DNA from: Ruminococcaceae bacterium YAD3003
GTDB taxonomy: Bacteria > Bacillota > Clostridia > Saccharofermentanales > Saccharofermentanaceae
Length of the DNA stretch: 64,000 bases
Assembly: GCA_900107185.1 (NCBI GenBank)
Contig: FNPA01000004.1
Location: 1 to 64,000 of the forward strand
Reading direction: 5' to 3'
Of this stretch, positions 1 through 64,000 are shown piece after piece; the first letter of the stretch is position 1, and each line of letters opens with the position of its first letter. A program made the translations under genes and the position numbers. The notes under the pieces are model-generated. The model made no database searches. It was given only the letters and a program-made list of their open reading frames with translations, and was not told the DNA's origin.

Positions 1-7
1 CAGAATA

Positions 8-682
8 ATGAACTGTAAGATAGAAATGACATACTACATTAAACGTCTGATTGCCGGAATTATGCTTTTGGCAGTATTACTTGGTGTGTGTTCCTGCACT
101 GAAACAAAATATTGGTCTTTAAAAAGCTACATCAACAATAATGCGGATGTGGAAGTAGCTTATATTGACGAATGGAAATATTCAAAAGACGATAAGACTG
201 TCAGGCTCAACATAGCCCTCAAAAAAGGTTCCAATCCGTCTTTGGAAGAACTTGATTCTTTAAGAAACGCATTAGCAGACTTCATGAGCCGGCAAGGCGG
301 ATTCCTTGAACAGGGATGGAAGATTACTGTAATTATTTCTGAATATCATTTTGCCAGTTCTACAGAACCACACGTATATGCACAAATTAAAAACCACAAC
401 GATAATGACACTGATGTCAGTAATACTATGAATACGTTTTGTGTTCTTCTCAGTCAGGCTGATGTATCGTATATTTCGTCTTTGTCCGGTGTGGAAAACC
501 TCTATATCGGTAATTTTGTTCAGGATGATAACGGTCTGGCAGAAAGTGTTTTGGATGAGATCAAACAGTTGGATGGATTGAAGACTTTGTCCATTAGCAG
601 CAACTGGTATGAACTGTTTTCTGAAGCAGATCTGGACTGCGAACTTATCGTAATCGATGATCAGGTCAACATATTTAGATGA
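8..682 (+). CDS. Putative lipoprotein of unknown function
   Basis: I do not recognise a family. The N-terminus is a typical lipoprotein signal: basic residues, a hydrophobic stretch, then LGVCSC with the lipid-modified cysteine near residue 28-30. The mature part has an acidic, serine-rich linker followed by about 180 residues with alternating short hydrophobic and polar segments. No catalytic motif is visible. Two starts are possible, ATG at 8 or ATG at 26; the second gives a more usual 24-residue signal and neither has a clear Shine-Dalgarno sequence. It stands alone, convergent with the LysR gene. The role at the outer face of the membrane is inferred from the lipobox only. Confidence 0.6.
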   Translation: MNCKIEMTYYIKRLIAGIMLLAVLLGVCSCTETKYWSLKSYINNNADVEVAYIDEWKYSKDDKTVRLNIALKKGSNPSLEELDSLRNALADFMSRQGGFLEQGWKITVIISEYHFASSTEPHVYAQIKNHNDNDTDVSNTMNTFCVLLSQADVSYISSLSGVENLYIGNFVQDDNGLAESVLDEIKQLDGLKTLSISSNWYELFSEADLDCELIVIDDQVNIFR

Positions 683-804
683 TGATTACTGGTTGTAAGA
701 TAAATCTTGAATAAGATATACCAATGTTCTTGATTACAACTGAAAGCCAAGAGGTCTCTTTTATCATCCGGGAACGGCTGACAGTGTTGAAATAAGGGAA
801 TTAA

Positions 805-1677
805 CTAGAACGACGCCTTTACCTGTGCGAGAAACTTTTCCGCTATAGGCGTAAATGTCTGGTATTTGTTCCAGATCAGATACAGCTTTGTTTCCTGCTT
901 CGGAGACAGCGGACGGAATACAAGGTCGCTTTCTTCGGAACAGTTGATCAGGTGTTCGAAGGTCAGAAGGATTCCCAGACCTTCTTTCGCAAACATGGAA
1001 GCATTATAAGAAAGGCGGAATGAGCCTTCCAGATGAAGCTCAGAGAAGCGTTCGCCGGCCCATTCAGGTATCTCGATATTCCAGCTTTGTTCTGAGCAGA
1101 AGAGCGGCTGGCCGATAAGGTCTGAGACCTTTATATTCTTTTTCTTTGCCAAAGGGTGGCTCTTTAACATGACCGCACCCCAGCGGTCTGATGAAGGGAA
1201 CGGGAGATATTCATACTTTTCCTTATTGGGAAGCTCGCATATCACACCGAAATCGAGTATGCCTTTGTCCAGCTTCTCGGTTACCTGCTCCGTATCACCG
1301 CTTGTTATGTGGTAGGTAAAGGACGGGTATCTGTCTTTTAGCTTCTTTATCTCGCGTGCAAGCAGGGCTATCTGATACGATTCTCCAAGCCCGAAATAAA
1401 TATCGCCGCCTGTAATGTCATCAAGGGAGATGAATTCCTGCTCGATCTTATCTGCCATTGCGACAAGGTCTTCGGCACGGTCGCGGAGCAGCATGCCTTC
1501 ATCAGTCAGCTTGATGGAGAAGCTGTGACGGGTAAAGAGCTTTTTGCCAAGTTCGTCTTCAAGGGCTTTAAGCGCCTTTGATAAGGTCGGCTGCGTCACA
1601 TGCATGAGCTCTGCAGCATGGGACATGTTCTCTTCTCTGGCAACTGCAAGAAAGTAGCGAAGGTTCTTTATCTCCAT
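805..1677 (-). CDS. LysR-family transcriptional regulator
   Basis: The 290-residue length is typical of the family. Residues 1-60 form the winged helix-turn-helix, with the recognisable run FLAVAREENMSHAAELMHVT followed by QPTLSKALKALEDELGKKLF. The remaining 230 residues fit the periplasmic-binding-like effector domain. The gene is divergent from the small protein and alpha/beta hydrolase genes across a 127-bp gap that holds a dyad of the T-N11-A class. LysR proteins usually control the divergent genes in response to a small molecule. The hydrolase operon is therefore the likely target, but the effector cannot be read from the sequence. Confidence 0.93.
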   Translation of the reverse strand: MEIKNLRYFLAVAREENMSHAAELMHVTQPTLSKALKALEDELGKKLFTRHSFSIKLTDEGMLLRDRAEDLVAMADKIEQEFISLDDITGGDIYFGLGESYQIALLAREIKKLKDRYPSFTYHITSGDTEQVTEKLDKGILDFGVICELPNKEKYEYLPFPSSDRWGAVMLKSHPLAKKKNIKVSDLIGQPLFCSEQSWNIEIPEWAGERFSELHLEGSFRLSYNASMFAKEGLGILLTFEHLINCSEESDLVFRPLSPKQETKLYLIWNKYQTFTPIAEKFLAQVKASF

Positions 1678-1691
1678 CAGGCACCCTTTCT

Positions 1692-1721
1692 ATGATATTC
1701 CAATATGGCATATCATGATAT
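1692..1721. promoter_or_regulatory. LysR-type operator candidate between divergent genes
   Basis: ATGATAT (1692-1698) and ATATCAT (1710-1716) form a perfect 7-bp inverted repeat separated by 11 bases, the classic LysR T-N11-A geometry. The right arm is also part of a perfect 12-bp palindrome, ATATCATGATAT (1710-1721). The site lies just upstream of the LysR start and faces the divergent hydrolase operon, so autoregulation plus activation of the neighbour is plausible. Confidence 0.55.
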
Positions 1722-1804
1722 TCATTTTATTCATTAGCGCACTTCATAGCAACCCCTTATACTGATCTTGTAAGGACAAAAACAGTTTTAGCGGAGATCC
1801 GGTT

Positions 1805-2023
1805 ATGGACTTGAAAATGATGATCGACAGTCTGTCTGAAATAGGCTTGACCGATGAACAGAAAAGAACGGCAAGAAAGCTCTATGACATGGGTCAGAAT
1901 GCGGAACTTATCAGATATCTTAAGAAGTGCCGGTGCGGCCTGATCGATGAGATGCATGAGAGCCAGAGAAAAGTTGACCGGATGGATTATCTGATCCGGA
2001 AAGCAGAGAAGGAAACAGTATAA
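1805..2023 (+). CDS. Small conserved protein of unknown function, 72 aa
   Basis: A short, charged, probably all-helical protein with LTDEQKR near the start and a Cys-X-Cys pair in KKCRCGL around residues 40-44, followed by a predicted C-terminal helix rich in Arg, Lys and Glu. As far as I can recall, similar small proteins recur in Clostridia and Bacilli next to regulators, without an assigned role. The start at 1805 is preceded by CGGAG. The gene lies 21 bp upstream of the alpha/beta hydrolase and is probably co-transcribed with it, under the divergent LysR protein. Confidence 0.75.
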   Translation: MDLKMMIDSLSEIGLTDEQKRTARKLYDMGQNAELIRYLKKCRCGLIDEMHESQRKVDRMDYLIRKAEKETV

Positions 2024-2044
2024 AAGCCACGGAGGTTTATAACG

Positions 2045-3034
2045 ATGAAAGCAGAAGATCTGAGACTTGTAACAGAGTGGGATAAGACATTTCCAAAGAG
2101 CGGGAAGGTTGATCACAGCAAAGTAACCTTTGTGAACCGTTATGGAATAACATTGGCTGCAGATATATATGTGCCGAAGGGAGCAGAAGGAAGACTTCCT
2201 GCGATCGCGGTAAGCGGACCTTTTGGTGCGGTCAAGGAGCAGTGCTCAGGCCTTTATGCCCAGACCATGGCAGAGAGAGGCTTTATTACGATTGCATTTG
2301 ATCCTTCTTATACCGGAGAGAGCAGCGGTGAGCCCCGATATATGGCATCTCCCGACATCAATACTGAAGATTTCATGGCTGCAGTAGATTTCCTTTCTCT
2401 CAATCAGAAAGCCGATCCTGACAGGATCGGTATCATCGGCATCTGCGGCTGGGGCGGCATGGCTCTTAATACGGCTGCATTAGATCCGCGCATTAAAGCT
2501 ACGGTTGCTTCGACCATGTATGACATGACCAGAGTTAATGCCAACGGATATTTCGATTTGGAGGACTCCGAAGAGCAGCGTTATGAGAAGAAGAAGGCAA
2601 TGGCAGCTCAGCGTCTTGAAGACTTAAAGAACGGTACTTATAAGCGCGCAGGAGGATGCCTGCCGCTTCCAGTTCCGGAAGATGCTCCGTTCTTCGTGAA
2701 GGATTACAGTGAATACTATAAGGGAAGGGCATATCATGCGAGGTCCCTTAATTCCAACGAAGGATGGAATGTTACAGGCTGTGAGTCTTTTATGAATCAG
2801 CCGATCCTTAAGTACTCGAATGAGATAAGAAGCGCAGTGCTGATTATCCACGGCGAAAAAGCACATTCCTGTTATTTCTCGAAAGATGCATATGAGAATA
2901 TGACAAAAGACAGCAAGTATAAAGATAACAAGGAACTCATGATAATTCCCAGCGCGGTTCATACAGATCTGTACGACAATCTTGATGTTATTCCTTTCGA
3001 TCATATCGAAGAATTCATGAGGAAATATCTATGA
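2045..3034 (+). CDS. Alpha/beta hydrolase (dienelactone hydrolase / YcjY-like)
   Basis: A 329-residue soluble hydrolase. The N-terminus reads VTFVNRYGITLAADIYVPKG, typical of the YcjY/Xaa-Pro-peptidase-like branch. The nucleophile-elbow region is GICGWGGMAL near residue 139, where the usual GxSxG serine is replaced by Cys as in dienelactone hydrolases. The C-terminal part contains VLIIHGEKAHS and the likely catalytic His in SAVHTDLYD. A GGAGG site sits well before the ATG. It is translationally coupled to the next gene (ATGA overlap at 3031-3034). The substrate is unknown; in other bacteria this family often accompanies a LysR regulator, as here. Confidence 0.88.
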   Translation: MKAEDLRLVTEWDKTFPKSGKVDHSKVTFVNRYGITLAADIYVPKGAEGRLPAIAVSGPFGAVKEQCSGLYAQTMAERGFITIAFDPSYTGESSGEPRYMASPDINTEDFMAAVDFLSLNQKADPDRIGIIGICGWGGMALNTAALDPRIKATVASTMYDMTRVNANGYFDLEDSEEQRYEKKKAMAAQRLEDLKNGTYKRAGGCLPLPVPEDAPFFVKDYSEYYKGRAYHARSLNSNEGWNVTGCESFMNQPILKYSNEIRSAVLIIHGEKAHSCYFSKDAYENMTKDSKYKDNKELMIIPSAVHTDLYDNLDVIPFDHIEEFMRKYL

Positions 3035-3603
3035 GAATGAACATTGCAGCCGCTTTGACCGCAGGCACGATCCTGATAAGTCTGGCAGGTTGTTCTGCGG
3101 CTCCTGAATCTACACCAACTTCTGAAACGCAGATTACGACTTCGGCTGAAGAAATATCCGAAATGACGACAGAGAAGACTACATCAACGGAAATGTCTGC
3201 AACTTCTGAAATGACCATTCAGACAGAAGAGACGGCTACCGTCGCGGAGGCAGAAAGATCAATGACATTAAAGATCGGAGAAAAGGAAGTTCAGGTCACC
3301 TGGGAAGATAATGCTTCAGTGGAAGACCTGAAGAAACTCGCTGCATCAGATCTGACCATAAAGATGTCGATGTACGGTGGCTTTGAGCAGGTGGGTTCCA
3401 TAGGGCAGGCTATCACAAGAGACGATAAACAGACAACAACAAAGCCGGGCGATATTGTTCTTTATTCCGGTGATCAGATAGTGATGTTCTATGGATCCAA
3501 TTCCTGGAGCTATACAAGACTCGGTAAGATCAACCTGACTGAAAAGGAATTAAAAGATCTCTTAGGCAATGGTGATGTAACTATTACGCTAAGTCTTGAT
3601 TAG
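3031..3603 (+). CDS. Cyclophilin-like fold lipoprotein
   Basis: The first 21 residues are a lipoprotein signal ending in SLAGCS. A Thr/Ser/Glu-rich linker of about 55 residues follows, of the sort that spans the cell wall. The C-terminal 110 residues match the cyclophilin-like domain often seen beside oxidoreductases and hydrolases in Clostridia: MSMYGGFEQVG, KPGDIVLYSG, QIVMFYGSNSWSYTRLGKI. The peptidyl-prolyl isomerase residues of true cyclophilins are not evident, so enzymatic activity is doubtful. The start codon overlaps the stop of the upstream hydrolase by four bases, which indicates one transcript. Confidence 0.85.
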   Translation: MRMNIAAALTAGTILISLAGCSAAPESTPTSETQITTSAEEISEMTTEKTTSTEMSATSEMTIQTEETATVAEAERSMTLKIGEKEVQVTWEDNASVEDLKKLAASDLTIKMSMYGGFEQVGSIGQAITRDDKQTTTKPGDIVLYSGDQIVMFYGSNSWSYTRLGKINLTEKELKDLLGNGDVTITLSLD

Positions 3604-3680
3604 ATCGTATATATCAGGAATTTAGTCGACAAACAGAGAGATAATTTTAACCCATAAAGAATATCAAAAAGGGTCTAGCT

Positions 3681-3696
3681 GTACACTACAGTGTAC
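3681..3696. promoter_or_regulatory. MerR-like palindrome upstream of alcohol dehydrogenase
   Basis: GTACACTACAGTGTAC is a near-perfect palindrome (GTACACT, AC, AGTGTAC) ending 25 bp before the dehydrogenase ATG. Sites of this form sit in the spacer of MerR-controlled promoters of oxidoreductase genes in Clostridia. No MerR gene is present next to it in this window, so the regulator would have to act from elsewhere or has been lost. Confidence 0.5.
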
Positions 3697-3721
3697 TGTA
3701 ACTGAAAAAGGAGGAACAGCG

Positions 3722-4879
3722 ATGCAGAATTTTATTTATCACATGCCTGTCAAGGTCTATTTCGAGGAAGGCGGTGTAAAGAAATACCTTTCTAAGGAAA
3801 TGGAAAAATACGGGAAGAATATCATGATCGTTTACGGCGGCGGTTCCGTCAAAAGGAACGGTATCCTGGATGAAGTCAGAAAAACCCTGGAAGAATGCGG
3901 CAAGACTGTGTTTGAATTCGGCGGAGTCGCTTCCAGTCCTTCCTATGAAAAGATTCTGGAAGGAATCGCAATGTATAAAAAAGAAAACATTGATCTCATG
4001 ATTGCCCTTGGCGGCGGATCAGTTGTTGACAGCACCAAGATCATGGCTGCCGGCGCAGAGATTGAGGGAGATATCTGGGACGAAGAGATGATCAGACACA
4101 ATATTCCAGAAAAGATGGGAAAATATGCAGTTGTCCTGACAATTTCCGGCGCCGGCGCTGAGATGGACCATCTCGGAGCGTGTACAAACGAAAAGACACA
4201 TGAAAAGAAAACATTCGTCGGTCCGTACGCAGACTTTGTCATTGAGGATCCTGCCTATGTGATGTCAGTTCCGCTTCACACCTTTACACCGGGTGTATTT
4301 GACTCATTGAGCCACTGCATGGAAACCTGTTTCGGCCAGGGAACCAACGTCTGGGATGAGATCAATGAATCCCTGATGAAGAATATCATCCGCAACGGAA
4401 GAGCATTAATGAAAGACCCTGACAATATGGAGATCCGCTCCAATCTGATGTGGGATTCCTCCCTGATCCAGTCGTTCAGCTTCTATACAGGCAAGCCCGG
4501 CGATTTCCAGGCCCATGGCATTGAAAACATGCTGGCAGCTTATACCCATGCGGCGCACGGACGCCAGCTGGCAATCCTGCAGCCGGTCTATTATGACCAT
4601 ATTGTTGAAGCTGGTTCTGAAATGTTTGCCCGCTTTGCGGTCAATGTCATGGAAGTTGATCCGGAAGGAAAAACACAGCTTGAAACCGCGAAGGAAGGCA
4701 TTGCGAAACTGCGTGAATTTATAAAATGTCTTGAACTGCCGATGACATTCTCTGAAGCAGGAATCGAAGTGACTGAAGAAACAGCTTCCGCGGTTGCGGC
4801 GACATGCAATGTCACCACAACCAATGCCCGTCAGCTGTCACGGGAAGAAATCAAAGAGATCATTCTTGAATGCAGATGA
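3722..4879 (+). CDS. Iron-containing alcohol dehydrogenase (butanol dehydrogenase type)
   Basis: 385 residues, the usual size for the group III Fe-ADH family. The N-terminus (MQNFIYHMPVKVYFEEGG) and the NAD(P)-binding GGGSVVDSTKIMA near residues 98-110 are characteristic of the YqhD/BDH branch. Metal-binding histidines are visible in SLSHCMET and in THAAHGRQLA. The family reduces aldehydes to alcohols with NAD(P)H in the cytosol. AAGGAGG lies 8 bp before the ATG, and a MerR-like palindrome lies upstream. Its codon choice looks richer in G and C than that of adjacent genes, which together with the neighbouring integrase suggests acquisition by transfer. A truncated flavodoxin gene follows 24 bp downstream. 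Confidence 0.93.
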   Translation: MQNFIYHMPVKVYFEEGGVKKYLSKEMEKYGKNIMIVYGGGSVKRNGILDEVRKTLEECGKTVFEFGGVASSPSYEKILEGIAMYKKENIDLMIALGGGSVVDSTKIMAAGAEIEGDIWDEEMIRHNIPEKMGKYAVVLTISGAGAEMDHLGACTNEKTHEKKTFVGPYADFVIEDPAYVMSVPLHTFTPGVFDSLSHCMETCFGQGTNVWDEINESLMKNIIRNGRALMKDPDNMEIRSNLMWDSSLIQSFSFYTGKPGDFQAHGIENMLAAYTHAAHGRQLAILQPVYYDHIVEAGSEMFARFAVNVMEVDPEGKTQLETAKEGIAKLREFIKCLELPMTFSEAGIEVTEETASAVAATCNVTTTNARQLSREEIKEIILECR

Positions 4880-4902
4880 GCAGATAAGACTGAGGATGAG
4901 AT

Positions 4903-5142
4903 ATGATTTTCTATTTCACAGGAACCGGCAACAGCCTGTATGCCGCGAAACATTTTGATAAAGAGCTTTACAGCATTCCCAAGGAAATGAAAAAGGAGAG
5001 CAGGAAGTATACAGCAGACAGGATCGGTATTGTCTGCCCGCTTTATGAATTCAATCTGCCCAGCCTTGCCAAAGACTTCATTCTGACATCAGGGTTCCTT
5101 AGTTATCAAGATCATCAGAAATGTCGAAACGCTCTTCGTTGA
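4903..5142 (+). pseudogene. Truncated EFR1-type flavodoxin/ferredoxin gene
   Basis: The first 60 or so residues match the flavodoxin start of EFR1-family ferrodoxins: MIFYFTGTGNSLYAAK, with the FMN phosphate loop TGTGNS, and the later IGIVCPLYEFNLP. Family members are about 260 residues and carry a C-terminal 4Fe-4S ferredoxin part. Here the similarity stops near residue 63 and the frame ends at 79 after unrelated sequence, so only a third of the protein remains. It follows the alcohol dehydrogenase, its usual neighbour in Clostridial cassettes. The break is consistent with a deletion or recombination point at about 5090. Confidence 0.75.
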
Positions 5143-5211
5143 TTGAAGTTACTTCGTAATATTATTGAAGTAATATTGAAGTTGACTTTGAAGTGACCTT
5201 GAACTTATAGA
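5143..5211. repeat. Phased TTGAAGT repeats with promoter-like hexamers
   Basis: TTGAAGT occurs four times, starting at 5143, 5165, 5176 and 5188, with spacings of 22, 11 and 12 bp, close to one or two helical turns. The last copy lies between a TTGACT (5182-5187) and a TATAGA (5206-5211) with an 18-bp spacer. This looks like a promoter with a multi-site operator, possibly serving the HAD gene at 5303. Confidence 0.4.
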
Positions 5212-5302
5212 AGAACCCTTTACTTAGATGGTATTATTTCCTTGTTTGAGGGAGTGATTTCTGAGTACAAAAAATTAGCAGTAACCCGTTTGGAGAGAAA
5301 CA

Positions 5303-5962
5303 ATGTTCAAGGCTTTGTTTGTAGATTTTTATGGTACTGTTGTTCATGAAGATGAAGCAGTCATTAAGGTTATTACTCAGATGATCAAAGATACCGGTGA
5401 CGGATCTGACACATCTGATATCGGTTCATTCTGGTGGACTGATTTCCAGACGATGTTCCTTAATTCATTTGGCATTGCTTTTGAGACTCAAAGGGATCTC
5501 GAGAGAGAATCATTGGAACATACAATCGAAAAATTCCATTCTTCGGCGGATGCTTCAAAGTTAAGTGACATGATGTTTGAACATTGGATGAGGCCGCCGA
5601 TATTTGAAGAATCCAAAGAGTTTTTCAGCAAATGTCCTATCCCGGTCTACATTGTTTCCAACATTGATACATCCGACATAATGTGCGCAATCGAATACCA
5701 TGGTCTCAATCCGGCCGGCGTTTTTACATCCGAGGATGCAAGATCATATAAACCTCGAAGGGAACTGTTTGAACTGGCACTTAGCAATACCGGGCTTATG
5801 CCTGACGAAGTTATTCACATCGGTGATTCAATAAGCAGTGATGTTAAAGGCGCTTCTGCTCTGGGAATCGGGGCTTTGTGGCTGAACAGATCCGGGAAGG
5901 CTGTTCCCGAGGGTGTTACGGACATAAAAGATCTTCTTGACGCATTAGATTTTATCGGTTGA
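5303..5962 (+). CDS. HAD-superfamily hydrolase
   Basis: A 219-residue haloacid-dehalogenase-like phosphatase. Motif I is FVDFYGTVV (nucleophile Asp 8, the family pattern being DxDG/YGT), motif II is YIVSNIDTSD, motif III is the Lys in ARSYKPRREL, and motif IV is VIHIGDSISSDVKGA. The helical cap lies between residues 20 and 90. This subtype acts on small phosphorylated metabolites in the cytosol. The substrate cannot be told from the sequence. GGAGAG precedes the ATG and a clear terminator follows at 6049, so the gene is probably a single transcription unit. Confidence 0.9.
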   Translation: MFKALFVDFYGTVVHEDEAVIKVITQMIKDTGDGSDTSDIGSFWWTDFQTMFLNSFGIAFETQRDLERESLEHTIEKFHSSADASKLSDMMFEHWMRPPIFEESKEFFSKCPIPVYIVSNIDTSDIMCAIEYHGLNPAGVFTSEDARSYKPRRELFELALSNTGLMPDEVIHIGDSISSDVKGASALGIGALWLNRSGKAVPEGVTDIKDLLDALDFIG

Positions 5963-6048
5963 TGAAATCATTTATAATGAACCAAGAAGCTTTGATGCTT
6001 GACGATGAGTTATCTCAGAAGATAATATCTGGAATATAACCGACTAAG

Positions 6049-6073
6049 CTCCCGAGATAATCGGGAGTTTTTT
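6049..6073 (+). terminator. Rho-independent terminator after HAD gene
   Basis: CTCCCGA (6049-6055) pairs perfectly with TCGGGAG (6061-6067) around a 5-base loop, followed by a run of six T. Confidence 0.85.
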
Positions 6074-6098
6074 ATCGCTTCAATTCAAGAATAATAGG

Positions 6099-6127
6099 TT
6101 GAATTATAGCTATAATATAACTATAAT
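6099..6127 (+). promoter_or_regulatory. Promoter and palindromic operator of the antitoxin gene
   Basis: TTGAAT (6099-6104) and TATAAT (6122-6127) are separated by 17 bases. The spacer holds the 14-bp perfect palindrome ATTATAGCTATAAT (6103-6116). Phd/YefM antitoxins repress their own promoters through palindromes, so autoregulation is likely. Confidence 0.65.
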
Positions 6128-6150
6128 ATCTAAGCAAGGAGGTGGTTATT

Positions 6151-6369
6151 ATGATGATCAGTACCGATACTTTAATATCAATAACGGAAGCAAATCAGAA
6201 TTTCTCAAAGGTTGCCAGGCTTGTAGATGAGAAGGGGGCAGCTGTAATCATGAAGAATAATGCACCCAAGTATATTGTGATTGAGTTCAGTAAAATACCT
6301 GAAAGCGCTGAAGTAGCCGATAAAGCAGCCATGTCTTTAGCAAAGAAGTTGATCAGTGACAAAAAGTAA
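6151..6369 (+). CDS. Orphan Phd/YefM-family antitoxin
   Basis: A 72-residue protein with the Phd/YefM fold signature: ISITEANQNFSKVARLVDEKG followed by AVIMKNNAPKYIVIEF. Such proteins bind DNA with the N-terminal half and neutralise a RelE/YoeB or Doc toxin with the C-terminal half. ATG 6151 is chosen because AAGGAGG ends 8 bp upstream; a GTG at 6142 overlaps that site. No toxin gene follows: the next 475 bp contain no credible reading frame on the plus strand. It may regulate something else, or the toxin may have been lost near the integration site. Confidence 0.85.
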   Translation: MMISTDTLISITEANQNFSKVARLVDEKGAAVIMKNNAPKYIVIEFSKIPESAEVADKAAMSLAKKLISDKK

Positions 6370-6385
6370 ACCTATATGAAAATAG

Positions 6386-6410
6386 TCGTCACATCGTCAC
6401 AGTCGTCACA
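6386..6410 (+). repeat. Triple TCGTCACA direct repeat
   Basis: TCGTCACA is repeated at 6386, 6394 and 6403, i.e. with 8- and 9-bp periods, directly behind the antitoxin stop codon where a toxin gene would be expected. Confidence 0.6.
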
Positions 6411-6844
6411 GAATAATGAGATCTGTCATTACGAGTAAAGAATAATAGCTTTAACCACTCTACTTTAGTGCGCGTTTCTATTCTTCCGCGCTACCGCTTG
6501 GATTGCCACCCACAACTTGAGAGGACGTTACCTCTCAAGTCGCGGCTGGCGGGATCAGGGTTTAAGTGTATGGAACGCAGGCTATGGCCCGCCTGCGCGG
6601 TTTTTCTTTTTGCTAAGCTTATAAGAAACTCACAGACGTTAGAAATGGATAGATAATGGAGAGAGAAGGCCGGGCACAGCAGTATAGTACGCATGCTCGA
6701 AAACTCGCACATATGTTCAAGTCGATTAAATTGTCCCATTAATAGAACGAACGCCGTATTAAAATGTTCTTGGGTTGCAAGTTGGATTGCAAAACTAACA
6801 CTGCATATATTGCGATTAGACTTATTTAGAAAGGAGGGCTGAAG
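6411..6844. other. Non-coding stretch with two hairpins before the integrase
   Basis: I see no convincing gene here; the short frames have no ribosome binding site and no family resemblance. It contains a perfect 10-bp inverted repeat, ACTTGAGAGG (6515-6524) with CCTCTCAAGT (6531-6540), and a second hairpin CGCAGGC (6576-6582) with GCCTGCG (6591-6597) followed by TTTTTCTTTTT, which looks like a terminator. A small RNA ending at about 6611 is possible. The integrase ribosome binding site AAGGAGG is at 6831-6837. No excisionase gene is recognisable. Confidence 0.5.
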
Positions 6845-8044
6845 GTGCATATACAGAAAAGGAAAGACTCTTATCGAATTATGGTAAGTGCTGGCTTTGA
6901 TGATGGAGTCCGGAAATTCCGTACAGCTACATTCAAACCTCCTAAAGGATTAACTCCAAGACAGGAACAAAAGGCGGTCACTGAATTCGCTGAATCTTTT
7001 GAACGCAAGGTAAGAGGCGGAATTACTATAAATTATACGAATATGACGTTCAGGCGATTCTGCAATGATTTATATTACAAAAACCATATTAATTTGCTTA
7101 AACCTAAAACTGCGAGCGGTTATAAAATCGTAATAGAAAAGAGATTGATGCCGTATTTTGGGGATATGCTGATCAAGAATATTACTCCCTTAGATATACG
7201 TGGATGGTTATCTAGTCTTGATCGTAGGGATGGTCGGAATGAAGAACTTTCTCGAAATACATCCGGCAGTTGGTTCCGTACTTTGTCAGCTATTCTTGGC
7301 AAAGCATACGAATGGGAAATCATAGATGAAAACCCTTGTAAGCGAATCAAGAGTCCAGCCAAATCTCATTCAGATGTTAACGCTCTGCAACTCGAAGATG
7401 TGCAGAAGATTATTACCAAGCTCCCTAAATACCATGATCAGCGAGCAAGAATGTTTATTTTGCTGGTATTGAATACGGGTATCCGAGAGGGAGAAGCGGC
7501 AGGCCTTGAATGGCAAGATATTGATTATGATAAACACCTGATATCGATAACAAGAACATCTCAATATATTCCCGGAACGGGTATGATCGAAAGCACACCA
7601 AAGAGTGTTTCGTCTGTTAGATCTATACCGATATCAAATAAGCTCATAGCTGAACTAAAAAAATATAAAAGATGGCAAGACAAAGAGATAGCTAAACTGG
7701 GAGAATTCTATCAAGGCAAAACAGGCGAAGAGGCAAGGTTGTTCACTACTTGGGAAGGTGCACCTGTGTTTGACAGTACATTCAGAAGCTGGCTGAATAA
7801 GTTCTTGGCGTGGTGTGGTGTTCCACATGTATCTGTTCATGGACTAAGACACACTTTTGCAAGCATACTGATAGCAAATGGTACAGATCCAAGAACAGCT
7901 GCAGCACTTTTAGGTCAGAGTTCACCTTCATTGGTTATGAATGTGTATGCAAATCCACAGAATGAAGCTAAGAAAAGAGCGATTGATAATCTTGATAGTA
8001 TTTACGATCCCCAAAAGAAGAAAAAGAAGAAATCAGCAGAGTAA
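6845..8044 (+). CDS. int: Tyrosine recombinase, phage/ICE integrase
   Basis: 399 residues, the usual size for Tn916/phage-type integrases. Residues 1-60 fit an arm-binding domain, 60-165 the SAM-like core-binding domain (LKPKTASGYKIVIEKRL), and 175-385 the catalytic domain. Catalytic residues are visible: Arg in LNTGIREGEAAGLEW, His and Arg in VHGLRHTFAS, and the nucleophile Tyr in NVYANP. It starts at GTG with AAGGAGG 7 bp upstream. It points at a tRNA-Thr 3' fragment 150 bp downstream, which fits site-specific integration into a tRNA gene. The C-terminus is a lysine tract. The protein looks intact. Confidence 0.95.
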   Translation: MHIQKRKDSYRIMVSAGFDDGVRKFRTATFKPPKGLTPRQEQKAVTEFAESFERKVRGGITINYTNMTFRRFCNDLYYKNHINLLKPKTASGYKIVIEKRLMPYFGDMLIKNITPLDIRGWLSSLDRRDGRNEELSRNTSGSWFRTLSAILGKAYEWEIIDENPCKRIKSPAKSHSDVNALQLEDVQKIITKLPKYHDQRARMFILLVLNTGIREGEAAGLEWQDIDYDKHLISITRTSQYIPGTGMIESTPKSVSSVRSIPISNKLIAELKKYKRWQDKEIAKLGEFYQGKTGEEARLFTTWEGAPVFDSTFRSWLNKFLAWCGVPHVSVHGLRHTFASILIANGTDPRTAAALLGQSSPSLVMNVYANPQNEAKKRAIDNLDSIYDPQKKKKKKSAE

Positions 8045-8078
8045 TCAGCAGGTAAAAAATGGTAACAAAATGGTAACA
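8031..8078 (+). repeat. Short direct repeats, candidate integrase arm sites
   Basis: AATCAGCAG occurs at 8031 and 8043 and again in the tRNA fragment at 8203. AAAATGGTAACA occurs at 8056 and 8067, an 11-bp period. Such repeats next to att cores commonly bind the N-terminal domain of tyrosine integrases. The first copies overlap the end of the integrase gene. Confidence 0.5.
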
Positions 8079-8197
8079 CCTGGCGCAAAAAGGTATAAAA
8101 ATTTGCGTGAACATATGTTTGGCAAAAACCCGCAAACCCTTGATTTTATTGAGTTTCGCGAGAGGTAATGTGAACTTGCAGAAAGCAAAAACCGACA

Positions 8198-8242
8198 TTT
8201 GTAATCAGCAGGTCGTGGGTTCGAGTCCCACAAATGGCTCCA
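8198..8242 (+). other. tRNA-Thr(UGU) 3' fragment, attachment site (attR)
   Basis: The stretch contains a T-arm (GTGGG, TTCGAGT, CCCAC), a 3' acceptor strand AAATGGC, the discriminator T and an encoded CCA (8240-8242). The part before it, TTTGTAATCAGCAGGTC, matches the anticodon loop and variable region of tRNA-Thr(UGU). The D-arm and the 5' acceptor strand, expected as GCCATTT, are absent. A 3' half preceded by integrase DNA is what remains at attR when an element integrates into a tRNA gene. The intact tRNA should lie at the left end, outside this window. Confidence 0.8.
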
Positions 8243-8250
8243 TAAAGAAA

Positions 8251-8287
8251 AGCCCCGTAAACAATACGTTTGCGGGCTTTTTGTTTT
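8251..8287 (+). terminator. Terminator downstream of the tRNA fragment
   Basis: AGCCC...GTAAAC pairs with GTTT...GGGCT around a 5-base loop with a small internal mismatch, followed by TTTTTGTTTTG. It is probably the original terminator of the target tRNA gene. Confidence 0.75.
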
Positions 8288-8669
8288 GCTGTTATAGCTC
8301 TCTCATTTTCCTCTAAATCGTTAAAAGTGTAGGAAAAGTGTAGTTTTTTTTGAAAAATCCCCTATAAACAACTGATTTTTATATGTGTTTTTTTCTATAG
8401 CGAAAATATTATGGAACATAACCGATGTAATTATGTAAGTGGATGTACATATATATATAATGCTTTATTTCATTGGGAATTAGAGAATTAGTCTGGGATT
8501 GCAGTGAAACAACTAATTACGCACTGTGAACAGCTATAACCCTGATATAAGTCCCTGTAAGTATTTTTGTTTTCATTTTTGAAACTTGTGTGTTTTTTTT
8601 TGATAATATCCGTCCTGTAAACTCTTGGTGTAGGCAATATTATCTTTGAGACTATTGAGGTTGATTATT
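8288..8669. other. AT-rich non-coding region
   Basis: No gene is seen. The stretch is AT-rich with long T tracts and presumably holds the promoter of the surface protein gene. AAGTGTAG appears twice near 8325-8345. No riboswitch consensus was recognised. Confidence 0.5.
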
Positions 8670-11279
8670 ATGAGAAGTTATTTACAAAGACTAATCAGTA
8701 TGCTCGTTGCTATTGTTATTGTATTAGGCATGCTTCCGTTTACTGCAAAAACTGTTCAGGCAGATGCAGATTATTCCGGTATTCTCCAAAACAAAGGAAC
8801 AATTACTGTTGTTCGAAGAAACTGGTTGCATACCGATGAGACGTTTACATTCAGAAATGATTCCGGAAATCTTACTTGTACTTACAAGTATACCGGCAAC
8901 AAATATCCTGGTGCCAGTGCTTACTTTTATGGCGACGGTATGTTGCACATTAGAGGTGTTACAGATACCGCGGCTGCTATGTATGGTATGTTTGATCTTG
9001 AAATAGATTGTAAAAACGGTACTTATACTTTTGATGGGGATGGGAGCATAAAATCTATTACAGTTACACCTCCTCCCCATAACCACAGCTTCTCATATAC
9101 TGCTTCAGACAACACGATAACGGCTGATTGTGTTCAAACTATTGGCATTTGTTCTCTGGAAAGCGATCCCGAGCTGACGATCTCTGCTCCATCTGATTTT
9201 GTATACGATGGCAATGCAAAAGCTGTTTTCTTTAATGACGGTTACAACACCGAAGCATTTCCAGATATAAGTAATCATCTTACATACACTAAAGAAGGTC
9301 AGCCTGTTGCAGCAGAAGATGTTAAGGATGTTGGCGATTACACAGCAAGTGTATCTTACGATTCCGCAGAGATTTCTGTAAGCTTTTCTATTACTAAGGC
9401 TGATAATCCTGCTACGATCTCAATCGAAGATTGGACATATGGCGAAGAAGCAAAATCACCGGTTATCGAGGATAATCTCGGTAATGGCGCTGTCAGTTAT
9501 TTCTATAGCGGCACAGCATGTGACGGCACAAGCTATTCTTCTTCAGATGCTCCAGCCTTGGCCGGTACATATGAAGTCACCGCTACCATAGAAGAAACAG
9601 ATAATTATAATGGATCAACGACTGATCCGGCCTCTTTTAAGATCCTGCAGAAGGAAGTCAGCGTGTCGGGGATCACAGCCCTGGACAAACCCTATGACGA
9701 CACTACTGCAGCAACCCTCGACACTTCTGATGCGGTTGTCACCGGTACTTTGAATGGAGATGAACTGACTGTGACTGCTCCTGCGGATGCCGCCGTATTC
9801 GACGGTTCCAATGCCGGGGACGATATCACAGTCGTTGTCGACTATTCGAAGCTGAAGCTCAGCGGCACAAATGTATCGAACTACACTCTTCCTTCAGGAA
9901 CTGTCAACCTTACGGCAAGTATTACAAAACTTGATCAGGCTGCACCTGAAGCTCCGGTACTTGAAAGCTCTACTTCTGACAGTATTACACTCGTTCCTGC
10001 GGACGGCTGTGAGTACAAATATGATGACGGCGATTGGCAGGACAGCAACACATTCCCGGGTCTAGAGGTTGGCACTGAGTATACTTTCTATCAGCGTTTG
10101 AAAGAAGATGCTAACCATAATGCTTCTCCACAAAGCCCTGCATTAGTGATTACCATCAAGGACAACGGCAATACAGAAGAAACGATAACGGATGGTGATA
10201 AGACTACAATAATCGAGAGAGAACCCGAAGGTGATGTCGTAAAGACAACGGAGATCGATGACAATGATGACGGTACTAAGACAGTTACCGAGACAGAAGG
10301 CAACAAGACAACTGTCACCGAGATCAACGATCAAGATGATGTTATAAAGAAGACAGAGACTGTTACGAACGATGACGGTACTAAGACAGTTACCGAGACA
10401 GAAGGTAACAAGACAACAGTTACTGAAATCGACGATCAGGATGAAGTTACCAAGACGACAGAGACCGTCAAGAACGATAACGGCACTACAACCGAGACTG
10501 TAACCGAAGGCGATACCACAACGATCACAGAGAGTGATGAAGACGGTGATGTGATCAAAACCACCGAGATCAAGGAGAACGATGACGGTACAACTACCGT
10601 AACAGAGACAGAGGACGGCAACGTCAAGGTAACCGAATACGATGAGGATGGAGAGACTGTCAATGTTATGCTGAACGGCGAGACGGTCGTAGGCACGCTC
10701 GAGACAGAGGTAGTCCTGGAATCCGGTGCACCTGCAGTCTCAGTAAGCAACCTGGATGAAGTAGCATATGCAGAGCAGACGTCGGCGGATAATTTCGCGA
10801 GAGTAAAGTTCTGGTTAGTATCGTCTGATACGGATGCTTCAGTTCTTACTTCAGATGAGATGGCAACACTTCAGAGCTTGCTCGATTCCCTCGGAGCTAC
10901 CTCAGGCGATTACATTGACCTTAGTCTGTATAAGCAGGTAGATAACGGAGCTGTCATCCAGATCAGCGAGACAAAGACAAAACTCCAGCTCTCTGTAACT
11001 ATTCCTGCAGAGCTTAAGGCAGACGGAAGGACATTCTATCTTATCCGCTTACATGATGGTAAGGCAGAAGTCATCGCTACTACCAAAGGCGATGTTCTTA
11101 CAGGCGAATCCGACCTGTTCTCGACATATGTGATCGCATATACAACGGGAACAGGCACATCGATACCTTCTACCGGCGAAAGTGCATCTGCGACCATGTG
11201 GATCGGAATTCTGCTGGCAGTCATCTCCGGCGTTGTGCTGGGCTATGTATTAGTAAGCCAACGAAAAGCGAAACAGTAA
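8670..11279 (+). CDS. Sortase-anchored-like repeat surface protein
   Basis: About 869 residues. ATG 8670 is chosen over a TTG at 8646 because it begins a good signal peptide (MRSYLQRLISMLVAIVIVLG, cleavage after TVQA) and follows GAGG. Next come MBG/YDG-like immunoglobulin-fold modules, for example DKPYDDTTAATLD near residue 342, then four to five copies of a 35-residue Thr/Glu/Asp-rich repeat, a globular region, and a C-terminal IPSTGES motif, a hydrophobic helix and a QRKAKQ tail. The last part resembles an LPXTG sorting signal with Ile in place of Leu. The protein probably projects from the cell wall as an adhesin or structural component. Its ligand is unknown. Confidence 0.85.
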   Translation: MRSYLQRLISMLVAIVIVLGMLPFTAKTVQADADYSGILQNKGTITVVRRNWLHTDETFTFRNDSGNLTCTYKYTGNKYPGASAYFYGDGMLHIRGVTDTAAAMYGMFDLEIDCKNGTYTFDGDGSIKSITVTPPPHNHSFSYTASDNTITADCVQTIGICSLESDPELTISAPSDFVYDGNAKAVFFNDGYNTEAFPDISNHLTYTKEGQPVAAEDVKDVGDYTASVSYDSAEISVSFSITKADNPATISIEDWTYGEEAKSPVIEDNLGNGAVSYFYSGTACDGTSYSSSDAPALAGTYEVTATIEETDNYNGSTTDPASFKILQKEVSVSGITALDKPYDDTTAATLDTSDAVVTGTLNGDELTVTAPADAAVFDGSNAGDDITVVVDYSKLKLSGTNVSNYTLPSGTVNLTASITKLDQAAPEAPVLESSTSDSITLVPADGCEYKYDDGDWQDSNTFPGLEVGTEYTFYQRLKEDANHNASPQSPALVITIKDNGNTEETITDGDKTTIIEREPEGDVVKTTEIDDNDDGTKTVTETEGNKTTVTEINDQDDVIKKTETVTNDDGTKTVTETEGNKTTVTEIDDQDEVTKTTETVKNDNGTTTETVTEGDTTTITESDEDGDVIKTTEIKENDDGTTTVTETEDGNVKVTEYDEDGETVNVMLNGETVVGTLETEVVLESGAPAVSVSNLDEVAYAEQTSADNFARVKFWLVSSDTDASVLTSDEMATLQSLLDSLGATSGDYIDLSLYKQVDNGAVIQISETKTKLQLSVTIPAELKADGRTFYLIRLHDGKAEVIATTKGDVLTGESDLFSTYVIAYTTGTGTSIPSTGESASATMWIGILLAVISGVVLGYVLVSQRKAKQ
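10266..10680 (+). repeat. 105-bp tandem repeat in surface protein
   Basis: Units start at 10266, 10371 and 10476 with exactly 105 bp (35 codons) between them, and a diverged fourth begins at 10581. The first two are nearly identical in DNA, each beginning GATGACGGTACTAAGACAG. A more degenerate unit precedes them from about 10170. The encoded repeat is rich in Thr, Glu and Asp and likely forms an extended stalk. Confidence 0.85.
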
Positions 11280-11333
11280 ATGTCGAATCTTGGATAAAGA
11301 AGGATTGAATAAATCCTTCGAACATAAGAACGC

Positions 11334-11386
11334 AAGGTCCCAACGGAGGAGTGTCCCCACACTTCGGGACCTTGTTTCATTTTTTT
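11334..11386 (+). terminator. Terminator of the surface protein gene
   Basis: AAGGTCCC (11334-11341) pairs with GGGACCTT (11366-11373), with an inner GTGT/ACAC pairing, followed by a T-rich tract up to 11386. Confidence 0.8.
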
Positions 11387-11463
11387 GATCCAAATCCTGA
11401 TATTCTTCCGATCTATTATTTCTCTTATCGGTTACTAGCGAAATAGAGATTAACAAATAGCAG

Positions 11464-11519
11464 CCTCTATTTTACCCTTTTAACATCCTCTATTTTACCT
11501 TGCAAAATTCCTCTATTTT
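11464..11519. repeat. Three CCTCTATTTT direct repeats with 23-bp period
   Basis: CCTCTATTTT is found at 11464, 11487 and 11510, exactly 23 bp apart, with partial conservation of the flanking bases. The array ends 48 bp before the DUF4143 ATPase start, so it is likely an operator or part of the promoter region of that gene. Confidence 0.65.
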
Positions 11520-11567
11520 GCTAAAATGCAATCATACCAAAGAGTTTTATTTATTGTGGAGGTCCAT

Positions 11568-12863
11568 ATGAAAAAGGGCGGATTACAGCCAGAAGGATAT
11601 ATTCCCCGTCTTATAGATAGTGAATTATCACGAAGATTAGATAACATCGGAGCGGTTGAAGTAGCCGGAACAATGTGGTGCGGCAAAACTTGGACTTCGC
11701 TTGCATATGGAGAGAGTATAACCAGGATTGGTAATCAAAGCACCAGAATAGCAGTTGAGGCTGATCCCGGAATAGCATTACTCGGTGACAAACCGCATGT
11801 CATTGATGAGTGGCAGGATGTTCCTGCTATCTGGGATGAAGTTCGTGCTTCAGTCGATCAAAATGCGGGACAAGCCGGTCAGTATGTATTAACAGGATCT
11901 ACGCAGCCTCATAAGTATGAAGTCCACCATAGTGGCGCAGGCCGTATTTCTACTCTCAGGATGAGAACTATGTCGCTTCAGGAGACAGGGGATTCTAAAG
12001 CATGCATTTCTCTTGCCGGCCTGTTCCGTGGAGAATTTACTCCTCAGCCAATAAATCAGAGTCTTTCTCCTATTGTCGAATACATATATCGTGGTGGATG
12101 GCCTGCTTTGAATAATAAGACACAAAAGGATTCATCGTTATTCCTTGATAGCTACTTTGATGCTGTGTTTGAAGTTAATATACCAAGATTTGGACTAAAT
12201 GGTTCCGATGCACGAAAAGTATCACGGTCTTTGGCCCGTAATCTTGGCAGCGCTCCGAAGCTATCGACGATTTCACAAGATGCGGGTTTTGACATTTCAA
12301 ATCCTAAAGCATCAAATGAGAAAGCTTCGGCATATATTCGGGCTTTTGAACAGTTATACATGATCGAAGGAATAACCGGATGGGATGCGCCTATCCGCTC
12401 TAAGACAAGATTGAGATTAAAACCAAAGTATTATTTCTCTGACCCGTCTCTTGCGGCAAATCTTCTTAGCGTTACAGAGGACCGTATTCTTGAAGAAGGT
12501 CAGTTGTTTGGTGTTCTTTTTGAATCTTTGTGTATGCATGACCTGGCCGTATATTCTTCTGTTCTTCCCGGGGCGGGTTTGGAACCGTTGCACTATTACA
12601 GAGATTCCGACGGACTTGAGGTTGATGCCATCATTGAATTAAAAGACGGAAGATGGGGCGCTTTTGAAATAAAGCTTGGAGAGAACAAATTTGAAGATGC
12701 TGCCAAATCACTATTACGTTTAAGATCAAAAGTGCTTTCTAACCCATTGTCTAATAATCAGGAGCCGGCATTTTTGGCAGTGTTGGTTGGTGCCGGAGAG
12801 TTTGCAAGACAAGATAAGGAGACAGGAATATATATCATTCCTATAACGGCGCTCGGTGCATGA
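11568..12863 (+). CDS. DUF4143/AAA_14-family ATPase
   Basis: 431 residues from ATG 11568, which has GGAGG 7 bp upstream. The N-terminal AAA_14 domain has the P-loop GTMWCGKTWTSL (usual form GPRQVGKTT) and the Walker-B-like HVIDEWQDVPAIWDEVR. LTGSTQ is the sensor-like motif. The C-terminal DUF4143 part ends in a nuclease-like segment: DSDGLEVDAIIELKDGRWGAFEIKLGEN, the PD-(D/E)XK pattern of the family. The biochemical role of these proteins is unsettled; they are common in gut bacteria and often associated with mobile DNA. The following lipoprotein gene overlaps or abuts its end. Confidence 0.88.
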   Translation: MKKGGLQPEGYIPRLIDSELSRRLDNIGAVEVAGTMWCGKTWTSLAYGESITRIGNQSTRIAVEADPGIALLGDKPHVIDEWQDVPAIWDEVRASVDQNAGQAGQYVLTGSTQPHKYEVHHSGAGRISTLRMRTMSLQETGDSKACISLAGLFRGEFTPQPINQSLSPIVEYIYRGGWPALNNKTQKDSSLFLDSYFDAVFEVNIPRFGLNGSDARKVSRSLARNLGSAPKLSTISQDAGFDISNPKASNEKASAYIRAFEQLYMIEGITGWDAPIRSKTRLRLKPKYYFSDPSLAANLLSVTEDRILEEGQLFGVLFESLCMHDLAVYSSVLPGAGLEPLHYYRDSDGLEVDAIIELKDGRWGAFEIKLGENKFEDAAKSLLRLRSKVLSNPLSNNQEPAFLAVLVGAGEFARQDKETGIYIIPITALGA

Positions 12864-12904
12864 ATGATTGTAAAAAAATCAGCAGATATGTGAAAGGCGA
12901 AACT

Positions 12905-13387
12905 ATGAAAAGAATAATATTAGGAATAGTAGTTCTTTCTCTTTTACTATCAACTACTGCATGTAACAGTAGAATGAACTCTGATAACGTTCCTAATAGT
13001 TCTGAATCTATCTCTTCGTCGGAAGAATGCCCGACAGTCCATTATGACGTCGGGGATGTTGATCTCGAAAGACTTAAGGGATTGTATCCTGAATTCTTTG
13101 ATCAGGATAAGAGCCCTGCTAAAGGAATAGAAATATATGTGTGGCAGATGTCTGCAGGTTCATACTCGTTTGGATTGATGTATGGTACTAACAGAAACAA
13201 AACTGATGAAGAAATATGGAATCTACAAAACAAATCGCTTACGCTGGAAGAAACGAAGGCTATCTTGAATGAATGTGGAGTTACTAAAGATGAGTTTTTT
13301 ATAATTCCAGTCATTCAACCTTTTTCAAGCTATGCTTATACTATAGATGATGGTTATCAAGATAGAGTTAGTAAGTTGTTTGAGTAA
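12905..13387 (+). CDS. Small lipoprotein of unknown function
   Basis: From ATG 12905 the protein has 160 residues and a clear lipoprotein signal: MKRIILGIVVLSLLLSTTAC. An upstream ATG at 12860 would add 15 polar residues before the signal, which is less likely. The mature part has a Ser-rich linker and a compact domain with YPEFFDQDKSPAKGIEIYVW. I do not recognise a family. Its position 42 bp behind the ATPase gene suggests a shared transcript. Confidence 0.65.
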   Translation: MKRIILGIVVLSLLLSTTACNSRMNSDNVPNSSESISSSEECPTVHYDVGDVDLERLKGLYPEFFDQDKSPAKGIEIYVWQMSAGSYSFGLMYGTNRNKTDEEIWNLQNKSLTLEETKAILNECGVTKDEFFIIPVIQPFSSYAYTIDDGYQDRVSKLFE

Positions 13388-13391
13388 GTAT

Positions 13392-13508
13392 AGAAGATCA
13401 GCAAAACAATTCGAGAGATTATATACTATGGGATGCAAGCTGTATCAGGGTTTCTACTTTTCAAAACCGGTTGATCTGGAGAGTTTTGAAAAGCAGTGGT
13501 TTGATTAG
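13392..13508 (+). pseudogene. C-terminal remnant of an EAL-domain gene
   Basis: In the frame ending at TAG 13506-13508 the translation reads AKQFERLYTMGCKLYQGFYF followed by SKPVDLESFEKQWFD. This is the conserved end of EAL c-di-GMP phosphodiesterases (pattern: L..mGCd..QGyyFskP). Everything upstream, including the EAL and DDFG motifs, is missing, and the lipoprotein gene ends at 13387. The remnant sits just before two c-di-GMP genes, so it is probably the scar of a lost third gene or of a rearranged copy. Confidence 0.75.
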
Positions 13509-13523
13509 ATTAGGAGACATGAT

Positions 13524-15368
13524 ATGAAAAAGATATTTAATGTAGCAGCCTTTGTTTGCGGTATGGATGAGGAATACCCATATCAGATAATAAAAGGCAT
13601 CAATGAATTTGCCAGAAATCATGCAATCAATATTTCGTATTTTGCGTCTTTCGGCGGTGTTGTAGAAAACAGTTCATTTGATGACGGAGAATACAGCATA
13701 TACAAACTGGCACAGCTCGCAAGTTTTGATGGTGCACTTCTTTTGACAAACACTTTTTCAAACTTGGATATAAGGAATTCGATCATTGATAAGGTTAAAG
13801 CTGCAAACATTCCTACAGTTATTTTCGAGTGCAATGACTATGAGGAGTTCCACGATATAAGTATTGATAATTATGCCGTAATGAAAAGATTGGTGGAGCA
13901 TCTTATAAATGAGCATGGTTATAAAGTGTTCAATTATATCTCCGGCCCTGAAACCAATCCTGAGGCTCAGGAGAGATACAAAGCTTTCCGTGACGCTCTT
14001 TCTGAGAACGGTTTGGAATTTGATGAAAGACGCCTTTATAAAGGTCAATTCCGCAGCTATGATGGAATTAAGGCTATAGATGAATTTATGCATTCCGGAA
14101 TCAGTTTGCCCGATGCTTTTGTCTGTGCTAACGACAGCATGGCTCTGACTGCAATGAATAAGCTTCAGTTGAATGGTGTTAAAGTGCCTGAAGATGTTGC
14201 AGTGACCGGATTCGATAACACTTTCAATGCTCGTAATGCATTCCCGGTTCTTACAACCGTGAAAAGACCTTTGTATGCCTCAGGTGTAAAAGCTTGCGAG
14301 GTTTTGTATTCCCTTATGCAGGGAGAAAAGAGTCCGCGCAGCACGATAATGGATGCAGAACCGGTCTTTGCCGAGAGTTGCGGATGTAATCCTGACAACA
14401 GAGATAACGCTCTGGAATTCAGAAAAGAGACAGCATTAAAGATCGAACGGACATATATGGGTATCCATATTCTTAACAGACTGATCGCAGCATTAGCTGT
14501 CGCAAAGAACATCGATGAATGTTCTGATGCTATCTGTAAATGGCTAGAAGCAATAGATTGCGGAGAGTTTGCTCTGTGTCTTGTAAGCGACTGGGAGAAG
14601 ACCTATAACACACTTCCCTATGACGACGGCGGTAATTATCCTGAAGCAATGACTGCTCCGCTTATTTGGGATCACGGCGAAAGATGTGCTGTAAAATCCT
14701 TCCCGAGCAAACAACTCTATCCTGAACAGCAATTGTCCAGCGGCAAGGTCAGTTACTATATTCCGCTTCATTTTGGCCCACGTATATTAGGATATTACAT
14801 CATGTCGAACACAGATTTTCCTATATACAGCAATCACTGTCATACAATAACAATGAGTATAGGCAACGCGATAGAAACTATATCCAAACTGAATGTGCTT
14901 GACCCTCTGTGTGGAATCTATAACAGAAACGGATTTAATATCAATGCCGGATATATATTTGAAGAATGTATTCAGGCTCAAGCGGCACTCTCTGTTATTT
15001 TCATCGATGTTGACGGTCTCAAGATAATTAATGACACTTATGGTCACTCTGAGGGTGACTTTACGATCAAAGCCGTGTCAGAGACTATTGAGTTGTCATG
15101 CGGCTCTATGGATGTATGCGGAAGAATCGGCGGAGACGAATTCGTAATCATAGGCCGTGGGGAAAATTTTGCTGATATATTCAAGAAAAGATTTGATGCT
15201 GAACTCGAAAGGAAAAACCAAGAAATGAATAAGCCATATGAGCTTTCGGCAAGTGTCGGCTTTATAAATGCGATTCCGGACAAGTCTGATACACTGATTG
15301 AGTTCATCCAACAGGCAGATGCAGAAATGTATCTTGTAAAAAAAGCTCGAAGAAAACAAAGAATTTAG
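13524..15368 (+). CDS. Diguanylate cyclase with LacI-type sensor domain
   Basis: 614 residues. Residues 1-290 resemble the periplasmic-binding-like sensor domain of LacI/GalR regulators (VCANDSMALTAMNKLQLNG, DVAVTGFDNT), but there is no helix-turn-helix, no signal peptide and no membrane helix, so it should sense a ligand inside the cell. A GAF-like linker region covers about 300-440. The GGDEF domain follows with LDPLCGIYNRNGF, FIDVDGLKIIND and an intact GRIGGDEFVIIGRG, so c-di-GMP synthesis is expected. AGGAG precedes the start. It adjoins a phosphodiesterase gene, which suggests paired control of the second messenger. Confidence 0.92.
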   Translation: MKKIFNVAAFVCGMDEEYPYQIIKGINEFARNHAINISYFASFGGVVENSSFDDGEYSIYKLAQLASFDGALLLTNTFSNLDIRNSIIDKVKAANIPTVIFECNDYEEFHDISIDNYAVMKRLVEHLINEHGYKVFNYISGPETNPEAQERYKAFRDALSENGLEFDERRLYKGQFRSYDGIKAIDEFMHSGISLPDAFVCANDSMALTAMNKLQLNGVKVPEDVAVTGFDNTFNARNAFPVLTTVKRPLYASGVKACEVLYSLMQGEKSPRSTIMDAEPVFAESCGCNPDNRDNALEFRKETALKIERTYMGIHILNRLIAALAVAKNIDECSDAICKWLEAIDCGEFALCLVSDWEKTYNTLPYDDGGNYPEAMTAPLIWDHGERCAVKSFPSKQLYPEQQLSSGKVSYYIPLHFGPRILGYYIMSNTDFPIYSNHCHTITMSIGNAIETISKLNVLDPLCGIYNRNGFNINAGYIFEECIQAQAALSVIFIDVDGLKIINDTYGHSEGDFTIKAVSETIELSCGSMDVCGRIGGDEFVIIGRGENFADIFKKRFDAELERKNQEMNKPYELSASVGFINAIPDKSDTLIEFIQQADAEMYLVKKARRKQRI

Positions 15369-15504
15369 TTCTCATATAGTCACTTTGAAATCTGTGAACA
15401 GTTATGGTTTTCGCTAGTTATCAGTAGATATATACAAATAAGAATAATCGGTCATGGTTTTGTAGAAACGACATTTCAACGTTTCTTTGTGTTAGTATTA
15501 ATTT

Positions 15505-17349
15505 ATGGATGAAGCGGAGAGAAGAAGACTAAACTCGGAAGAAGACGCTGAGGTCTTTATGACTGATAAAAAGACGGATAAAACAAAACGGGCTCCTAGA
15601 GCAACGGGGACGAATAGGTATGTTCCTGAATTTTCTGATGCGTGTATCCATTCCGCTGTTTCGGATAAAGAATGCCATTTCTTAATGTTGTTTGAACGTC
15701 TAATATCTGCCATGACGGATATAGACAATATCGATATTGAACATATAGAGAATCTTCTTATTGAGATATGTTCGATGTTCAGGCTTTCTAAGGCGGTTAC
15801 TAGAGTATATAAGAATCAACAGGAAGAGCAGGAAGGTGCAGGCGAGACGTTATGTTGTTTCGATACCGGTAAAGAAGGTAACGAGATCCTTACCTTGCGG
15901 ACTGTTACAAGCGTAATGTCCAGGACAACCATTACCACATATATGGCGCCTGAAGAAGAACCATTGACTGAAGAGGAGAGGTCAAAGGTCGAACTTGTAA
16001 TGAGGACGGTCCTTAGTTTTGTGAGCCGCAACAGGATGAGGGATATTGTTTATGAACTTGCTTATTATGATGAAGCAGGGTATCCTAACCTCCGTAACTG
16101 GAGAGAATATCTCGATGATGTTGTAAAAAATAAGCGGACAGCGAACAAGCTGGCATTCCGTTATAATCTGAGGCATTTCTCGCTGATTAACGACGAGTTC
16201 GGGAGAAGTGCCGGTGATGTCATCATGTTAGATCACTACAACAAACTCAAAGAGATCATCGGCGAGGACGGAATGCTTGCCCGTCTTGGCGGAGACAATT
16301 TCTTGGGAATGTGTTCTGTGGATAAGACGAAGATCGTGATCGATTATCTTACGGAGACAGAAGCAAAAGCACCCAAAGGCATGGTTGTAAATATTTCAAC
16401 CAATGCCGGCTTTTTCCGTATTCCGAGTGATCATGAAGTCAGGGCAGATGAGATCATGGGAAGCATTATCAATGCCTATCGTATCGCGCAGACCGGCGGT
16501 ATGGATAATATCGTTTTCTACGATGAGGAGTTCCTTGAAAAAAAGGAAAAGAGCATGCGTGTCCAGCAGTATTTCCCTGAAGCGTTCGAACGAAACGAAT
16601 TCATCCCGTTCTATCAGCCTAAGGTCAATGTGGTAAACGGCAGCCTCGTTGGTGCCGAAGCTCTCTGCAGATGGTTCCATGCAGGGAAGATCATACCGCC
16701 TGCGGAGTTTATACCTGTTCTTGAGCAGACAAGTGAGATATGCAGGCTTGATTTCCATATGCTCGAATGCGTATGCAGGGACATGAAGCGCTGGTCAGAT
16801 GAAGGCAGAAAACTGATAAGAATATCTATTAATTTCTCAAGAAAGCACATTTATAACGCATACCTCCCGGAGACGATTGCTGAGATCGTTGACCGTTACG
16901 ATCTGCCTCATGAACTGATCGAGATCGAGTTCACCGAATCCACATCCGAGGTCGAATTCAGTGACTTAAAGCGGATGGCGACTGAGCTCAGCAATATGGG
17001 CTTCTCGATATCGATAGATGATTTCGGTATTGGTTATTCCTCCCTTAATCTGATCAAGGATATTCCGTGGGATACATTAAAGATTGATAAGAGTTTTCTG
17101 CCTGACGGATACAGTAAAGACAACGATATGAGCAACATAATGTTCAGGCATGTTGTGTCGATGACAAATCAGCTGGGAATGGAATGCATTACTGAAGGCG
17201 TCGAGACCATAGAACACGTTAACACTCTGAGAAGTAACGGATGTGATATCGCTCAGGGCTATTACTTTGACAGACCTCTTCCTGTGGCAGATTTTGAAGA
17301 CAGGATTGCCAAGGGAAAGTACGAGATCGAGTCGCAATCTGAAATCTGA
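15505..17349 (+). CDS. GGDEF-EAL protein, probable c-di-GMP phosphodiesterase
   Basis: 614 residues, no membrane helices seen. About 190 N-terminal residues have no recognisable motif (possibly GAF-like). The GGDEF domain (about 190-340) has RLGGDNF in place of GGDEF, so cyclase activity is likely lost. The EAL domain (about 355-610) keeps its active-site signature: LVGAEALCRW, the Asn in RISINFS, IEIEFTEST, the Asp pair in SIDDFGIGYSS, the Lys in LKIDKSF, ITEGVET and the final IAQGYYFDRPLP. It should hydrolyse c-di-GMP. There is no Shine-Dalgarno site before ATG 15505; ATG 15559 preceded by GAGG is an alternative start. Confidence 0.92.
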   Translation: MDEAERRRLNSEEDAEVFMTDKKTDKTKRAPRATGTNRYVPEFSDACIHSAVSDKECHFLMLFERLISAMTDIDNIDIEHIENLLIEICSMFRLSKAVTRVYKNQQEEQEGAGETLCCFDTGKEGNEILTLRTVTSVMSRTTITTYMAPEEEPLTEEERSKVELVMRTVLSFVSRNRMRDIVYELAYYDEAGYPNLRNWREYLDDVVKNKRTANKLAFRYNLRHFSLINDEFGRSAGDVIMLDHYNKLKEIIGEDGMLARLGGDNFLGMCSVDKTKIVIDYLTETEAKAPKGMVVNISTNAGFFRIPSDHEVRADEIMGSIINAYRIAQTGGMDNIVFYDEEFLEKKEKSMRVQQYFPEAFERNEFIPFYQPKVNVVNGSLVGAEALCRWFHAGKIIPPAEFIPVLEQTSEICRLDFHMLECVCRDMKRWSDEGRKLIRISINFSRKHIYNAYLPETIAEIVDRYDLPHELIEIEFTESTSEVEFSDLKRMATELSNMGFSISIDDFGIGYSSLNLIKDIPWDTLKIDKSFLPDGYSKDNDMSNIMFRHVVSMTNQLGMECITEGVETIEHVNTLRSNGCDIAQGYYFDRPLPVADFEDRIAKGKYEIESQSEI

Positions 17350-17497
17350 TCAGTTTAAGATCCATTCTGTTGAGAATGGCAATGTTACAGGCGACCGGAT
17401 TATAGATACAAATTTCAGTGAACAATTCGTATCGTTAAAATGTAGGTTATAATAGCTCTTATGATTTTTGGGTTTTAGACCCGCAATAGGAGTGTTT

Positions 17498-18562
17498 ATG
17501 AAAGTATTGAAGAAGATTTTTAAAGCTCTGCTGATCATCGTTATCATCTTAGTCGTCCTTTTTGCGGCATTGCTCGTATGGCTTACTGTTGTCGAATATA
17601 GGCCGGAAGATCGCGAGACAGTTACAGTTGAAGCTTTAGGCGGAGGTGCCAAATCACTGGCAACAGGTGATTCCATCAAGATAGTTGCATGGAATATGGG
17701 CTATGGTGCATTGGGCGATAATGCAGATTTCTTTATGGACGGCGGCTCAATGGTATATACCGCTGATGAGGCGAGAGTAAGAGAGAATCTTGATGCTATG
17801 GTCAGCGAGGTTAAGGCTCAGAATCCGGATATCGTTTTACTTCAGGAGATCGATATTAACAGCAGCAGAAGTTATTACATCGATGAGTCTTCTTATTTTG
17901 ATAATCTTGGTTATAACAACATGGTTTATGCCAACAACTTCAAGGTTGCATTTTTCCCGTTCCCGATTCCGCCTTACGGAAAGATCGATTCAGGAATTGC
18001 AACTTATTCAAGTTATGCGACAACTTCTGCTGAAAGAATTCAGCTGCCTTGTCCTTTCAAATGGCCTGTTAAAACAATCAATCTGAAGAGATGTGTTCTT
18101 GTTTCCAGAATTCCTGTAGAAGGTGGTAAGGAACTTGTTATCGTAAATCTTCACCTCGAGGCTTATGATGACGGTGTCGGCAAGGCTGCTCAGGCTAAGA
18201 TGCTCATGGATATTTTGGATTATGAAACATCGCTGGGTAATTATGTAATTGCCGGAGGCGATTTCAACCAGTCCTTCTCCAACGTTCAGTGTAACTATCC
18301 GGTATATTCTGAACAGTGGCAGCCTGCAGCAATGGATGTAAGTATCTATGAGAGCAATTGGCAGTTCATTATGAACAATGAGATTCCTACATGCAGATCA
18401 CTTTATGCTCCGTTGGTAGGAAATGAGAATACTCTGCAGTACTATATGATCGATGGTTTCATTATTTCGAAAAATATAACTGTCGATTCATATGAGATCC
18501 GTGATCTGGGATTCGTAAACAGTGATCATAACCCTCAGGTTATTACAGTAACTCTTAATTAA
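17498..18562 (+). CDS. Endonuclease/exonuclease/phosphatase-family membrane protein
   Basis: 354 residues from ATG 17498, which has AGGAG upstream. A single N-terminal helix (LLIIVIILVVLFAALLVWL) anchors it, with the domain outside the cell. EEP motifs are visible in order: VAWNMGYG, IVLLQEID with the metal-binding Glu, VNLHLEAYDD, IAGGDFNQS and the final SDHNPQV with the catalytic Asp-His pair. The family cleaves phosphodiesters in nucleic acids, lipids or inositol phosphates. The substrate here is not determinable. A strong terminator follows, so this ends the transcription unit. Confidence 0.9.
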   Translation: MKVLKKIFKALLIIVIILVVLFAALLVWLTVVEYRPEDRETVTVEALGGGAKSLATGDSIKIVAWNMGYGALGDNADFFMDGGSMVYTADEARVRENLDAMVSEVKAQNPDIVLLQEIDINSSRSYYIDESSYFDNLGYNNMVYANNFKVAFFPFPIPPYGKIDSGIATYSSYATTSAERIQLPCPFKWPVKTINLKRCVLVSRIPVEGGKELVIVNLHLEAYDDGVGKAAQAKMLMDILDYETSLGNYVIAGGDFNQSFSNVQCNYPVYSEQWQPAAMDVSIYESNWQFIMNNEIPTCRSLYAPLVGNENTLQYYMIDGFIISKNITVDSYEIRDLGFVNSDHNPQVITVTLN

Positions 18563-18587
18563 ATTCATATAACAATATGAACACCAA

Positions 18588-18620
18588 CAAAAAACCTCCC
18601 CCAAAACGGGGAGGTTTTTT
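18588..18620. terminator. Strong, probably bidirectional terminator
   Basis: AAAAAACCTCCCC (18588-18600) pairs with GGGGAGGTTTTTT (18608-18620) around a short loop. A and T tracts on either side allow use in both directions, serving the EEP gene and the convergent mini-pilin gene. Confidence 0.9.
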
Positions 18621-18705
18621 GCGTGCTTCGCTTTATGGATAAGAGGTTTATGATGTCCGATCACCCTTGAGACAGGCTCATAAGTTCTCTATTAAGCGGA
18701 ATTAA

Positions 18706-18912
18706 TTACTCGTACTGATCGAATCCGACTGTATCAGCAACTTCCTCAATGTAGCTGTTGTGCTGTGAAACAGAAACAGTAGCAACATTAGCTGCAGATA
18801 AATACTTTGATACACCGAAAACGAGTACGCCTGCAAGAATTACGATGATTGCGATTACCAATACCATTTCTACGAGTGTGAAACCTTTACGTGACTTAAC
18901 TACCTTTTTCAT
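18706..18912 (-). CDS. Very short type IV prepilin-like protein
   Basis: 68 residues with a class III signal: a KKVVKSRK leader, then GFTLVEMVLVIAIIVILAGV, i.e. cleavage after Gly with Phe at +1 and Glu at +5. After the hydrophobic helix only about 35 residues remain (ending SYIEEVADTVGFDQYE), against 100 or more in normal pilins. The minus-strand GGGGGAGG site 9 bp before ATG is strong, so it is expressed. No pilus assembly gene is next to it. It may be a minor pseudopilin, a cap, or part of a system encoded elsewhere. Confidence 0.85.
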   Translation of the reverse strand: MKKVVKSRKGFTLVEMVLVIAIIVILAGVLVFGVSKYLSAANVATVSVSQHNSYIEEVADTVGFDQYE

Positions 18913-19230
18913 AATATGACCTCCCCCGATTCAGGATCACTACCTTACGAAACAAATATATCACAATTAGTTCACAAAGTGTTCATATTTTTCATAATTT
19001 TTCCAATTTTGTGCGTATTGCCAATCACCGAAATTGGTTTTTGTGCATGTTGTGGCGAAAATGACGATAAACCGCTTGGTTAAGCGGTTTGTTACAGGCT
19101 GGTGGCAGCAAAATCGGGGGTGGGTAAAAAGGATATAGAATATTAATACCAGAAATATTAAATGCGGTTTATTAACAAATACGTTAACAAATTGTTAATA
19201 AACCAACCTCCCGGCTTCGTAAAGTTCTGA
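18913..19230. other. Non-coding stretch upstream of tRNA-Val
   Basis: No gene is seen. It should contain the minus-strand promoter of the pilin gene. A perfect 9-bp inverted repeat, AAACCGCTT (19069-19077) and AAGCGGTTT (19082-19090), forms a hairpin with only a weak T tract. A second short dyad CCAAT...ATTGG lies near 19020-19037. Their role is unknown. Confidence 0.5.
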
Positions 19231-19259
19231 TTGTCAAAGAAGTTAAAACAAGGTATACT
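19231..19259 (+). promoter_or_regulatory. Promoter of tRNA-Val
   Basis: TTGTCA (19231-19236) and TATACT (19254-19259) with a 17-bp spacer, ending 17 bp before the tRNA 5' end. Confidence 0.8.
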
Positions 19260-19276
19260 TTCAAAGTTCAAATTTC

Positions 19277-19353
19277 GGATGATTAGCTCAGCTGGCTAGA
19301 GTACATGCTTGACGTGCATGGGGTCACAGGTTCGAGCCCTGTATCATCCACCA
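19277..19353 (+). tRNA. tRNA-Val (anticodon GAC)
   Basis: The acceptor stem GGATGAT pairs with ATCATCC. The D-arm contains TAGCTCAGCTGGCTAGAG. The anticodon stem CATGC/GCATG encloses the loop TTGACGT with anticodon GAC. The T-arm is ACAGG TTCGAGC CCTGT. The discriminator is A and CCA is encoded (19351-19353). All four arms are intact, so it should be functional, reading GUC and GUU codons. Confidence 0.97.
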
Positions 19354-19357
19354 TACC

Positions 19358-19396
19358 AAAGACGATTGGGAGTTGTTCCGGTCGTCTTTTTCTTTT
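19358..19396 (+). terminator. Terminator of tRNA-Val
   Basis: AAAGACGA (19358-19365) pairs with TCGTCTTT (19382-19389) and is followed by a T-rich tract. Confidence 0.85.
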
Positions 19397-19456
19397 ATCA
19401 CGCAGGGTTATAATGTATGAAAATATAATTTAAATATGCATTAAAAAATAGGATTT

Positions 19457-20023
19457 ATGAATAAGACTGATTTGGTAAAGGATAGTTATATAAAATATCA
19501 GGGTTCAACATTTTATATGGCCAGGGAAGACCGCAGGGCTTATGAGCAGTATAAATCTTTGAATCCGGGTCAGGATCTTCTCGGTAATTGGGATGAGGAA
19601 ATCCTCGAAGACCTTTTTGCAAAGCTATGGAAAGATGAAGCCAATGTCTGGTATATACACAGTTCGATTGTCAGGGTTCTGAACAGAAGATATGTTGATC
19701 TGAATTACTGGGTGTCACGTCTTTTGGATGAGATGGAGAAAATGACTGAACTGGATAAGAAGAATAAGATAATCATCATAGAGACCATGAGCGGACATAA
19801 CAGCAAAGAGGATAAGGGCGGTGTGCATCTGATTTGTTTATATACTGACCTGGAAGAACGCATGGTTAAGGTCATGAATGAACTGAAGAGCTTCTATTGT
19901 GATGATTATGACAATCTGAACGAGATAGGATGGAATAATATTGTAGACCGACATTTATGTGCAGTTAACGATTATGTCAGGGCATATAAGAAATTCGGAA
20001 AACTCAAATTGAGTACGCTGTAA
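19457..20023 (+). CDS. Conserved-looking hypothetical protein, 188 aa
   Basis: I do not recognise a family. The protein is soluble, mostly helical and rich in charged and aromatic residues, with YWVSRLLDEMEKM around residues 75-90 and a segment of strand-like residues KIIIIETMSG near 105. There is no signal peptide, membrane helix or obvious catalytic motif. A weak AGGA lies upstream of the ATG. It is 23 bp ahead of the HD-domain gene and may be co-transcribed with it. Confidence 0.7.
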   Translation: MNKTDLVKDSYIKYQGSTFYMAREDRRAYEQYKSLNPGQDLLGNWDEEILEDLFAKLWKDEANVWYIHSSIVRVLNRRYVDLNYWVSRLLDEMEKMTELDKKNKIIIIETMSGHNSKEDKGGVHLICLYTDLEERMVKVMNELKSFYCDDYDNLNEIGWNNIVDRHLCAVNDYVRAYKKFGKLKLSTL

Positions 20024-20046
20024 AATCATATTTCGAAGAGGTTAAT

Positions 20047-20658
20047 ATGAGCGATAGAGAAAGACTTCAAAAACAGATCGATTTCATAAAAGAGATCGAC
20101 AAAGAAAAGATGATCAAGCGCCAGAGCTATCTTACCGATTGTGAAACTCATGAGAATGATGCTGAACATGCATGGCACATGGCGATAATGACATTGCTGC
20201 TCAAAGAGTATGCAAATGAAGAAATAGATGTATTAAAAACAGTTACCATGCTGCTGATCCATGACCTCGTTGAGGTATATGCAGGTGATACTTATGCTTA
20301 CGATGAGGAAGGAAAGAAGACACAGGCAGAACGCGAAGCAAAAGCAGCGGATAAGCTCTATGGCATCCTTCCTGAAGATCAGGGTGAATATTTTAAATCT
20401 ATCTGGCTCGAGTTCGAAGAACAGAAAACACCCGAGGCTAAATTTGCCAGAACTATGGACTGTTTCCAGCCTCTCATGCTGAATGATGCTACTAACGGAA
20501 GGGCATGGAAAGAGCATGATGTAAGACGCAGCTGGGTCATGAACAGAAATAAAAATACTAGCGCGGGTTCGGAGGAACTCTGGCAATTCGCGAAAGAAAA
20601 CTTCATCGATCCTAACGTTGAGAACGGAAATATAATTGACGACCGTGAAGAAAAGTAA
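20047..20658 (+). CDS. HD-domain hydrolase (HDDC2/YfbR-like)
   Basis: 203 residues with the HD-domain metal motif: His in ENDAEHAWHMA (residues 36-44), the His-Asp pair in LLIHDLVEVYAGDTYAYD (near 75) and the later Asp in ARTMDCFQPLM (near 140). The pattern fits the HDDC2/YfbR group, which removes phosphate from deoxynucleoside monophosphates. That activity is assigned by family only. GAAGAGG precedes the start. It lies 23 bp behind an uncharacterised gene. Confidence 0.88.
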   Translation: MSDRERLQKQIDFIKEIDKEKMIKRQSYLTDCETHENDAEHAWHMAIMTLLLKEYANEEIDVLKTVTMLLIHDLVEVYAGDTYAYDEEGKKTQAEREAKAADKLYGILPEDQGEYFKSIWLEFEEQKTPEAKFARTMDCFQPLMLNDATNGRAWKEHDVRRSWVMNRNKNTSAGSEELWQFAKENFIDPNVENGNIIDDREEK

Positions 20659-20736
20659 TCATCCGTCTATTTGACCTTTATATTCCTGTCGAATTATAAT
20701 TAGTTACCCTTTAAAGGAATAAGAGGAGGAAAATAG

Positions 20737-21177
20737 ATGAGCAAGTTTTGCCCTAGATGCGGAACTCAGGTCATTGATGAAGCGAATTTTTGCATGAAGT
20801 GCGGTTTTGATTTCCGCGCGGTGGAATCTGATTCAGCAGCCACACCTGCTCCTGAAAAGACACAGACTAATACACAGCCTCAGTCACAGCTACAGAACTC
20901 CCAAAAGGGATACCCATGGGTTCAGAATTCAGGCTTTGTAAATCCGAATCCCGTGGCAGGTTATGAGACATATAATCCGACCTTCCACTGCAGATGTGAG
21001 TATTGCTACTTTGAGTTTGATTACCATACATACGATTTAGGTCACAGAGCATGGTATCCTCACGGATTCGTTTATTGTCCGCGCTGCCACAGACCTTTGA
21101 GACATAAACTTGAATACGAAGTAATAACAAATGTTAAGCCGTCTCAGTCTGATGCATCGACTGAAAATCCGGATTAA
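20737..21177 (+). CDS. Double zinc-ribbon protein
   Basis: 146 residues. The N-terminus is a zinc ribbon, KFCPRCGTQV ... FCMKCGFDF, with four cysteines. A Pro/Gln/Thr-rich linker of about 60 residues follows, then a second ribbon-like region CRCEYCYFEFDYH ... YCPRCHRPLRH. No membrane helix is seen. Proteins of this layout are common in Clostridia without a known role; binding of nucleic acid or protein partners is a guess. Its own terminator follows at 21187. It belongs to a set of three proteins in this window that start with the same type of ribbon. Confidence 0.8.
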   Translation: MSKFCPRCGTQVIDEANFCMKCGFDFRAVESDSAATPAPEKTQTNTQPQSQLQNSQKGYPWVQNSGFVNPNPVAGYETYNPTFHCRCEYCYFEFDYHTYDLGHRAWYPHGFVYCPRCHRPLRHKLEYEVITNVKPSQSDASTENPD

Positions 21178-21186
21178 GTCACAAAC

Positions 21187-21216
21187 AGGCCGCTTCTGAT
21201 TTGGAGCGGCCTTTTA
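21187..21216 (+). terminator. Terminator between zinc-ribbon gene and prfA
   Basis: AGGCCGCT (21187-21194) pairs with AGCGGCCT (21205-21212), followed by TTTT. Confidence 0.8.
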
Positions 21217-21217
21217 A

Positions 21218-21245
21218 TTGGAAATATAACTTCTTATATGATAAT
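21218..21245 (+). promoter_or_regulatory. Candidate promoter of prfA
   Basis: TTGGAA (21218-21223) and GATAAT (21240-21245) with a 16-bp spacer. The -10 element ends 11 bp before the prfA ATG, and no Shine-Dalgarno sequence fits between them, so the message may be leaderless or nearly so. Confidence 0.4.
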
Positions 21246-21256
21246 TTTGTATAACG

Positions 21257-22345
21257 ATGGCAATAGATAAGAGTAAGACAGATCTGATAAAGGCTAAATA
21301 TGAAGAGCTCACCGGAACATTAAGTGATCCGGCAGTAGCTTCACGCCCTGAGGAATATACAAAGTATTCAAAAGAACTCGCATCCCTTAATCCGCAGGTC
21401 GAAGCTATTAAGAGTTACGAAGCCTGCGAAAAGGAAATAGAAGGAATACTTACGCTCTTAGAGAGCGGTGATTTAGGCGGCGATGACGAGATGAGAAGTC
21501 TTGCCAATGCCGAACTGGCAGATGCAAAGGAAAGATTGTCAGAACTGGAAAAAGAACTGATGATCTATCTGACTCCCGGTGATCCGAGAGACTCCAGATC
21601 TGTAATCCTTGAGATCAGGGCAGGTGCCGGCGGAGAAGAATCTGCGCTCTTTGCTTCTGATTTATTTAAGATGTATAAGGGCTATTCCGCTTTGAAAGGT
21701 TTTGATGTCAGCATAGTTGATATGAGTCCTACCGAACTTGGTGGATACAAAGAAATAGTAGCCGAAATAGACGGTCCGAGAGTTTATTCCAGAATGAAGT
21801 TTGAGAGCGGAGTTCACAGAGTCCAGAGAGTTCCTGTAACTGAATCAGGCGGCAGGGTTCATACATCAACTGCAACCGTCGCAGTTCTGCCGAAGGCTGA
21901 ACCGACCGATGTCGAGATCAATCCGAATGATCTTAAGATCGACCGTTTCAGAGCATCTGGTGCAGGCGGCCAGCACATCAATAAGACATCTTCTGCTATA
22001 AGAATTACACACCTTCCGACAGGCATGGTTGTTACATGTCAGGACGAGAGATCGCAGATTCAGAACAAAGAGAAGGCGATGGAAGTATTACAGAGCCGCT
22101 TGTGGGCCATTGCGCATCAGGCTGACGTTGACAGACATAACGATGAGAGAAAATCGCAGGTAGGAACAGGTGACAGATCGGAGAGAATCCGCACTTATAA
22201 CTACCACCAGGGCAGAGTTACTGATCACAGAATAGGCTTGACTCTATATAAACTCGACAGTATTCTTGCAGGCGATCTTGATGAGATAGTTGATGCATTA
22301 ACACTTGCACAGGCAGCGGAAAATGCCGGTGGTAGCGAGGAATGA
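21257..22345 (+). CDS. prfA: Peptide chain release factor 1
   Basis: 362 residues, normal for RF1. It ends translation at UAA and UAG codons. The GGQ loop is present in FRASGAGGQHINKTSSAIR, and the preceding HRVQRVPVTESGGRVHTSTA is characteristic of class I release factors. The initial helical domain, domain 2 and the C-terminal DHRIGLTLYKLD segment are all complete. The GGQ glutamine is the substrate of a PrmC-type methylase, but no prmC gene is adjacent. The start ATG 21257 has no clear ribosome binding site. The Sua5 gene follows 13 bp downstream. Confidence 0.97.
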   Translation: MAIDKSKTDLIKAKYEELTGTLSDPAVASRPEEYTKYSKELASLNPQVEAIKSYEACEKEIEGILTLLESGDLGGDDEMRSLANAELADAKERLSELEKELMIYLTPGDPRDSRSVILEIRAGAGGEESALFASDLFKMYKGYSALKGFDVSIVDMSPTELGGYKEIVAEIDGPRVYSRMKFESGVHRVQRVPVTESGGRVHTSTATVAVLPKAEPTDVEINPNDLKIDRFRASGAGGQHINKTSSAIRITHLPTGMVVTCQDERSQIQNKEKAMEVLQSRLWAIAHQADVDRHNDERKSQVGTGDRSERIRTYNYHQGRVTDHRIGLTLYKLDSILAGDLDEIVDALTLAQAAENAGGSEE

Positions 22346-22358
22346 TAAAGAGGTAAAT

Positions 22359-24167
22359 ATGGAACGCTCTAAATTGTATAAGAAAACATTACTTATAGAT
22401 TCATCTGATGATAAAGCTATCAAGGATGCCGCTGAGCATCTGAGAAACGGTGAGGTAGTCGGGTTCCCCACAGAGACCGTTTACGGTTTGGGATGTGACG
22501 GCAGAAACGGTGATGCAGTAAAGAAAGTTTTCGAAGCGAAGGGCCGTCCTGCAGATAACCCCTTGATCTGCCATATAGGTGATAAATCACAGATCAGAGA
22601 AATTGTTTCCGAGATAACGCCTCTTGCCCAAAAGCTTATTGATGCTTTCATGCCCGGCCCGATTACGCTGGTTATGAAAAAGGCAGAATGCATAGCAGAT
22701 GAGACTACGGCAGGCCTTGATACAGTCGGTGTCAGAATGCCTTCTAATCCTGTTGCAAATAAATTCCTGAAATATGCAGCAGTTCCTGTTGCCGCACCTT
22801 CTGCGAATCTGTCGGGAAGACCTTCTCCTACGAGTGCGAGATCTGTTCTCGAAGATATGGACGGATATATATACGCAATTATCGATGGCGGAGATTCCGA
22901 ATACGGACTCGAATCTACTGTTGTTGACTGCACAGGAACAGATCCTGTTATCTTAAGACCCGGTGCAGTTACAAAGGCTGATATTGATGCGGTTTTGAAA
23001 GATAAGGAGGCTGTTATGGCTGGCAGTATTACTGATGGAGAAGCTCCGAAGGCACCCGGAATGAAGTATCGTCACTATGCGCCTTATGCCCAGGTGGAGA
23101 TTATAAAAATGCCTGAAGGTACAAAGATTACTGGCGACAATGCAATCGGTACTGACGGTAAGATCGATAAGTCTGCTTCTGAGCCCGTAGACCTCAAAAA
23201 GCTTTCTGATGACGAGGCAAAAGAATTAGTTAATATCGCAGCTCCTTTTATTTTAAGGTCCCGTGAGATACTCGCTGAAAATCCTTTCGCGAGGATCGGC
23301 CTTTATTGTGGAAGTGAGATAAAAGCTATGTATGACAAGATGAACGATAAACTCCTGTCAGCGCATACGGAGTTCTGTGTCTATGGAAATACCGTTGATG
23401 TTTCATGTGCTTCACATGGCCTGTTCGAAGGATTGAGATTTCTTGATGTACAGGAAGTAGATGTAATCCTGGCACAGGGTTTTGACGGCGAAGGATTATC
23501 AGTTGCATATATGAACAGGCTTGGCAAAGCTTCCGGTAAGAAAGAGGCGTTAACCCCCGGTATGCCTGCTCCTTCCAGACCCGCGAGAACACCGCTTCCT
23601 CTTGATGCATTTAAGGATACATATACTGCTTCTGTTTTGTTTGTAGATGACAACAATATCTCTTTGTCTGCATGTCTTGAAACACTTATGAGACGAATGA
23701 TCGAGAAGAATGAACCTTATATCTCGAGCAAAGCAAGCGATACAGGTTTTGAAATCTATTGCGAATCCGCAGGCCTAACTGCTATGAACGGACTTGATCC
23801 CGATCCTGAGATGGAAAGGGCTGTAAAAGAACTTACAGGCCTTGGTATGGGATACGTTGAATCCAGAAGGGCAGACCCTGCGATCTATGACGACAATGAC
23901 CTTATCCTGACTGTAAGGGATGAACAGGCATTTGAAATTACAAAGGCATTCCCTGAGATTAAGGATAAAGTATTCTCTTTATCAACGTTTGCCGCTGCAA
24001 ACGGACTGGTAATGAAGGATTCATCCGGAAGAGTAATGTCCATTTCTGTTCCAGATCCGTCAGGCGAGAACTATGAGACATATCTTCACACCGCGAGAGC
24101 ACTCGGCGCATGGCTCGAACTGCTGTTCCCTTATATCCTGAAAGAACTCGGTGCTTCAAGGATCTGA
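22359..24167 (+). CDS. ywlC: Sua5/YwlC threonylcarbamoyl-AMP synthase fused to a degenerate LMW-PTP domain
   Basis: 602 residues from ATG 22359, which follows AGAGGT. Residues 15-215 are the YrdC domain that makes threonylcarbamoyl-AMP for tRNA t6A37: GEVVGFPTETVYGLGCDGRN, KGRPADNPL, PSANLSGRPSPTSA. KAPGMKYRHYAPYA starts the Sua5 linker, and a Sua5-type C-terminal domain follows to about 400. Residues 423-600 align with low-molecular-weight tyrosine phosphatases: SVLFV at the P-loop strand, ESAGL, ADPAIYDDNDLILTV, and PDPSGENYETY at the DPxG general-acid loop. The P-loop reads VDDNNISLS instead of VCTGNTCRS: the nucleophile Cys is Asp430 and the essential Arg is Leu436. Phosphatase chemistry should therefore be lost while the fold remains. 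Confidence 0.9.
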   Translation: MERSKLYKKTLLIDSSDDKAIKDAAEHLRNGEVVGFPTETVYGLGCDGRNGDAVKKVFEAKGRPADNPLICHIGDKSQIREIVSEITPLAQKLIDAFMPGPITLVMKKAECIADETTAGLDTVGVRMPSNPVANKFLKYAAVPVAAPSANLSGRPSPTSARSVLEDMDGYIYAIIDGGDSEYGLESTVVDCTGTDPVILRPGAVTKADIDAVLKDKEAVMAGSITDGEAPKAPGMKYRHYAPYAQVEIIKMPEGTKITGDNAIGTDGKIDKSASEPVDLKKLSDDEAKELVNIAAPFILRSREILAENPFARIGLYCGSEIKAMYDKMNDKLLSAHTEFCVYGNTVDVSCASHGLFEGLRFLDVQEVDVILAQGFDGEGLSVAYMNRLGKASGKKEALTPGMPAPSRPARTPLPLDAFKDTYTASVLFVDDNNISLSACLETLMRRMIEKNEPYISSKASDTGFEIYCESAGLTAMNGLDPDPEMERAVKELTGLGMGYVESRRADPAIYDDNDLILTVRDEQAFEITKAFPEIKDKVFSLSTFAAANGLVMKDSSGRVMSISVPDPSGENYETYLHTARALGAWLELLFPYILKELGASRI

Positions 24168-24329
24168 TAGCTTTTTAGGACAGCTTTTTTGAGAAACAGT
24201 CTCAAAGGCCCTATAAAAGTCTCAATCGTCTCCCAAAGGGTAGAATTTTAAACTTCGGGTTGTTAGAATCACATCAGTAAGAATTTGGCAGGGCATGAAC
24301 GAAGAGAAGGCCTTTGGCTTAGTAAATGC
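24168..24329. other. Intergenic stretch before the rpsF promoter
   Basis: No gene is seen. GCTTTTTAGGACAGC near 24171-24185 and AGTCTCAAAG/AGTCTCAATCG repeats at 24198-24230 are visible, but no convincing terminator structure with a T tract. Confidence 0.4.
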
Positions 24330-24359
24330 TTGACTTTGGTTCCGTTGCTGTGTTATTCT
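24330..24359 (+). promoter_or_regulatory. Promoter of the rpsF-ssb-rpsR operon
   Basis: TTGACT (24330-24335) and TATTCT (24354-24359) with an 18-bp spacer. Transcription starting near 24366 would include the S6:S18 leader structure. Confidence 0.6.
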
Positions 24360-24379
24360 TCACGTTGCCGTTTATATAT

Positions 24380-24420
24380 GGACGGCATCCTTGCTCGGTT
24401 TTGACCGGGCCGCAAAGTCC
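24380..24420 (+). promoter_or_regulatory. S6:S18-binding leader motif of rpsF
   Basis: The leader can fold as GGAC (24380-24383) with GTCC (24417-24420), TTG (24391-24393) with CAA (24413-24415), and CTCGG (24394-24398) with CCGGG (24405-24409). The bases CCG (24410-24412) are left as a bulge just below the hairpin. A bulged CCG beside a hairpin is the hallmark of the mRNA element bound by the S6:S18 complex, which represses its own operon. Position directly ahead of rpsF supports this. Confidence 0.75.
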
Positions 24421-24437
24421 AGAAGGAGGTGAATGAC

Positions 24438-24725
24438 ATGGCAAACCAATATCGTTTGATCACAATCCTTTCCACTGCTAATGGTGAAGAGGGTATTGCT
24501 TCTCTTACTGACACAATTAAGGCTAAGATCGAATCAGGTGCTACGATTGACGCATTTGACGCAATCGGAACACGTGAGCTCGCTTACGAGATTGATGGTC
24601 AGAAGAACGGCTACTATGTTCAGACAGTATTTACTGCCGAGAGCGAATTTCCTAAGGAAATTGAGCGTGTTCTCAAGATTACTGACGGCGTTATTCGTTA
24701 TCTCATTGTTCGTGTCGGTGAGTAA
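24438..24725 (+). CDS. rpsF: 30S ribosomal protein S6
   Basis: 95 residues from ATG 24438, which has AAGGAGG 8 bp upstream (an in-frame GTG at 24429 overlaps that site). The sequence YRLITILS ... and the C-terminal GVIRYLIVRVGE are typical of S6, which binds S18 on the platform of the small subunit. It opens the canonical S6-SSB-S18 operon and carries the autoregulatory leader upstream. Confidence 0.96.
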   Translation: MANQYRLITILSTANGEEGIASLTDTIKAKIESGATIDAFDAIGTRELAYEIDGQKNGYYVQTVFTAESEFPKEIERVLKITDGVIRYLIVRVGE

Positions 24726-24752
24726 TCACTTTTGACAGGAAGGTAACAGTAG

Positions 24753-25241
24753 ATGAACAAAGTAGAATTAGTCGGAAGACTTACAAAGGACCCGGAAGTT
24801 AAGCTTACTTCCAACCAGACCCAGTTTTGCAACTTTACAATAGCAGTCGACAGACGCTTTAAGGATGCTAACGGCCAGAGGCAGGCTGATTTCATCAATT
24901 GTGTTGCATGGCGTCAGACGGCAGTCTTTATCCAGAAGTATTTCCATAAGGGCAACCGCATCGGTTTGGTAGGAAGTATCCAGACAAGAAGCTACGATGA
25001 TCAGAACGGACAGAAGAGATTTATTACCGAAGTCGTAATTGACGAGGCAGAGTTCGTAGAATCATCCGCTGGCGTACCCGGTGACGGATATCGTCAGGAG
25101 CCTTCAGCACCCGCACAATCTTTCAATCCGCCCATGGATTCAGTTGCTGCCAGTGCACCTACAGCTCCCAACATGCAGATTGATGCACCTGTTGGTGGTT
25201 TTGATGAAGGACAGTCCGGTGAGCTTCCCTTTGAGATTTAA
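24753..25241 (+). CDS. ssb: Single-stranded DNA-binding protein
   Basis: 162 residues. The OB-fold begins MNKVELVGRLTKDPEVKLTS and continues through FINCVAWRQTAVFIQKYFHKGNRIGLVGSIQTR. A Pro/Ala-rich linker leads to the acidic tail ending GELPFEI, a slight variant of the DDxPF tip that recruits replication and repair proteins (Leu-Pro-Phe kept, one Ile residue last). It sits between rpsF and rpsR, as in most Firmicutes. Confidence 0.97.
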   Translation: MNKVELVGRLTKDPEVKLTSNQTQFCNFTIAVDRRFKDANGQRQADFINCVAWRQTAVFIQKYFHKGNRIGLVGSIQTRSYDDQNGQKRFITEVVIDEAEFVESSAGVPGDGYRQEPSAPAQSFNPPMDSVAASAPTAPNMQIDAPVGGFDEGQSGELPFEI

Positions 25242-25262
25242 TTTGTGAAGGAGAACACTCAA

Positions 25263-25535
25263 ATGGCAGAAAATAGAGCACCTAGAGCCGGTGGTAGAGA
25301 GTTTGCCGGCGGTATGAGACAGAGAAGAACACGCAGAAAGGTCTGCAACTTCTGTGCTAATAAGGTTGAAGCTATCGACTTTATGGATGATGTCACACTC
25401 AAGAAGTACATTTCCGAGAACGGAAAGATCCTTCCTAAGAGAATGACAGGCACATGCGCAATCCATCAGCGTGAGCTTACAACAGCTATCAAGCGTGCGC
25501 GTCAGGTAGCACTTTTGCCCTACACGGTTCAGTAA
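25263..25535 (+). CDS. rpsR: 30S ribosomal protein S18
   Basis: 90 residues from ATG 25263, preceded by AAGGAGA. The core reads [17 protein letters not shown] and [20 protein letters not shown], ending with the conserved [19 protein letters not shown]. The CxxC pair in CNFC may bind zinc, as in C+ forms of S18, although only part of that site is visible. Partner of S6, third gene of the operon. Confidence 0.96.
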
Positions 25536-25609
25536 TCCGTTTTTAGGACAATGGTAGCCGTGATTAACAAAAATTACGCGAGCTACGTTATAATTTATAA
25601 AATGTAATA

Positions 25610-25668
25610 ACAATCGGGCTCTCCCTGGGCATATAATATGTTCTTAGGAGATGGCCCGATTGTTTTAG
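25610..25668 (+). terminator. Large hairpin between rpsR and rplI
   Basis: ACAATCGGGC (25610-25619) pairs with GCCCGATTGT (25654-25663), extended by TCTCC/GGAGA inside, followed by TTTTA. It may end the rpsF-ssb-rpsR transcript. A TATAAT lies within the loop (25632-25637) and could start rplI transcription. Confidence 0.6.
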
Positions 25669-25702
25669 TAAAAAGCAAAAGGGTAATAGCGGAGGTTGAT
25701 TT

Positions 25703-26149
25703 ATGAAGGTAATACTTCTTTCTGATGTAAAAAATGTAGGCAAGACAAACGAAGTCGTTAACGTAAGCGACGGATATGCGAGAAATTTCCTTTTTAAGAA
25801 GGGACTTGCCAAGGAAGTAACTTCCGCAAATCTTAACGAAGTAAAGCTTCAGACCGGTGCAAAGGCTGAGCATGAGCGCAGAGCATTGCTTGCGGCTCAG
25901 GAGAATAAGAAGATCCTCGACGGTAAGGTTTTCAGAGTTGTTGCCAGAGGCGGTGCTGACGGAAGACTCTACGGTGCTGTTACAGCTCAGGATATTTCTG
26001 ACAGCCTTAAGAAGGAAGGATTCGACATCGATAAGAAGAAGGTAGTTATTTCCAATCCAATCAAGAATACCGGAATGTTTAAGACAAGAGTTAAGCTCCA
26101 CCCCCAGGTATCCGCAGATATCAATGTTGAAGTAGTTACAGGCGCCTGA
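25703..26149 (+). CDS. rplI: 50S ribosomal protein L9
   Basis: 148 residues. The N-terminal RNA-binding domain is [20 protein letters not shown] followed by [11 protein letters not shown], the family signature. A long connecting helix with [16 protein letters not shown] leads to the C-terminal domain that projects from the subunit. GGAGG precedes the ATG. It is 17 bp from dnaB, the standard Firmicutes order (without the usual yybT gene between). Confidence 0.96.
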
Positions 26150-26165
26150 AAGACTTTGAGCATAT

Positions 26166-27794
26166 ATGGCAGACGATCTTTATTTGGACAATCTCATAAA
26201 TCAGGGAACTGATAACAACGGCGATGTCGAAGTCGAGATGGCTTTGCTCTCGCTTTGTATGCGTAAGGATACAGCTGTTGTCCGTGCGGAGAATACTATC
26301 ACAGAAGAAGACTTCACGGATATGCGTAACCGCACTATCTTCAGAGTTATCAGTGATATGTTCCTTGATAATGCAAAGATTGACAGGATCACTGTCTTCT
26401 CAGAATTGGAAAGACGCGGTCTTGCCGACAAAGCCGGTGGACAGAGATATGTTTACCGCGTTGGAGACCAGACAGCCGTTCAGTCTGCTATCGACAGCTA
26501 TATTGCTGCAATCAGGGAGAGAAGTGACAGAAACAAGATCCTCAAGGTCGTCGATGATGTAAAAAAGAAGGCTATGAGCGGTGAAGCCCGCTCAGGCGAG
26601 ATTGCCGATTATGCTATTAAATCGATCTCTGATTTAAGAGGTGTCAGCGATACCAAGGGTTTTGAGGGTATGCCTGAGATTCTTAAGCTCACAATGAACG
26701 ACATCTATGCAGAGCTTAAGGATGACAATGCAGGCGGTAAAGTTAAACTGGGATTCCCGAGACTCGATTCAATGCTCGGAGGATTAAGACCCGGTTCACT
26801 TAATATCCTCGCTGCACGTCCTAGTATGGGTAAATCTGCTCTTGCTATTAATATGGCGGCTAATGTTGCTGCTAACCAGTATCCTGTAGCGATTTTTTCA
26901 CTCGAAATGAGTAAGCAGGAAATTGCGACCAGACTTATGTCTTCGTCAATGAATAAGCCTGTAAGTGAGATTGTTTATTCACATAAGATGAGTGACAGTG
27001 ACAGGAAGCAGATAGACAGAGCCCTTCAGATCCTTTCTGATTTCCCGATCTTTATCGATGATAATTCAGATACGAATCCTATCACAATGAAGACGAAGCT
27101 TACACAGCTTTTCGCAGATGAGAAGAAGAGACCGAGACTCGTTATCATCGACTATCTGCAGCTGATGACTATGCCTGCGGGTTCAGGCGGTAAATCCCGT
27201 AATGATGAAGTTACGGCTATTTCGAGATCACTTAAGCTTTTGGCAAAGGATTTCAATATTCCGTTCATTGCTCTGTCCCAGCTCTCCAGAGGCGCTGCAC
27301 AGAGAGATGACCATACTCCGCAGCTCTCAGACTTGAGAGATTCAGGTGCTATCGAGCAGGATGCTGATACAGTAATGTTTATTGACAGACCTGATTACTA
27401 TAAAAAGAAGGATGAAGAAGTTCCTTCGGACGATGAGAATGCTCCTCAGACAGTTAACTTCAAAGACGGAAATGAAGTTAAGCCTGCATTTATATATTTG
27501 TCGAAGAACCGTCACGGTAAGACCGGAAGGGATTCTGTTTGCTGGATTCCCAAGAAGACGATGTTCATCGAATATAACGAGAAGAATCCTGAAGATGACG
27601 GTGGCAGTGCCTACACAAGAACAGTAGACAGCGACACTGCTTCTCAGAATTACAATTTTGACAGCGTAACAACGGATGAGGCTCCGATTCCGGAACCTCC
27701 CATGCCTGACAATGATGATGTTCCGCCGGAAAAAAATGAGGGTGGAGATGATTTCTTTGCTCAGACAAATGATGATTTCCCGAGCGGGTTCTGA
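26166..27794 (+). CDS. dnaB: Replicative DNA helicase
   Basis: 542 residues; typical DnaB is about 450. The N-terminal domain binds primase. The RecA-like helicase part has Walker A ARPSMGKSALAI (near residue 218), FSLEMSKQEIATRLMSS, Walker B LVIIDYLQLM and the DNA-binding loop SRSLKLLAKDFNIP with LSQLSR and QLSDLRDSGAIEQDAD. The extra length is an acidic, Pro-rich C-terminal tail of about 80 residues (ending DDFFAQTNDDFPSGF), with no counterpart in model DnaB. It unwinds DNA at the replication fork. Confidence 0.96.
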   Translation: MADDLYLDNLINQGTDNNGDVEVEMALLSLCMRKDTAVVRAENTITEEDFTDMRNRTIFRVISDMFLDNAKIDRITVFSELERRGLADKAGGQRYVYRVGDQTAVQSAIDSYIAAIRERSDRNKILKVVDDVKKKAMSGEARSGEIADYAIKSISDLRGVSDTKGFEGMPEILKLTMNDIYAELKDDNAGGKVKLGFPRLDSMLGGLRPGSLNILAARPSMGKSALAINMAANVAANQYPVAIFSLEMSKQEIATRLMSSSMNKPVSEIVYSHKMSDSDRKQIDRALQILSDFPIFIDDNSDTNPITMKTKLTQLFADEKKRPRLVIIDYLQLMTMPAGSGGKSRNDEVTAISRSLKLLAKDFNIPFIALSQLSRGAAQRDDHTPQLSDLRDSGAIEQDADTVMFIDRPDYYKKKDEEVPSDDENAPQTVNFKDGNEVKPAFIYLSKNRHGKTGRDSVCWIPKKTMFIEYNEKNPEDDGGSAYTRTVDSDTASQNYNFDSVTTDEAPIPEPPMPDNDDVPPEKNEGGDDFFAQTNDDFPSGF

Positions 27795-27796
27795 TT

Positions 27797-29350
27797 TTGA
27801 GAGAAGATAAGACAAATCCTGATACAAACCTGATCCTGGATAGAGTCCTTGAGTTTTCCAAGGATAAGGGCTTGTTTGAATGTGGAGCTGTTATTGTTGG
27901 AGTTTCAGGCGGCCCGGATTCGGTTTCGTTACTTTATATTCTCAAGAGCTTAAAAGACAGAGGCGATATCAGTTGCGATATCGTTGCCTTTCACTGCAAT
28001 CACCACTTAAGACCTGGAGTCTGTGATGAAGAGGCAGAACAGGTTAGACTGCTCTGCAATAAATTCGGCGTTGATCTCAAGGTAATTGATTTTGACTGTT
28101 CAGGTTTTGCAGAGCAGAACAGTATTTCAGAGGAAACAGCCGGCAGAGTCCTTAGATACGAAGCTTTCGAGCAGTATGCGGAAAAGCTCGAAGAGCAGGG
28201 TAAAGATAATGTCAGGATTGCGATCGCCCACCACAAGGACGACATCGCAGAGACTATGATGATGAATCTTTTCAGAGGTTCAGGTCTCGAGGGTCTGGTT
28301 AACCCCAAGAGCCGTAACGGAAGGCTCATCAGACCGCTTCTATGCCTTAGGAAGAATGAACTGATTGATTTCCTTAATGCCGTGGACATTAAGTTTGCGA
28401 CTGACCTTACCAACTTTACGACACAGGGAACACGTAACTTCTGGCGTAATGACATTCTCCCGAGATTAGGTGAACATTATGGTGAAGATCCGTCCGTTCC
28501 GCTTACCAGAGCATATAGACTTTTGAGTGATGATCTGGATTTCATCTCGAAAGCAGTAGATGAGGCTTATGCTTCTTCCAAATTGGATCTGTTCGGTTAT
28601 CCGGCGCTAAGTGTCCGCATAATTTGTGAGCTCCATCCGGCCATCAGATCGCGCGTAATCAGATCTCTGTGGCTCGAGACATTCGGTGACCTCATCGATT
28701 TTGAGGAGGGCCATCTGAAAGACTGTATCTCGCTTTTCAATGAGAGTATTCAGGGTGAGACAACCCTTGATATGCCTTTCGGAAGAAAAGCATACAGACA
28801 TGAAGATGTTTTCGCTTTTTCCACAGCAGAAGGCTTGTCTGTATTGGCAAGAGTGATTGCCGGTAAAAAAGGCTTTCTGACGTCAAAGGGATTTGTAAAA
28901 CAAGAGATTTCCTTGGAAGATATTGGAAACAACGGCCAATTTAGTACAAAAATACCCGATTCCACATATGTATTAAAAGCAAGAATAATTGAGAACAGCG
29001 GAGATTTGGAGTATAATTATTTCTCGTGGTTTTGCCCTATTGAGGCGTTCTCAGAAGGCAGAATTACGCTTGGTAATTGTGACGGAATCGGAACCGCACT
29101 CCGCATGAAGAGAGCAGGTTCTGCAGGCGGCAAAGAGCTGAACAGGCTCATGACTGACCTTAAGATTCCGGAATCGGCCAGGAAACAGATCCTCTTTATC
29201 GAGTGTAACGGGGATGTTCTGTGGTTACCGGGTTACGGTCATGGTGTCGGATTTACGAATGCCATCAGCCGTGAGAAATATATTGCGAATAGACAGAGTG
29301 AAGGTGTTGATCCTGAGAATATGGTCTTATTCACAATAGAAAGGCAGTAA
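27797..29350 (+). CDS. tilS: tRNA(Ile)-lysidine synthetase
   Basis: 517 residues. The PP-loop ATPase motif is GVSGGPDSVSLLYIL, and the family signature continues with FHCNHHLRPGVCDEEAE and AIAHHKDDIAETMMMNLFRGSGL, then the conserved NFTTQGTRNFWRNDILP. A TilS C-terminal domain ends with VLWLPGYGHGVGF. It converts the wobble cytidine of tRNA-Ile(CAU) to lysidine so it reads AUA. The start is TTG 27797, two bases after the dnaB stop; no ATG exists upstream of the PP-loop in this frame. Followed 5 bp later by hpt, a conserved pair. Confidence 0.94.
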   Translation: MREDKTNPDTNLILDRVLEFSKDKGLFECGAVIVGVSGGPDSVSLLYILKSLKDRGDISCDIVAFHCNHHLRPGVCDEEAEQVRLLCNKFGVDLKVIDFDCSGFAEQNSISEETAGRVLRYEAFEQYAEKLEEQGKDNVRIAIAHHKDDIAETMMMNLFRGSGLEGLVNPKSRNGRLIRPLLCLRKNELIDFLNAVDIKFATDLTNFTTQGTRNFWRNDILPRLGEHYGEDPSVPLTRAYRLLSDDLDFISKAVDEAYASSKLDLFGYPALSVRIICELHPAIRSRVIRSLWLETFGDLIDFEEGHLKDCISLFNESIQGETTLDMPFGRKAYRHEDVFAFSTAEGLSVLARVIAGKKGFLTSKGFVKQEISLEDIGNNGQFSTKIPDSTYVLKARIIENSGDLEYNYFSWFCPIEAFSEGRITLGNCDGIGTALRMKRAGSAGGKELNRLMTDLKIPESARKQILFIECNGDVLWLPGYGHGVGFTNAISREKYIANRQSEGVDPENMVLFTIERQ

Positions 29351-29355
29351 AGACT

Positions 29356-29880
29356 ATGGCTATCAATACTGATAAGGTTTTGATTTCTCATTCTGAGATT
29401 GAGCAGATGCTCGACAAAGTCAGCGCTGAGCTCAACCGCGATTATGCAGGTAAGCCCCTCGTAGTTGTCGGAATCCTCACAGGAGCTTTTATTTTTACTG
29501 CAGATCTTGTAAGACGCCTTGAGATGCCTGTTATCGTAGATTTCATGCAGGTATCTTCATATGAAGGCGAGTACTCTACAGGAGTACTTAAGATCAAGAA
29601 AGATATGTCTGTTGATATCAAGGACATGGATGTCCTCATCGTTGAAGATATTATTGATACCGGCAGAACGCTTGCTCTTTTGAAGGAGCAGCTGCTCGAG
29701 AGAGGCCCTAAATCTCTCAAGATTTGTACGGCTTTTGACAAGCCTTCAAGAAGAGTTAATGATCTGGTACCTGATTACAACGGAATCACGATACCTGATG
29801 AATTCATTGTCGGCTATGGTCTCGACCTTGACGGCAAATATAGAGATTTCGACGATGTCAGAATCGTAAGAAAGGAATAA
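29356..29880 (+). CDS. hpt: Hypoxanthine phosphoribosyltransferase
   Basis: 174 residues, typical for bacterial HPRT. The PRPP-binding motif is VLIVEDIIDTGRTL, with VVVGILTGAFIF and FMQVSSYEG near the active site and FIVGYGLDLDGKYRD at the end. It salvages hypoxanthine and guanine to IMP and GMP. It lies between tilS and ftsH, as in Bacillus and most Clostridia. With xpt and the nucleoside importer at 41-46 kb it gives this strain a full purine salvage set. Confidence 0.96.
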   Translation: MAINTDKVLISHSEIEQMLDKVSAELNRDYAGKPLVVVGILTGAFIFTADLVRRLEMPVIVDFMQVSSYEGEYSTGVLKIKKDMSVDIKDMDVLIVEDIIDTGRTLALLKEQLLERGPKSLKICTAFDKPSRRVNDLVPDYNGITIPDEFIVGYGLDLDGKYRDFDDVRIVRKE

Positions 29881-29886
29881 GAGAAA

Positions 29887-31920
29887 GTGTCTGATAAGGA
29901 TAAGAGTGAAAAGAGTTTTAGACCGATAGGCGGAGGATTATTCTTCTATGTCCTGATGATTGTAATCCTGATTGCGTTCTCAACTATCGTGTTTGGAAAC
30001 AACTATGGACAGAAAGAGAAGGCTACTCTCTCTGATGTTATGCACATAATTGAAGATGAGAGTAACGAAGTAAGTCTTGTTGAGATCAAGGGAACAGTTG
30101 TAACTGTTACTTACAAAAACGAGGCAGGTCTCGATGCACAGGTAACACAGGAAGTTCCTTATGAGTTTGTTGATGACCTTGTACTTAAGCTCGATAAGGC
30201 TAAGGCGCAGGGCAAGATTCAGGGATATAACTATACAGAACCTTTCGACTGGTCACTGATAGTTAATATCATTATGTTCAGCGTATCGATAATCATTGTT
30301 GTTGTTTTGTTCCTCAGCATCACGAGACAGAGCAGAGACGGAAACAGCGTTTTCAGTTTCGGTAATAACCGTGCCAGAGTATCTGATCCTAACAAGGATA
30401 AGGTCAAGTTTACGGACGTTGCAGGTTCTGTAGAAGAGAAGGAAGAACTCCAGGAGATCGTAGACTTCCTGAAGAACCCGAAGAAGTACCAGCAGCTCGG
30501 CGCTAAGATTCCGAAGGGTGTTCTCCTTTATGGTGCTCCCGGTACCGGTAAGACTTTGCTCGCCAGAGCAGTTGCAGGAGAAGCAGGAGTTAAGTTCTTC
30601 TATATCTCCGGTTCAGATTTCGTTGAAATGCTCGTAGGTGTCGGTGCATCACGTGTAAGATCTCTCTTTGCCGATGCTAAGAAGGAAGCTCCTTCTGTTG
30701 TATTCATTGATGAGATTGATGCAGTCGGACGTAAGAGAGGTGCCGGTTTAGGCGGCGGTCAGGATGAGCGTGAGCAGACATTGAACCAGATTCTTGTTGA
30801 GATGGACGGTTTCGATGTTAATTCAAACGTAATCGTTATGGCAGCTACAAACCGTGTAGACGTTTTGGACCCTGCGCTTTTGCGTCCGGGCCGTTTTGAC
30901 AGACGTATTATGGTTAACATGCCTGATGCTGATGAGCGTGAGGCTATCCTTCATATCCATGCGAGAAAGAAGCCCCTTGCAAAGGATGTCGACCTCCATG
31001 AGGTTGCTCTCTCAACTGTTGGTTTTACAGGTGCTGATCTCGAGAACCTTCTTAACGAAGCTGCTCTTATGACTGCACGTCACAACAAGAAAGAGATCAC
31101 AATGCAGGAGATCACCGATGCTACATTCAGAGTTCAGATGGGTCCCCAGAAGAATTCCAAGAAGCTCAGCGACAAGGTTAAGAAACTTACTGCTTACCAT
31201 GAAGCAGGCCACGCAGTTGTTCTCCGTGCTACATCAGAGTTTGAGAAGGTTGACCGTGTTACGATCGTTCCTGTCGGCAGAGCAGGCGGTTTCACAGCTT
31301 ACAAGCCGATTGAAGATACAGACTTCTACACAGAGAAGATGCTCCTTGATACTATCAAGATGACTTTGGGCGGACGTGCCGCAGAGGAAGTTTTCCTTGG
31401 TGAGGTATCAACAGGTGCATCATCAGACCTGCAGCAGTGCAACAATATCGCTAAGGATATGATCAAGCGTTATGGTCTTTCTAAGAAATTCCGCAATATG
31501 GTATTCGGCGATGAGAATGAGGAAGTTTTCCTCGGTTACTCAATGGGTCAGGTTCAGAGCTATTCCGACCAGACAGCTGCTGAGATCGATGAAGAGATCA
31601 AGGCTATAATCGATTCCTGCTATGAAGAGACAAAGAGCATTCTTTACGACAAGAGCGATATTGTTGAAGGCCTTGCTACAAGACTTATCGAAAAGCTTAC
31701 AGTAGATGGTCCTGACTTCGAGAAGATCTACGAAGCAAATGGTGATCTCTCTGCTGTATATCCTCAGGAATATTCCGGAATCGATACAACTTCGACTGTT
31801 GCATCTGTTATTGAGGAACCCAAGGCAGAAGAAACATCATCACAGAGCGTTGATGTTGAGCCTACACAGACTTACTCAAGTTCAGATGATGATACCAACG
31901 ATCCCGGTCCGACAGACTGA
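29887..31920 (+). CDS. ftsH: ATP-dependent zinc metalloprotease FtsH
   Basis: 677 residues, starting at GTG 29887. Two membrane helices (residues 18-36 and 119-142) flank the extracytoplasmic domain. The AAA domain has Walker [16 protein letters not shown], Walker [12 protein letters not shown] and the second region of homology. The zinc site is [10 protein letters not shown] (near residue 437), and the third ligand lies in the later GASSDLQQ region. It degrades misfolded membrane proteins and short-lived regulators. A Ser/Glu/Thr-rich tail follows the peptidase domain. It shares a bidirectional terminator with prfC. Confidence 0.97.
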
Positions 31921-31942
31921 TATCTAAACCAATAGAACTAAC

Positions 31943-31974
31943 AAGAGGTTGTCCATTCGGGCAACCTCTTTTAG
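31943..31974. terminator. Terminator between convergent ftsH and prfC
   Basis: AAGAGGTTG (31943-31951) pairs with CAACCTCTT (31962-31970), then TTTAG. A short A-rich side allows partial use on the other strand. Confidence 0.8.
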
Positions 31975-31999
31975 TTTGTAGCGATTTAGTATTAGATAC

Positions 32000-33610
32000 T
32001 TACTTTGAATTAATGTTTTCGAAGCTAAGCATGAATTTCTCGTTGTGCTCAATAGCCCAATCGACAGCCCATTCAGATTCGAAGAGAACTACAGGCTCAT
32101 CATCTCTGTCTAAAACGAGAAGTGATGTTGAAGTGAGTGTAAGTTCCTTGGGATCGAATTCCTCGACCTCTGATTTTGCCCAACGTGCAAGACGATAGGG
32201 AAGAGGTGTTCTTACGATGTCAACGTTATATTCTGACTTAAGTCTGTATTCCAATACATCGAACTGGAGGATACCTACAACACCCATTACATATGTCTCT
32301 GTACCAATGTCAGGCTGCTTGTAGAGCTGGACTGCACCTTCCTGAGAAAGCTGCTCGATACCCTTAAGGAACTGCTTACGCTTCATGGAATCTTTAGGTT
32401 CTACTCGTGCGAAGTTCTCCGGTGCGAAAACAGGAATCGGATCAAACTCGAATTTTCTGTTAGTTGAAATGATCGTGTCGCCGATTCTGAAGTTGCCGGG
32501 ATCGAATATACCGATGATGTCACCGGCATAAGCTTCTTCTGTGATGACTCTGTCCTGTGCCATGAACTGCTGGGGCTGGGCAAGAGTGATCTTCTTACCG
32601 GTTCTCATGAGGTTTACGGTCATGTTCTTCTCGTACTGGCCTGAGCAGATACGGATGAATGCCATACGGTCTCTGTGAGAAGGGTCCATGTTAGCCTGGA
32701 TCTTAAATACGAAGCCTGAGAACATTGTATCTTCAGGTTCGATAATGCCGTCAGTAGTATTATGTGTGGCGGGTCCCGGGCTCATCTTAAGGAAGTGCTG
32801 CAGGAACGGTTCCACACCGAAGTTCGTGATAGCAGAACCAAAGAATACAGGTGTGAGCTCACCCTTAAGGACCTTATCCATATCGAGCTCGTCACCTGCC
32901 ATATCGAGAAGTTCGATGTCATTTCTCAAAGTCTCGAGGTGGCCGGGCATGAGCATTTCATCGAGCTTCGGATCGTCGATGCCTGAAACGCTCTGTGTAA
33001 CCATAGAGGCACCGTGGTCATTGTTCTCACGGTCGAAGAGAAGTACGCTTCTTGTTTCTCTCTCATAAACGCCCTCGAAGTCACCATCTGTGCCGATAGG
33101 CCAGTTGATAGGTACGGATCTGATGCCAAGGACCTTTTCTAACTCATCCATGAGATCGAAAGGATTCTTTGCGGCACGGTCCATCTTATTAATGAATGTG
33201 AAGATCGGGATACCGCGTCTTCTACATACCTGGAAAAGCTTAATTGTCTGAGCCTCGACACCCTTTGCACCGTCGAGGACCATTACTGCAGAGTCAGCTG
33301 CACAGAGTGTTCTGTATGTGTCTTCTGAGAAGTCCTGGTGTCCTGGAGTATCAAGGATATTGATGTGGCAGCCATCGTATTCAAACTGCATTACAGAAGA
33401 AGTAACGGAAATACCACGCTTTTTCTCGATTTCCATCCAGTCTGAAGTAGCGTGGCGTGCAGCCTTACGCGCTTTGACTGATCCGGCCTGGTGGATGGCG
33501 CCTCCGTAAAGAAGGAGCTTCTCTGTAATTGTTGTTTTACCGGCATCCGGATGCGAAATAATTGCAAATGTGCGGCGTCTTTTAATTTCTTCAACCGTCG
33601 AGTAATTCAT
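32000..33610 (-). CDS. prfC: Peptide chain release factor 3
   Basis: 536 residues. GTPase motifs: SHPDAGKTTITEKLLL (G1), the switch region with GISVTSSVMQF, DTPGHQDFSEDTYRTL (G3) and FINKMDR (G4). The overall layout is the RF3 form of the EF-G family, longer than the EF-Tu core. RF3 recycles RF1 and RF2 from the ribosome after peptide release. It is on the strand opposite to its neighbours, convergent with ftsH and divergent from malQ, which lies 86 bp away. Confidence 0.96.
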   Translation of the reverse strand: MNYSTVEEIKRRRTFAIISHPDAGKTTITEKLLLYGGAIHQAGSVKARKAARHATSDWMEIEKKRGISVTSSVMQFEYDGCHINILDTPGHQDFSEDTYRTLCAADSAVMVLDGAKGVEAQTIKLFQVCRRRGIPIFTFINKMDRAAKNPFDLMDELEKVLGIRSVPINWPIGTDGDFEGVYERETRSVLLFDRENNDHGASMVTQSVSGIDDPKLDEMLMPGHLETLRNDIELLDMAGDELDMDKVLKGELTPVFFGSAITNFGVEPFLQHFLKMSPGPATHNTTDGIIEPEDTMFSGFVFKIQANMDPSHRDRMAFIRICSGQYEKNMTVNLMRTGKKITLAQPQQFMAQDRVITEEAYAGDIIGIFDPGNFRIGDTIISTNRKFEFDPIPVFAPENFARVEPKDSMKRKQFLKGIEQLSQEGAVQLYKQPDIGTETYVMGVVGILQFDVLEYRLKSEYNVDIVRTPLPYRLARWAKSEVEEFDPKELTLTSTSLLVLDRDDEPVVLFESEWAVDWAIEHNEKFMLSFENINSK

Positions 33611-33696
33611 TTTGCCCTCAAGAAATGTATAATAATTTTATAATGCTTGTTTCAAAGACAAGTAATTATATATAAGAAAGAGGGGAATTACAAATA

Positions 33697-35325
33697 ATGA
33701 GACGTGGCGGAGGCGTTCTTATGCACATCAGTTCACTCCCGGGACCGTTCGGAACGGGCGTGATAGGACAGGAAGCGGTTGAATTTGCTAAGCAGCTTGC
33801 TTCTCAGGGAATGAAGTATTGGCAGGTTCTGCCGTTTTCATATCCGGGAATGGGTAATTCACCATATCAGAGTTTTTCCGCATTCGCTGGAAACTGGCTC
33901 TTTATCGATCCGAGAAGACTTGAGAAGCGAGGCCTTCTCACACCTGCTGAAGTCCAGCAGGCTGAATATACACAGAACAAGTGGAGAATCGATTACGATT
34001 TCCTGAGAACGAACAGAGATGAACTGTTGAGAAAGGCTTTCGAGCGTGCAGATAAAGAATTGCTCGCTAAGGCAGACAAGTTCATTAAAGAGAATAAATG
34101 GGTGCAGGATGTTGCCGCATACCAGACAGTAAAGGATGCTGACTTCGGTAAGCCGTGGTGGGAGTGGTCCGATTCAAGACTTCGTAACTACGATAAGGCA
34201 GCGGTATCAGAACTGAAGAATAATCCTAATTACAGATATCACGGCTTTGTCCAGTATTTGTTCTTCGATGAGTGGGCACAGATCAAGAAGGAGATCAACG
34301 ATCTGGGTATCTCCATCATCGGTGATATTCCTTTCTATGTATCAGGTGATTCAGCTGATGTCTGGGCGAGCAGAGAATTGTTTAAGATGGCTTCTGCAAC
34401 CAAAGTAAACAAGGTCCTCAAGGATTATGAGAAGGCTCTGGATAAATATAAAAAGGCAGTCGAGAGCGGCAAGACCGAAGATAAAGACGGTGAGCCATTG
34501 AAGGAACCGAGAAAGCCAAAGCAGGAAGCTCTTATTTTCGAGTGTGTTGCAGGAGTACCTCCGGATTATTTCTGCGCAGACGGCCAGCTCTGGGGCAACC
34601 CCATCTATGACTGGAAGAAGATGAAAGAAGACCACTATGCATGGTGGATGAGCAGACTTGAAGATAACTTCAAACTCTTTGATTATCTGAGAATCGATCA
34701 CTTCCGTGCGTTCTCATCTTACTGCGAGATCGATGCTAATGCAGATACCGCAAGAGACGGTAAGTGGATACCTGGCCCCGGTCTTGATTTCTTCGACGCA
34801 TACGACAAGAAGTTTAATGACAGATCCAGACTTATCGCAGAAGATTTAGGTGAAGTTACACCTGATCTGGCAGAGTTTATGGGTAAGGTCGGAATCCCCG
34901 GAATGCGCGTAATGGAGTTCGCATTCTATCCGGGTGACAACAGTTCTTTCCTCCCTCATAACTTCGATAACAACTGTGTTGCTTATACAGGAACACACGA
35001 TAACACGACTCTCTTAGGATGGCTCTGGGACAGCCCGGAGGAAGTCCGAAGAACATGTCTCGAATACTGCGGTTTCGCAGGCGACAATTGGGGTGACGGC
35101 GGTTCACACAGCCCTTCATGCAGAGCGATCATCAAGACTCTGTGGATGAGCCATGCCGACGTAGCAATTATTCCTGTTCAGGACATGTTGGGTTACGGTG
35201 GTGATACCAGAATGAATATTCCGGGAACACCTACGGGCAACTGGGTCGTAAGGTTCACAAAAGAGGATTTCGATTCGATAGATAACGATTGGTACAGAAA
35301 TCTCAACAGAATCTACTTCAGATAA
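33697..35325 (+). CDS. malQ: 4-alpha-glucanotransferase (amylomaltase)
   Basis: 542 residues, GH77. The N-terminus MRRGGGVLMHISSLPGPFGTG and SPYQSFSAFAGN are diagnostic. The catalytic nucleophile Asp is in YLRIDHFRAF, the acid/base Glu in LIAEDLGEVTPD and a further Asp in YTGTHDNTT. A Lys/Glu-rich insertion of about 45 residues (roughly 230-275, DYEKALDKYKKAVESG...) separates WASRELFKM from VAGVPPDYFCADGQLWGNP and is absent in typical members. The enzyme rearranges maltodextrins during glycogen or starch use. Confidence 0.95.
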   Translation: MRRGGGVLMHISSLPGPFGTGVIGQEAVEFAKQLASQGMKYWQVLPFSYPGMGNSPYQSFSAFAGNWLFIDPRRLEKRGLLTPAEVQQAEYTQNKWRIDYDFLRTNRDELLRKAFERADKELLAKADKFIKENKWVQDVAAYQTVKDADFGKPWWEWSDSRLRNYDKAAVSELKNNPNYRYHGFVQYLFFDEWAQIKKEINDLGISIIGDIPFYVSGDSADVWASRELFKMASATKVNKVLKDYEKALDKYKKAVESGKTEDKDGEPLKEPRKPKQEALIFECVAGVPPDYFCADGQLWGNPIYDWKKMKEDHYAWWMSRLEDNFKLFDYLRIDHFRAFSSYCEIDANADTARDGKWIPGPGLDFFDAYDKKFNDRSRLIAEDLGEVTPDLAEFMGKVGIPGMRVMEFAFYPGDNSSFLPHNFDNNCVAYTGTHDNTTLLGWLWDSPEEVRRTCLEYCGFAGDNWGDGGSHSPSCRAIIKTLWMSHADVAIIPVQDMLGYGGDTRMNIPGTPTGNWVVRFTKEDFDSIDNDWYRNLNRIYFR

Positions 35326-35335
35326 GAATCATGAT

Positions 35336-35369
35336 TGCAGACATCCTTTTATGATGTCTGCAAAATATT
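35336..35369 (+). terminator. Hairpin terminator after malQ
   Basis: TGCAGACATC (35336-35345) pairs perfectly with GATGTCTGCA (35353-35362), followed by AAATATTTT. Confidence 0.7.
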
Positions 35370-35387
35370 TTATTAAGGAGAATGCGT

Positions 35388-36926
35388 ATGAAATATATTC
35401 TTTGTATCGACCAGGGAACAACATCCACGAAGGCATTTCTTCTTGATGAAAAAGGCAATCTCTCTGAAGGTGCTCATGTGCCTTTTAAGCAATACTATCC
35501 CCAGCCGGGATGGGTAAGCCACGATGCAGAAGAGATTTATATTTCAGTTCTTAAAGCATGCTCAATGATATTGGCAGATCATCCTGAAGCGAAGGGCAAT
35601 ATTGCATGCATGGGTATAACCAATCAGCGTGAAACGACAATTGCATTCTCGCCTTCTGGAAAGCCTTTTACCAAAGCTATCGTATGGCAGTGCAGAAGAA
35701 CAGCCGATATCTGCAGACGTCCTGAAATAAAGGAACAGAGCAGAAGGATTACTGAGGTAACAGGTCTTAAGATCGATCCTTATTTCTCAGCTACGAAAAT
35801 GATCTGGTTCCTGGAAAATATCAGAAGTCTGAGAGAACGCTGTGCGATGGGCGAATGCTATCTGTCAACGATCGATGGCTTTTTGGTATACAGACTCACG
35901 GGCGGTAAGAGTTATGCTTCTGACTATTCTAACTGCTCAAGAACCATGCTCTTTGATATTGCACAGAAGAGATATGATCTCGACTTTTTGGATCTGTTCG
36001 GAATCCCGATCAATACTCTCGCAAAACCTATGGAATCCTGTGCTGATTATGGCGAGATCGCTCTTAATGAAGAATATCTCAAAGACAACGGTTTTGATGA
36101 TACGGAGATAGATAATCTCCTGTCGGTCAACGGTGTTCATATTACAGGTGTCCTGGGTGACCAGCCGGCAGCATTGCTCGGACAGAACGCAATAAGCAAA
36201 GGCGATTCCAAGACCACATACGGAACGGGAAGTTTCACTCTCATGAATCTTGGAACCGAACCTGTATTCTCCAAAAACGGACTTCTTACATCATGCGCAT
36301 GGTCCATTAACGGAGTGACAAATTATGCTTTGGAAGGAAGTATATTCCAGGCAGGTTCTGTCATCAGCTGGCTCAAAGATGAGCTCGGATTTATCGAAAA
36401 TCCTAAAGATTGTGATGATTTTTGCAATTCCATTGAAGACACCGGCGGTGTATATTTAGTTCCGGCATTTACGGGTTTGGGTGCGCCTTACTGGAAGCCT
36501 GATGCAAGAGGTGTTTTAACGGGCCTTACCAGAGGAACCGGCAGAGCTCAGATCATCAGAGCCGGCGTTGAATCGATTGCTTATCAGGTTACAGAACTTG
36601 TTAACCTTATGACTGATGATACAGGCATCAAGGCCGGACAAATGAAAGTTGACGGCGGAGTCTGTGCGAGCAGCTTCCTCATGCAGCTTCAGTCTGATCT
36701 TCTGGGTGTCACAATCACCAGAGCGTTAAGTGACGAGATGACCGCCATGGGTGCAGGACTGGCTGCAGGAATTCAGGCCGGAATTTTCGAGTCTGTTGAA
36801 CAGACAAGTGAGTTCTATAAGGCAGGTGCTTCTTACGAACCTAAAATGTCAGCATTTGAAGTATCCGAGAAGATGGAGGGATATCGTTCAGCCGTAAGAG
36901 CAACACTTCTTTCCGGTAACGACTGA
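35388..36926 (+). CDS. glpK: Glycerol kinase
   Basis: 512 residues from ATG 35388, which has AAGGAG 8 bp upstream (another ATG at 35382 is too close). FGGY-family motifs: CIDQGTTSTKAFLLDEKG (ATP), NQRETT, GVLGDQPAALLGQ, KTTYGTGSFTLMN and the C-terminal VDGGVCASSFLMQLQSDLLG. It phosphorylates glycerol to glycerol-3-phosphate. No glycerol facilitator or GlpD is adjacent; the AEC transporter follows 4 bp after its stop, so the two are one operon. Confidence 0.95.
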   Translation: MKYILCIDQGTTSTKAFLLDEKGNLSEGAHVPFKQYYPQPGWVSHDAEEIYISVLKACSMILADHPEAKGNIACMGITNQRETTIAFSPSGKPFTKAIVWQCRRTADICRRPEIKEQSRRITEVTGLKIDPYFSATKMIWFLENIRSLRERCAMGECYLSTIDGFLVYRLTGGKSYASDYSNCSRTMLFDIAQKRYDLDFLDLFGIPINTLAKPMESCADYGEIALNEEYLKDNGFDDTEIDNLLSVNGVHITGVLGDQPAALLGQNAISKGDSKTTYGTGSFTLMNLGTEPVFSKNGLLTSCAWSINGVTNYALEGSIFQAGSVISWLKDELGFIENPKDCDDFCNSIEDTGGVYLVPAFTGLGAPYWKPDARGVLTGLTRGTGRAQIIRAGVESIAYQVTELVNLMTDDTGIKAGQMKVDGGVCASSFLMQLQSDLLGVTITRALSDEMTAMGAGLAAGIQAGIFESVEQTSEFYKAGASYEPKMSAFEVSEKMEGYRSAVRATLLSGND

Positions 36927-36930
36927 TTTA

Positions 36931-37860
36931 ATGGTTCAGGTTTATATTGTATTTTTCAAGATATTCGTTTTTCTGCTTTTAGGTTTTGCGTTAAACAAAT
37001 CCAAAGTGATCAATAGCACCGGAGAGCGTGCATTATCGGATATCCTGCTTAAGGCTGTTCTGCCTTTCATGATAATCAATTCCAGCCAGCATACTTATTC
37101 GACTGACGCTGTGAACGGAATGATCGCATGTGCTGCAATTGCTGTGGGTTACTATGCAATATCTCTTATCGCACTGAGATTATCTCTGAAGAAGGTAAAT
37201 ATCCTTGAAGATGAGAAGAGAATAATGATCACCTGCACGGTCTTTGCTAATACAGGCTTTGTAGGGTTCCCTCTGATGGAAGCTCTATATGGCAGTTATG
37301 GTCTTTTGCTCGCAGCAGTCTTTAATCTTTGCTACAACCTTTTCTTTTACACATATGCAGTTTATCTGTTCTCGAAGAAGCCCAAATTTGCTTTGCTCGA
37401 CATGTTTAAGAGTTCGGTTTCTGTTGCATCGATCGTTGCGATCATCATGTTTATCATCCCGTGGAGAATGCCCGGATTTATTACCGATACTTTTAAGCTC
37501 ATAGGTGACATGACTGTTCCTATGTCGATGATCGTAATGGGTTCCATGCTCGCAAGTGTTAATATTAAAAAGCTGCTTACGGATAAGAAGGCATATGTGG
37601 TATCTGCGTTAAGACTCATTGTTTTACCGGGCCTTGTTATGGGTGCCGTGCTGCTTTTGTCGAACTGGTTTACAATAGCACCGGAGACAAAGAGCGTAGC
37701 CGTTCTCATGTGTGCTTTGCCCTGCGGCTCAATGAATGTTATATTTGCCGAGAATTACGAAGTGGCACCACATTTTTCTGCACGCACGGTATCATTGTCT
37801 ATGGTATTCATGCTGGTAACGATTATGTTCTGGGCATGGGCAGTTAGAACCGTATTCTAA
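36931..37860 (+). CDS. AEC-family transporter
   Basis: 309 residues with about ten hydrophobic segments. The start MVQVYIVFFKIFVFLLLGFA and SKVINSTGERALSDILLKAVLPF match auxin efflux carrier (AEC) permeases, as does the C-terminal ALPCGSMNVIFAENYE. Members move malate, other organic acids or amino acids by an elevator-like mechanism. Linkage to glpK (4 bp) hints at a substrate tied to glycerol metabolism, but this is only inference. Confidence 0.88.
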   Translation: MVQVYIVFFKIFVFLLLGFALNKSKVINSTGERALSDILLKAVLPFMIINSSQHTYSTDAVNGMIACAAIAVGYYAISLIALRLSLKKVNILEDEKRIMITCTVFANTGFVGFPLMEALYGSYGLLLAAVFNLCYNLFFYTYAVYLFSKKPKFALLDMFKSSVSVASIVAIIMFIIPWRMPGFITDTFKLIGDMTVPMSMIVMGSMLASVNIKKLLTDKKAYVVSALRLIVLPGLVMGAVLLLSNWFTIAPETKSVAVLMCALPCGSMNVIFAENYEVAPHFSARTVSLSMVFMLVTIMFWAWAVRTVF

Positions 37861-37879
37861 GATTAAGAGGATAAAGGAA

Positions 37880-38623
37880 ATGAGTGAGAATTCTAACAAG
37901 ATCGAGAGAATCGAGAATGAGAAGCTGGTAGAACTCTTAGGTTCTATCCGACAGGACAGTTCAGAAGAGAACATGATCGCTGTCCTCAAGGAAGCGGCAG
38001 TTGCTAAATTTCTGGTTCCTGTTGACGGTACGGACGGTAATTACAGCTTCCATGCTGTAAGCGATTCCAAGGGTCTTAAGTATATGGTCGTATACTGCGA
38101 TTCTGACAGTTTCGAAGTTGCTTTCGAGAATAAGAAAGAACCCCAGAATGGTGTAGTTGCAGGATTTGCAGATCTTATAGATGTTGTTATGGCACCCAAG
38201 ATGGATCTGTCAGGATTCGTTATTAATCCGGGTTCGGAGCAGGTTCTTTTCGGTAAAGATATGCTCAAGATGATTGCAGCCCAGATGGGTATCGGAGGCG
38301 ACGGAACCGCGAAGGTTGGTGAACCTGACCGCTATCCGCCGGAACTTAAGAAAGCACTCGAAGGATACCTTCTCATCGAACCCACAGTGTCTGATATCTG
38401 GGTAAGACTTATGCGCGAGAACGGCACAGAACGGTTGATCTGGCTCATTGTCGCTGACGCTGAGGGTGAGGGTGAACCTCTGAAATATACTCTCGATAAC
38501 CTGCGAAAGTATTGTCTGCCATATCTCGATAATATGGATGCCATGGTTGTATCCAGCAAGGAAGAATTCGCACAAAAAGTAATAGCAGGCGTTAAGCCGT
38601 TTGTTTCGGGAAATAAAGACTGA
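37880..38623 (+). CDS. SseB-like protein
   Basis: 247 residues, soluble. The first half (AKFLVPVDGTDGN ... LIDVVMAPKMDLSGFVINPG) fits the SseB N-terminal domain, and the second half (EGYLLIEPTVSDIWVRLM ... KYCLPYLDNMD) fits the SseB C-terminal domain. In Escherichia coli, sseB overexpression increases serine sensitivity; the biochemical role is unknown. It is 20 bp after the AEC gene and almost abuts the next gene, so glpK through 39282 may form one operon. Confidence 0.78.
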   Translation: MSENSNKIERIENEKLVELLGSIRQDSSEENMIAVLKEAAVAKFLVPVDGTDGNYSFHAVSDSKGLKYMVVYCDSDSFEVAFENKKEPQNGVVAGFADLIDVVMAPKMDLSGFVINPGSEQVLFGKDMLKMIAAQMGIGGDGTAKVGEPDRYPPELKKALEGYLLIEPTVSDIWVRLMRENGTERLIWLIVADAEGEGEPLKYTLDNLRKYCLPYLDNMDAMVVSSKEEFAQKVIAGVKPFVSGNKD

Positions 38624-38625
38624 AC

Positions 38626-39282
38626 ATGAGCAAGGGCAAGACAGGTCTCATTGTATTAACTGTATTGGCGGCAATGTTCTTTCTGTTTGTCGCATTGCTT
38701 TATGGTTCCAGTACGAAAAGACAGGGAGCAATAGACAGAAGAGATGCTCTCGATGACAAATTGGAAGTGGTTCTGGATACGGATATCACTATATATTGGA
38801 TCGGTGAGCCGCCGGCAGAATTGAACGTCTTATCTCCTGTGATCCAGATAGTCTCTTCCGAGAGCGCCAATGAAGAAACCCTCCCTGTAAAGGGACCTGC
38901 GTTCCATACAATTGAATACAATGAAGACGGCCAAATCGTATCAGAGGATATTCCTAAGGATTATCCGAGATATATGATTATCGTTATTTCTGGTACTCCG
39001 AATCTTTCTGACAGAGGTAAAGAAGCGCTTCTTGATGCCATATCCCAAAACGGAGTTCCTGTATTGGCTATAGGTGATGCCGCATCTGAAACTTTATGTG
39101 ACGTTTTGTGTTACACCAGGGTTCATAAAGGAGAAGGCAGTTCACTCTACTATTGCCTTGGTGCCGGATACAAAGAAAACCCTATTTCTGAAGGTGCGGT
39201 TAAGTCCGGTGGAATGGAATTAGCTGAGGCCATTCCTGATCTGATTTCGACTGCAATGACAGACTACAAGCCGCAGGAATAA
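38626..39282 (+). CDS. Membrane-anchored protein of unknown function
   Basis: 218 residues. One N-terminal helix (TGLIVLTVLAAMFFLFVALLY) would anchor it with the domain outside. The rest looks like an alpha/beta fold: strand-like YMIIVISGTPNL and PVLAIGDAASETLCDVL. I do not recognise the family. The start ATG is 3 bp from the SseB-like stop, so it is co-transcribed and presumably translationally coupled. The extracytoplasmic domain shows no catalytic motif that I can identify. Confidence 0.7.
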   Translation: MSKGKTGLIVLTVLAAMFFLFVALLYGSSTKRQGAIDRRDALDDKLEVVLDTDITIYWIGEPPAELNVLSPVIQIVSSESANEETLPVKGPAFHTIEYNEDGQIVSEDIPKDYPRYMIIVISGTPNLSDRGKEALLDAISQNGVPVLAIGDAASETLCDVLCYTRVHKGEGSSLYYCLGAGYKENPISEGAVKSGGMELAEAIPDLISTAMTDYKPQE

Positions 39283-39286
39283 CGGC

Positions 39287-40693
39287 TTAATGACCTCTAT
39301 AAATCAGGAAGCGTCCGTATGAACCGAGAAGTTCACAATTGGCTTCCACATATTCGAGAACGCCTTTCGGGTTTTGCCATCCTTCGTCATAGTAATCGGA
39401 GGCGATGATCACTATCTTGTCTTCACCATTACAGGATTCTTCGACATAGATCATGTGACTTTCAACGCTTCCTCTAAAATTTCCATTGTTGAATAAATCA
39501 TATGGAGGATTAGCAGTTCCGTTCATTAAGCTGACGATGACAGAAGATGATGAGTAGAAAGTAACGGAATAACCGTTTAACTCATACTGATTTACCATCC
39601 ACGACAGGTATGTAAAATCTTCGCACATATCATTACTGACCGGAACGCATTTAAGTTCTGATGCTTCATTGGTAAATGTGCTATTTACAACTCTCGAGAT
39701 TCCTAAGCCGCCGATGCACAGAAATACTACTGCGGATATGAAAACGGTTATAGAGTTGCGGATAACATTTCCCCATTTTCCGTCTAACAGTTTGTACGCG
39801 GGTATCAGAAAATATACCACTGCGAAAGTTACGTGGCTGTAATCGATGATAGGTACAGTTATTACCAGTACCGGTATTCCGATAAGGAAATGGATTAGAG
39901 TGGTTGTGTCTCTCTTTTTTACGAGATTTATGATTTCAACTATTATCTCAGCTGCCAGAAGCAGTAATAAAACAATGGAACTGTTGTAGAATTTTCCGTT
40001 GCTGCTGCCGAAGCTTGTGAGGCTGAAGAGGCAATAATCCCAAAAATCATTAAAAGATGAAGTGACCAGGAAGTAAATCAGAAAAACTGTACATGGAATA
40101 GCAAACCCCACCCCATAGAGAAGGAGATTCTTAGCTTTATTCTCATAAAAAGCAGCGATAACCACGAATAATATAAGCAGCAGAATACATCCGGATGTCT
40201 GTCTTGAGAAAACTGCCAAAGCTGCAAGTGCGCCAAGAATCAGGGCGTGCTTTTTGAATTGTCCATTGGAAGTTACCAGATCGGCCAACAGGGCAATCAG
40301 CAAAAACAGTGTGTTGTATGAAACGTAATCTATTATAAGGATGCTGATTAACACAAACGGGAGTGCCAACAGGCGGTTCTTTGTTTCTGATGCCAACGCC
40401 TTATATAAGACGAAAGATTGTACGGTTACCAAAAGGGAACATGCCAGTCTGTATACAAAAAGTGACCTGTGTGCAAAAAGCGGTAAAGACATGATTATCG
40501 CGAACAACGGAGTCTGAACCATATTGTAATCACGGTAGGGAACTAATCCCATAGTGATCTGTCTCGCGAAATTATAGTTCCATAATTCGTCGAGAGAAAC
40601 TAAATTGTTCATACATATATGCAGGAGTGATGCTGTCAAGATAACGGCAAAAGCTATTAATTCAGTATATGATTTTTTGCTTCCGGTCTTCAT
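39287..40693 (-). CDS. Polytopic membrane protein, glycosyltransferase-like
   Basis: 468 residues from ATG 40693, which follows GGAGAG; a longer frame upstream lacks a ribosome site. About ten membrane helices are evident. The first loop carries LVSLDELWNYNFARQITMGL, then VPYRDYNMVQTPLF, resembling the Asp-Glu region of GT39/ArnT-type glycosyltransferases that use lipid-linked sugars. A C-terminal extracytoplasmic domain ends SYGRFLIYRGH. A role in decorating cell-wall polymers or lipids is a reasonable guess. It is convergent with the membrane-anchored gene at 38626 and divergent from xpt. Confidence 0.7.
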   Translation of the reverse strand: MKTGSKKSYTELIAFAVILTASLLHICMNNLVSLDELWNYNFARQITMGLVPYRDYNMVQTPLFAIIMSLPLFAHRSLFVYRLACSLLVTVQSFVLYKALASETKNRLLALPFVLISILIIDYVSYNTLFLLIALLADLVTSNGQFKKHALILGALAALAVFSRQTSGCILLLILFVVIAAFYENKAKNLLLYGVGFAIPCTVFLIYFLVTSSFNDFWDYCLFSLTSFGSSNGKFYNSSIVLLLLLAAEIIVEIINLVKKRDTTTLIHFLIGIPVLVITVPIIDYSHVTFAVVYFLIPAYKLLDGKWGNVIRNSITVFISAVVFLCIGGLGISRVVNSTFTNEASELKCVPVSNDMCEDFTYLSWMVNQYELNGYSVTFYSSSSVIVSLMNGTANPPYDLFNNGNFRGSVESHMIYVEESCNGEDKIVIIASDYYDEGWQNPKGVLEYVEANCELLGSYGRFLIYRGH

Positions 40694-40814
40694 TTTCAGA
40701 TAATCTCTCCAAAGAATTTTATATATTATTACATATTTTCCGGAGCATGCTGTATAGAGGTGGGAATACCGGGGTGGAATGAGATTTTTCGGTGATTCCG
40801 GGCTCAAAATGTGC

Positions 40815-40864
40815 GAATTGTTGAAACAATTCAAATTGACACGCATTTGTAATAATAATATTAT
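40815..40864 (+). promoter_or_regulatory. xpt promoter with upstream operator-like palindrome
   Basis: TTGACA (40836-40841) and TATTAT (40859-40864) are separated by exactly 17 bp, a near-consensus promoter. Just upstream is the palindrome GAATTGTT-GA-AACAATTC (40815-40832), a likely operator. The message would start near 40871, leaving a leader of about 25 bases, too short for a purine riboswitch. Confidence 0.75.
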
Positions 40865-40893
40865 TATTAGGTGTTGAAAATCCTTGTGGGGAG

Positions 40894-41475
40894 GTGATTT
40901 TTATCCGCGCGTTAGAGCAGAAAATCCTTGCAGAAGGTAAGATCCTGCCGGGCGAAGTGCTCAAGGTGGGAAGTTTTCTCAACCAGCAGATAGACACAAA
41001 ACTTCTTAAGGATATGGGCGACGAGATTGCCAGACTTTATGAGGGTAACAATGTTACAAAGGTCTTGACTATTGAGTCTTCGGGCATTGCCATAGCTTAT
41101 GCGGCAGGTCTCGCGATGGGTCTTCCCGTTGTATTTGCCAAGAAGCACTCGAGCTCAAATCTCTCCGGAAACATCCTCACATCCCAGGTTTATTCCTATA
41201 CTCATCAGCAAACTTACGACATCATGGTATCGGGTGATTACATCACAAGTAATGACACGGTGCTTATTGTCGATGATTTCCTTGCGAAGGGAAATGCTCT
41301 GAAGGGGCTGATCGATATTGTAAACCAGGCAGGCGCAAAACTTGCCGGCTGTGCTATTGCCATTGAAAAAGGCTTTCAGGGCGGCGGAGATGAATTGCGT
41401 GCAAAGGGAGTAAGGGTTGAGTCACTGGCCATCATCGATAAGATGACAGATGACTCTTTGGAATTCAGATCCTGA
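40894..41475 (+). CDS. xpt: Xanthine phosphoribosyltransferase
   Basis: About 190 residues, typical for Xpt. It salvages xanthine to XMP. Family marks: ALEQKIL, GEVLKVGSFLNQQIDTKLL, LTIESSGIAIAYAAGLAMG and the PRPP motif VLIVDDFLAKGNAL. The start is odd. GTG 40894 is the only canonical codon, but it lies inside the Shine-Dalgarno stretch GGGGAGGTGAT (40888-40898). The ATC codon at 40903 lies 8 bp after GGAGG and begins IRALEQKIL, matching where family proteins start (M-x-A/L-L). The gene is followed 67 bp later by a nucleoside importer. Confidence 0.93.
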   Translation: MIFIRALEQKILAEGKILPGEVLKVGSFLNQQIDTKLLKDMGDEIARLYEGNNVTKVLTIESSGIAIAYAAGLAMGLPVVFAKKHSSSNLSGNILTSQVYSYTHQQTYDIMVSGDYITSNDTVLIVDDFLAKGNALKGLIDIVNQAGAKLAGCAIAIEKGFQGGGDELRAKGVRVESLAIIDKMTDDSLEFRS

Positions 41476-41500
41476 CATGACCTGGATCAACTAATTTTTG

Positions 41501-41519
41501 ATATGCACATTTTGCATAT
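41501..41519. promoter_or_regulatory. Inverted repeat upstream of the nucleoside-binding lipoprotein
   Basis: ATATGCA (41501-41507) and TGCATAT (41513-41519) form a perfect dyad with a 5-base centre, 24 bp before the start codon. It may be an operator for the transporter genes. There is no T tract, so it is not a terminator. Confidence 0.45.
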
Positions 41520-41542
41520 AGATATTTTATTGGAGGCAGTTT

Positions 41543-42751
41543 ATGAAAAAACTCTTTTCGATGTTAGTAGCTGCTGCACTCGCAGTTACTTCAGTTTTCG
41601 CCATGGCGGGCTGTTCAGCTAATGGGGGCAAGAGCGAGAACAAGGCATCTGACTTCAAGGTAGGTGCAATCTACATCAACAGCCAGAACGATACTTCAGG
41701 TTATACCTATGCTCATCATCATGGTATTACTGAAGCAATGAAGCAGGTAGGTCTTGATCCTGCTAAGGATCTCTACATCGTAGACAACGTACCTGAGGAT
41801 GACGAGAAGGTTAAGCAGGCTATCGACCAGCTCGCTGGTAACGGCTGCAACATCATTTTCGGTATCAGCTTCGGTTACCTCAACGCTTTCGATGAGAAGG
41901 CTAAGGAATATCCGGACATCATCTTCTCACACGCTACCGGCTATCTTTCTAACGACAAGAACTTCAACAACTATTTCGGAAGAATTTACCAGGCTCGTTA
42001 CCTTGCTGGTATTGCAGCTGGTTATAAGTCTCTTGCAACAGGCAACAACAATCTCGGATATGTTTCTGCTTGGGGTACAGAGTATGCTGAGACATGCTCA
42101 GGTATCAATGCTTTCGCAATGGGCGCGTTGTCAGTAAACCCTGATGCAGAGGTTTTCGTTTACGAGATTTCAACATGGGGTGACCAGGAGAAGGAGAGAC
42201 AGGCAGCTGAGCTCCTTATCGACACATACGGATGCGGCGTTATCGCTCAGCACTGTGACTCTGCTCAGCCTCAGATCGTTGCTAACGAGAAGGGCGTTTT
42301 CGGATGCGGATACAACTCAGATATGACAAAAGAAGCTCCTAATGCTCACCTCACAGCACCTGTTTGGAACTGGGATGCATACTATGCAACAGCTATGAAG
42401 GCAGCTATGGAGAATCCTGATACATTCATGACAACAGTAGGTAACTACTATGAAGGTCTCAATGCAGGTCTCGTTGACGTTTCTGCTCTTTCTGCTAACT
42501 GCGAGCCTGAGACAAAGGAAGCTATCGAGCTTGCTAAGGATCTTATGAAGTCTGGTAAGTGGGATGTATTCTCCGGCGTTAAGCTCACATTCTCCGGTGC
42601 AGCTGGTTCAGTTGCAGTAGCTCAGTCTGATGCAGCTCTCGTTGCTAATGATGGTACAGAGATCGTTGCAGCTGGCGGCGCTTCTGTTGATGACGGCGTA
42701 ATCCAGGGTTCAATGAACTACTATGTAGAAGGCGTTACTCAGGTTAACTGA
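41543..42751 (+). CDS. BMP-family (PnrA-like) nucleoside-binding lipoprotein
   Basis: 402 residues. Signal MKKLFSMLVAAALAVTSVF ends in the lipobox AMAGCSA. The BMP fold is recognisable: KVGAIYINSQNDTSGYTYAHH, IIFGISFGYLNAFDEKAKEYPDI, and YQARYLAGIAAG. GGAGG precedes the start. This protein is the extracellular receptor of the importer made of the next three genes and, with xpt upstream, is best read as a purine nucleoside receptor, as for PnrA/BmpA and YufN. The exact base preference is not visible. Confidence 0.93.
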   Translation: MKKLFSMLVAAALAVTSVFAMAGCSANGGKSENKASDFKVGAIYINSQNDTSGYTYAHHHGITEAMKQVGLDPAKDLYIVDNVPEDDEKVKQAIDQLAGNGCNIIFGISFGYLNAFDEKAKEYPDIIFSHATGYLSNDKNFNNYFGRIYQARYLAGIAAGYKSLATGNNNLGYVSAWGTEYAETCSGINAFAMGALSVNPDAEVFVYEISTWGDQEKERQAAELLIDTYGCGVIAQHCDSAQPQIVANEKGVFGCGYNSDMTKEAPNAHLTAPVWNWDAYYATAMKAAMENPDTFMTTVGNYYEGLNAGLVDVSALSANCEPETKEAIELAKDLMKSGKWDVFSGVKLTFSGAAGSVAVAQSDAALVANDGTEIVAAGGASVDDGVIQGSMNYYVEGVTQVN

Positions 42752-42781
42752 TAACAAATAATTTGTTTTGAGGGGTGTTTT

Positions 42782-44356
42782 ATGGAATATGCCATAGAGC
42801 TAAAGGGAATATCTAAAAGCTTCGGTCCTGTGGCGGCCAATAAGAACATCAACCTGTCTCTTGCCAAGGGTGAGATACTCGCTTTGCTTGGTGAGAACGG
42901 TTCAGGAAAAACGACACTTATGAACATGCTGTCGGGCATATATATGCCCGACAGCGGTTCTGTTTTTATTGACGGAAAAAAGGTCGAGATCAACTCACCT
43001 GAAGATTCCGGCAAACTTGGAATAGGAATGGTTCACCAGCATTTTAAGCTGGTCGAGCGTTTTACGGCGCTCGAGAATATCCGTATCGGAATGAGGGGCG
43101 AGGGACGTTTCCTTCACGGAAAAGACGTCCGCAAAAAAATTGAAGATACAGCCGCTAAATTCGGCTTTGATATAGATCTGGATAAGGTTGTTGCCAACAT
43201 GGCAGTTTCCGAGAAACAGACATTAGAGATACTTAAGGTTTTGTGCTACGGCGCGAAAATCATTATCCTGGATGAGCCTACCGCAGTACTTACCGTTCAG
43301 GAAATTGACAGACTCTTCTCTGTTCTCCGTAAGATGAGAGAAGAAGGTCATTCGATCATCATAATCACACATAAGCTCAATGAAGTTATGGCTATCTCTG
43401 ACAGAGTAGCAATCTTAAGACACGGTGAATATATTACAACTGTCGAGACGAAGGCTGCTGATGAGAAACAGCTTACTGAACTCATGGTAGGACGTAAGAT
43501 TACTCTTAACATCGACAGACCGGTTATGGAAAAGACACATCCTCTTCTTGAGATCAGAGACCTGACCGTCAAAAATGATGAAGGTGCTATTGCAGTAGAC
43601 CACATCAATTTCTACATAAGAGGCGGCGAGATGCTTGGTGTTGCAGGTATCGCGGGATCAGGTCAGAAAGAACTCTGCGAAGCTATCGCAGGCCTTCGTA
43701 AGATTGAAGAAGGACAGATGATCCACGAGGGCGAGAGCATCGTCGGAATGTCTCCTAAAAAGATTCTGGAACACGGTATTTCCATGAGCTTTATTCCTGA
43801 GGACCGTCTGGGTATGGGACTTGCTCCTTCGCTCTCAATTACGGACAACATGATCCTCAAAAACTACAATGAATCCAAAGGCCTTTTTGTTGACCGTAAG
43901 TCAGCCAGAGAAGAGGCTCAGAAGGTTATTGAAAGACTCGAAGTCATCACACCTTCAACAGAGACTCCGGTAAGACGTTTGTCAGGTGGTAATGTCCAGA
44001 AAGTATTGCTCGGACGTGAGATCAAATCAGGACCTAACGTACTTGTTACCGCATATCCTGTAAGAGGTCTGGATATCAATTCATCCTATACGATCTACAA
44101 CATTTTGAATGATCAGAAAAAGAAGGGCGTAGGCATCCTGTTTGTCGGAGAAGATTTGGATGTTATGCTCGCTCTTTGCGACAAGATCATGGTCATCTGC
44201 CACGGCAAATTGCAGGGTGTTGTAAATGCTGATCACGCAACGAAAGAAGAGATCGGTCTCATGATGACCGGCACATTAAATATTGTAAACAAAGAGGGCA
44301 AGACCGACGGTATTGCGAAAGACTCTGCTTTTACAGATGAGGAGGGCAAAGCCTAA
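42782..44356 (+). CDS. Nucleoside ABC transporter, duplicated ATP-binding subunit
   Basis: 524 residues, two ATPase halves of the RbsA/YufO type. Half 1 has Walker A GENGSGKTTLMNMLSG, a degenerate signature AVSEKQTLEILK and Walker B IIILDEPTAVLT. Half 2 has IAGSGQKELCEAIAG in place of Walker A, signature LSGGNVQKVLLGRE and PNVLVTAYPVRGLDINSS, where the usual Glu after the Walker B Asp is missing. A catalytically unequal pair is normal for this family, and the PVRGLD variation (usual PTRGLD) is a small extra change. It energises import of purine nucleosides with the two permeases that follow. Confidence 0.94.
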   Translation: MEYAIELKGISKSFGPVAANKNINLSLAKGEILALLGENGSGKTTLMNMLSGIYMPDSGSVFIDGKKVEINSPEDSGKLGIGMVHQHFKLVERFTALENIRIGMRGEGRFLHGKDVRKKIEDTAAKFGFDIDLDKVVANMAVSEKQTLEILKVLCYGAKIIILDEPTAVLTVQEIDRLFSVLRKMREEGHSIIIITHKLNEVMAISDRVAILRHGEYITTVETKAADEKQLTELMVGRKITLNIDRPVMEKTHPLLEIRDLTVKNDEGAIAVDHINFYIRGGEMLGVAGIAGSGQKELCEAIAGLRKIEEGQMIHEGESIVGMSPKKILEHGISMSFIPEDRLGMGLAPSLSITDNMILKNYNESKGLFVDRKSAREEAQKVIERLEVITPSTETPVRRLSGGNVQKVLLGREIKSGPNVLVTAYPVRGLDINSSYTIYNILNDQKKKGVGILFVGEDLDVMLALCDKIMVICHGKLQGVVNADHATKEEIGLMMTGTLNIVNKEGKTDGIAKDSAFTDEEGKA

Positions 44357-45459
44357 TGAGAAAATATCATCTGGTCAGAAGAGCGGACGCCAAGATACAA
44401 AGAACGCTTATTTACTATGGAATAGGACTTCTCGTTTCACTTGGAATCGGTGCGATTCTTCTTGCTGCTCTGGGTATTAATCCTTTCGAGTATTACGGAA
44501 GAATGCTTACCATCGGACTTGTCGGAAACAGGTACGGATATAAGAGTATTGAGGGATTGCTGAAGATCCTGGTTCCTCTCCTTATCACATCACTTGCATT
44601 GAGCCTGTCATTTAAGATGCGCTTCTGGAATATCGGAGGTGAGGGCGAGTTCCTCATCGGTGCGATCGCAGCTGCCATCGTTGCATTCAACAGTTCAGGA
44701 ATGCCCAATTTCGTAACTGTAGTTTTGATGTGTCTTGCAGCTATGCTGTCGAGCGGAATAATCGGTGTGGCAATCGCAGCATTGAAGGTAAAGTTCAATA
44801 CGAACGAGACGCTCATGACACTCATGATCAACTACATCATGCTGTATGTCATCAGATATCTCGGCGATACAAAGGCTGACTGGAATTTCTTCTTGAGAGA
44901 AGATTCAGAAAGACCAATCTTCGGTTCTTTCCCTGATTCTGCAATAATGAGCGGAATCCCTCTCGGAAAGTTCAAACTCCTCTGGTCTGTAATTATTGCC
45001 ATTCTTCTTACAGTTATTATTTACATCTATCTCAAATTCACAAAGCAGGGATATGAGATCTCAGTTGTAGGTGACAGCAGTGCTACTGCAAAATACGCAG
45101 GAATGAATGTAGGTAAGATCGTTCTCCGCACAATGTTTATCTCATCTGCTCTGATCGGTCTTGCTGCCGCTCTTACAGTATCTTCTGCAGGAACGATCTC
45201 TGATACGATTACCAATGATGTAGGCTGGACCGGAATCATTGTTGCATGGTTGTCAAAGCTCAATGTCCCGGCAGTATTTGTTACTTCGATTCTTATTTCG
45301 ATCCTGCAGTACGGATGTCAGGCAGCAGCCACACAGTATCCTGCAATCGATGTTAATTTTGCTGACCTCCTACAGGGAATCATTTTGTTCTCTGTTCTCG
45401 TTGCAGATTTCGCTGCAAACTTCAGAATCGTAAAGAAGGAGGAAGCTAAGAATGCTTGA
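44356..45459 (+). CDS. Nucleoside ABC transporter permease 1 (YufP-like)
   Basis: 367 residues, about ten helices. The segment LALSLSFKMRFWNIGGEGEFLIGAI is the family marker, followed by LMINYIMLYVIRYL and GYEISVVGDSSATAKYAGMN. The start ATG shares one base with the stop of the ATPase gene, giving tight coupling. Together with the next subunit it forms the channel of the importer. Confidence 0.94.
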   Translation: MRKYHLVRRADAKIQRTLIYYGIGLLVSLGIGAILLAALGINPFEYYGRMLTIGLVGNRYGYKSIEGLLKILVPLLITSLALSLSFKMRFWNIGGEGEFLIGAIAAAIVAFNSSGMPNFVTVVLMCLAAMLSSGIIGVAIAALKVKFNTNETLMTLMINYIMLYVIRYLGDTKADWNFFLREDSERPIFGSFPDSAIMSGIPLGKFKLLWSVIIAILLTVIIYIYLKFTKQGYEISVVGDSSATAKYAGMNVGKIVLRTMFISSALIGLAAALTVSSAGTISDTITNDVGWTGIIVAWLSKLNVPAVFVTSILISILQYGCQAAATQYPAIDVNFADLLQGIILFSVLVADFAANFRIVKKEEAKNA

Positions 45460-46444
45460 AGTATTAACATTATTCCTCTTCAACATAATCGTTTATAACA
45501 TTCCGCTCCTCTATGGTACTACGGGGGAGATCATGACCGAGAAAGCAGGTTCTCTCAATCTGGGTGTTGAGGGCACCATGGCTATCGGCGCGGTAGCAGG
45601 TTATCTCGTAGGTGCAAAGACAGATAGTCTTTTCGTTGCATGTCTCGTAAGTTTTATCGCTTCAGGTCTTGTCGGTCTCCTGTTCTCATTCCTGACAGTT
45701 ACCCTCCAGGCGAACCAGAATGTTACCGGTCTTACGATCACAACATTCGGCGTAGCTTTCTACTACTTTATCGGTAACGCATTATCAAACAGCCAGGGCG
45801 GATGGCCGAAGTTCAGCGGCACTGCTCTCGAGAGACAGTCCCAGGCAATTCATATCCCCGGCCTGTCTGATATTCCGTTCGTCGGCAAGGCTCTTTTCTC
45901 ACATAACATCCTGGTTTATGCCGGTATCGTTATCGCGATCCTTATGTGGCTTTATTTCAAGAAGACTGTTCCCGGCCTGAAGCTCAGAGCTATTGGTGAG
46001 AACCCTGGCGCTGCAGATTCTTTGGGCGTTAATGTAGCTATGTATAAGTACATTCATATTATTGTCGGTTCAGGCATCATGGGCCTGGGCGGACTCTACA
46101 TGGGTCTTAACATGGGTGGTACTTTCGAAGGTTCAAACTGTTGGATCAACGGTTATGGCTGGATCTCAATCGCACTCGTTATTTTTGCGAACTGGAACCC
46201 TGCGAAAGCACTTCTCGGAACCCTGGTATTCGGTTTCTTCAACACACTCAGAGTACAGAATGCGGCACTCGCTTATACATTCCCTAAGACTCTCGGTTGG
46301 CTGACGAACATTCCATCTCACTTCTTCTCGGCATTGCCGTTCATTATAACTTTGCTGGTACTTATCACTTCTTCTCTCTCAAAGAAGAACAAGAGTGGTG
46401 AACCGCAGGCTATCGGACGGAATTATTACCGTGAAGACAGATAA
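45452..46444 (+). CDS. Nucleoside ABC transporter permease 2 (YufQ-like)
   Basis: 330 residues with nine or so helices. Family signature: YGTTGEIMTEKAGSLNLGVEGTMAIGAVAGY and LKLRAIGENPGAADSLGVNV. It overlaps the previous gene by 8 bp. This completes the set binding protein, ATPase, permease 1, permease 2 in the same order as yufNOPQ/nupNOPQ. Confidence 0.94.
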   Translation: MLEVLTLFLFNIIVYNIPLLYGTTGEIMTEKAGSLNLGVEGTMAIGAVAGYLVGAKTDSLFVACLVSFIASGLVGLLFSFLTVTLQANQNVTGLTITTFGVAFYYFIGNALSNSQGGWPKFSGTALERQSQAIHIPGLSDIPFVGKALFSHNILVYAGIVIAILMWLYFKKTVPGLKLRAIGENPGAADSLGVNVAMYKYIHIIVGSGIMGLGGLYMGLNMGGTFEGSNCWINGYGWISIALVIFANWNPAKALLGTLVFGFFNTLRVQNAALAYTFPKTLGWLTNIPSHFFSALPFIITLLVLITSSLSKKNKSGEPQAIGRNYYREDR

Positions 46445-46455
46445 AAGCAGGAGAG

Positions 46456-46493
46456 TATATGCCGGGTAATGCCCACGCAAAAGCCGGCATATA
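46456..46493 (+). terminator. Hairpin after the nucleoside transporter operon
   Basis: TATATGCCGG (46456-46465) pairs perfectly with CCGGCATATA (46484-46493). The T tract after it is poor (ATAACC), so termination is possible but not certain. Confidence 0.45.
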
Positions 46494-46498
46494 ATAAC

Positions 46499-46519
46499 CT
46501 TTACTACAATGTGGTAAAG
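46499..46519. promoter_or_regulatory. Operator-like dyad, BlaI/CopY-type spacing
   Basis: CTTTACTAC (46499-46507), AAT, GTGGTAAAG (46511-46519) is a 21-bp dyad with one G-T type mismatch. It contains TACTACA...TGTGGTA, resembling operators of BlaI/CopY-family repressors. No such repressor gene is next to it. Confidence 0.4.
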
Positions 46520-46551
46520 TATTCAGAAGACGGGGTTAACTCCTCCACGGG

Positions 46552-46580
46552 TTGACCAACATGTCTTTCTCTGTTATAGA
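46552..46580 (+). promoter_or_regulatory. Promoter of the clostripain-family gene
   Basis: TTGACC (46552-46557) and TATAGA (46575-46580) with a 17-bp spacer. The transcribed leader of about 80 bases contains a small dyad GTTATC (46603-46608) with GATAAC (46619-46624). Confidence 0.6.
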
Positions 46581-46665
46581 AAGGATATTTGGCGTTAAGC
46601 CGGTTATCGGAATATAGGGATAACAGAACAAAAAACAAAGAGAAAAAATAAAGAGAGGTAGAAAA

Positions 46666-49600
46666 ATGCATTGTCCTAACTGTGGAAAAGAACTGAAAGA
46701 CAATCAGAAGTTTTGCGGCGGATGCGGATCAAATGTATCCGGTCTGTGGCAGCAGGCTGCTCCCGCACCTGTAGAAGCTGCACCCGAACCCGTTGCAGAA
46801 GCAGCTCCGGTTTTGCCCGATCCTGTTCCTGTAGCTGAGACAGGCACGGTATTGCCAGCACCTGAACCCATTGCAGAGACTGGTCCGGTATTGCCCGCAC
46901 CTGAGCCTGTAGTAGAGACAGGACCTGTTTTGCCTGCACCTGAGCCCATAGTAGAGTCAGGTCCGGTTTTGCCCGATCCTGTACCTGTAGAAGCAACACC
47001 TGTTGAGGCAGCTCCCATTGTTGCAGCTCCGGCACCCATTGAGGCAGCACCTGCTCCTGTTGAAGTAGCACCTGCTCCAGTAGTGGCAGCAGCACCCGCT
47101 CCCGCACCTGCTCCTGCACCTGCACCGGTCCAGAGCGCTTTTGGTGAGACTCCTGCACCTGTAGCACAGGCACCCGCAGCTCAGGCTACAGCTACTACTG
47201 AAGCTCCCAAGAAAAAGAAGAATATCGTTGGCCTTATCATCGGACTTGCTGCAGCAGGTTTGGTAGTCATTATTGGTGCCATCGTTGGTGTCGCGTTCCT
47301 GATTTCCAATGCAGGAAAGGAAACTGAGCGTACAAAGCGTACAACTGAAGAAGATGATCCGACAACAACGACAACAGTTGTTGAGGAAACTGCTTCAAGA
47401 ACCATTATGGTATATGCCATCGGAACAGATTTGGAATCCAATGGCGCTTGTTTGTCAGCTGACGTTAAGGAAATGCTCGCAGCTACTCCCAGCGACGATC
47501 TGAATATCGTATTGCAGACAGGCGGCTGCTCCGATTTCCAGAATACATACATGCAGGATGGCGCTACACAGCGTTTTGCAATTGCTAACGGTAACATCAA
47601 GGAGTTGGATAATCTTGGTGATGTCAGCATGGTTGAAACCGCATCACTTACTGATTTCATCAACTTCGCGAAAACTAATTATCCTGCTGAACACTACATT
47701 CTCGTAATGTGGGATCACGGCGGAGGAGTTCCGTTGGGATTCGGTTTCGATGAGCTCCATGACGGAACACTCACCGATGTCGAGATTGCAGAAGCTATCA
47801 AGAACAGTGACACTCAGTTCGAGTCAGTAATTTTCAATGCATGCCTCATGGGCTCATTGGAAGTTTCCAAGGCACTTCAACCTTACGCAGAGTATATCGT
47901 TGCTGCTGAGAGCCCTACATGGGGAAGTGCTTATTACGATATCGGAATCAACTATACAAATTTCCTTAACTACATTGGTCAGGACTTCGATGGTGATGCT
48001 TCTGATTACGGTAAGTTCATCGTAAGAGATTACATGGATACAGTTGAGAATACTCAGAACCAGACTGGTTTCTATGGTATTGATACATGTATGTCTTCCA
48101 TCGATACTGATAACGTAGACGAGGTTTTGGAAGCTTACGAGAAGTTTATTGCTGCATTGGATACGAGAGTATTCCAGCAGGACGGATATGCTGAATATAT
48201 CCAGCTCAGAGACGATTGCGGAAGCTTCGAATCTACTGACTCTGTAGACCTTACAACACTTGCGAGCAAGTACATCAACTGTGGTGATCCCGCAATTGAA
48301 TCTGCTGCAAGCTCACTTATCAACGAAGTTGGTAACTGCGTATTTACTGAAAGTAATAACTCTTACACATACGCTCACGGTATGACAACATATGCTCCTT
48401 TCCTTTATCCTAACTATTACAATGAAGGAAGAGAGTCTTTCCTTGTATTGGGTTATAGCGATACTACAGTTAAGTTCTACGATAAGTTTGTAAGTAAGGA
48501 ACTTTATATCCTTAAGGCAACAAATTATGCTGGTGACTGGTATATTGAACCTTCAGATGCCAGAGACATCCAGTCAGGTAACCAGTATGATATTTCTAAT
48601 CTTGTAGTACAGATGGATGGTTATGAAGCTATCGAATTGTATGAAGAAGACTGGGATATCATCCGTGAAGTTAAGGTAACACTTGCTTATACTTTCGATG
48701 ATGATCCGGATACTATTTATTACATGGGTACTGACTACCAGTACGCTTGCGACAGCAACGGTTACATCATTCTCCAGAATCCTACAAACTGGGTATTCGT
48801 TAAGGGCTTCGGATTTGTAACCTGCGAGTGCCTCAAGTACGAAGTTGGTGAAGATGGTAAGTGGTACAAGTATCTCGGAGCTGAGGCTCTGGTAAATGGC
48901 GAGACAGCTTATGTTGTTATTGCTTTCAGTACTGATGAGCCTGATGGAACAATCGTCGGTTACTACACAGCTGATATTATTTCTGACACGATTACATCTA
49001 ACAGTGCATATCAGTTCACAGAAGATGACCAGATCATTTTTGTTGAAGAGTACTATGATATTCCTTCAGATTCTTTGGAATACATGGAGCTCGGAACAGC
49101 TGTTTCTTATGAAACTGCAGTAGCTAATTACAAGTATTCACGAGTAGATTATGTTGACGTAAACGGATACATCGGATTCGATATCTATGACGTTTATAAC
49201 AACGATTACAGACTCCCTCTGAGACCCGGTACACCTGCATATGAGATCGATGCAGGCAGAGATGGTTACGATGAAGGTACGATCGATGCAACATACATGG
49301 TTGGTTTCGTAACCTTCTACGACGACAACTGCAGTCTCGCAAACGCTCCTTGTGATTGGATCTCATATAACGGACAGATCAAGGAAGATTCTGTTTACTA
49401 TTCAGGAACAGATGCTTTGTCTCTTACTTTCGATGTAACCGCAGACGCTTCAGAGACATACACATACTCGTATTACTACAGCAGTGACAGTATGTTCTCT
49501 GAGAGAGAAATGTCTGATTCAATCTATAATGGTTCCGCTTCTTTGGTTGAAGAGGATGGCGCTTACCGTTATCACTTCGACCTCACAGGTGATATTCAGC

Positions 49601-49680
49601 CCGGCTATTATATTATTGCTGTTGATAGCCCTAGCGGAGACAGAGCCTGCATCTCAGTTTGCCAGGTAGTTGAATCTTAA
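46666..49680 (+). CDS. Zinc-ribbon, transmembrane, clostripain-family (C11) protease
   Basis: 1004 residues. Residues 1-25 are a zinc ribbon (MHCPNCGKEL ... FCGGCGSN). Residues 30-180 are Pro/Ala/Glu/Val repeats. One helix spans 187-214 (NIVGLIIGLAAAGLVVIIGA). Then comes a C11 peptidase domain with ASRTIMVYAIGTDLESNGA, the catalytic His351 in VMWDHGGGVPLGFGFDE and the catalytic Cys393 in SVIFNACLMGSLEVSKAL. About 450 C-terminal residues are Tyr- and Asp-rich beta-type domains of unknown role. With the ribbon inside and the protease outside the cell, it could be a surface protease or one linked to an internal signal. Clostripains cut after Arg or Lys. The specificity here is not known. Confidence 0.88.
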   Translation: MHCPNCGKELKDNQKFCGGCGSNVSGLWQQAAPAPVEAAPEPVAEAAPVLPDPVPVAETGTVLPAPEPIAETGPVLPAPEPVVETGPVLPAPEPIVESGPVLPDPVPVEATPVEAAPIVAAPAPIEAAPAPVEVAPAPVVAAAPAPAPAPAPAPVQSAFGETPAPVAQAPAAQATATTEAPKKKKNIVGLIIGLAAAGLVVIIGAIVGVAFLISNAGKETERTKRTTEEDDPTTTTTVVEETASRTIMVYAIGTDLESNGACLSADVKEMLAATPSDDLNIVLQTGGCSDFQNTYMQDGATQRFAIANGNIKELDNLGDVSMVETASLTDFINFAKTNYPAEHYILVMWDHGGGVPLGFGFDELHDGTLTDVEIAEAIKNSDTQFESVIFNACLMGSLEVSKALQPYAEYIVAAESPTWGSAYYDIGINYTNFLNYIGQDFDGDASDYGKFIVRDYMDTVENTQNQTGFYGIDTCMSSIDTDNVDEVLEAYEKFIAALDTRVFQQDGYAEYIQLRDDCGSFESTDSVDLTTLASKYINCGDPAIESAASSLINEVGNCVFTESNNSYTYAHGMTTYAPFLYPNYYNEGRESFLVLGYSDTTVKFYDKFVSKELYILKATNYAGDWYIEPSDARDIQSGNQYDISNLVVQMDGYEAIELYEEDWDIIREVKVTLAYTFDDDPDTIYYMGTDYQYACDSNGYIILQNPTNWVFVKGFGFVTCECLKYEVGEDGKWYKYLGAEALVNGETAYVVIAFSTDEPDGTIVGYYTADIISDTITSNSAYQFTEDDQIIFVEEYYDIPSDSLEYMELGTAVSYETAVANYKYSRVDYVDVNGYIGFDIYDVYNNDYRLPLRPGTPAYEIDAGRDGYDEGTIDATYMVGFVTFYDDNCSLANAPCDWISYNGQIKEDSVYYSGTDALSLTFDVTADASETYTYSYYYSSDSMFSEREMSDSIYNGSASLVEEDGAYRYHFDLTGDIQPGYYIIAVDSPSGDRACISVCQVVES
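46807..47000 (+). repeat. 39-bp Pro/Glu/Val-rich repeats
   Basis: About five degenerate copies of a 13-residue unit of the form ETGPVLPAPEPIA, encoded by roughly 39-bp units, fill the linker of the clostripain protein. Two outer copies read PVLPDPVPV. They were probably made by slippage or unequal crossing-over. Confidence 0.75.
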
Positions 49681-49704
49681 TCTGTTGACAGGAGAGATTT
49701 ACGA

Positions 49705-51387
49705 ATGAAGATGACCGGAGCACAGATACTTGTCGAGACCCTTATTGAGCAGGGTGTTGACACCGTGTTCGGTTTTCCGGGCGGAATGGTCGTAGATATC
49801 TATGACAAACTCTACGATAAACAGGATAAGATCAAACACATCCTGACCGCTCACGAAGAGGGCGCTGTTCACGGCGCTGATGGATATGCAAGAGCAACCG
49901 GAAAGACCGGAGTCGTTATTGCGACTTCCGGTCCCGGTGCTACTAATCTTGTTACCGGAATCGCTACAGCATACCTCGATTCGATTCCTCTTGTTGCAAT
50001 AACGGGAAACGTTAGAAATTCCATGATCGGAAGAGATTCATTCCAGGAGATCGATATCACCGGTATTACTCTTCCCATTACGAAGCATAATTTCTTCGTA
50101 CATAAGGTTCAGAACCTTGCAGAAGTTGTGCGTACTGCTTTCGAGCTGGCACAGTCCGGCAGACCCGGTCCTGTATTGATCGATATTCCGAAGGACGTCC
50201 AGGAAGCAGTTTTCGATTATAAGAAAAAGCCTGTCGCGAAATTGCCGGCTATACCTGCCTGCAGCGATATCGACATTGAAAAGGCTGTAAAGCTTATCAA
50301 GGAATCCAAGAGACCTTATATCTATTTCGGCGGTGGTGCGTTGAGAACATCCATCGGTGAAGATATTGAAAAGCTTGCTGATAAGCTGGATGCAGTTATC
50401 GGCTGTTCCATGATGGGTCTTTCTGAAATTCCGACAGACTCTCCGAGATTTCTGGGAATGCAGGGTATGCACGGAAGATTTGCTTCTTCTGTTGCTATGG
50501 CCAAGGCAGATCTCATTATCGCACTTGGTGTCAGATTCTCTGACAGAGCAACCGGAAAGACTGAGAAATACGCGCCTTCCGCATCCAAGATCCATGTTGA
50601 TTGCGACCGTGCGGAAATCGGCAAGAACGTTCCTGTAGATCTCGGAATATGCTGTGATCTCAAAGACTTTGTCGACCGTCTCACTAAGGCCTGCCCGCAG
50701 CGTAAGAATACTGAGTGGATCAAGAAGGTTAACAGCCTCAGGCAAAGAGAAGCAGATGCTTACGAAGGACTTCCTTTCCTTCCGAGAGATGCGATCAACA
50801 TTATTTCAGACAACATCAAACCCGATACGAGACTCGTAACTGATGTTGGCCAGCACCAGTGCTGGGCAGCGCAGTTCCTCAAGTTCAGGAAAAAGCGCAC
50901 ATGGATTACATCAGGTGGTCTCGGAACCATGGGATTTGGTCTTGGCGCTGCAATCGGTTGTTACATGGGCAGTGGCAGCAGAAGTGTTCTTATTACAGGT
51001 GACGGCAGTTTCGGCATGTGCCTTAATGAGCTCGCAACAGCAGTTACTTATAAAGTTCCTGTTACCATAGTTATTTTCAATAACCATGCTCTCGGTATGG
51101 TAAGACAATGGCAGAAAGTCTTCTTTGACGGAAGGTATTCCAATACCACAATTGACCGCAAGACGGATTTCGTTAAGCTCGCCCAGGCATTCGGTGCCAA
51201 GGGTTTTAAGGCTACGGATAAAAAGACTTTCGAAGAGGCATTTAAGAAGGCATACAAGGTTAAGGGACCTGTCGTAATCGATCTGACGATAAAGTCTGAC
51301 AGTCTGGTTCTTCCCATGCTCAAACCCGGCGGTACATTCAACAATCTCATCTTAAGAAGGGAGGATATCAGTGATGCAGAAGGATAA
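49705..51387 (+). CDS. ilvB: Acetolactate synthase, large (catalytic) subunit
   Basis: 560 residues. It condenses pyruvate to acetolactate or with 2-oxobutyrate for branched-chain amino acid synthesis. Typical motifs: the catalytic Glu in LTAHEEGAVHGADGYARATG, SGPGATNLVTGIATAYLDS, and the thiamin diphosphate region TGDGSFGMCLNELATAVTYKVP followed by NNHALGMV. GGAGAG precedes ATG 49705. The small subunit starts within its 3' end, so the pair is translated together. No ilvC or leu genes follow in the window. Confidence 0.97.
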   Translation: MKMTGAQILVETLIEQGVDTVFGFPGGMVVDIYDKLYDKQDKIKHILTAHEEGAVHGADGYARATGKTGVVIATSGPGATNLVTGIATAYLDSIPLVAITGNVRNSMIGRDSFQEIDITGITLPITKHNFFVHKVQNLAEVVRTAFELAQSGRPGPVLIDIPKDVQEAVFDYKKKPVAKLPAIPACSDIDIEKAVKLIKESKRPYIYFGGGALRTSIGEDIEKLADKLDAVIGCSMMGLSEIPTDSPRFLGMQGMHGRFASSVAMAKADLIIALGVRFSDRATGKTEKYAPSASKIHVDCDRAEIGKNVPVDLGICCDLKDFVDRLTKACPQRKNTEWIKKVNSLRQREADAYEGLPFLPRDAINIISDNIKPDTRLVTDVGQHQCWAAQFLKFRKKRTWITSGGLGTMGFGLGAAIGCYMGSGSRSVLITGDGSFGMCLNELATAVTYKVPVTIVIFNNHALGMVRQWQKVFFDGRYSNTTIDRKTDFVKLAQAFGAKGFKATDKKTFEEAFKKAYKVKGPVVIDLTIKSDSLVLPMLKPGGTFNNLILRREDISDAEG

Positions 51388-51889
51388 GATCATCATTGCC
51401 ATCTACGTTGATAACCGTTATGGTGTCCTCTCACGTGTAACAGCCATGTTTACCAGAAGAGGTTTCAACATTGACTCTCTTACGGTAGGTGAGACAGAGT
51501 CCCCTGAGTATTCAAGAATCACGATCACTTTGTCTGCTGCAAAGAACGACAAGGATCAGGTTGTTTCACAGCTTCGAAAGTTATACAACGTTAAAAAGGT
51601 TATCGTCCTGTCGCAGAACGACAGCATTAAAAGAGAACTCCTTCTCATCAAGGTAAAGAATACCGAGAAGACTCATGCAGATATCGTTGAAGCAACAAAT
51701 ATTTTCCGTACGAAGATAATTGATTTCACTGATGAAGCAATCAGTATCGAAGCAACCGGTGACAGCCAGAAGATCGATGCATTCATTGAATATATGAAGA
51801 AGTTTGAAATCATCGAAATGTGCCGTACTGGTCTTGTTGCGTTGGATCGTGGCGGAACAAATATCTGGTCGGAACACGAAGACGAATAA
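51374..51889 (+). CDS. ilvN: Acetolactate synthase, small (regulatory) subunit
   Basis: 171 residues from ATG 51374, which follows GGGAGG inside ilvB. The ACT domain is IIAIYVDNRYGVLSRVTAMFTRRGFNIDSLTVG, the valine-binding site in homologues. The rest is the ALS small-subunit C-terminal domain. It raises activity and gives feedback inhibition by valine. Overlap of 14 bp with ilvB supports strict stoichiometry. Confidence 0.96.
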   Translation: MQKDKIIIAIYVDNRYGVLSRVTAMFTRRGFNIDSLTVGETESPEYSRITITLSAAKNDKDQVVSQLRKLYNVKKVIVLSQNDSIKRELLLIKVKNTEKTHADIVEATNIFRTKIIDFTDEAISIEATGDSQKIDAFIEYMKKFEIIEMCRTGLVALDRGGTNIWSEHEDE

Positions 51890-51996
51890 TTGATTTCGAA
51901 TTAATACAAATTTAATTAAATTCGCTCCCTCAATCGTTTATAATTTAATCAAAGGTCAAAGCCTTTTGAAACTTCAAAACGGAAGGGAGTGATTTT

Positions 51997-52539
51997 ATGA
52001 AGATCACTACACAGGGCAACGGAATCCGCATCGGCAACAGACTAGAGGAAAAGATTGCTGCCAAGATGTCGAAGTTCAATAAGTTCTCCGGCGACGATGG
52101 CACACTCAATGTCCGTATCAGACCAGATGGACCCGATATGGTAGTCGAGATCACAATGGAGTTCGGCGGTAAGATTTTAAGAGCTGAAGCATGTGATGAG
52201 GATATCCTGACAGCTGTTGACAGAACTGTTGACAAGCTCGAGTCTCAGATCAGAAGACAGAAGACCAAGTTCCTCAAGAAGAAGAAGGAGTATCCGGGAA
52301 TTGTAAGTTATCTTGAGGATGACGGTGGCGCAGATTTTGACATCGTTGACGAGAAGGAAGCAAAGATCACAAAGCGTAAGCAGTTCGCTCTAAGACCTAT
52401 GACATCCGAAGATGCTATCCTTCAGCTTGAGATGTTAGGACATGACTTCTACGTATATCTCGACAGTGATACAAATTCTGTTTGCGTAGTATATAAGAGA
52501 TATGACGGCGCTTATGGTCTGCTCGAACCTGAATACTGA
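51997..52539 (+). CDS. hpf: Ribosome hibernation-promoting factor, long form
   Basis: 180 residues. The N-terminal S30AE domain (MKITTQGNGIRIGNRLEEKIAAKMSK, ILRAEACDEDILTAVDRTVDKLESQIRRQKTKF) sits on the small subunit. The C-terminal domain, with ITKRKQFALRPMTSEDAILQLEMLGHDFYVYLD, dimerises and joins two ribosomes into 100S particles during stationary phase. GGGAGTGA lies before the ATG and TATAAT at 51939-51944. A terminator follows, so it is a single-gene unit. Confidence 0.95.
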   Translation: MKITTQGNGIRIGNRLEEKIAAKMSKFNKFSGDDGTLNVRIRPDGPDMVVEITMEFGGKILRAEACDEDILTAVDRTVDKLESQIRRQKTKFLKKKKEYPGIVSYLEDDGGADFDIVDEKEAKITKRKQFALRPMTSEDAILQLEMLGHDFYVYLDSDTNSVCVVYKRYDGAYGLLEPEY

Positions 52540-52562
52540 TACATAATTGAATAGCTAATACG

Positions 52563-52592
52563 GAGGCTGCCTTAATGGCAGCCTCTTTTTAT
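52563..52592 (+). terminator. Terminator of hpf
   Basis: GAGGCTGCC (52563-52571) pairs with GGCAGCCTC (52577-52585), followed by TTTTT. Confidence 0.9.
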
Positions 52593-52632
52593 TGATAACG
52601 TTTTTCTTTGACCAAAGCACATTTCTGCAAAA

Positions 52633-52739
52633 GTGAGTTAAAACATGCGTCACTTAACTCACCTTTTGACACACTTTCTTCTTTAAACTACGAAAAATGA
52701 GTCAAAATATGTGTTGTATAACGCATATTTCAACGCATC
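52633..52739. repeat. Cluster of related dyads and direct repeats upstream of the YunG-like gene
   Basis: A perfect 9-bp dyad, GTGAGTTAA (52633-52641) with TTAACTCAC (52654-52662), and a second, AAATATG (52705-52711) with CATATTT (52724-52730). The left parts are also direct repeats of each other: GTGAGTTAAAACATGCGT at 52633 and ATGAGTCAAAATATGTGT at 52697, 64 bp apart. No gene lies in 52593-52839. Promoter control of the YunG-like gene is the likeliest meaning. Confidence 0.5.
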
Positions 52740-52839
52740 TTTTGAAAGACTGACAAAATTGAAATGATGTTTAGTATACAAACCGATAGCCAAACATTAA
52801 TATAATAAAGAAAATGATATATATTGAAGGAAATGAATT

Positions 52840-53286
52840 ATGCCTTACTCTTTTTTGGGAAATGAGACTTCTTCTGAAGTAAAGCCGCTCGGGAACTGCG
52901 GCTATAGATTAGACTCTTTGAGAGATCTCTATGATGTTTTATCTGACGGTATCTGGAGAATCGAGACATGTGCACCAAGATTAAGAGATGGCTGGAGTCT
53001 CGAAAACATTACTCTGGGCCAGTGCTCCATTACCGCATTCCTCATCCAGGATATTTTCGGCGGTGAGGTCTATGGGATTTTAAGACCTGGCGGAAACTAT
53101 CACTGCTATAACGTAATAGACGGAAAACAATATGATCTTACGATCGAACAGTTCGGAAAAGAGGCAGATGAACTCGTTTACGATAATTCAAATCCGCAGA
53201 GCCGTGAGGTCCATTTCGCCAAGAAAGAGAAGTATGAGAGATACCTTCTTTTAAAGGAGCTACTCAAGGCAAAACGCGGAATCTGA
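52840..53286 (+). CDS. YunG-like protein
   Basis: 148 residues. GQCSITAFLIQDIFGGEVYG followed by GGNYHCYNVIDGKQYDLT, together with WSLENITLGQCS, matches the YunG family, which has a Gly-Gln-Cys and a His arranged as in papain-like folds. Whether it has peptidase or other activity is not established. GAAGGA precedes the ATG. The gene is free-standing, with an unusual repeat cluster upstream. Confidence 0.75.
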   Translation: MPYSFLGNETSSEVKPLGNCGYRLDSLRDLYDVLSDGIWRIETCAPRLRDGWSLENITLGQCSITAFLIQDIFGGEVYGILRPGGNYHCYNVIDGKQYDLTIEQFGKEADELVYDNSNPQSREVHFAKKEKYERYLLLKELLKAKRGI

Positions 53287-53374
53287 GCATACATTCTGTA
53301 ACACAATTGTTCCACAAGTGTTCTTTTGTCTGTGATACACTTATCGGGGATATTAGGACACTTAGGGAGGAGTT

Positions 53375-54781
53375 ATGAACATATTAAAGCAGTTTCTGGC
53401 TATATTTGTTATGGCGCTGGTAACAGCGTCATTAAGTTCTGTTGCATGGAAATGTGAAGTAAGATCCGGCGCCAACAGAGGCTGGGTATATACCGGAGAT
53501 TCTGCTTACTATTACGATGATCAGGGCGAAGAACTCGTTGGAATGCAGGTAATGCCTGATGACGGAACAACCAGATATTTCGATCCTGAAACCCATGCAA
53601 TGGTTAAGGGCGAAGTTGAGATTGACGGAAACAGATATTTCTTTGACGAGAACGGTGTTCTCGCTACCGGATTCCAGACCGTAGACGGAAACACTAAATA
53701 CTATGGTAATGATACAGGTATCATGAAGACCGGCTGGGTTACTTCAGGTCCTGAAAAGTTCTATTTTGATGAGATGACCGGCAATGAAGTATTCGGCTGG
53801 ACAGAGATCGGCGGAAATAAATACTATTTTGCTGAAGACAGCGGAAAACTGGTAAAAGGTTCTTTCGAGCTGGAAGGAAACAAATATTATTCTGATGCTG
53901 AAACAGGAATCCTGACCAGAGGCGTTGCAACTATCGATGAGAAGCAATATTACTTCGACAAAGATACAGGCATAATGACCACAGGCTGGGTCGAACTCGA
54001 TGGAAACAAGTATTACTTCGATGAAGAGACCGGCGCAGGTTACGATGGAATTATCACTCTCGAAGGATCCACTTATGGTTTTATCGGTGGAATGATGCTC
54101 ACTAACAAGAGAGCGATTGGTAATAATCATCTCTATTATTTTGGCGAAGACGGAACAGTTGTCCGTGAGATTGATGGTTCCAAACCGATGGTTGCCATCA
54201 CATACGATGACGGTCCTTCTATTTATACGGATTCAATCCTCGACGTATACGAGGAATATGGCCAGAAGTGCACATTCTTCGTAGTAGGTGACAGAATCAG
54301 CTGGAATGAGGAAGCCGCTATCCGTGAATATGAATTGGGCTGCGAGCAGGGTAATCACACATATAGTCACAACAGACTTACAGATCTTGATGCCGACGGA
54401 ATTACAGAAGTTCTCGCAGGAACAGATAACGAACTCATAAGAATTTCAGGTAAGCCATCAACATGCTTAAGGCCGCCTGAAGGTAGATATAATGATGTCG
54501 TAAAAGAAGTATGCGGTGTGCCGATCATTCTTTGGAGTATTGATACCGAGGACTGGAAGAGCAGAAACGCAGATTCTATTTGCAACCGTGTTATCGGTAA
54601 AGTAAAAGACGGCGACATCATTCTCATGCATGACCTTTATCAGTCAACCGCTGATGCAACAAAGAGAATCGTTCCCGCACTCGTTGATGCAGGATTCCAG
54701 CTCGTTACAGTAGAAGAGATGGGACTTCTCAAAATTGATGGCGGACTCGAGCCCGGAGTAGTTTACTATTCTATCCCGTAA
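53375..54781 (+). CDS. Polysaccharide deacetylase with cell-wall-binding repeats
   Basis: 468 residues. An N-terminal signal or anchor (LAIFVMALVTASLSSVAW) is followed by about nine 20-residue aromatic repeats (residues 35-265; GNKYYFDEETG, GWVELDGNKYYF) of the choline/glucan-binding type. Residues 272-460 are a NodB-homology deacetylase: TYDDGPS with the metal-binding Asp pair, GNHTYSHNRL with the His pair, LRPPEGRYND and SIDTEDW, and DIILMHD at the end. It is expected to remove acetyl groups from peptidoglycan GlcNAc or a related wall polymer. The DUF2974 gene follows 19 bp later, suggesting a common wall-related function. Confidence 0.92.
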   Translation: MNILKQFLAIFVMALVTASLSSVAWKCEVRSGANRGWVYTGDSAYYYDDQGEELVGMQVMPDDGTTRYFDPETHAMVKGEVEIDGNRYFFDENGVLATGFQTVDGNTKYYGNDTGIMKTGWVTSGPEKFYFDEMTGNEVFGWTEIGGNKYYFAEDSGKLVKGSFELEGNKYYSDAETGILTRGVATIDEKQYYFDKDTGIMTTGWVELDGNKYYFDEETGAGYDGIITLEGSTYGFIGGMMLTNKRAIGNNHLYYFGEDGTVVREIDGSKPMVAITYDDGPSIYTDSILDVYEEYGQKCTFFVVGDRISWNEEAAIREYELGCEQGNHTYSHNRLTDLDADGITEVLAGTDNELIRISGKPSTCLRPPEGRYNDVVKEVCGVPIILWSIDTEDWKSRNADSICNRVIGKVKDGDIILMHDLYQSTADATKRIVPALVDAGFQLVTVEEMGLLKIDGGLEPGVVYYSIP

Positions 54782-54800
54782 CAGATAATGCTTTAACGCT

Positions 54801-56441
54801 ATGGATAATATAACTGACTATGTGCGCTGGGTAGGCGGAAACGACTTTAAGGAAAGACCCTTTTCAAGAGTCGACAACATAGTGTTGTGCCAGTTGTGTT
54901 ATCTGGATTTAAGAGACATCACCGAGATATACGAAGAAGGCGGTGAAATGACTCTTAGAGATTGCATTACCAGCCTTACCAATCTCGGTGTTTCTATCCG
55001 CAAGATGGCACCTGATGACAGTGAGAGATTTACCCAACTGGTCAAGGTGTGCGCTAATTCAAGGCGTTTTGGTAATCTGTATATCTCATCCTTTATGGAT
55101 ATTCTAAATGAAGAAGATTCCATACAGTTTTCAGCAATGACTTTTTCTCCCTATGAAGGTGCAAAAGGCTGGGGTTTTGTTGCGTTCAGAGGTACAGACA
55201 GTACCATTGCAGGCTGGAAAGAAGATTTCATGACCAGTTTTACTCTGACTTCATCACAGACGATGGCTGAGAATTATGTCAGAGACAGACTCGAAACATT
55301 TGATACTCTCACAGTCGGTGGTCATTCGAAGGGTGGTAACCTCGCAGTATATTCGGTTGCGGTTCTGCCTGATGAATTGTTTGAGCGAATTGAACATGTA
55401 TATTCCAATGACGGTCCGGGCTTTTGCCATGAGGTACTGACAGAAGATCTCATCGCGAGGGTTAATCCAAAGGCAACAAGAATTATTCCGCAGTTCTCAA
55501 TCGTAGGAAGTGTTTTCGCGCCGAAGATAGATGACAGCTACGTAATAAAAAGCGATAAGCAGATGGCGAGCCAGCATGAGCTCTGTTCCTGGGGAATAGA
55601 TCACGGCGACCTTCTTATTGCGTCCGAAGGTATAGATCCTCTTGCAGCGCGAATCAACAGCGGTATCGATAAGTGGATATTCTCGGTTAACATCGATGAA
55701 CGCAGAAGGTTTATTAATGCGTTCTTCGACTCAATGGCAGAAGACGATACACAGACTCTGGAAGAATTTACTGCGCAGGGAACCAAAGGGTGGGAACGTA
55801 TACTCAAGGTGGTTCTGGGCGATGATCGGGGTTTAAGAATAGCGGCCGCTTCGCTGCCTGACCAAATGCTGTTTGACGGTGAAGGTAAGAAGGTCGCTAA
55901 GACGAGTCTTTTCAGGCAGTTCAGACGTTCTGATCTCGCGAAAGGTCTGGCCATGATTTTCGCGGCACTCGTGATTTTTTTCATTCCTGAAGAATTTATG
56001 TTTATCCTCGTCGGAGGACTGCTCCTTACGGCTACTGTTGTTTCAATTGTTCTCACGGTTCAGAAAGTTAAAAAAGACAATTGGAACTTTCAGCCGCATC
56101 TGGTTGATGCGACAGTTTCATCAGCGCTGTTGGCTGCAACGGTAATAACGTTCATCAAAGAAGGCGCCTTGTTTGTAATGGCGAGCGGAATCTTTGCGGC
56201 ACTCCTTTTTGCATATTCATATAACAGCCTCGCCAGATCAAAGAGAACAACTAACAAGACATACAGTATCCTGCTGATATTTAATGCGGCATTATGGGCC
56301 GTAAGCGGTCTTTATATTTTATTTGCTCCTGAAAACACACTGAGAGTTTATATGATCATAGTCGGTATACTGGCGATAGTAGACGGCCTGATGAGAGTAA
56401 TCAGAGCCTATAACATAAGACACCGCTGGTACACAAAATAA
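54801..56441 (+). CDS. DUF2974 (Mbeg1-like) hydrolase fused to a DUF308-like membrane domain
   Basis: 546 residues. Residues 1-370 fit the Mbeg1-like/DUF2974 family: NITDYVRWVGGNDFKERPFS, FVAFRGTDSTIAGWKEDF and the nucleophile elbow GGHSKGGNLAVYSV, i.e. GHSKG with the catalytic Ser, as in class-3 lipases. Residues 395-546 hold six or so helices resembling HdeD/DUF308 (AALVIFFIPEEFMFILVGGLLL, IIVGILAIVDGLMRVIRAYN). The hydrolase part would lie in the cytosol, next to the membrane. DUF2974 proteins usually lack such a tail. The substrate is unknown. It adjoins a wall deacetylase. Confidence 0.85.
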   Translation: MDNITDYVRWVGGNDFKERPFSRVDNIVLCQLCYLDLRDITEIYEEGGEMTLRDCITSLTNLGVSIRKMAPDDSERFTQLVKVCANSRRFGNLYISSFMDILNEEDSIQFSAMTFSPYEGAKGWGFVAFRGTDSTIAGWKEDFMTSFTLTSSQTMAENYVRDRLETFDTLTVGGHSKGGNLAVYSVAVLPDELFERIEHVYSNDGPGFCHEVLTEDLIARVNPKATRIIPQFSIVGSVFAPKIDDSYVIKSDKQMASQHELCSWGIDHGDLLIASEGIDPLAARINSGIDKWIFSVNIDERRRFINAFFDSMAEDDTQTLEEFTAQGTKGWERILKVVLGDDRGLRIAAASLPDQMLFDGEGKKVAKTSLFRQFRRSDLAKGLAMIFAALVIFFIPEEFMFILVGGLLLTATVVSIVLTVQKVKKDNWNFQPHLVDATVSSALLAATVITFIKEGALFVMASGIFAALLFAYSYNSLARSKRTTNKTYSILLIFNAALWAVSGLYILFAPENTLRVYMIIVGILAIVDGLMRVIRAYNIRHRWYTK

Positions 56442-56497
56442 CTTCATTTTGTTTAACGTCTGTTAACGCGTTGTGCGGTGCTTAATAAAAATGCTTA

Positions 56498-56506
56498 TGC
56501 TATAAT
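56498..56506 (+). promoter_or_regulatory. Extended -10 promoter element
   Basis: TGCTATAAT is an extended -10 element (TG-N-TATAAT, 56498-56506) 34 bp before the start of the next gene. No good -35 hexamer is seen at the right distance. Confidence 0.5.
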
Positions 56507-56539
56507 CAATTTATTCAGAATAAGGAGGGAGTTTTCATT

Positions 56540-57193
56540 ATGGCGGAAGATTTAGATAAGAAGATGGATCCTGAGATCAGTGATGTAGCTGATAAGACTG
56601 AAGAAGTGATAGAGGAAGAAGCTTCTGTTGTGGAAGCTGTTGAGGAAAAGGCTGAAGAGTCCGTAAAGGAAACTGAAGTTGCTGCTGCAGCTGCTGTCGC
56701 AACTGCTGCTGCCGGAGCTGAGAAAGCTGCTGAAAAAGCAGCAGAGAAGGCCGCTGCCAAGGAAGCTGAAGCTGCCGCAAAGGCTGCTAAGAAGGCAGAA
56801 GAGCAGGCTGCCAAGGATGCTGAGAAACTCCAGGCCGCAAAAGATAAGGCTGCTGCTAAGTTAGAGAAGAAGAATCAGAAGAGAGCTGCACAGCAGGCTT
56901 TGTATGATGCTTGCCCTCCGCAGTACAGACCTGTATCTACTTCCAAGTATTTCTGGCTCGGTATTGTAAGTTTCCTTCCGTGCATCGGTTTTATCATGAC
57001 ACTTATCCTCTCCGTAATCGGACGCAACAGAAACGTTAAGAATTTTGAGAGAGCGATTCTTGCTTATTACATAATCGCAATTATCCTCGCATTGATCGCA
57101 GTAATCGTTGTAGGTGTTGCTCTTCCTTCAGGTGTAAGAGACAACGTTATCGATTCGATCAGAACCATCATCGGTTCAGTACATTTTGTTTAA
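56540..57193 (+). CDS. Ala/Lys/Glu-rich coiled-coil membrane protein
   Basis: 217 residues. The first 55 are acidic and the region 55-125 is Ala/Glu/Lys-rich, likely a single long helix or coiled coil (AEKAAEKAAEKAAAKEAEAA). Two hydrophobic segments follow, FWLGIVSFLPCIGFIMTLIL and AILAYYIIAIILALIAVIVV, so the charged part faces the cytosol. I do not recognise a family with known function. GGAGG lies before the ATG and a long terminator after it, so it is monocistronic. Low-complexity composition makes similarity searches unreliable. Confidence 0.75.
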   Translation: MAEDLDKKMDPEISDVADKTEEVIEEEASVVEAVEEKAEESVKETEVAAAAAVATAAAGAEKAAEKAAEKAAAKEAEAAAKAAKKAEEQAAKDAEKLQAAKDKAAAKLEKKNQKRAAQQALYDACPPQYRPVSTSKYFWLGIVSFLPCIGFIMTLILSVIGRNRNVKNFERAILAYYIIAIILALIAVIVVGVALPSGVRDNVIDSIRTIIGSVHFV

Positions 57194-57212
57194 TCAATAA
57201 CTAAACAAACAC

Positions 57213-57244
57213 AGAGGCCGTCTCACGTGAGGCGGCCTCTTTTG
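57213..57244 (+). terminator. Terminator after the coiled-coil membrane protein gene
   Basis: AGAGGCCG (57213-57220) pairs with CGGCCTCT (57233-57240), with an inner CTCAC/GTGAG stem, followed by TTTG. Confidence 0.85.
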
Positions 57245-57332
57245 TTGCCTTCTTTTTATCCTGATGCCTCATGTTTGTAACATTGTTATTCTACAATCGA
57301 GTTATTAGTAAAAAGAAAGTGGGTAATTGGAT

Positions 57333-57959
57333 ATGGAAGACAGACTTATATCTAAGAAAGATCTTCTCACAAAAGAAGGAATCTCTTACGGAACACTCTA
57401 TCGCTGGAAGCGTCAGGGTTTGATTCCTGAGAGTTGGTTCATTCACAAGGCTACCGAGATCGGTCAGGCTACTTTCTTCCCTGAAGAAAAGATTACAGCC
57501 AGAATCAGCCGCATCAAGGATCTCAAGAGTGAACTCTCAGTAGATCAGATGCAGGAACTCTTTTCTGCTAACGTTGAGAGCTTCAAGATTCCTTTGCAGG
57601 ATTTCAAGGATTTGGAGATCGTAGGAAGAATGTCTGTTACCGCTTTTACATCTGTTTTCCCTATGAAAGATCTCTTAGACTTCAATGATGTTTTCGCAAT
57701 GTATGTTGTTGACCACCTCATGAAGCTCTCCGGTATTTATCTCGAGGATGCAAAGCAGGTATTGAGACTTCTTTGTAAGTATCTGTCTGCAGAAGCTTCA
57801 AAGGAATATCAGCTCATTCTTCTCCGCAAGATGGGCGTTCCTATGACAGTTCTCGTAAGAGGCGAAGACGAGATCCTGCTCGAAGATAATGCAGAGATCA
57901 TTGCTTGTGCTAACCTCGGTGAATTTGAGGAAGCATTGAAGGATCAGCTCATTGCCTGA
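57333..57959 (+). CDS. YhbD-family (DUF4004) MerR-like protein
   Basis: 208 residues. The N-terminus (LISKKDLLTKEGISYGTLYRWKRQG) is a MerR-like winged helix, and TEIGQATFFPEEKITARISRIK matches the YhbD/DUF4004 family. The remainder is helical with no recognisable ligand motif. ATG 57333 is used; an in-frame TTG at 57327 is an alternative. The ArsR-type gene follows 12 bp downstream. In Bacillus, yhbD sits next to bactofilin genes; none is present here, so control of something else, perhaps with the ArsR partner, is the natural reading. Confidence 0.82.
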   Translation: MEDRLISKKDLLTKEGISYGTLYRWKRQGLIPESWFIHKATEIGQATFFPEEKITARISRIKDLKSELSVDQMQELFSANVESFKIPLQDFKDLEIVGRMSVTAFTSVFPMKDLLDFNDVFAMYVVDHLMKLSGIYLEDAKQVLRLLCKYLSAEASKEYQLILLRKMGVPMTVLVRGEDEILLEDNAEIIACANLGEFEEALKDQLIA

Positions 57960-57971
57960 TAAAGAATAGAG

Positions 57972-58388
57972 ATGGCAGTAAGAGACGAACAGCTGATTGT
58001 AGTTTTAGGCGTTCTCGCAGAAGGCGTCAGATTCAGGATCTTGTCCATGATAGCTTCAAGGGGCGAACTTACAGCCAAGGAAATTCTTGAAGGTTTTGAT
58101 TTTACTCAACCGACTTTGTCACACCACATGGCCTGCCTTGTTAATGCAGGCCTTGTTAACCTCAAACGCAAGGGAAGGTATGCATATTATTCGGTCAACA
58201 AAGATACGATTGAAATGCTCTCTTCTGAAATAGCGTCACTAAAGAACCCTTCGAAAGAAGTATCTGTCGAGAAGAAAACAAAGCGAAAGGAAGAACCTGT
58301 CAGCGAAGTTTCTGCCGAAAAGAACAAGAAGGGCAAAAAGAAGAAAAAGAAGGATAAGGACAAGTCCAAGAAGAAGAAAAAAGATTGA
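57972..58388 (+). CDS. ArsR-type HTH regulator with lysine-rich tail
   Basis: 138 residues. Residues 8-85 are a winged helix of the ArsR family: VRFRILSMIASRGELTAKEI, then LEGFDFTQPTLSHHMACLVNAGLVNLKRKGRYAYYSV. The CxC metal-binding pair of arsenic-type members is absent. The C-terminal 45 residues are almost all Lys with some Glu (KKGKKKKKKDKDKSKKKKKD), probably a flexible, DNA- or RNA-contacting tail. Coupled to the YhbD gene. The target is unknown. Confidence 0.88.
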   Translation: MAVRDEQLIVVLGVLAEGVRFRILSMIASRGELTAKEILEGFDFTQPTLSHHMACLVNAGLVNLKRKGRYAYYSVNKDTIEMLSSEIASLKNPSKEVSVEKKTKRKEEPVSEVSAEKNKKGKKKKKKDKDKSKKKKKD

Positions 58389-58413
58389 TCTGCAATCTTA
58401 GTTAAATCCACAC

Positions 58414-58450
58414 ACGGCCGGAATTGAATTTACAATTTCGGCCGTTTTTT
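58414..58450 (+). terminator. Terminator of the YhbD-ArsR pair
   Basis: ACGGCCG (58414-58420) and CGGCCGT (58439-58445), with an inner AATTG/CAATT pairing, followed by TTTTTT. An extended -10 element, TTGGTATAAT (58452-58461), lies just after it for the next gene. Confidence 0.85.
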
Positions 58451-58524
58451 GTTGGTATAATTATTATCAATCGAGAATGATTAATGGAAATCATTCCGGA
58501 ATTTTAATAGGGGGTGGATTATAT

Positions 58525-59223
58525 ATGGCTTATTGCAGAAATTGCGGAGCACAGCTCAATGATGATGATGTTTTTTGCTTCAAGTGCGGACAAGCTGTTG
58601 ACAGGAATGCGAATGAAGATGCCGTAGCGGAAAACATGTATGATGCTTCTGCTGCTGTTCCGATGAGTAAAGAAGAGAGCATTGCTCTTGCAGAAAAACT
58701 CAAAGTTGAGTATTCAACAATTGAAAGGCTTCATAAAGAAGTAAGCGAAAATGAAACAGCATTAAGAAGACCTATTTCTCTTTCCGGCAGACGCTATTCT
58801 GCGTTCAGGTTTTTCTGGCCTTTTTTGATCTATGCATACCTTGCTCTTAACGCAGTCTTAATACTAGGTGTAATATTCGCTTCGGCAGATGATACCGGAA
58901 GCGGATACATGATTACACTTTTCCTGGCATTTGGCACTGCTGTAGGTTTATTGATTTTCGGCGGTGTGCGTGCGGGACGTAAGAGGGATTCATTAAATGA
59001 GGAACTCTATTGGGATGAGCAAAATATTCTCAAGAAACAAAAAGATCTCGAGAACCGCACGGCAGAACTTAAGGTAAAACTTAAGAACAAGAAAAACGAT
59101 GTCGCTGAATACCAGAAGATCGTTCCTTCAAAATACAGGACTAAGTACTATATGGAAAGAGTGATATTACTTCTTCAGACTGACAGGGCAACGGATTTCA
59201 ATGACGCAATTAAGTCTCTCTGA
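58525..59223 (+). CDS. Zinc-ribbon protein with membrane helices
   Basis: 232 residues from ATG 58525, which follows GGGGGTGG. The start MAYCRNCGAQLNDDDVFCFK continues to CGQ, a four-Cys zinc ribbon. A helix region follows, then two membrane segments: FFWPFLIYAYLALNAVLILG and YMITLFLAFGTAVGLLIFGG. The C-terminal third is a charged coiled coil (NILKKQKDLENRTAELKVKL). I know of no assigned function. It is the third ribbon-headed protein in this window. Confidence 0.82.
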   Translation: MAYCRNCGAQLNDDDVFCFKCGQAVDRNANEDAVAENMYDASAAVPMSKEESIALAEKLKVEYSTIERLHKEVSENETALRRPISLSGRRYSAFRFFWPFLIYAYLALNAVLILGVIFASADDTGSGYMITLFLAFGTAVGLLIFGGVRAGRKRDSLNEELYWDEQNILKKQKDLENRTAELKVKLKNKKNDVAEYQKIVPSKYRTKYYMERVILLLQTDRATDFNDAIKSL

Positions 59224-59254
59224 AATTGAGTTGAGTCTTAAATGAAAACTAAAA

Positions 59255-59280
59255 AGGGCATCCCGTATTTGGGATGCCCT
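59255..59280. terminator. Bidirectional terminator before mscL end
   Basis: AGGGCATCCC (59255-59264) pairs perfectly with GGGATGCCCT (59271-59280). The A run to the left makes a T tract for the minus strand, so it serves mscL best. Confidence 0.85.
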
Positions 59281-59305
59281 GATTATTGATCTGATGTTTA
59301 TTGCG

Positions 59306-59755
59306 TTATTTCGCAGCGTTCTGTGCCTTGAGGGAATCTCTGATCTCAGTAAGGAGTTTAACTTCTTCAGAAGGCTCAGGTGCAGGTGCGGGTTCTTCTT
59401 TCTTACCCTTCTTAAGCTTCTTGCCGATACCGCTCTTAAGAGTGTTGATAGCCTTAAGCATAATAAAAAGGATTATAGCCATGATAAGGAAATTGATGAT
59501 GGCTGTAATGAATGCACCGTAGTTAAGTGAAAGACTCTGGATCTCTTCCATTGTGAGACCTGTGTAGTCAACCCAGGGAAGTCTGATAGATCCTGCGATT
59601 TCAGCGCCGCCGACAGAAGCGATCAAAGGATTAACGAAACTGTCTGTAAAGGAAGTAACGATATCCTTGAATGCAGCACCGACGATAACACCGATAGCCA
59701 TATCAACTACATTGCCCTTGAGTGCGAATTCCTTGAATTCTGATATTAAACCCAT
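59306..59755 (-). CDS. mscL: Large-conductance mechanosensitive channel
   Basis: 149 residues. The first helix MGLISEFKEFALKGNVVDMAIGVIVGAAF is diagnostic, with the second helix INFLIMAIILFIMLKAINTL near 85-105. A charged cytoplasmic bundle with Pro/Glu-rich residues ends the protein. The homopentamer opens under membrane tension to release solutes on osmotic downshock. GGGAGG precedes the start on the minus strand. It is separated from the next minus-strand gene by a terminator. Confidence 0.96.
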   Translation of the reverse strand: MGLISEFKEFALKGNVVDMAIGVIVGAAFKDIVTSFTDSFVNPLIASVGGAEIAGSIRLPWVDYTGLTMEEIQSLSLNYGAFITAIINFLIMAIILFIMLKAINTLKSGIGKKLKKGKKEEPAPAPEPSEEVKLLTEIRDSLKAQNAAK

Positions 59756-59785
59756 AATGTTTTTCCCTCCTGATGGATTGTTTAT

Positions 59786-59817
59786 TAAAAACCCCGGGTC
59801 TGCATAACAGACCCGGG
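59786..59817 (-). terminator. Terminator of the P-loop protein gene
   Basis: CCCGGGTCTG (59793-59802) and CAGACCCGGG (59808-59817) form a perfect 10-bp stem; on the minus strand a T tract follows. Confidence 0.88.
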
Positions 59818-59842
59818 AAGTTTTACCATATTAAATTGTAGA

Positions 59843-60250
59843 TCAAGCAAACTTTCTTGCTTCTTCGGGAAGGCTGTCAATCTCGCCACTGTAAAGGATA
59901 GTAGCTGTAACAGGTGTGTCCTTCAAGAATGCGTCAAGCTTCAAAAGGAATGCGCCAAGGCCTTCGGGATCGTAGTTGTTAGCAACTTTGCAGATTGCGT
60001 CAACATAGATATGTGTCAAGTCGTAATCTTTGGAGCAGATACCGCAGATGAATGCGAGAACCTGGTCAAAACCTTCGATGGGGTATTCCTTCATATTTAC
60101 AAGACGAACTGTGGGCTTGAGAAGCTGGTCTAATCTGTTTCCGCGCTCAAGGCATACTACGTTGCTGTCAGTAGCTGCAACTGCGTTAATGTCATCGACG
60201 AGCTTTGCTGTCTTGCCCGTGCCCTTAGGTCCTGCAATAAGTTTAATCAT
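59843..60250 (-). CDS. Small P-loop NTP-binding protein
   Basis: 135 residues. Walker A is MIKLIAGPKGTGKTAKLVD at the very start; a Walker-B-like hydrophobic strand ends in LTHIYVDAICKVANN. The protein is too short for AAA+ or ABC folds and looks like a stand-alone P-loop domain common in Firmicutes with no assigned role. GGAGAC lies before the ATG. It sits upstream of mscL on the same strand but has its own terminator. Confidence 0.8.
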   Translation of the reverse strand: MIKLIAGPKGTGKTAKLVDDINAVAATDSNVVCLERGNRLDQLLKPTVRLVNMKEYPIEGFDQVLAFICGICSKDYDLTHIYVDAICKVANNYDPEGLGAFLLKLDAFLKDTPVTATILYSGEIDSLPEEARKFA

Positions 60251-60364
60251 AGAATGTCTCCTTTGGGGATCATATTTCCATTGGATATTTGGATATGTTT
60301 ATTTTAGTATAATTGGCACCTGAAATGAATATTAAAATGTAAAAAATCAGGAACATTTTTCGGT

Positions 60365-60393
60365 TTGCGTTATTTTTATCTATATGGTAAAAT
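60365..60393 (+). promoter_or_regulatory. Promoter of the rimP-nusA operon
   Basis: TTGCGT (60365-60370) and TAAAAT (60388-60393) with a 17-bp spacer. The start near 60400 leaves about 70 bases of leader that include a terminator-like hairpin. Confidence 0.65.
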
Positions 60394-60421
60394 TAGCCAG
60401 TTCATAAAAGAGTTTTTACGA

Positions 60422-60451
60422 ACGGGCAGCCGTATGGCATGTCCGTTTTTT
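60422..60451 (+). promoter_or_regulatory. Terminator-like hairpin in the rimP leader (possible attenuator)
   Basis: ACGGGCAGCC (60422-60431) pairs with GGC (60436-60438) and TGTCCGT (60440-60446), leaving one unpaired A and a G-T pair, followed by a run of six T (60446-60451). It lies between the promoter and the rimP start, so it would end most transcripts unless read through. NusA itself affects such hairpins, so autoregulation is plausible. Confidence 0.6.
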
Positions 60452-60471
60452 GTTTTCGGAGGAGAATTAAT

Positions 60472-60933
60472 TTGGCAAAAAGATCAAAAGTAGCACAGGA
60501 AGCATTTGAATTGGCTGAACCTGTAGTAACCAAGTTGGGTTTTGATCTTGTCGATTGCTCTTACGTCAAAGAGTCCAGGGGTATGGTTCTTACGCTTTAT
60601 ATCGATAAGCGTGGCGGAATCGGGATTGATGATTGCGAGACAGTAAGCCGCGCAGTAGACCCCATCATTGATGAATCATCTATCGATCCTGATTTTTTCG
60701 AAGTGTCATCACCGGGACTTACAAGACCTTTGGAGACCGACAAGGACTTCAACAGATATGCAGGCGAGAAGGCTGACGTATCACTTTATAAGCCTGTTGA
60801 AGGCAAGAAGAGCTTTACTGCAACAATCAAGGGCGCAGAAGGCGAAGAAGCAACATTCGTATTTGATAACGGAGATGAGCTCACTCTTAAGTTCGAAGAG
60901 ATAGCCAAGGCCGTACGTCACATAGATTTTTAA
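60472..60933 (+). CDS. rimP: Ribosome maturation factor RimP
   Basis: 153 residues from TTG 60472, which follows GGAGGAG by 8 bp; an ATG at 60439 lies within the hairpin and has no ribosome site. Family motifs: LGFDLVDCSYVKESRGMVLTLYIDK, IDDCETVSRAVDPIID and FFEVSSPGLTRPL. It helps assemble the 30S head and central region. First gene of the standard rimP-nusA-ylxR-ylxQ-infB operon. Confidence 0.95.
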   Translation: MAKRSKVAQEAFELAEPVVTKLGFDLVDCSYVKESRGMVLTLYIDKRGGIGIDDCETVSRAVDPIIDESSIDPDFFEVSSPGLTRPLETDKDFNRYAGEKADVSLYKPVEGKKSFTATIKGAEGEEATFVFDNGDELTLKFEEIAKAVRHIDF

Positions 60934-60952
60934 GTTTAGGAGGAAATATAAA

Positions 60953-62122
60953 ATGCCCAGAAAGAAGAACGAAGAGGAACCTAAGGATACAATAGTCAGT
61001 CTCGTTAAGCTCCTCGCAGAAGAAAGAGACATCGATGAGGAAGAAGTTTTCCAGGCAATCGAGAGCGGTCTTGTTGCTGCTTACAGACGTGAGTTTGGCG
61101 GTAACAAGCAGGACATCAAGTCAGTAAATGCCGAAATCGACAGAGAAACTGGTGAAATCTACGTTTACAAGCTCGCTGAAGTTGTTGACGATGTTGTTGA
61201 CGAGGCAAATGAAATTTCCATCGAAGATGCAAATGAGTTGGGATATGAGGATGTAGAAGTCGGAGACGAGATCGAGATCGGTATCGATGTTGAAGACCTC
61301 GGCCGCCTTGCTGCAAGCGCTGCAAAGAACGCTATTAACCAGAAGCTCAGAGATGCAGAGAGCTCAAAGATCGAGAGCGAGTTCTCTGGTAAGATCGGTG
61401 AGATCACATCCGGTACTATCGTACGTAAGGATGCTAGAAACGTTTACGTAAACATCGGCCGTGCAGAAGCTGTTGTTAAGCACGACGGTCAGATCAGAAA
61501 TAACAGAAACGAGCGTTACGATCAGGACAGAATCATGAAGTTCCTCGTAATGGGCGTTGAGGAAGCAAACGGCAGACCTTCTGTTGTTCTCTCAAGAACA
61601 GATGCAAGACTCGTTACAAAGCTTTTCGAGCTCGAAGTACCTGAGATCAAGGCTGGCGATGTAATCATCAGATCAGTTGCAAGAGAAGCAGGTTCAAGAA
61701 CAAAGATCGCTGTTTACTCCAAAGATCCCGATATCGATGCAAAGGGTTCATGCGTTGGTCAGAGAGGCCAGAGAGTTCAGCAGATTATGAATGAACTCGC
61801 AGAAGAGAAGATCGACATCGTTGACTGGAAGGAAGATCCTGCTCTTTTTATCAGCGAGGCTCTTCAGCCTGCTAAGGTATCCAGAGTTGATACAGAGATC
61901 TCCACAAACGAGAACGGTGAAGTTGAGAGATATGCAAAGGTTATCGTACCTGATCAGCAGTTCTCACTTGCAATCGGTAAGAGCGGTCAGAATGTCCGTC
62001 TCGCAGCAAGACTCACAGGCTTCAAGATCGATATCAAGAAGGAATCTGATGAGAGCGTAGAAGCTACAAAGACACTTATCGATGACTTTACAGTCGTTGA
62101 TGATGAAAACGGCGAAGGCTGA
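60953..62122 (+). CDS. nusA: Transcription termination/antitermination factor NusA
   Basis: 389 residues, the short form usual in Firmicutes (no C-terminal acidic repeats). The N-terminal domain binds RNA polymerase. S1 (GEITSGTIVRKDARNVYVNIG) and KH domains (GSCVGQRGQRVQQIMNELAEEKID; AIGKSGQNVRLAARLTG) are intact. It modulates pausing and termination. AGGAGG lies before the ATG. Confidence 0.97.
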   Translation: MPRKKNEEEPKDTIVSLVKLLAEERDIDEEEVFQAIESGLVAAYRREFGGNKQDIKSVNAEIDRETGEIYVYKLAEVVDDVVDEANEISIEDANELGYEDVEVGDEIEIGIDVEDLGRLAASAAKNAINQKLRDAESSKIESEFSGKIGEITSGTIVRKDARNVYVNIGRAEAVVKHDGQIRNNRNERYDQDRIMKFLVMGVEEANGRPSVVLSRTDARLVTKLFELEVPEIKAGDVIIRSVAREAGSRTKIAVYSKDPDIDAKGSCVGQRGQRVQQIMNELAEEKIDIVDWKEDPALFISEALQPAKVSRVDTEISTNENGEVERYAKVIVPDQQFSLAIGKSGQNVRLAARLTGFKIDIKKESDESVEATKTLIDDFTVVDDENGEG

Positions 62123-62142
62123 TAAGCAAGGCATTTAATGTT

Positions 62143-62418
62143 ATGAAGAAGAAGCCGCAAAGAAGTTGTGTATCCTGCAGGACAGTAAGAGAAAAGAAAG
62201 ATCTCTTACGTGTTGTAGTAACACCCGAAGGGGATGTTGTATACGATCCGTCCGGTAAGATGGCCGGAAGAGGCGCATATCTCTGCCCCAACGAGGAATG
62301 CATAACACAGGAACTTAAGAAGGCAGCAAAGCTTTCCAAGGGACTTAAGAAACCTTTGACCGAAGAAGAGATCAAAGCGTTGGCACAATCACTTTTGGGG
62401 AGCATAAAAGAGAGCTGA
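62143..62418 (+). CDS. rnpM: YlxR/RnpM, RNase P modulator
   Basis: 91 residues. DUF448 motifs: QRSCVSCRTVREKKDLLRVV, then GRGAYLCPNEECI and a C-terminal helix. The Cys residues of SCVSC and CPNEEC are in place, as in many members. The family, named RnpM, binds the RNase P RNA and modulates its activity in Bacillus. It overlaps the next gene by one base (TGATG). Confidence 0.93.
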   Translation: MKKKPQRSCVSCRTVREKKDLLRVVVTPEGDVVYDPSGKMAGRGAYLCPNEECITQELKKAAKLSKGLKKPLTEEEIKALAQSLLGSIKES

Positions 62419-62747
62419 TGACGAGTAAAGACAGAGTATACGGAATGTTAGGACTTGCGATGCGCGCAGGCAAACTGGTTTCAGGAAGTGACGCCGTTAT
62501 CGGCGCGATCCGTTCGGGCGGTGTGGAACTCCTGATAATCACTAAAGACATTTCCAGAAATTCTCTGGAAAAGATCCTGAAGAACACAGGCGATAAAGAA
62601 ATAACCTGTTACAGTTTCGGAACTTCTGAAGAACTTGGATATGCATTAGGCAAACCAGACAGAACAGTAGCGGCAATTATGGACAAAAGCTTTGCGGAAG
62701 GCGTTTCCGCCATACTCGAGAATATCAACGAGGAGGAAGATACTTGA
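62418..62747 (+). CDS. ylxQ: YlxQ, L7Ae-like ribosomal protein
   Basis: 109 residues of the L7Ae/L30e/S12e fold: [41 protein letters not shown]. It probably binds kink-turn RNA. It is translationally linked on both sides (one-base overlap with rnpM and with infB), in the conserved operon place between rnpM and infB. Confidence 0.93.
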
Positions 62748-64000
62748 TGAGTGAAGATACTGAGAATAAAAAGAAAGATTTAACAGTCGGAGGTGTATCC
62801 GGCAGCAAGAAAATGAGACTCGGCCGAGTACACAAGAAGAAGACTGACGAAGGAGAGGCTCCTGCGGCAGCACCAGCTGTTGAGGCTGCAGCTCCTGTAA
62901 CACCTGCTCCTGCACCGGTAGAAGAAGCTAAGCCGGTTAAGAAGACAGCTGCCAAGAAGGTTGCTGAGCCTAAGGCTGAAGAACAGCCTGCAGAAGAAAA
63001 GAAGCCTGCCAAGAAGACAACTGCTAAGACTGAAACTGCTGCAAAGAAGACGACAAAGAAGGCAGCAGAGAAAAAGGAAGCAGCTGCTGAGGCTGAAGAT
63101 ACAAAGGCTGAAGTAAAAGAGGAAAAGAAAGCAACTAAGAAAACTACTACTAAAAAGGCTAAGGCTGAAACAGCTGAAGTAAAGGTTGAAGAACCTGAAA
63201 AGAAGGAGCCCGAGGTTAAGGAAGAGGTTAAGGAAGTTAAGCCTGAACCAGCACCTGCACCCGAGCCGGTTGTTGAAGAAAAGAAACCTGAACCCAAGCC
63301 TGAGGTTAAACCGGAACCTAAGCCGGAGACAAAGCCCAGACTCTCTTCTGCTGTTATCTCTCTTCCTGACGTTCCCGCAAGAGGCGAGACAATCAGAAGC
63401 TCAACTGTAATTACTTATACAGGCAGAGACAAGAAGAGCCCTATGAGATCCGGCGGACAGGGCGGCTATAACAATAACAGAGGCGGCTACCAGGGCAACA
63501 AAGGCGGCGGCGGATTCGATAAGGACAAGGATGATGATAACCAGCGTCCGCAGTTCAAGAGAGCACCCAAGCCGAGAGCTGAGGCTCCTATCGAAGATGC
63601 AAAGAAGAGCAGATCTTCTTATGCTGAAAAGAGTGCTTTCGATAAGAAGCACAACAATGCCGACAGAAGAGACGGCGAGAAGAATACAAATATTGATAAG
63701 AGAAAGCAGTCACGTACCGCACAGTTCACAGGACGTGTTAACAGCGACGGTGATTATGATGATTTCTCATTCAAGAAGAAGAAAAAGAAGCAGGAGACAC
63801 AGCAGGCTGTTGTTGAGCAGGTAATCACTGAGATCAAGATCCCTGCATTCATTACAGTTAAGGAATTTGCTGAAGGTATCGGCAAGAAGAGTTCTGACAT
63901 CATCATGGCTCTCATGAAGCTCGGTGTTATGGCTACTATCAACCAGGAACTCGATTTCGATACAGCATGCCTTGTTGCAGACAGCTTCGGCATTAACGCT
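62747..64000 (+). CDS. infB: Translation initiation factor IF-2, N-terminal part (cut by window edge)
   Basis: The frame opens at ATG 62747 (TGATGA junction with ylxQ, GAGGAGG upstream) and is still open at 64000, giving 418 residues. The first 200 are a Lys/Ala/Glu/Pro-rich linker, and a Gly/Asn/Arg-rich region lies at about 230-265 ([21 protein letters not shown]). The last 60 residues are the IF2_N domain: [20 protein letters not shown] and [18 protein letters not shown]. The GTPase domain should follow to the right. The low-complexity leader is longer than in many Clostridia. IF-2 brings initiator tRNA to the ribosome. Confidence 0.96.

Follow-up and report, generated by a model that had tools for sequence, protein, structure and literature searches.

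The window analysed here, the first 64,000 nucleotides of contig FNPA01000004.1 from Ruminococcaceae bacterium YAD3003, contains on its plus strand a coding sequence of 602 amino acids (22359..24167) that we annotate, from the open reading frame and Pfam, as Sua5 (L-threonylcarbamoyladenylate synthase) fused to a putative pseudophosphatase of the low-molecular-weight protein tyrosine phosphatase (LMW-PTP) family, YwlE type. The frame is continuous, running without internal stops from an ATG at 22359 to a stop codon that ends at 24167. It encodes the Sua5/YrdC catalytic domain (residues 27-202; 22437..22964, +; Sua5_yciO_yrdC, E 2.9e-58), the Sua5_C domain (residues 204-393; 22968..23537, +; E 5.2e-23) and an LMW phosphatase domain with a predicted YwlE-like fold (residues 426-579; 23634..24095, +). 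The Pfam match to LMWPc (E 3.6e-6; 1.8e-7 for the domain alone) reaches 27.7 bits, above the cut-off of 23.2. The Sua5 part matches the equivalog model TIGR00057 with 203.4 bits (cut-off 123.2) and, having Sua5_C as well, is identified as a genuine Sua5. Both Sua5 domains, well over their curated cut-offs, are shared with the Sua5/TsaC/YwlC proteins, from which the fusion differs by its extra third domain.

The flanking genes on the same strand, named by eye, are presumably prfA, for release factor 1 (21257..22345), and rpsF, for ribosomal protein S6 (24429..24725). Outgroup loci have a similar setting: prfA precedes sua5 in L040, L041 and L042, for example, and rpsF and ssb lie downstream in L040 and L050. 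Inspection by eye of the rest of the window picked out a tyrosine-recombinase-like integrase frame (6845-8044, +), which may mark the edge of a mobile element, and a frame with aromatic- and Gly-rich repeats of choline-binding-like appearance followed by a polysaccharide-deacetylase-like part (53375-54781, +). In a profile search of the window's genome the fusion is the sole Sua5-type match; a second PF01300 match lies in a 760-residue frame that we take to be HypF. Within the genus to which this genome belongs (the host genus), the fusion is present in 32 of 35 genomes, one copy being split across two contigs; it was not found in G004, G010 and G033, which are 74-89% complete.

The P-loop of the fused phosphatase domain

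The P-loop stretch of the window's fusion reads VLFVDDNNISLS. Alignment of the loop proper, DDNNISLS (residues 430-437; 23646..23669, +), bears out a preliminary description of the locus in placing Asp430 at the position of the nucleophilic cysteine and Leu436 at that of the phosphate-binding arginine. The CX5R signature of an active YwlE-type arginine phosphatase is therefore missing from the window, and it is equally missing from all 84 aligned sequences of the host genus: 28 have only the cysteine, two only the arginine and 54 neither. This set comprises rows of 480 residues or more, and one species may be represented twice, from two collections. The fifth loop position, at which a threonine selects phosphoarginine according to the excerpted text of PMC8001253, is occupied by Ile434. 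The general-acid motif Asp566-Pro567 (PDPSG; 24054..24059, +) is retained, and its aspartate is present in 70/70 aligned genus rows.

A scan of contigs yielded 73 fusion loci from records titled Saccharofermentans, Mageeibacillus, Ruminococcaceae, Oscillospiraceae, Clostridiales or Clostridia, and many of the titles name rumen or gut. The loop was read in 67 of these loci and never contains cysteine and arginine together; the remaining six comprise three fragments at contig edges and three pattern misses, the latter being included in the alignment of 84. The usual loops are VDDNN(T/I)SLS, VDDDNTCLS, VCDDNTCLS, VCDDNKTLS, VSDDDVNLG and VGDNNTARS. We regard an error of sequencing or assembly, or a frameshift, as having a negligible probability, as the frame is continuous and the broken loop repeats in many assemblies, among them AB4001 and KHP2, which are not titled as MAGs. 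The preliminary description had proposed that homologues with the same layout and a normal loop would expose the window's sequence as an artefact. Such homologues do exist (see below), but the suspicion of an artefact does not hold, given that the alignment of relatives finds the broken loop in 84/84 genus sequences.

The same description suggested that the domain could be a regulatory module that binds phosphate or phosphoproteins without hydrolysis. Retention of the fold and of the general-acid DP motif would be in keeping with this idea, but the phosphate-binding arginine is lost from 82 of the 84 loops, an acidic residue occupies the position of the threonine that follows the cysteine in 65 of 67 genus sequences, and the likely source of phosphoarginine, the kinase McsB, is itself broken (see below). 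We consider a phospho-binding module very unlikely; a regulatory or scaffolding part played by the domain is conceivable.

A search of the window's genome for a separate, intact ywlE turned up an intact LMW phosphatase, although not one of the YwlE type. This free-standing enzyme (C4:846-1271) has the loop VCHGNICRS, in which the selectivity position is Ile, as in tyrosine phosphatases. At L001:837-1298, a contig of 3963 bases carries a free-standing LMW phosphatase of the tyrosine type with CHGNICRS. This motif is intact in the free-standing LMW phosphatase of all 22 genus loci inspected, and loop decay is therefore not general to the fold.

Fold and descent of the C-terminal domain

An AlphaFold2 model of the domain, calculated with 39 relatives, has a mean pLDDT of 90.8. 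The top five rows of a Foldseek search consist of YwlE chains and the LMW phosphatase of T. tengcongensis (E 2.9e-11 to 4.0e-10). In VIA-align, the T. tengcongensis enzyme (4egs) has a Z score of 22.3, and YwlE entries have scores of 19.4-21.5. The LMW phosphatase pattern originally recognised in the C-terminal residues is thus confirmed by an LMWPc match above the cut-off and by YwlE structures among the top matches, and the structure prediction that had been called for yields an LMW-PTP fold, not an unrelated one. On the curated cut-off and the fold, we assign the domain by descent to the LMW-PTP family (PF01451). Matches to the PDB by sequence, using the window's domain alone, are weak, the best having an E value of 0.015 (4egs) and the next, a YwlE, 0.12. 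An ArsC-like identity was considered and rejected: LMW phosphatases are the top structural matches, and ArsC is listed lower, with a Z score of about 16. A model of the full-length fusion (pLDDT 85.2, pTM 0.84) suggests that the domains take up a defined mutual arrangement.

The fused domain shares with YwlE/PtpB the fold, the SAG motif and the general-acid DP loop. Fused domains of the sister genera also retain the CxGNTCRS loop and its arginine-selecting threonine, whereas those of the host genus, likewise joined to Sua5, never combine the nucleophilic cysteine with the phosphate-binding arginine and contain longer stretches than outgroup fusions, for instance ahead of the DP loop. A conserved phosphatase fold with a broken CX5R signature is also characteristic of known pseudophosphatases, such as STYX and the pseudo-myotubularins. 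The present case differs from them in that it concerns the bacterial LMW-PTP family, has a tRNA-modification enzyme attached and is accompanied by a broken opposing kinase.

Sixteen genomes represent the sister genera g17-g20, which belong to the same family as the host genus. The fusion is readable in 13 of them (the loop is unreadable in G140, G141 and G133), and in each of these the C(S/T)GNTCRS loop is intact, with Thr at the phosphoarginine-selecting position. Elsewhere in the order, outside this family, the gene right after sua5 encodes a stand-alone phosphatase whose CTGNTCRSP loop is intact, or the two are fused; three other-family genomes have intact-loop fusions (L049, L051, L053). 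Two families of the class, f17 (G162, G192, G238, G215, G260, G280) and f27 (G267, G223), include genomes with single frames of 486-561 residues that hold both Sua5_C and LMWPc (76-116 bits); the Sua5-LMW phosphatase fusion as such is not unique. Among all fusions in which the loop was read, the broken loop is confined to the host genus.

A quick maximum-likelihood tree calculated without the loop columns separates the genus from the other sequences by a branch with an SH-aLRT support of 100 and a long stem. The tree has 68 rows, after removal of rows at least 88% identical to a kept row, and 21 weak forks. The loop changes that it implies, at least six for the cysteine and at least two for the arginine, settle neither their order nor their number. 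Intact fusions in the sister genera, together with the branch that sets the genus apart, indicate that the fusion came first and the decay of the loop later; judged from these sequences, the decay is placed on the genus stem or inside the genus. The preliminary description, which took ywlC and ywlE to be near neighbours in Bacillus, had proposed that the genes fused and that catalysis was lost afterwards, and the intact-loop fusions of the sister genera and other families support this order of events.

The opposing kinase McsB

YwlE removes the phosphoarginine that McsB puts on. The McsB of the window's genome (C17:172900-173433; L092:4580-5701, minus strand; PF00217) has lost its kinase motifs, as seen in an alignment to G. 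stearothermophilus McsB (6fh1). Motif reading covered 43 genomes of the genus; G003, G004 and further genus genomes were assessed by score only. The NEEDHIR, CPTN and RGxYGEG motifs that identify an active arginine kinase are absent in this form from all 43. None has either of the NEED glutamates, the CPTN cysteine, the RG glycine or the GEG glutamate, and the HIR arginine is retained in one, the RG arginine in four and the ARN arginine in 43. Work on guanidino kinases has established catalytic roles for the glutamates. The cysteine is described as catalytically essential in the excerpted text of PMC12467219. The second NEED glutamate, the HIR arginine, RG and the GEG glutamate are all retained in 9/9 McsB sequences from sister genera and 8/8 from other families, with Asp replacing the first NEED glutamate in two of the latter eight. 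The CPTN cysteine is found in 8/8 other-family sequences and four of the nine from sister genera. The other five, all from g18 (L237, L241-L244), have Tyr in its place and read YPSN, their Glu and Arg motifs being intact.

Profile scores agree with the motif reading. PF00217 matches score 67-127 bits in the host genus, while complete matches from the order's other genera reach 157-225; matches cut by contig edges score lower. With the NCBI McsB model, the sequence from the window's genome reaches 128 bits (cut-off 385) and an outgroup McsB 416. In a comparison by sequence, the window genome's protein matches solved McsB chains best. No genus genome has more than one PF00217 match, and a search with this profile did not find McsB in the genus genomes G023, G147 and G148.

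Could the kinase or the phosphatase retain activity through substitute residues, so that the phosphoarginine cycle is still running? The cysteine kept in 28/84 phosphatase loops and the ARN arginine present in 43/43 McsB sequences might be taken to favour this. The NEED, CPTN and GEG positions and those of the phosphatase loop, however, take many different residues across species, and such varied replacements suggest that constraint was relaxed, not that a new active site was formed. We judge surviving activity to be highly improbable.

The genus McsB occupies the same operon position as the active kinase, after ctsR-mcsA and before clpC (ctsR in the window's genome only), but has other residues at each of the catalytic Glu, Cys and Glu positions. 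McsA upstream and clpC immediately after mcsB, on the same strand, were found at 43/43 genus loci; at least four CxxC motifs are present in 41 of the 43 McsA sequences, and CtsR was confirmed by Pfam at the mcsB locus of one genome, that of the window. GTEH and PEH residues of ClpC are involved in reading phosphoarginine. The N-terminal domain of ClpC (L092:1915-4605, minus strand) is strongly diverged, with LIRDT replacing the pocket-1 GTEH in the window's clade; TE is retained in pocket 1 of the other genus clades, and the pocket-2 PEH is mostly retained. The median dN/dS of ClpC is 0.080 for the N-terminal domain and 0.028 for the ATPase stretch. We rejected the notion of a fully dead phosphoarginine reader throughout the genus, the loss of the pocket-1 GTEH being limited to the window's clade. 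Clp_N was not among 25 of the 29 Pfam families listed for genus ClpC, an absence that supports no claim.

The association between sua5 and the phosphatase largely follows the state of McsB. Within the sampled order, an intact LMW phosphatase is next to or fused to sua5 in 18/18 McsB-containing outgroup genomes in which sua5 was found, and a sua5-linked LMW phosphatase occurs in 0/5 genomes without McsB. In a class-wide set of 146 genomes, we counted as linked an LMWPc match no more than 1500 bases downstream of Sua5_C. Among the LMWPc matches listed, which go down to about 75 bits, 81 of the 89 genomes whose McsB scores high show linkage, compared with five of the 40 that have no McsB (Fisher p 1.4e-18, kinship ignored); the exceptions among these matches are eight unlinked genomes with McsB and five linked ones without. 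McsB was called by score in 94 genomes, including contig-edge fragments in G282 and G166, and five that have no Sua5_C match were left out of the comparison; the motifs were read in three of the 94, namely G037 (L117), G226 and G175, for the last of which the LMWPc position was taken from a separate reading of its locus.

Degenerate McsB sequences also occur outside the order, in G155, G248, G288, G250 and G190 (L269, L270, L271, L272, L274). All five are missing the Cys and RG. Some glutamates persist: the first NEED Glu and the GEG Glu in G155, the second NEED Glu and the GEG Glu in G288, the second NEED Glu in G250 and both NEED glutamates in G190. The McsB of G248 is as bare as that of the host genus, both NEED glutamates and the GEG glutamate being gone. 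None of the five genomes has a sua5-linked LMW phosphatase; G250, which has no Sua5_C match, is included in this count because an LMWPc match is wholly absent. G226 and G175, from the family of G248, have a canonical McsB and a linked phosphatase with the loop CTGNTCRSP. In G272, a congener of G250, McsB scores high and an LMWPc gene lies apart from sua5. Kinase decay and phosphatase loss may thus have happened several times, and the cases may represent different stages.

Selection on the inactive domains and the fate of the phosphoarginine cycle

In the window's clade, the median dN/dS is 0.051 for the dead phosphatase domain, 0.052 for Sua5 and 0.098 for the pseudo-McsB (10 fusion loci, 45 pairs; 10 McsB); these values are rough, since synonymous positions are almost saturated, with a median pS of 0.63-0.72, and dS was not finite for some pairs. 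For the close fusion pair L006-L008, dN/dS is 0.062 in Sua5 and 0.033 in the dead domain. Across the whole genus, 36 of 190 columns in the dead domain are at least 95% conserved, compared to 137 of 380 in Sua5, and 16 columns of the dead domain are fixed (at least 95%) for a residue unlike the sister-genus majority. Neither the dead domain nor the pseudo-McsB looks like a decaying pseudogene, as far as substitution patterns can tell. At this level, the fused domain, a putative pseudophosphatase, shows loss of catalytic residues and purifying selection.

The conservation of the domain need not signify a function. It could be a vestigial passenger, retained only since its removal would destabilise Sua5. 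We consider this possible, if somewhat doubtful. The domain sits on the genome's sole Sua5 and is less conserved than it; moreover, among the matches listed, a sua5-linked phosphatase is usually missing where McsB is absent (5/40 linked) or degenerate (0/5). The dN/dS of the dead domain, on the other hand, equals that of the active Sua5 domain in the window's clade. The 16 fixed columns also speak against a mere passenger, but they are not decisive, because a buried packing role would leave the same signal.

Our preferred reading is that the fused domain is a conserved pseudophosphatase of YwlE descent and that, on the sequence evidence, it took part in a concerted loss of the phosphoarginine cycle. 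The genomes combine the fusion, its dead loop, broken McsB motifs, an intact state in the sister genera and signs of purifying selection on both bodies; phosphoarginine tagging seems to have been switched off in the genus, with the bodies of kinase and phosphatase kept. We think it probable that the fused YwlE-type domain lost its loop on the genus stem or within the genus as a consequence of catalytic loss in McsB, which is broken in the same lineage and whose failure would have removed the substrate. A YwlE-type domain would have joined Sua5 before the host genus arose; catalytic loss in McsB would then have taken away the substrate of the phosphatase, the loop would have drifted next, and the remainder of the domain would have been retained as an element of the Sua5 fold or for scaffolding. 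No phosphoarginine would be made in the genus. An eraser welded to the sole Sua5 would have its body kept under purifying selection for that reason, whereas an eraser encoded by a free gene is usually missing once the writer is lost; the dead domain would thus persist through its attachment, in a structural or scaffold role.

The pseudo-McsB, for its part, would survive because of a task that needs no kinase activity and is shared with McsA and ClpC, both still encoded alongside it. Excerpts of PMC5506225 report that, in B. subtilis, the role of McsB as an adaptor for ClpC requires kinase activity, which speaks against reading the pseudo-McsB as a simple kinase-free adaptor; they also report that McsB takes CtsR off DNA independently of its kinase activity when McsA is oxidised. 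A still wider reading, which we put forward tentatively and consider rather unlikely, is that Clostridia have repeatedly taken phosphoarginine signalling apart, McsB becoming a pseudokinase that works with McsA, CtsR and ClpC but does not phosphorylate, and the fused YwlE of the host genus becoming a scaffold, in a novel non-catalytic role, that ties t6A synthesis to kinase-free quality control.

Our literature search, covering CC-licensed PMC papers in excerpt, did not turn up a description of any fusion between Sua5 and an LMW phosphatase, any naturally occurring McsB pseudokinase, any bacterial LMW pseudophosphatase or any dead fused phosphatase with concerted loss of the kinase. The excerpts of PMC5177608, PMC12599244, PMC9654439 and PMC10128030 likewise contain no report of the fusion, the pseudokinase or the pseudophosphatase.

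A sua5-linked LMW phosphatase could serve as a genomic marker of a working phosphoarginine system in the class. The dead eraser on Sua5 would be the matching relic of this pathway, and its tie to Sua5 fits the link to t6A synthesis described for B. subtilis in excerpts of PMC7546277, according to which the t6A enzyme TsaD is arginine-phosphorylated and under the control of McsB and YwlE through ClpCP. Since McsB and its operon persist in the host genus with the catalytic positions replaced throughout, the genus provides natural separation-of-function material. It raises the question of what McsB does without phosphorylation, which the partly degenerate copies in several other lineages pose as well.
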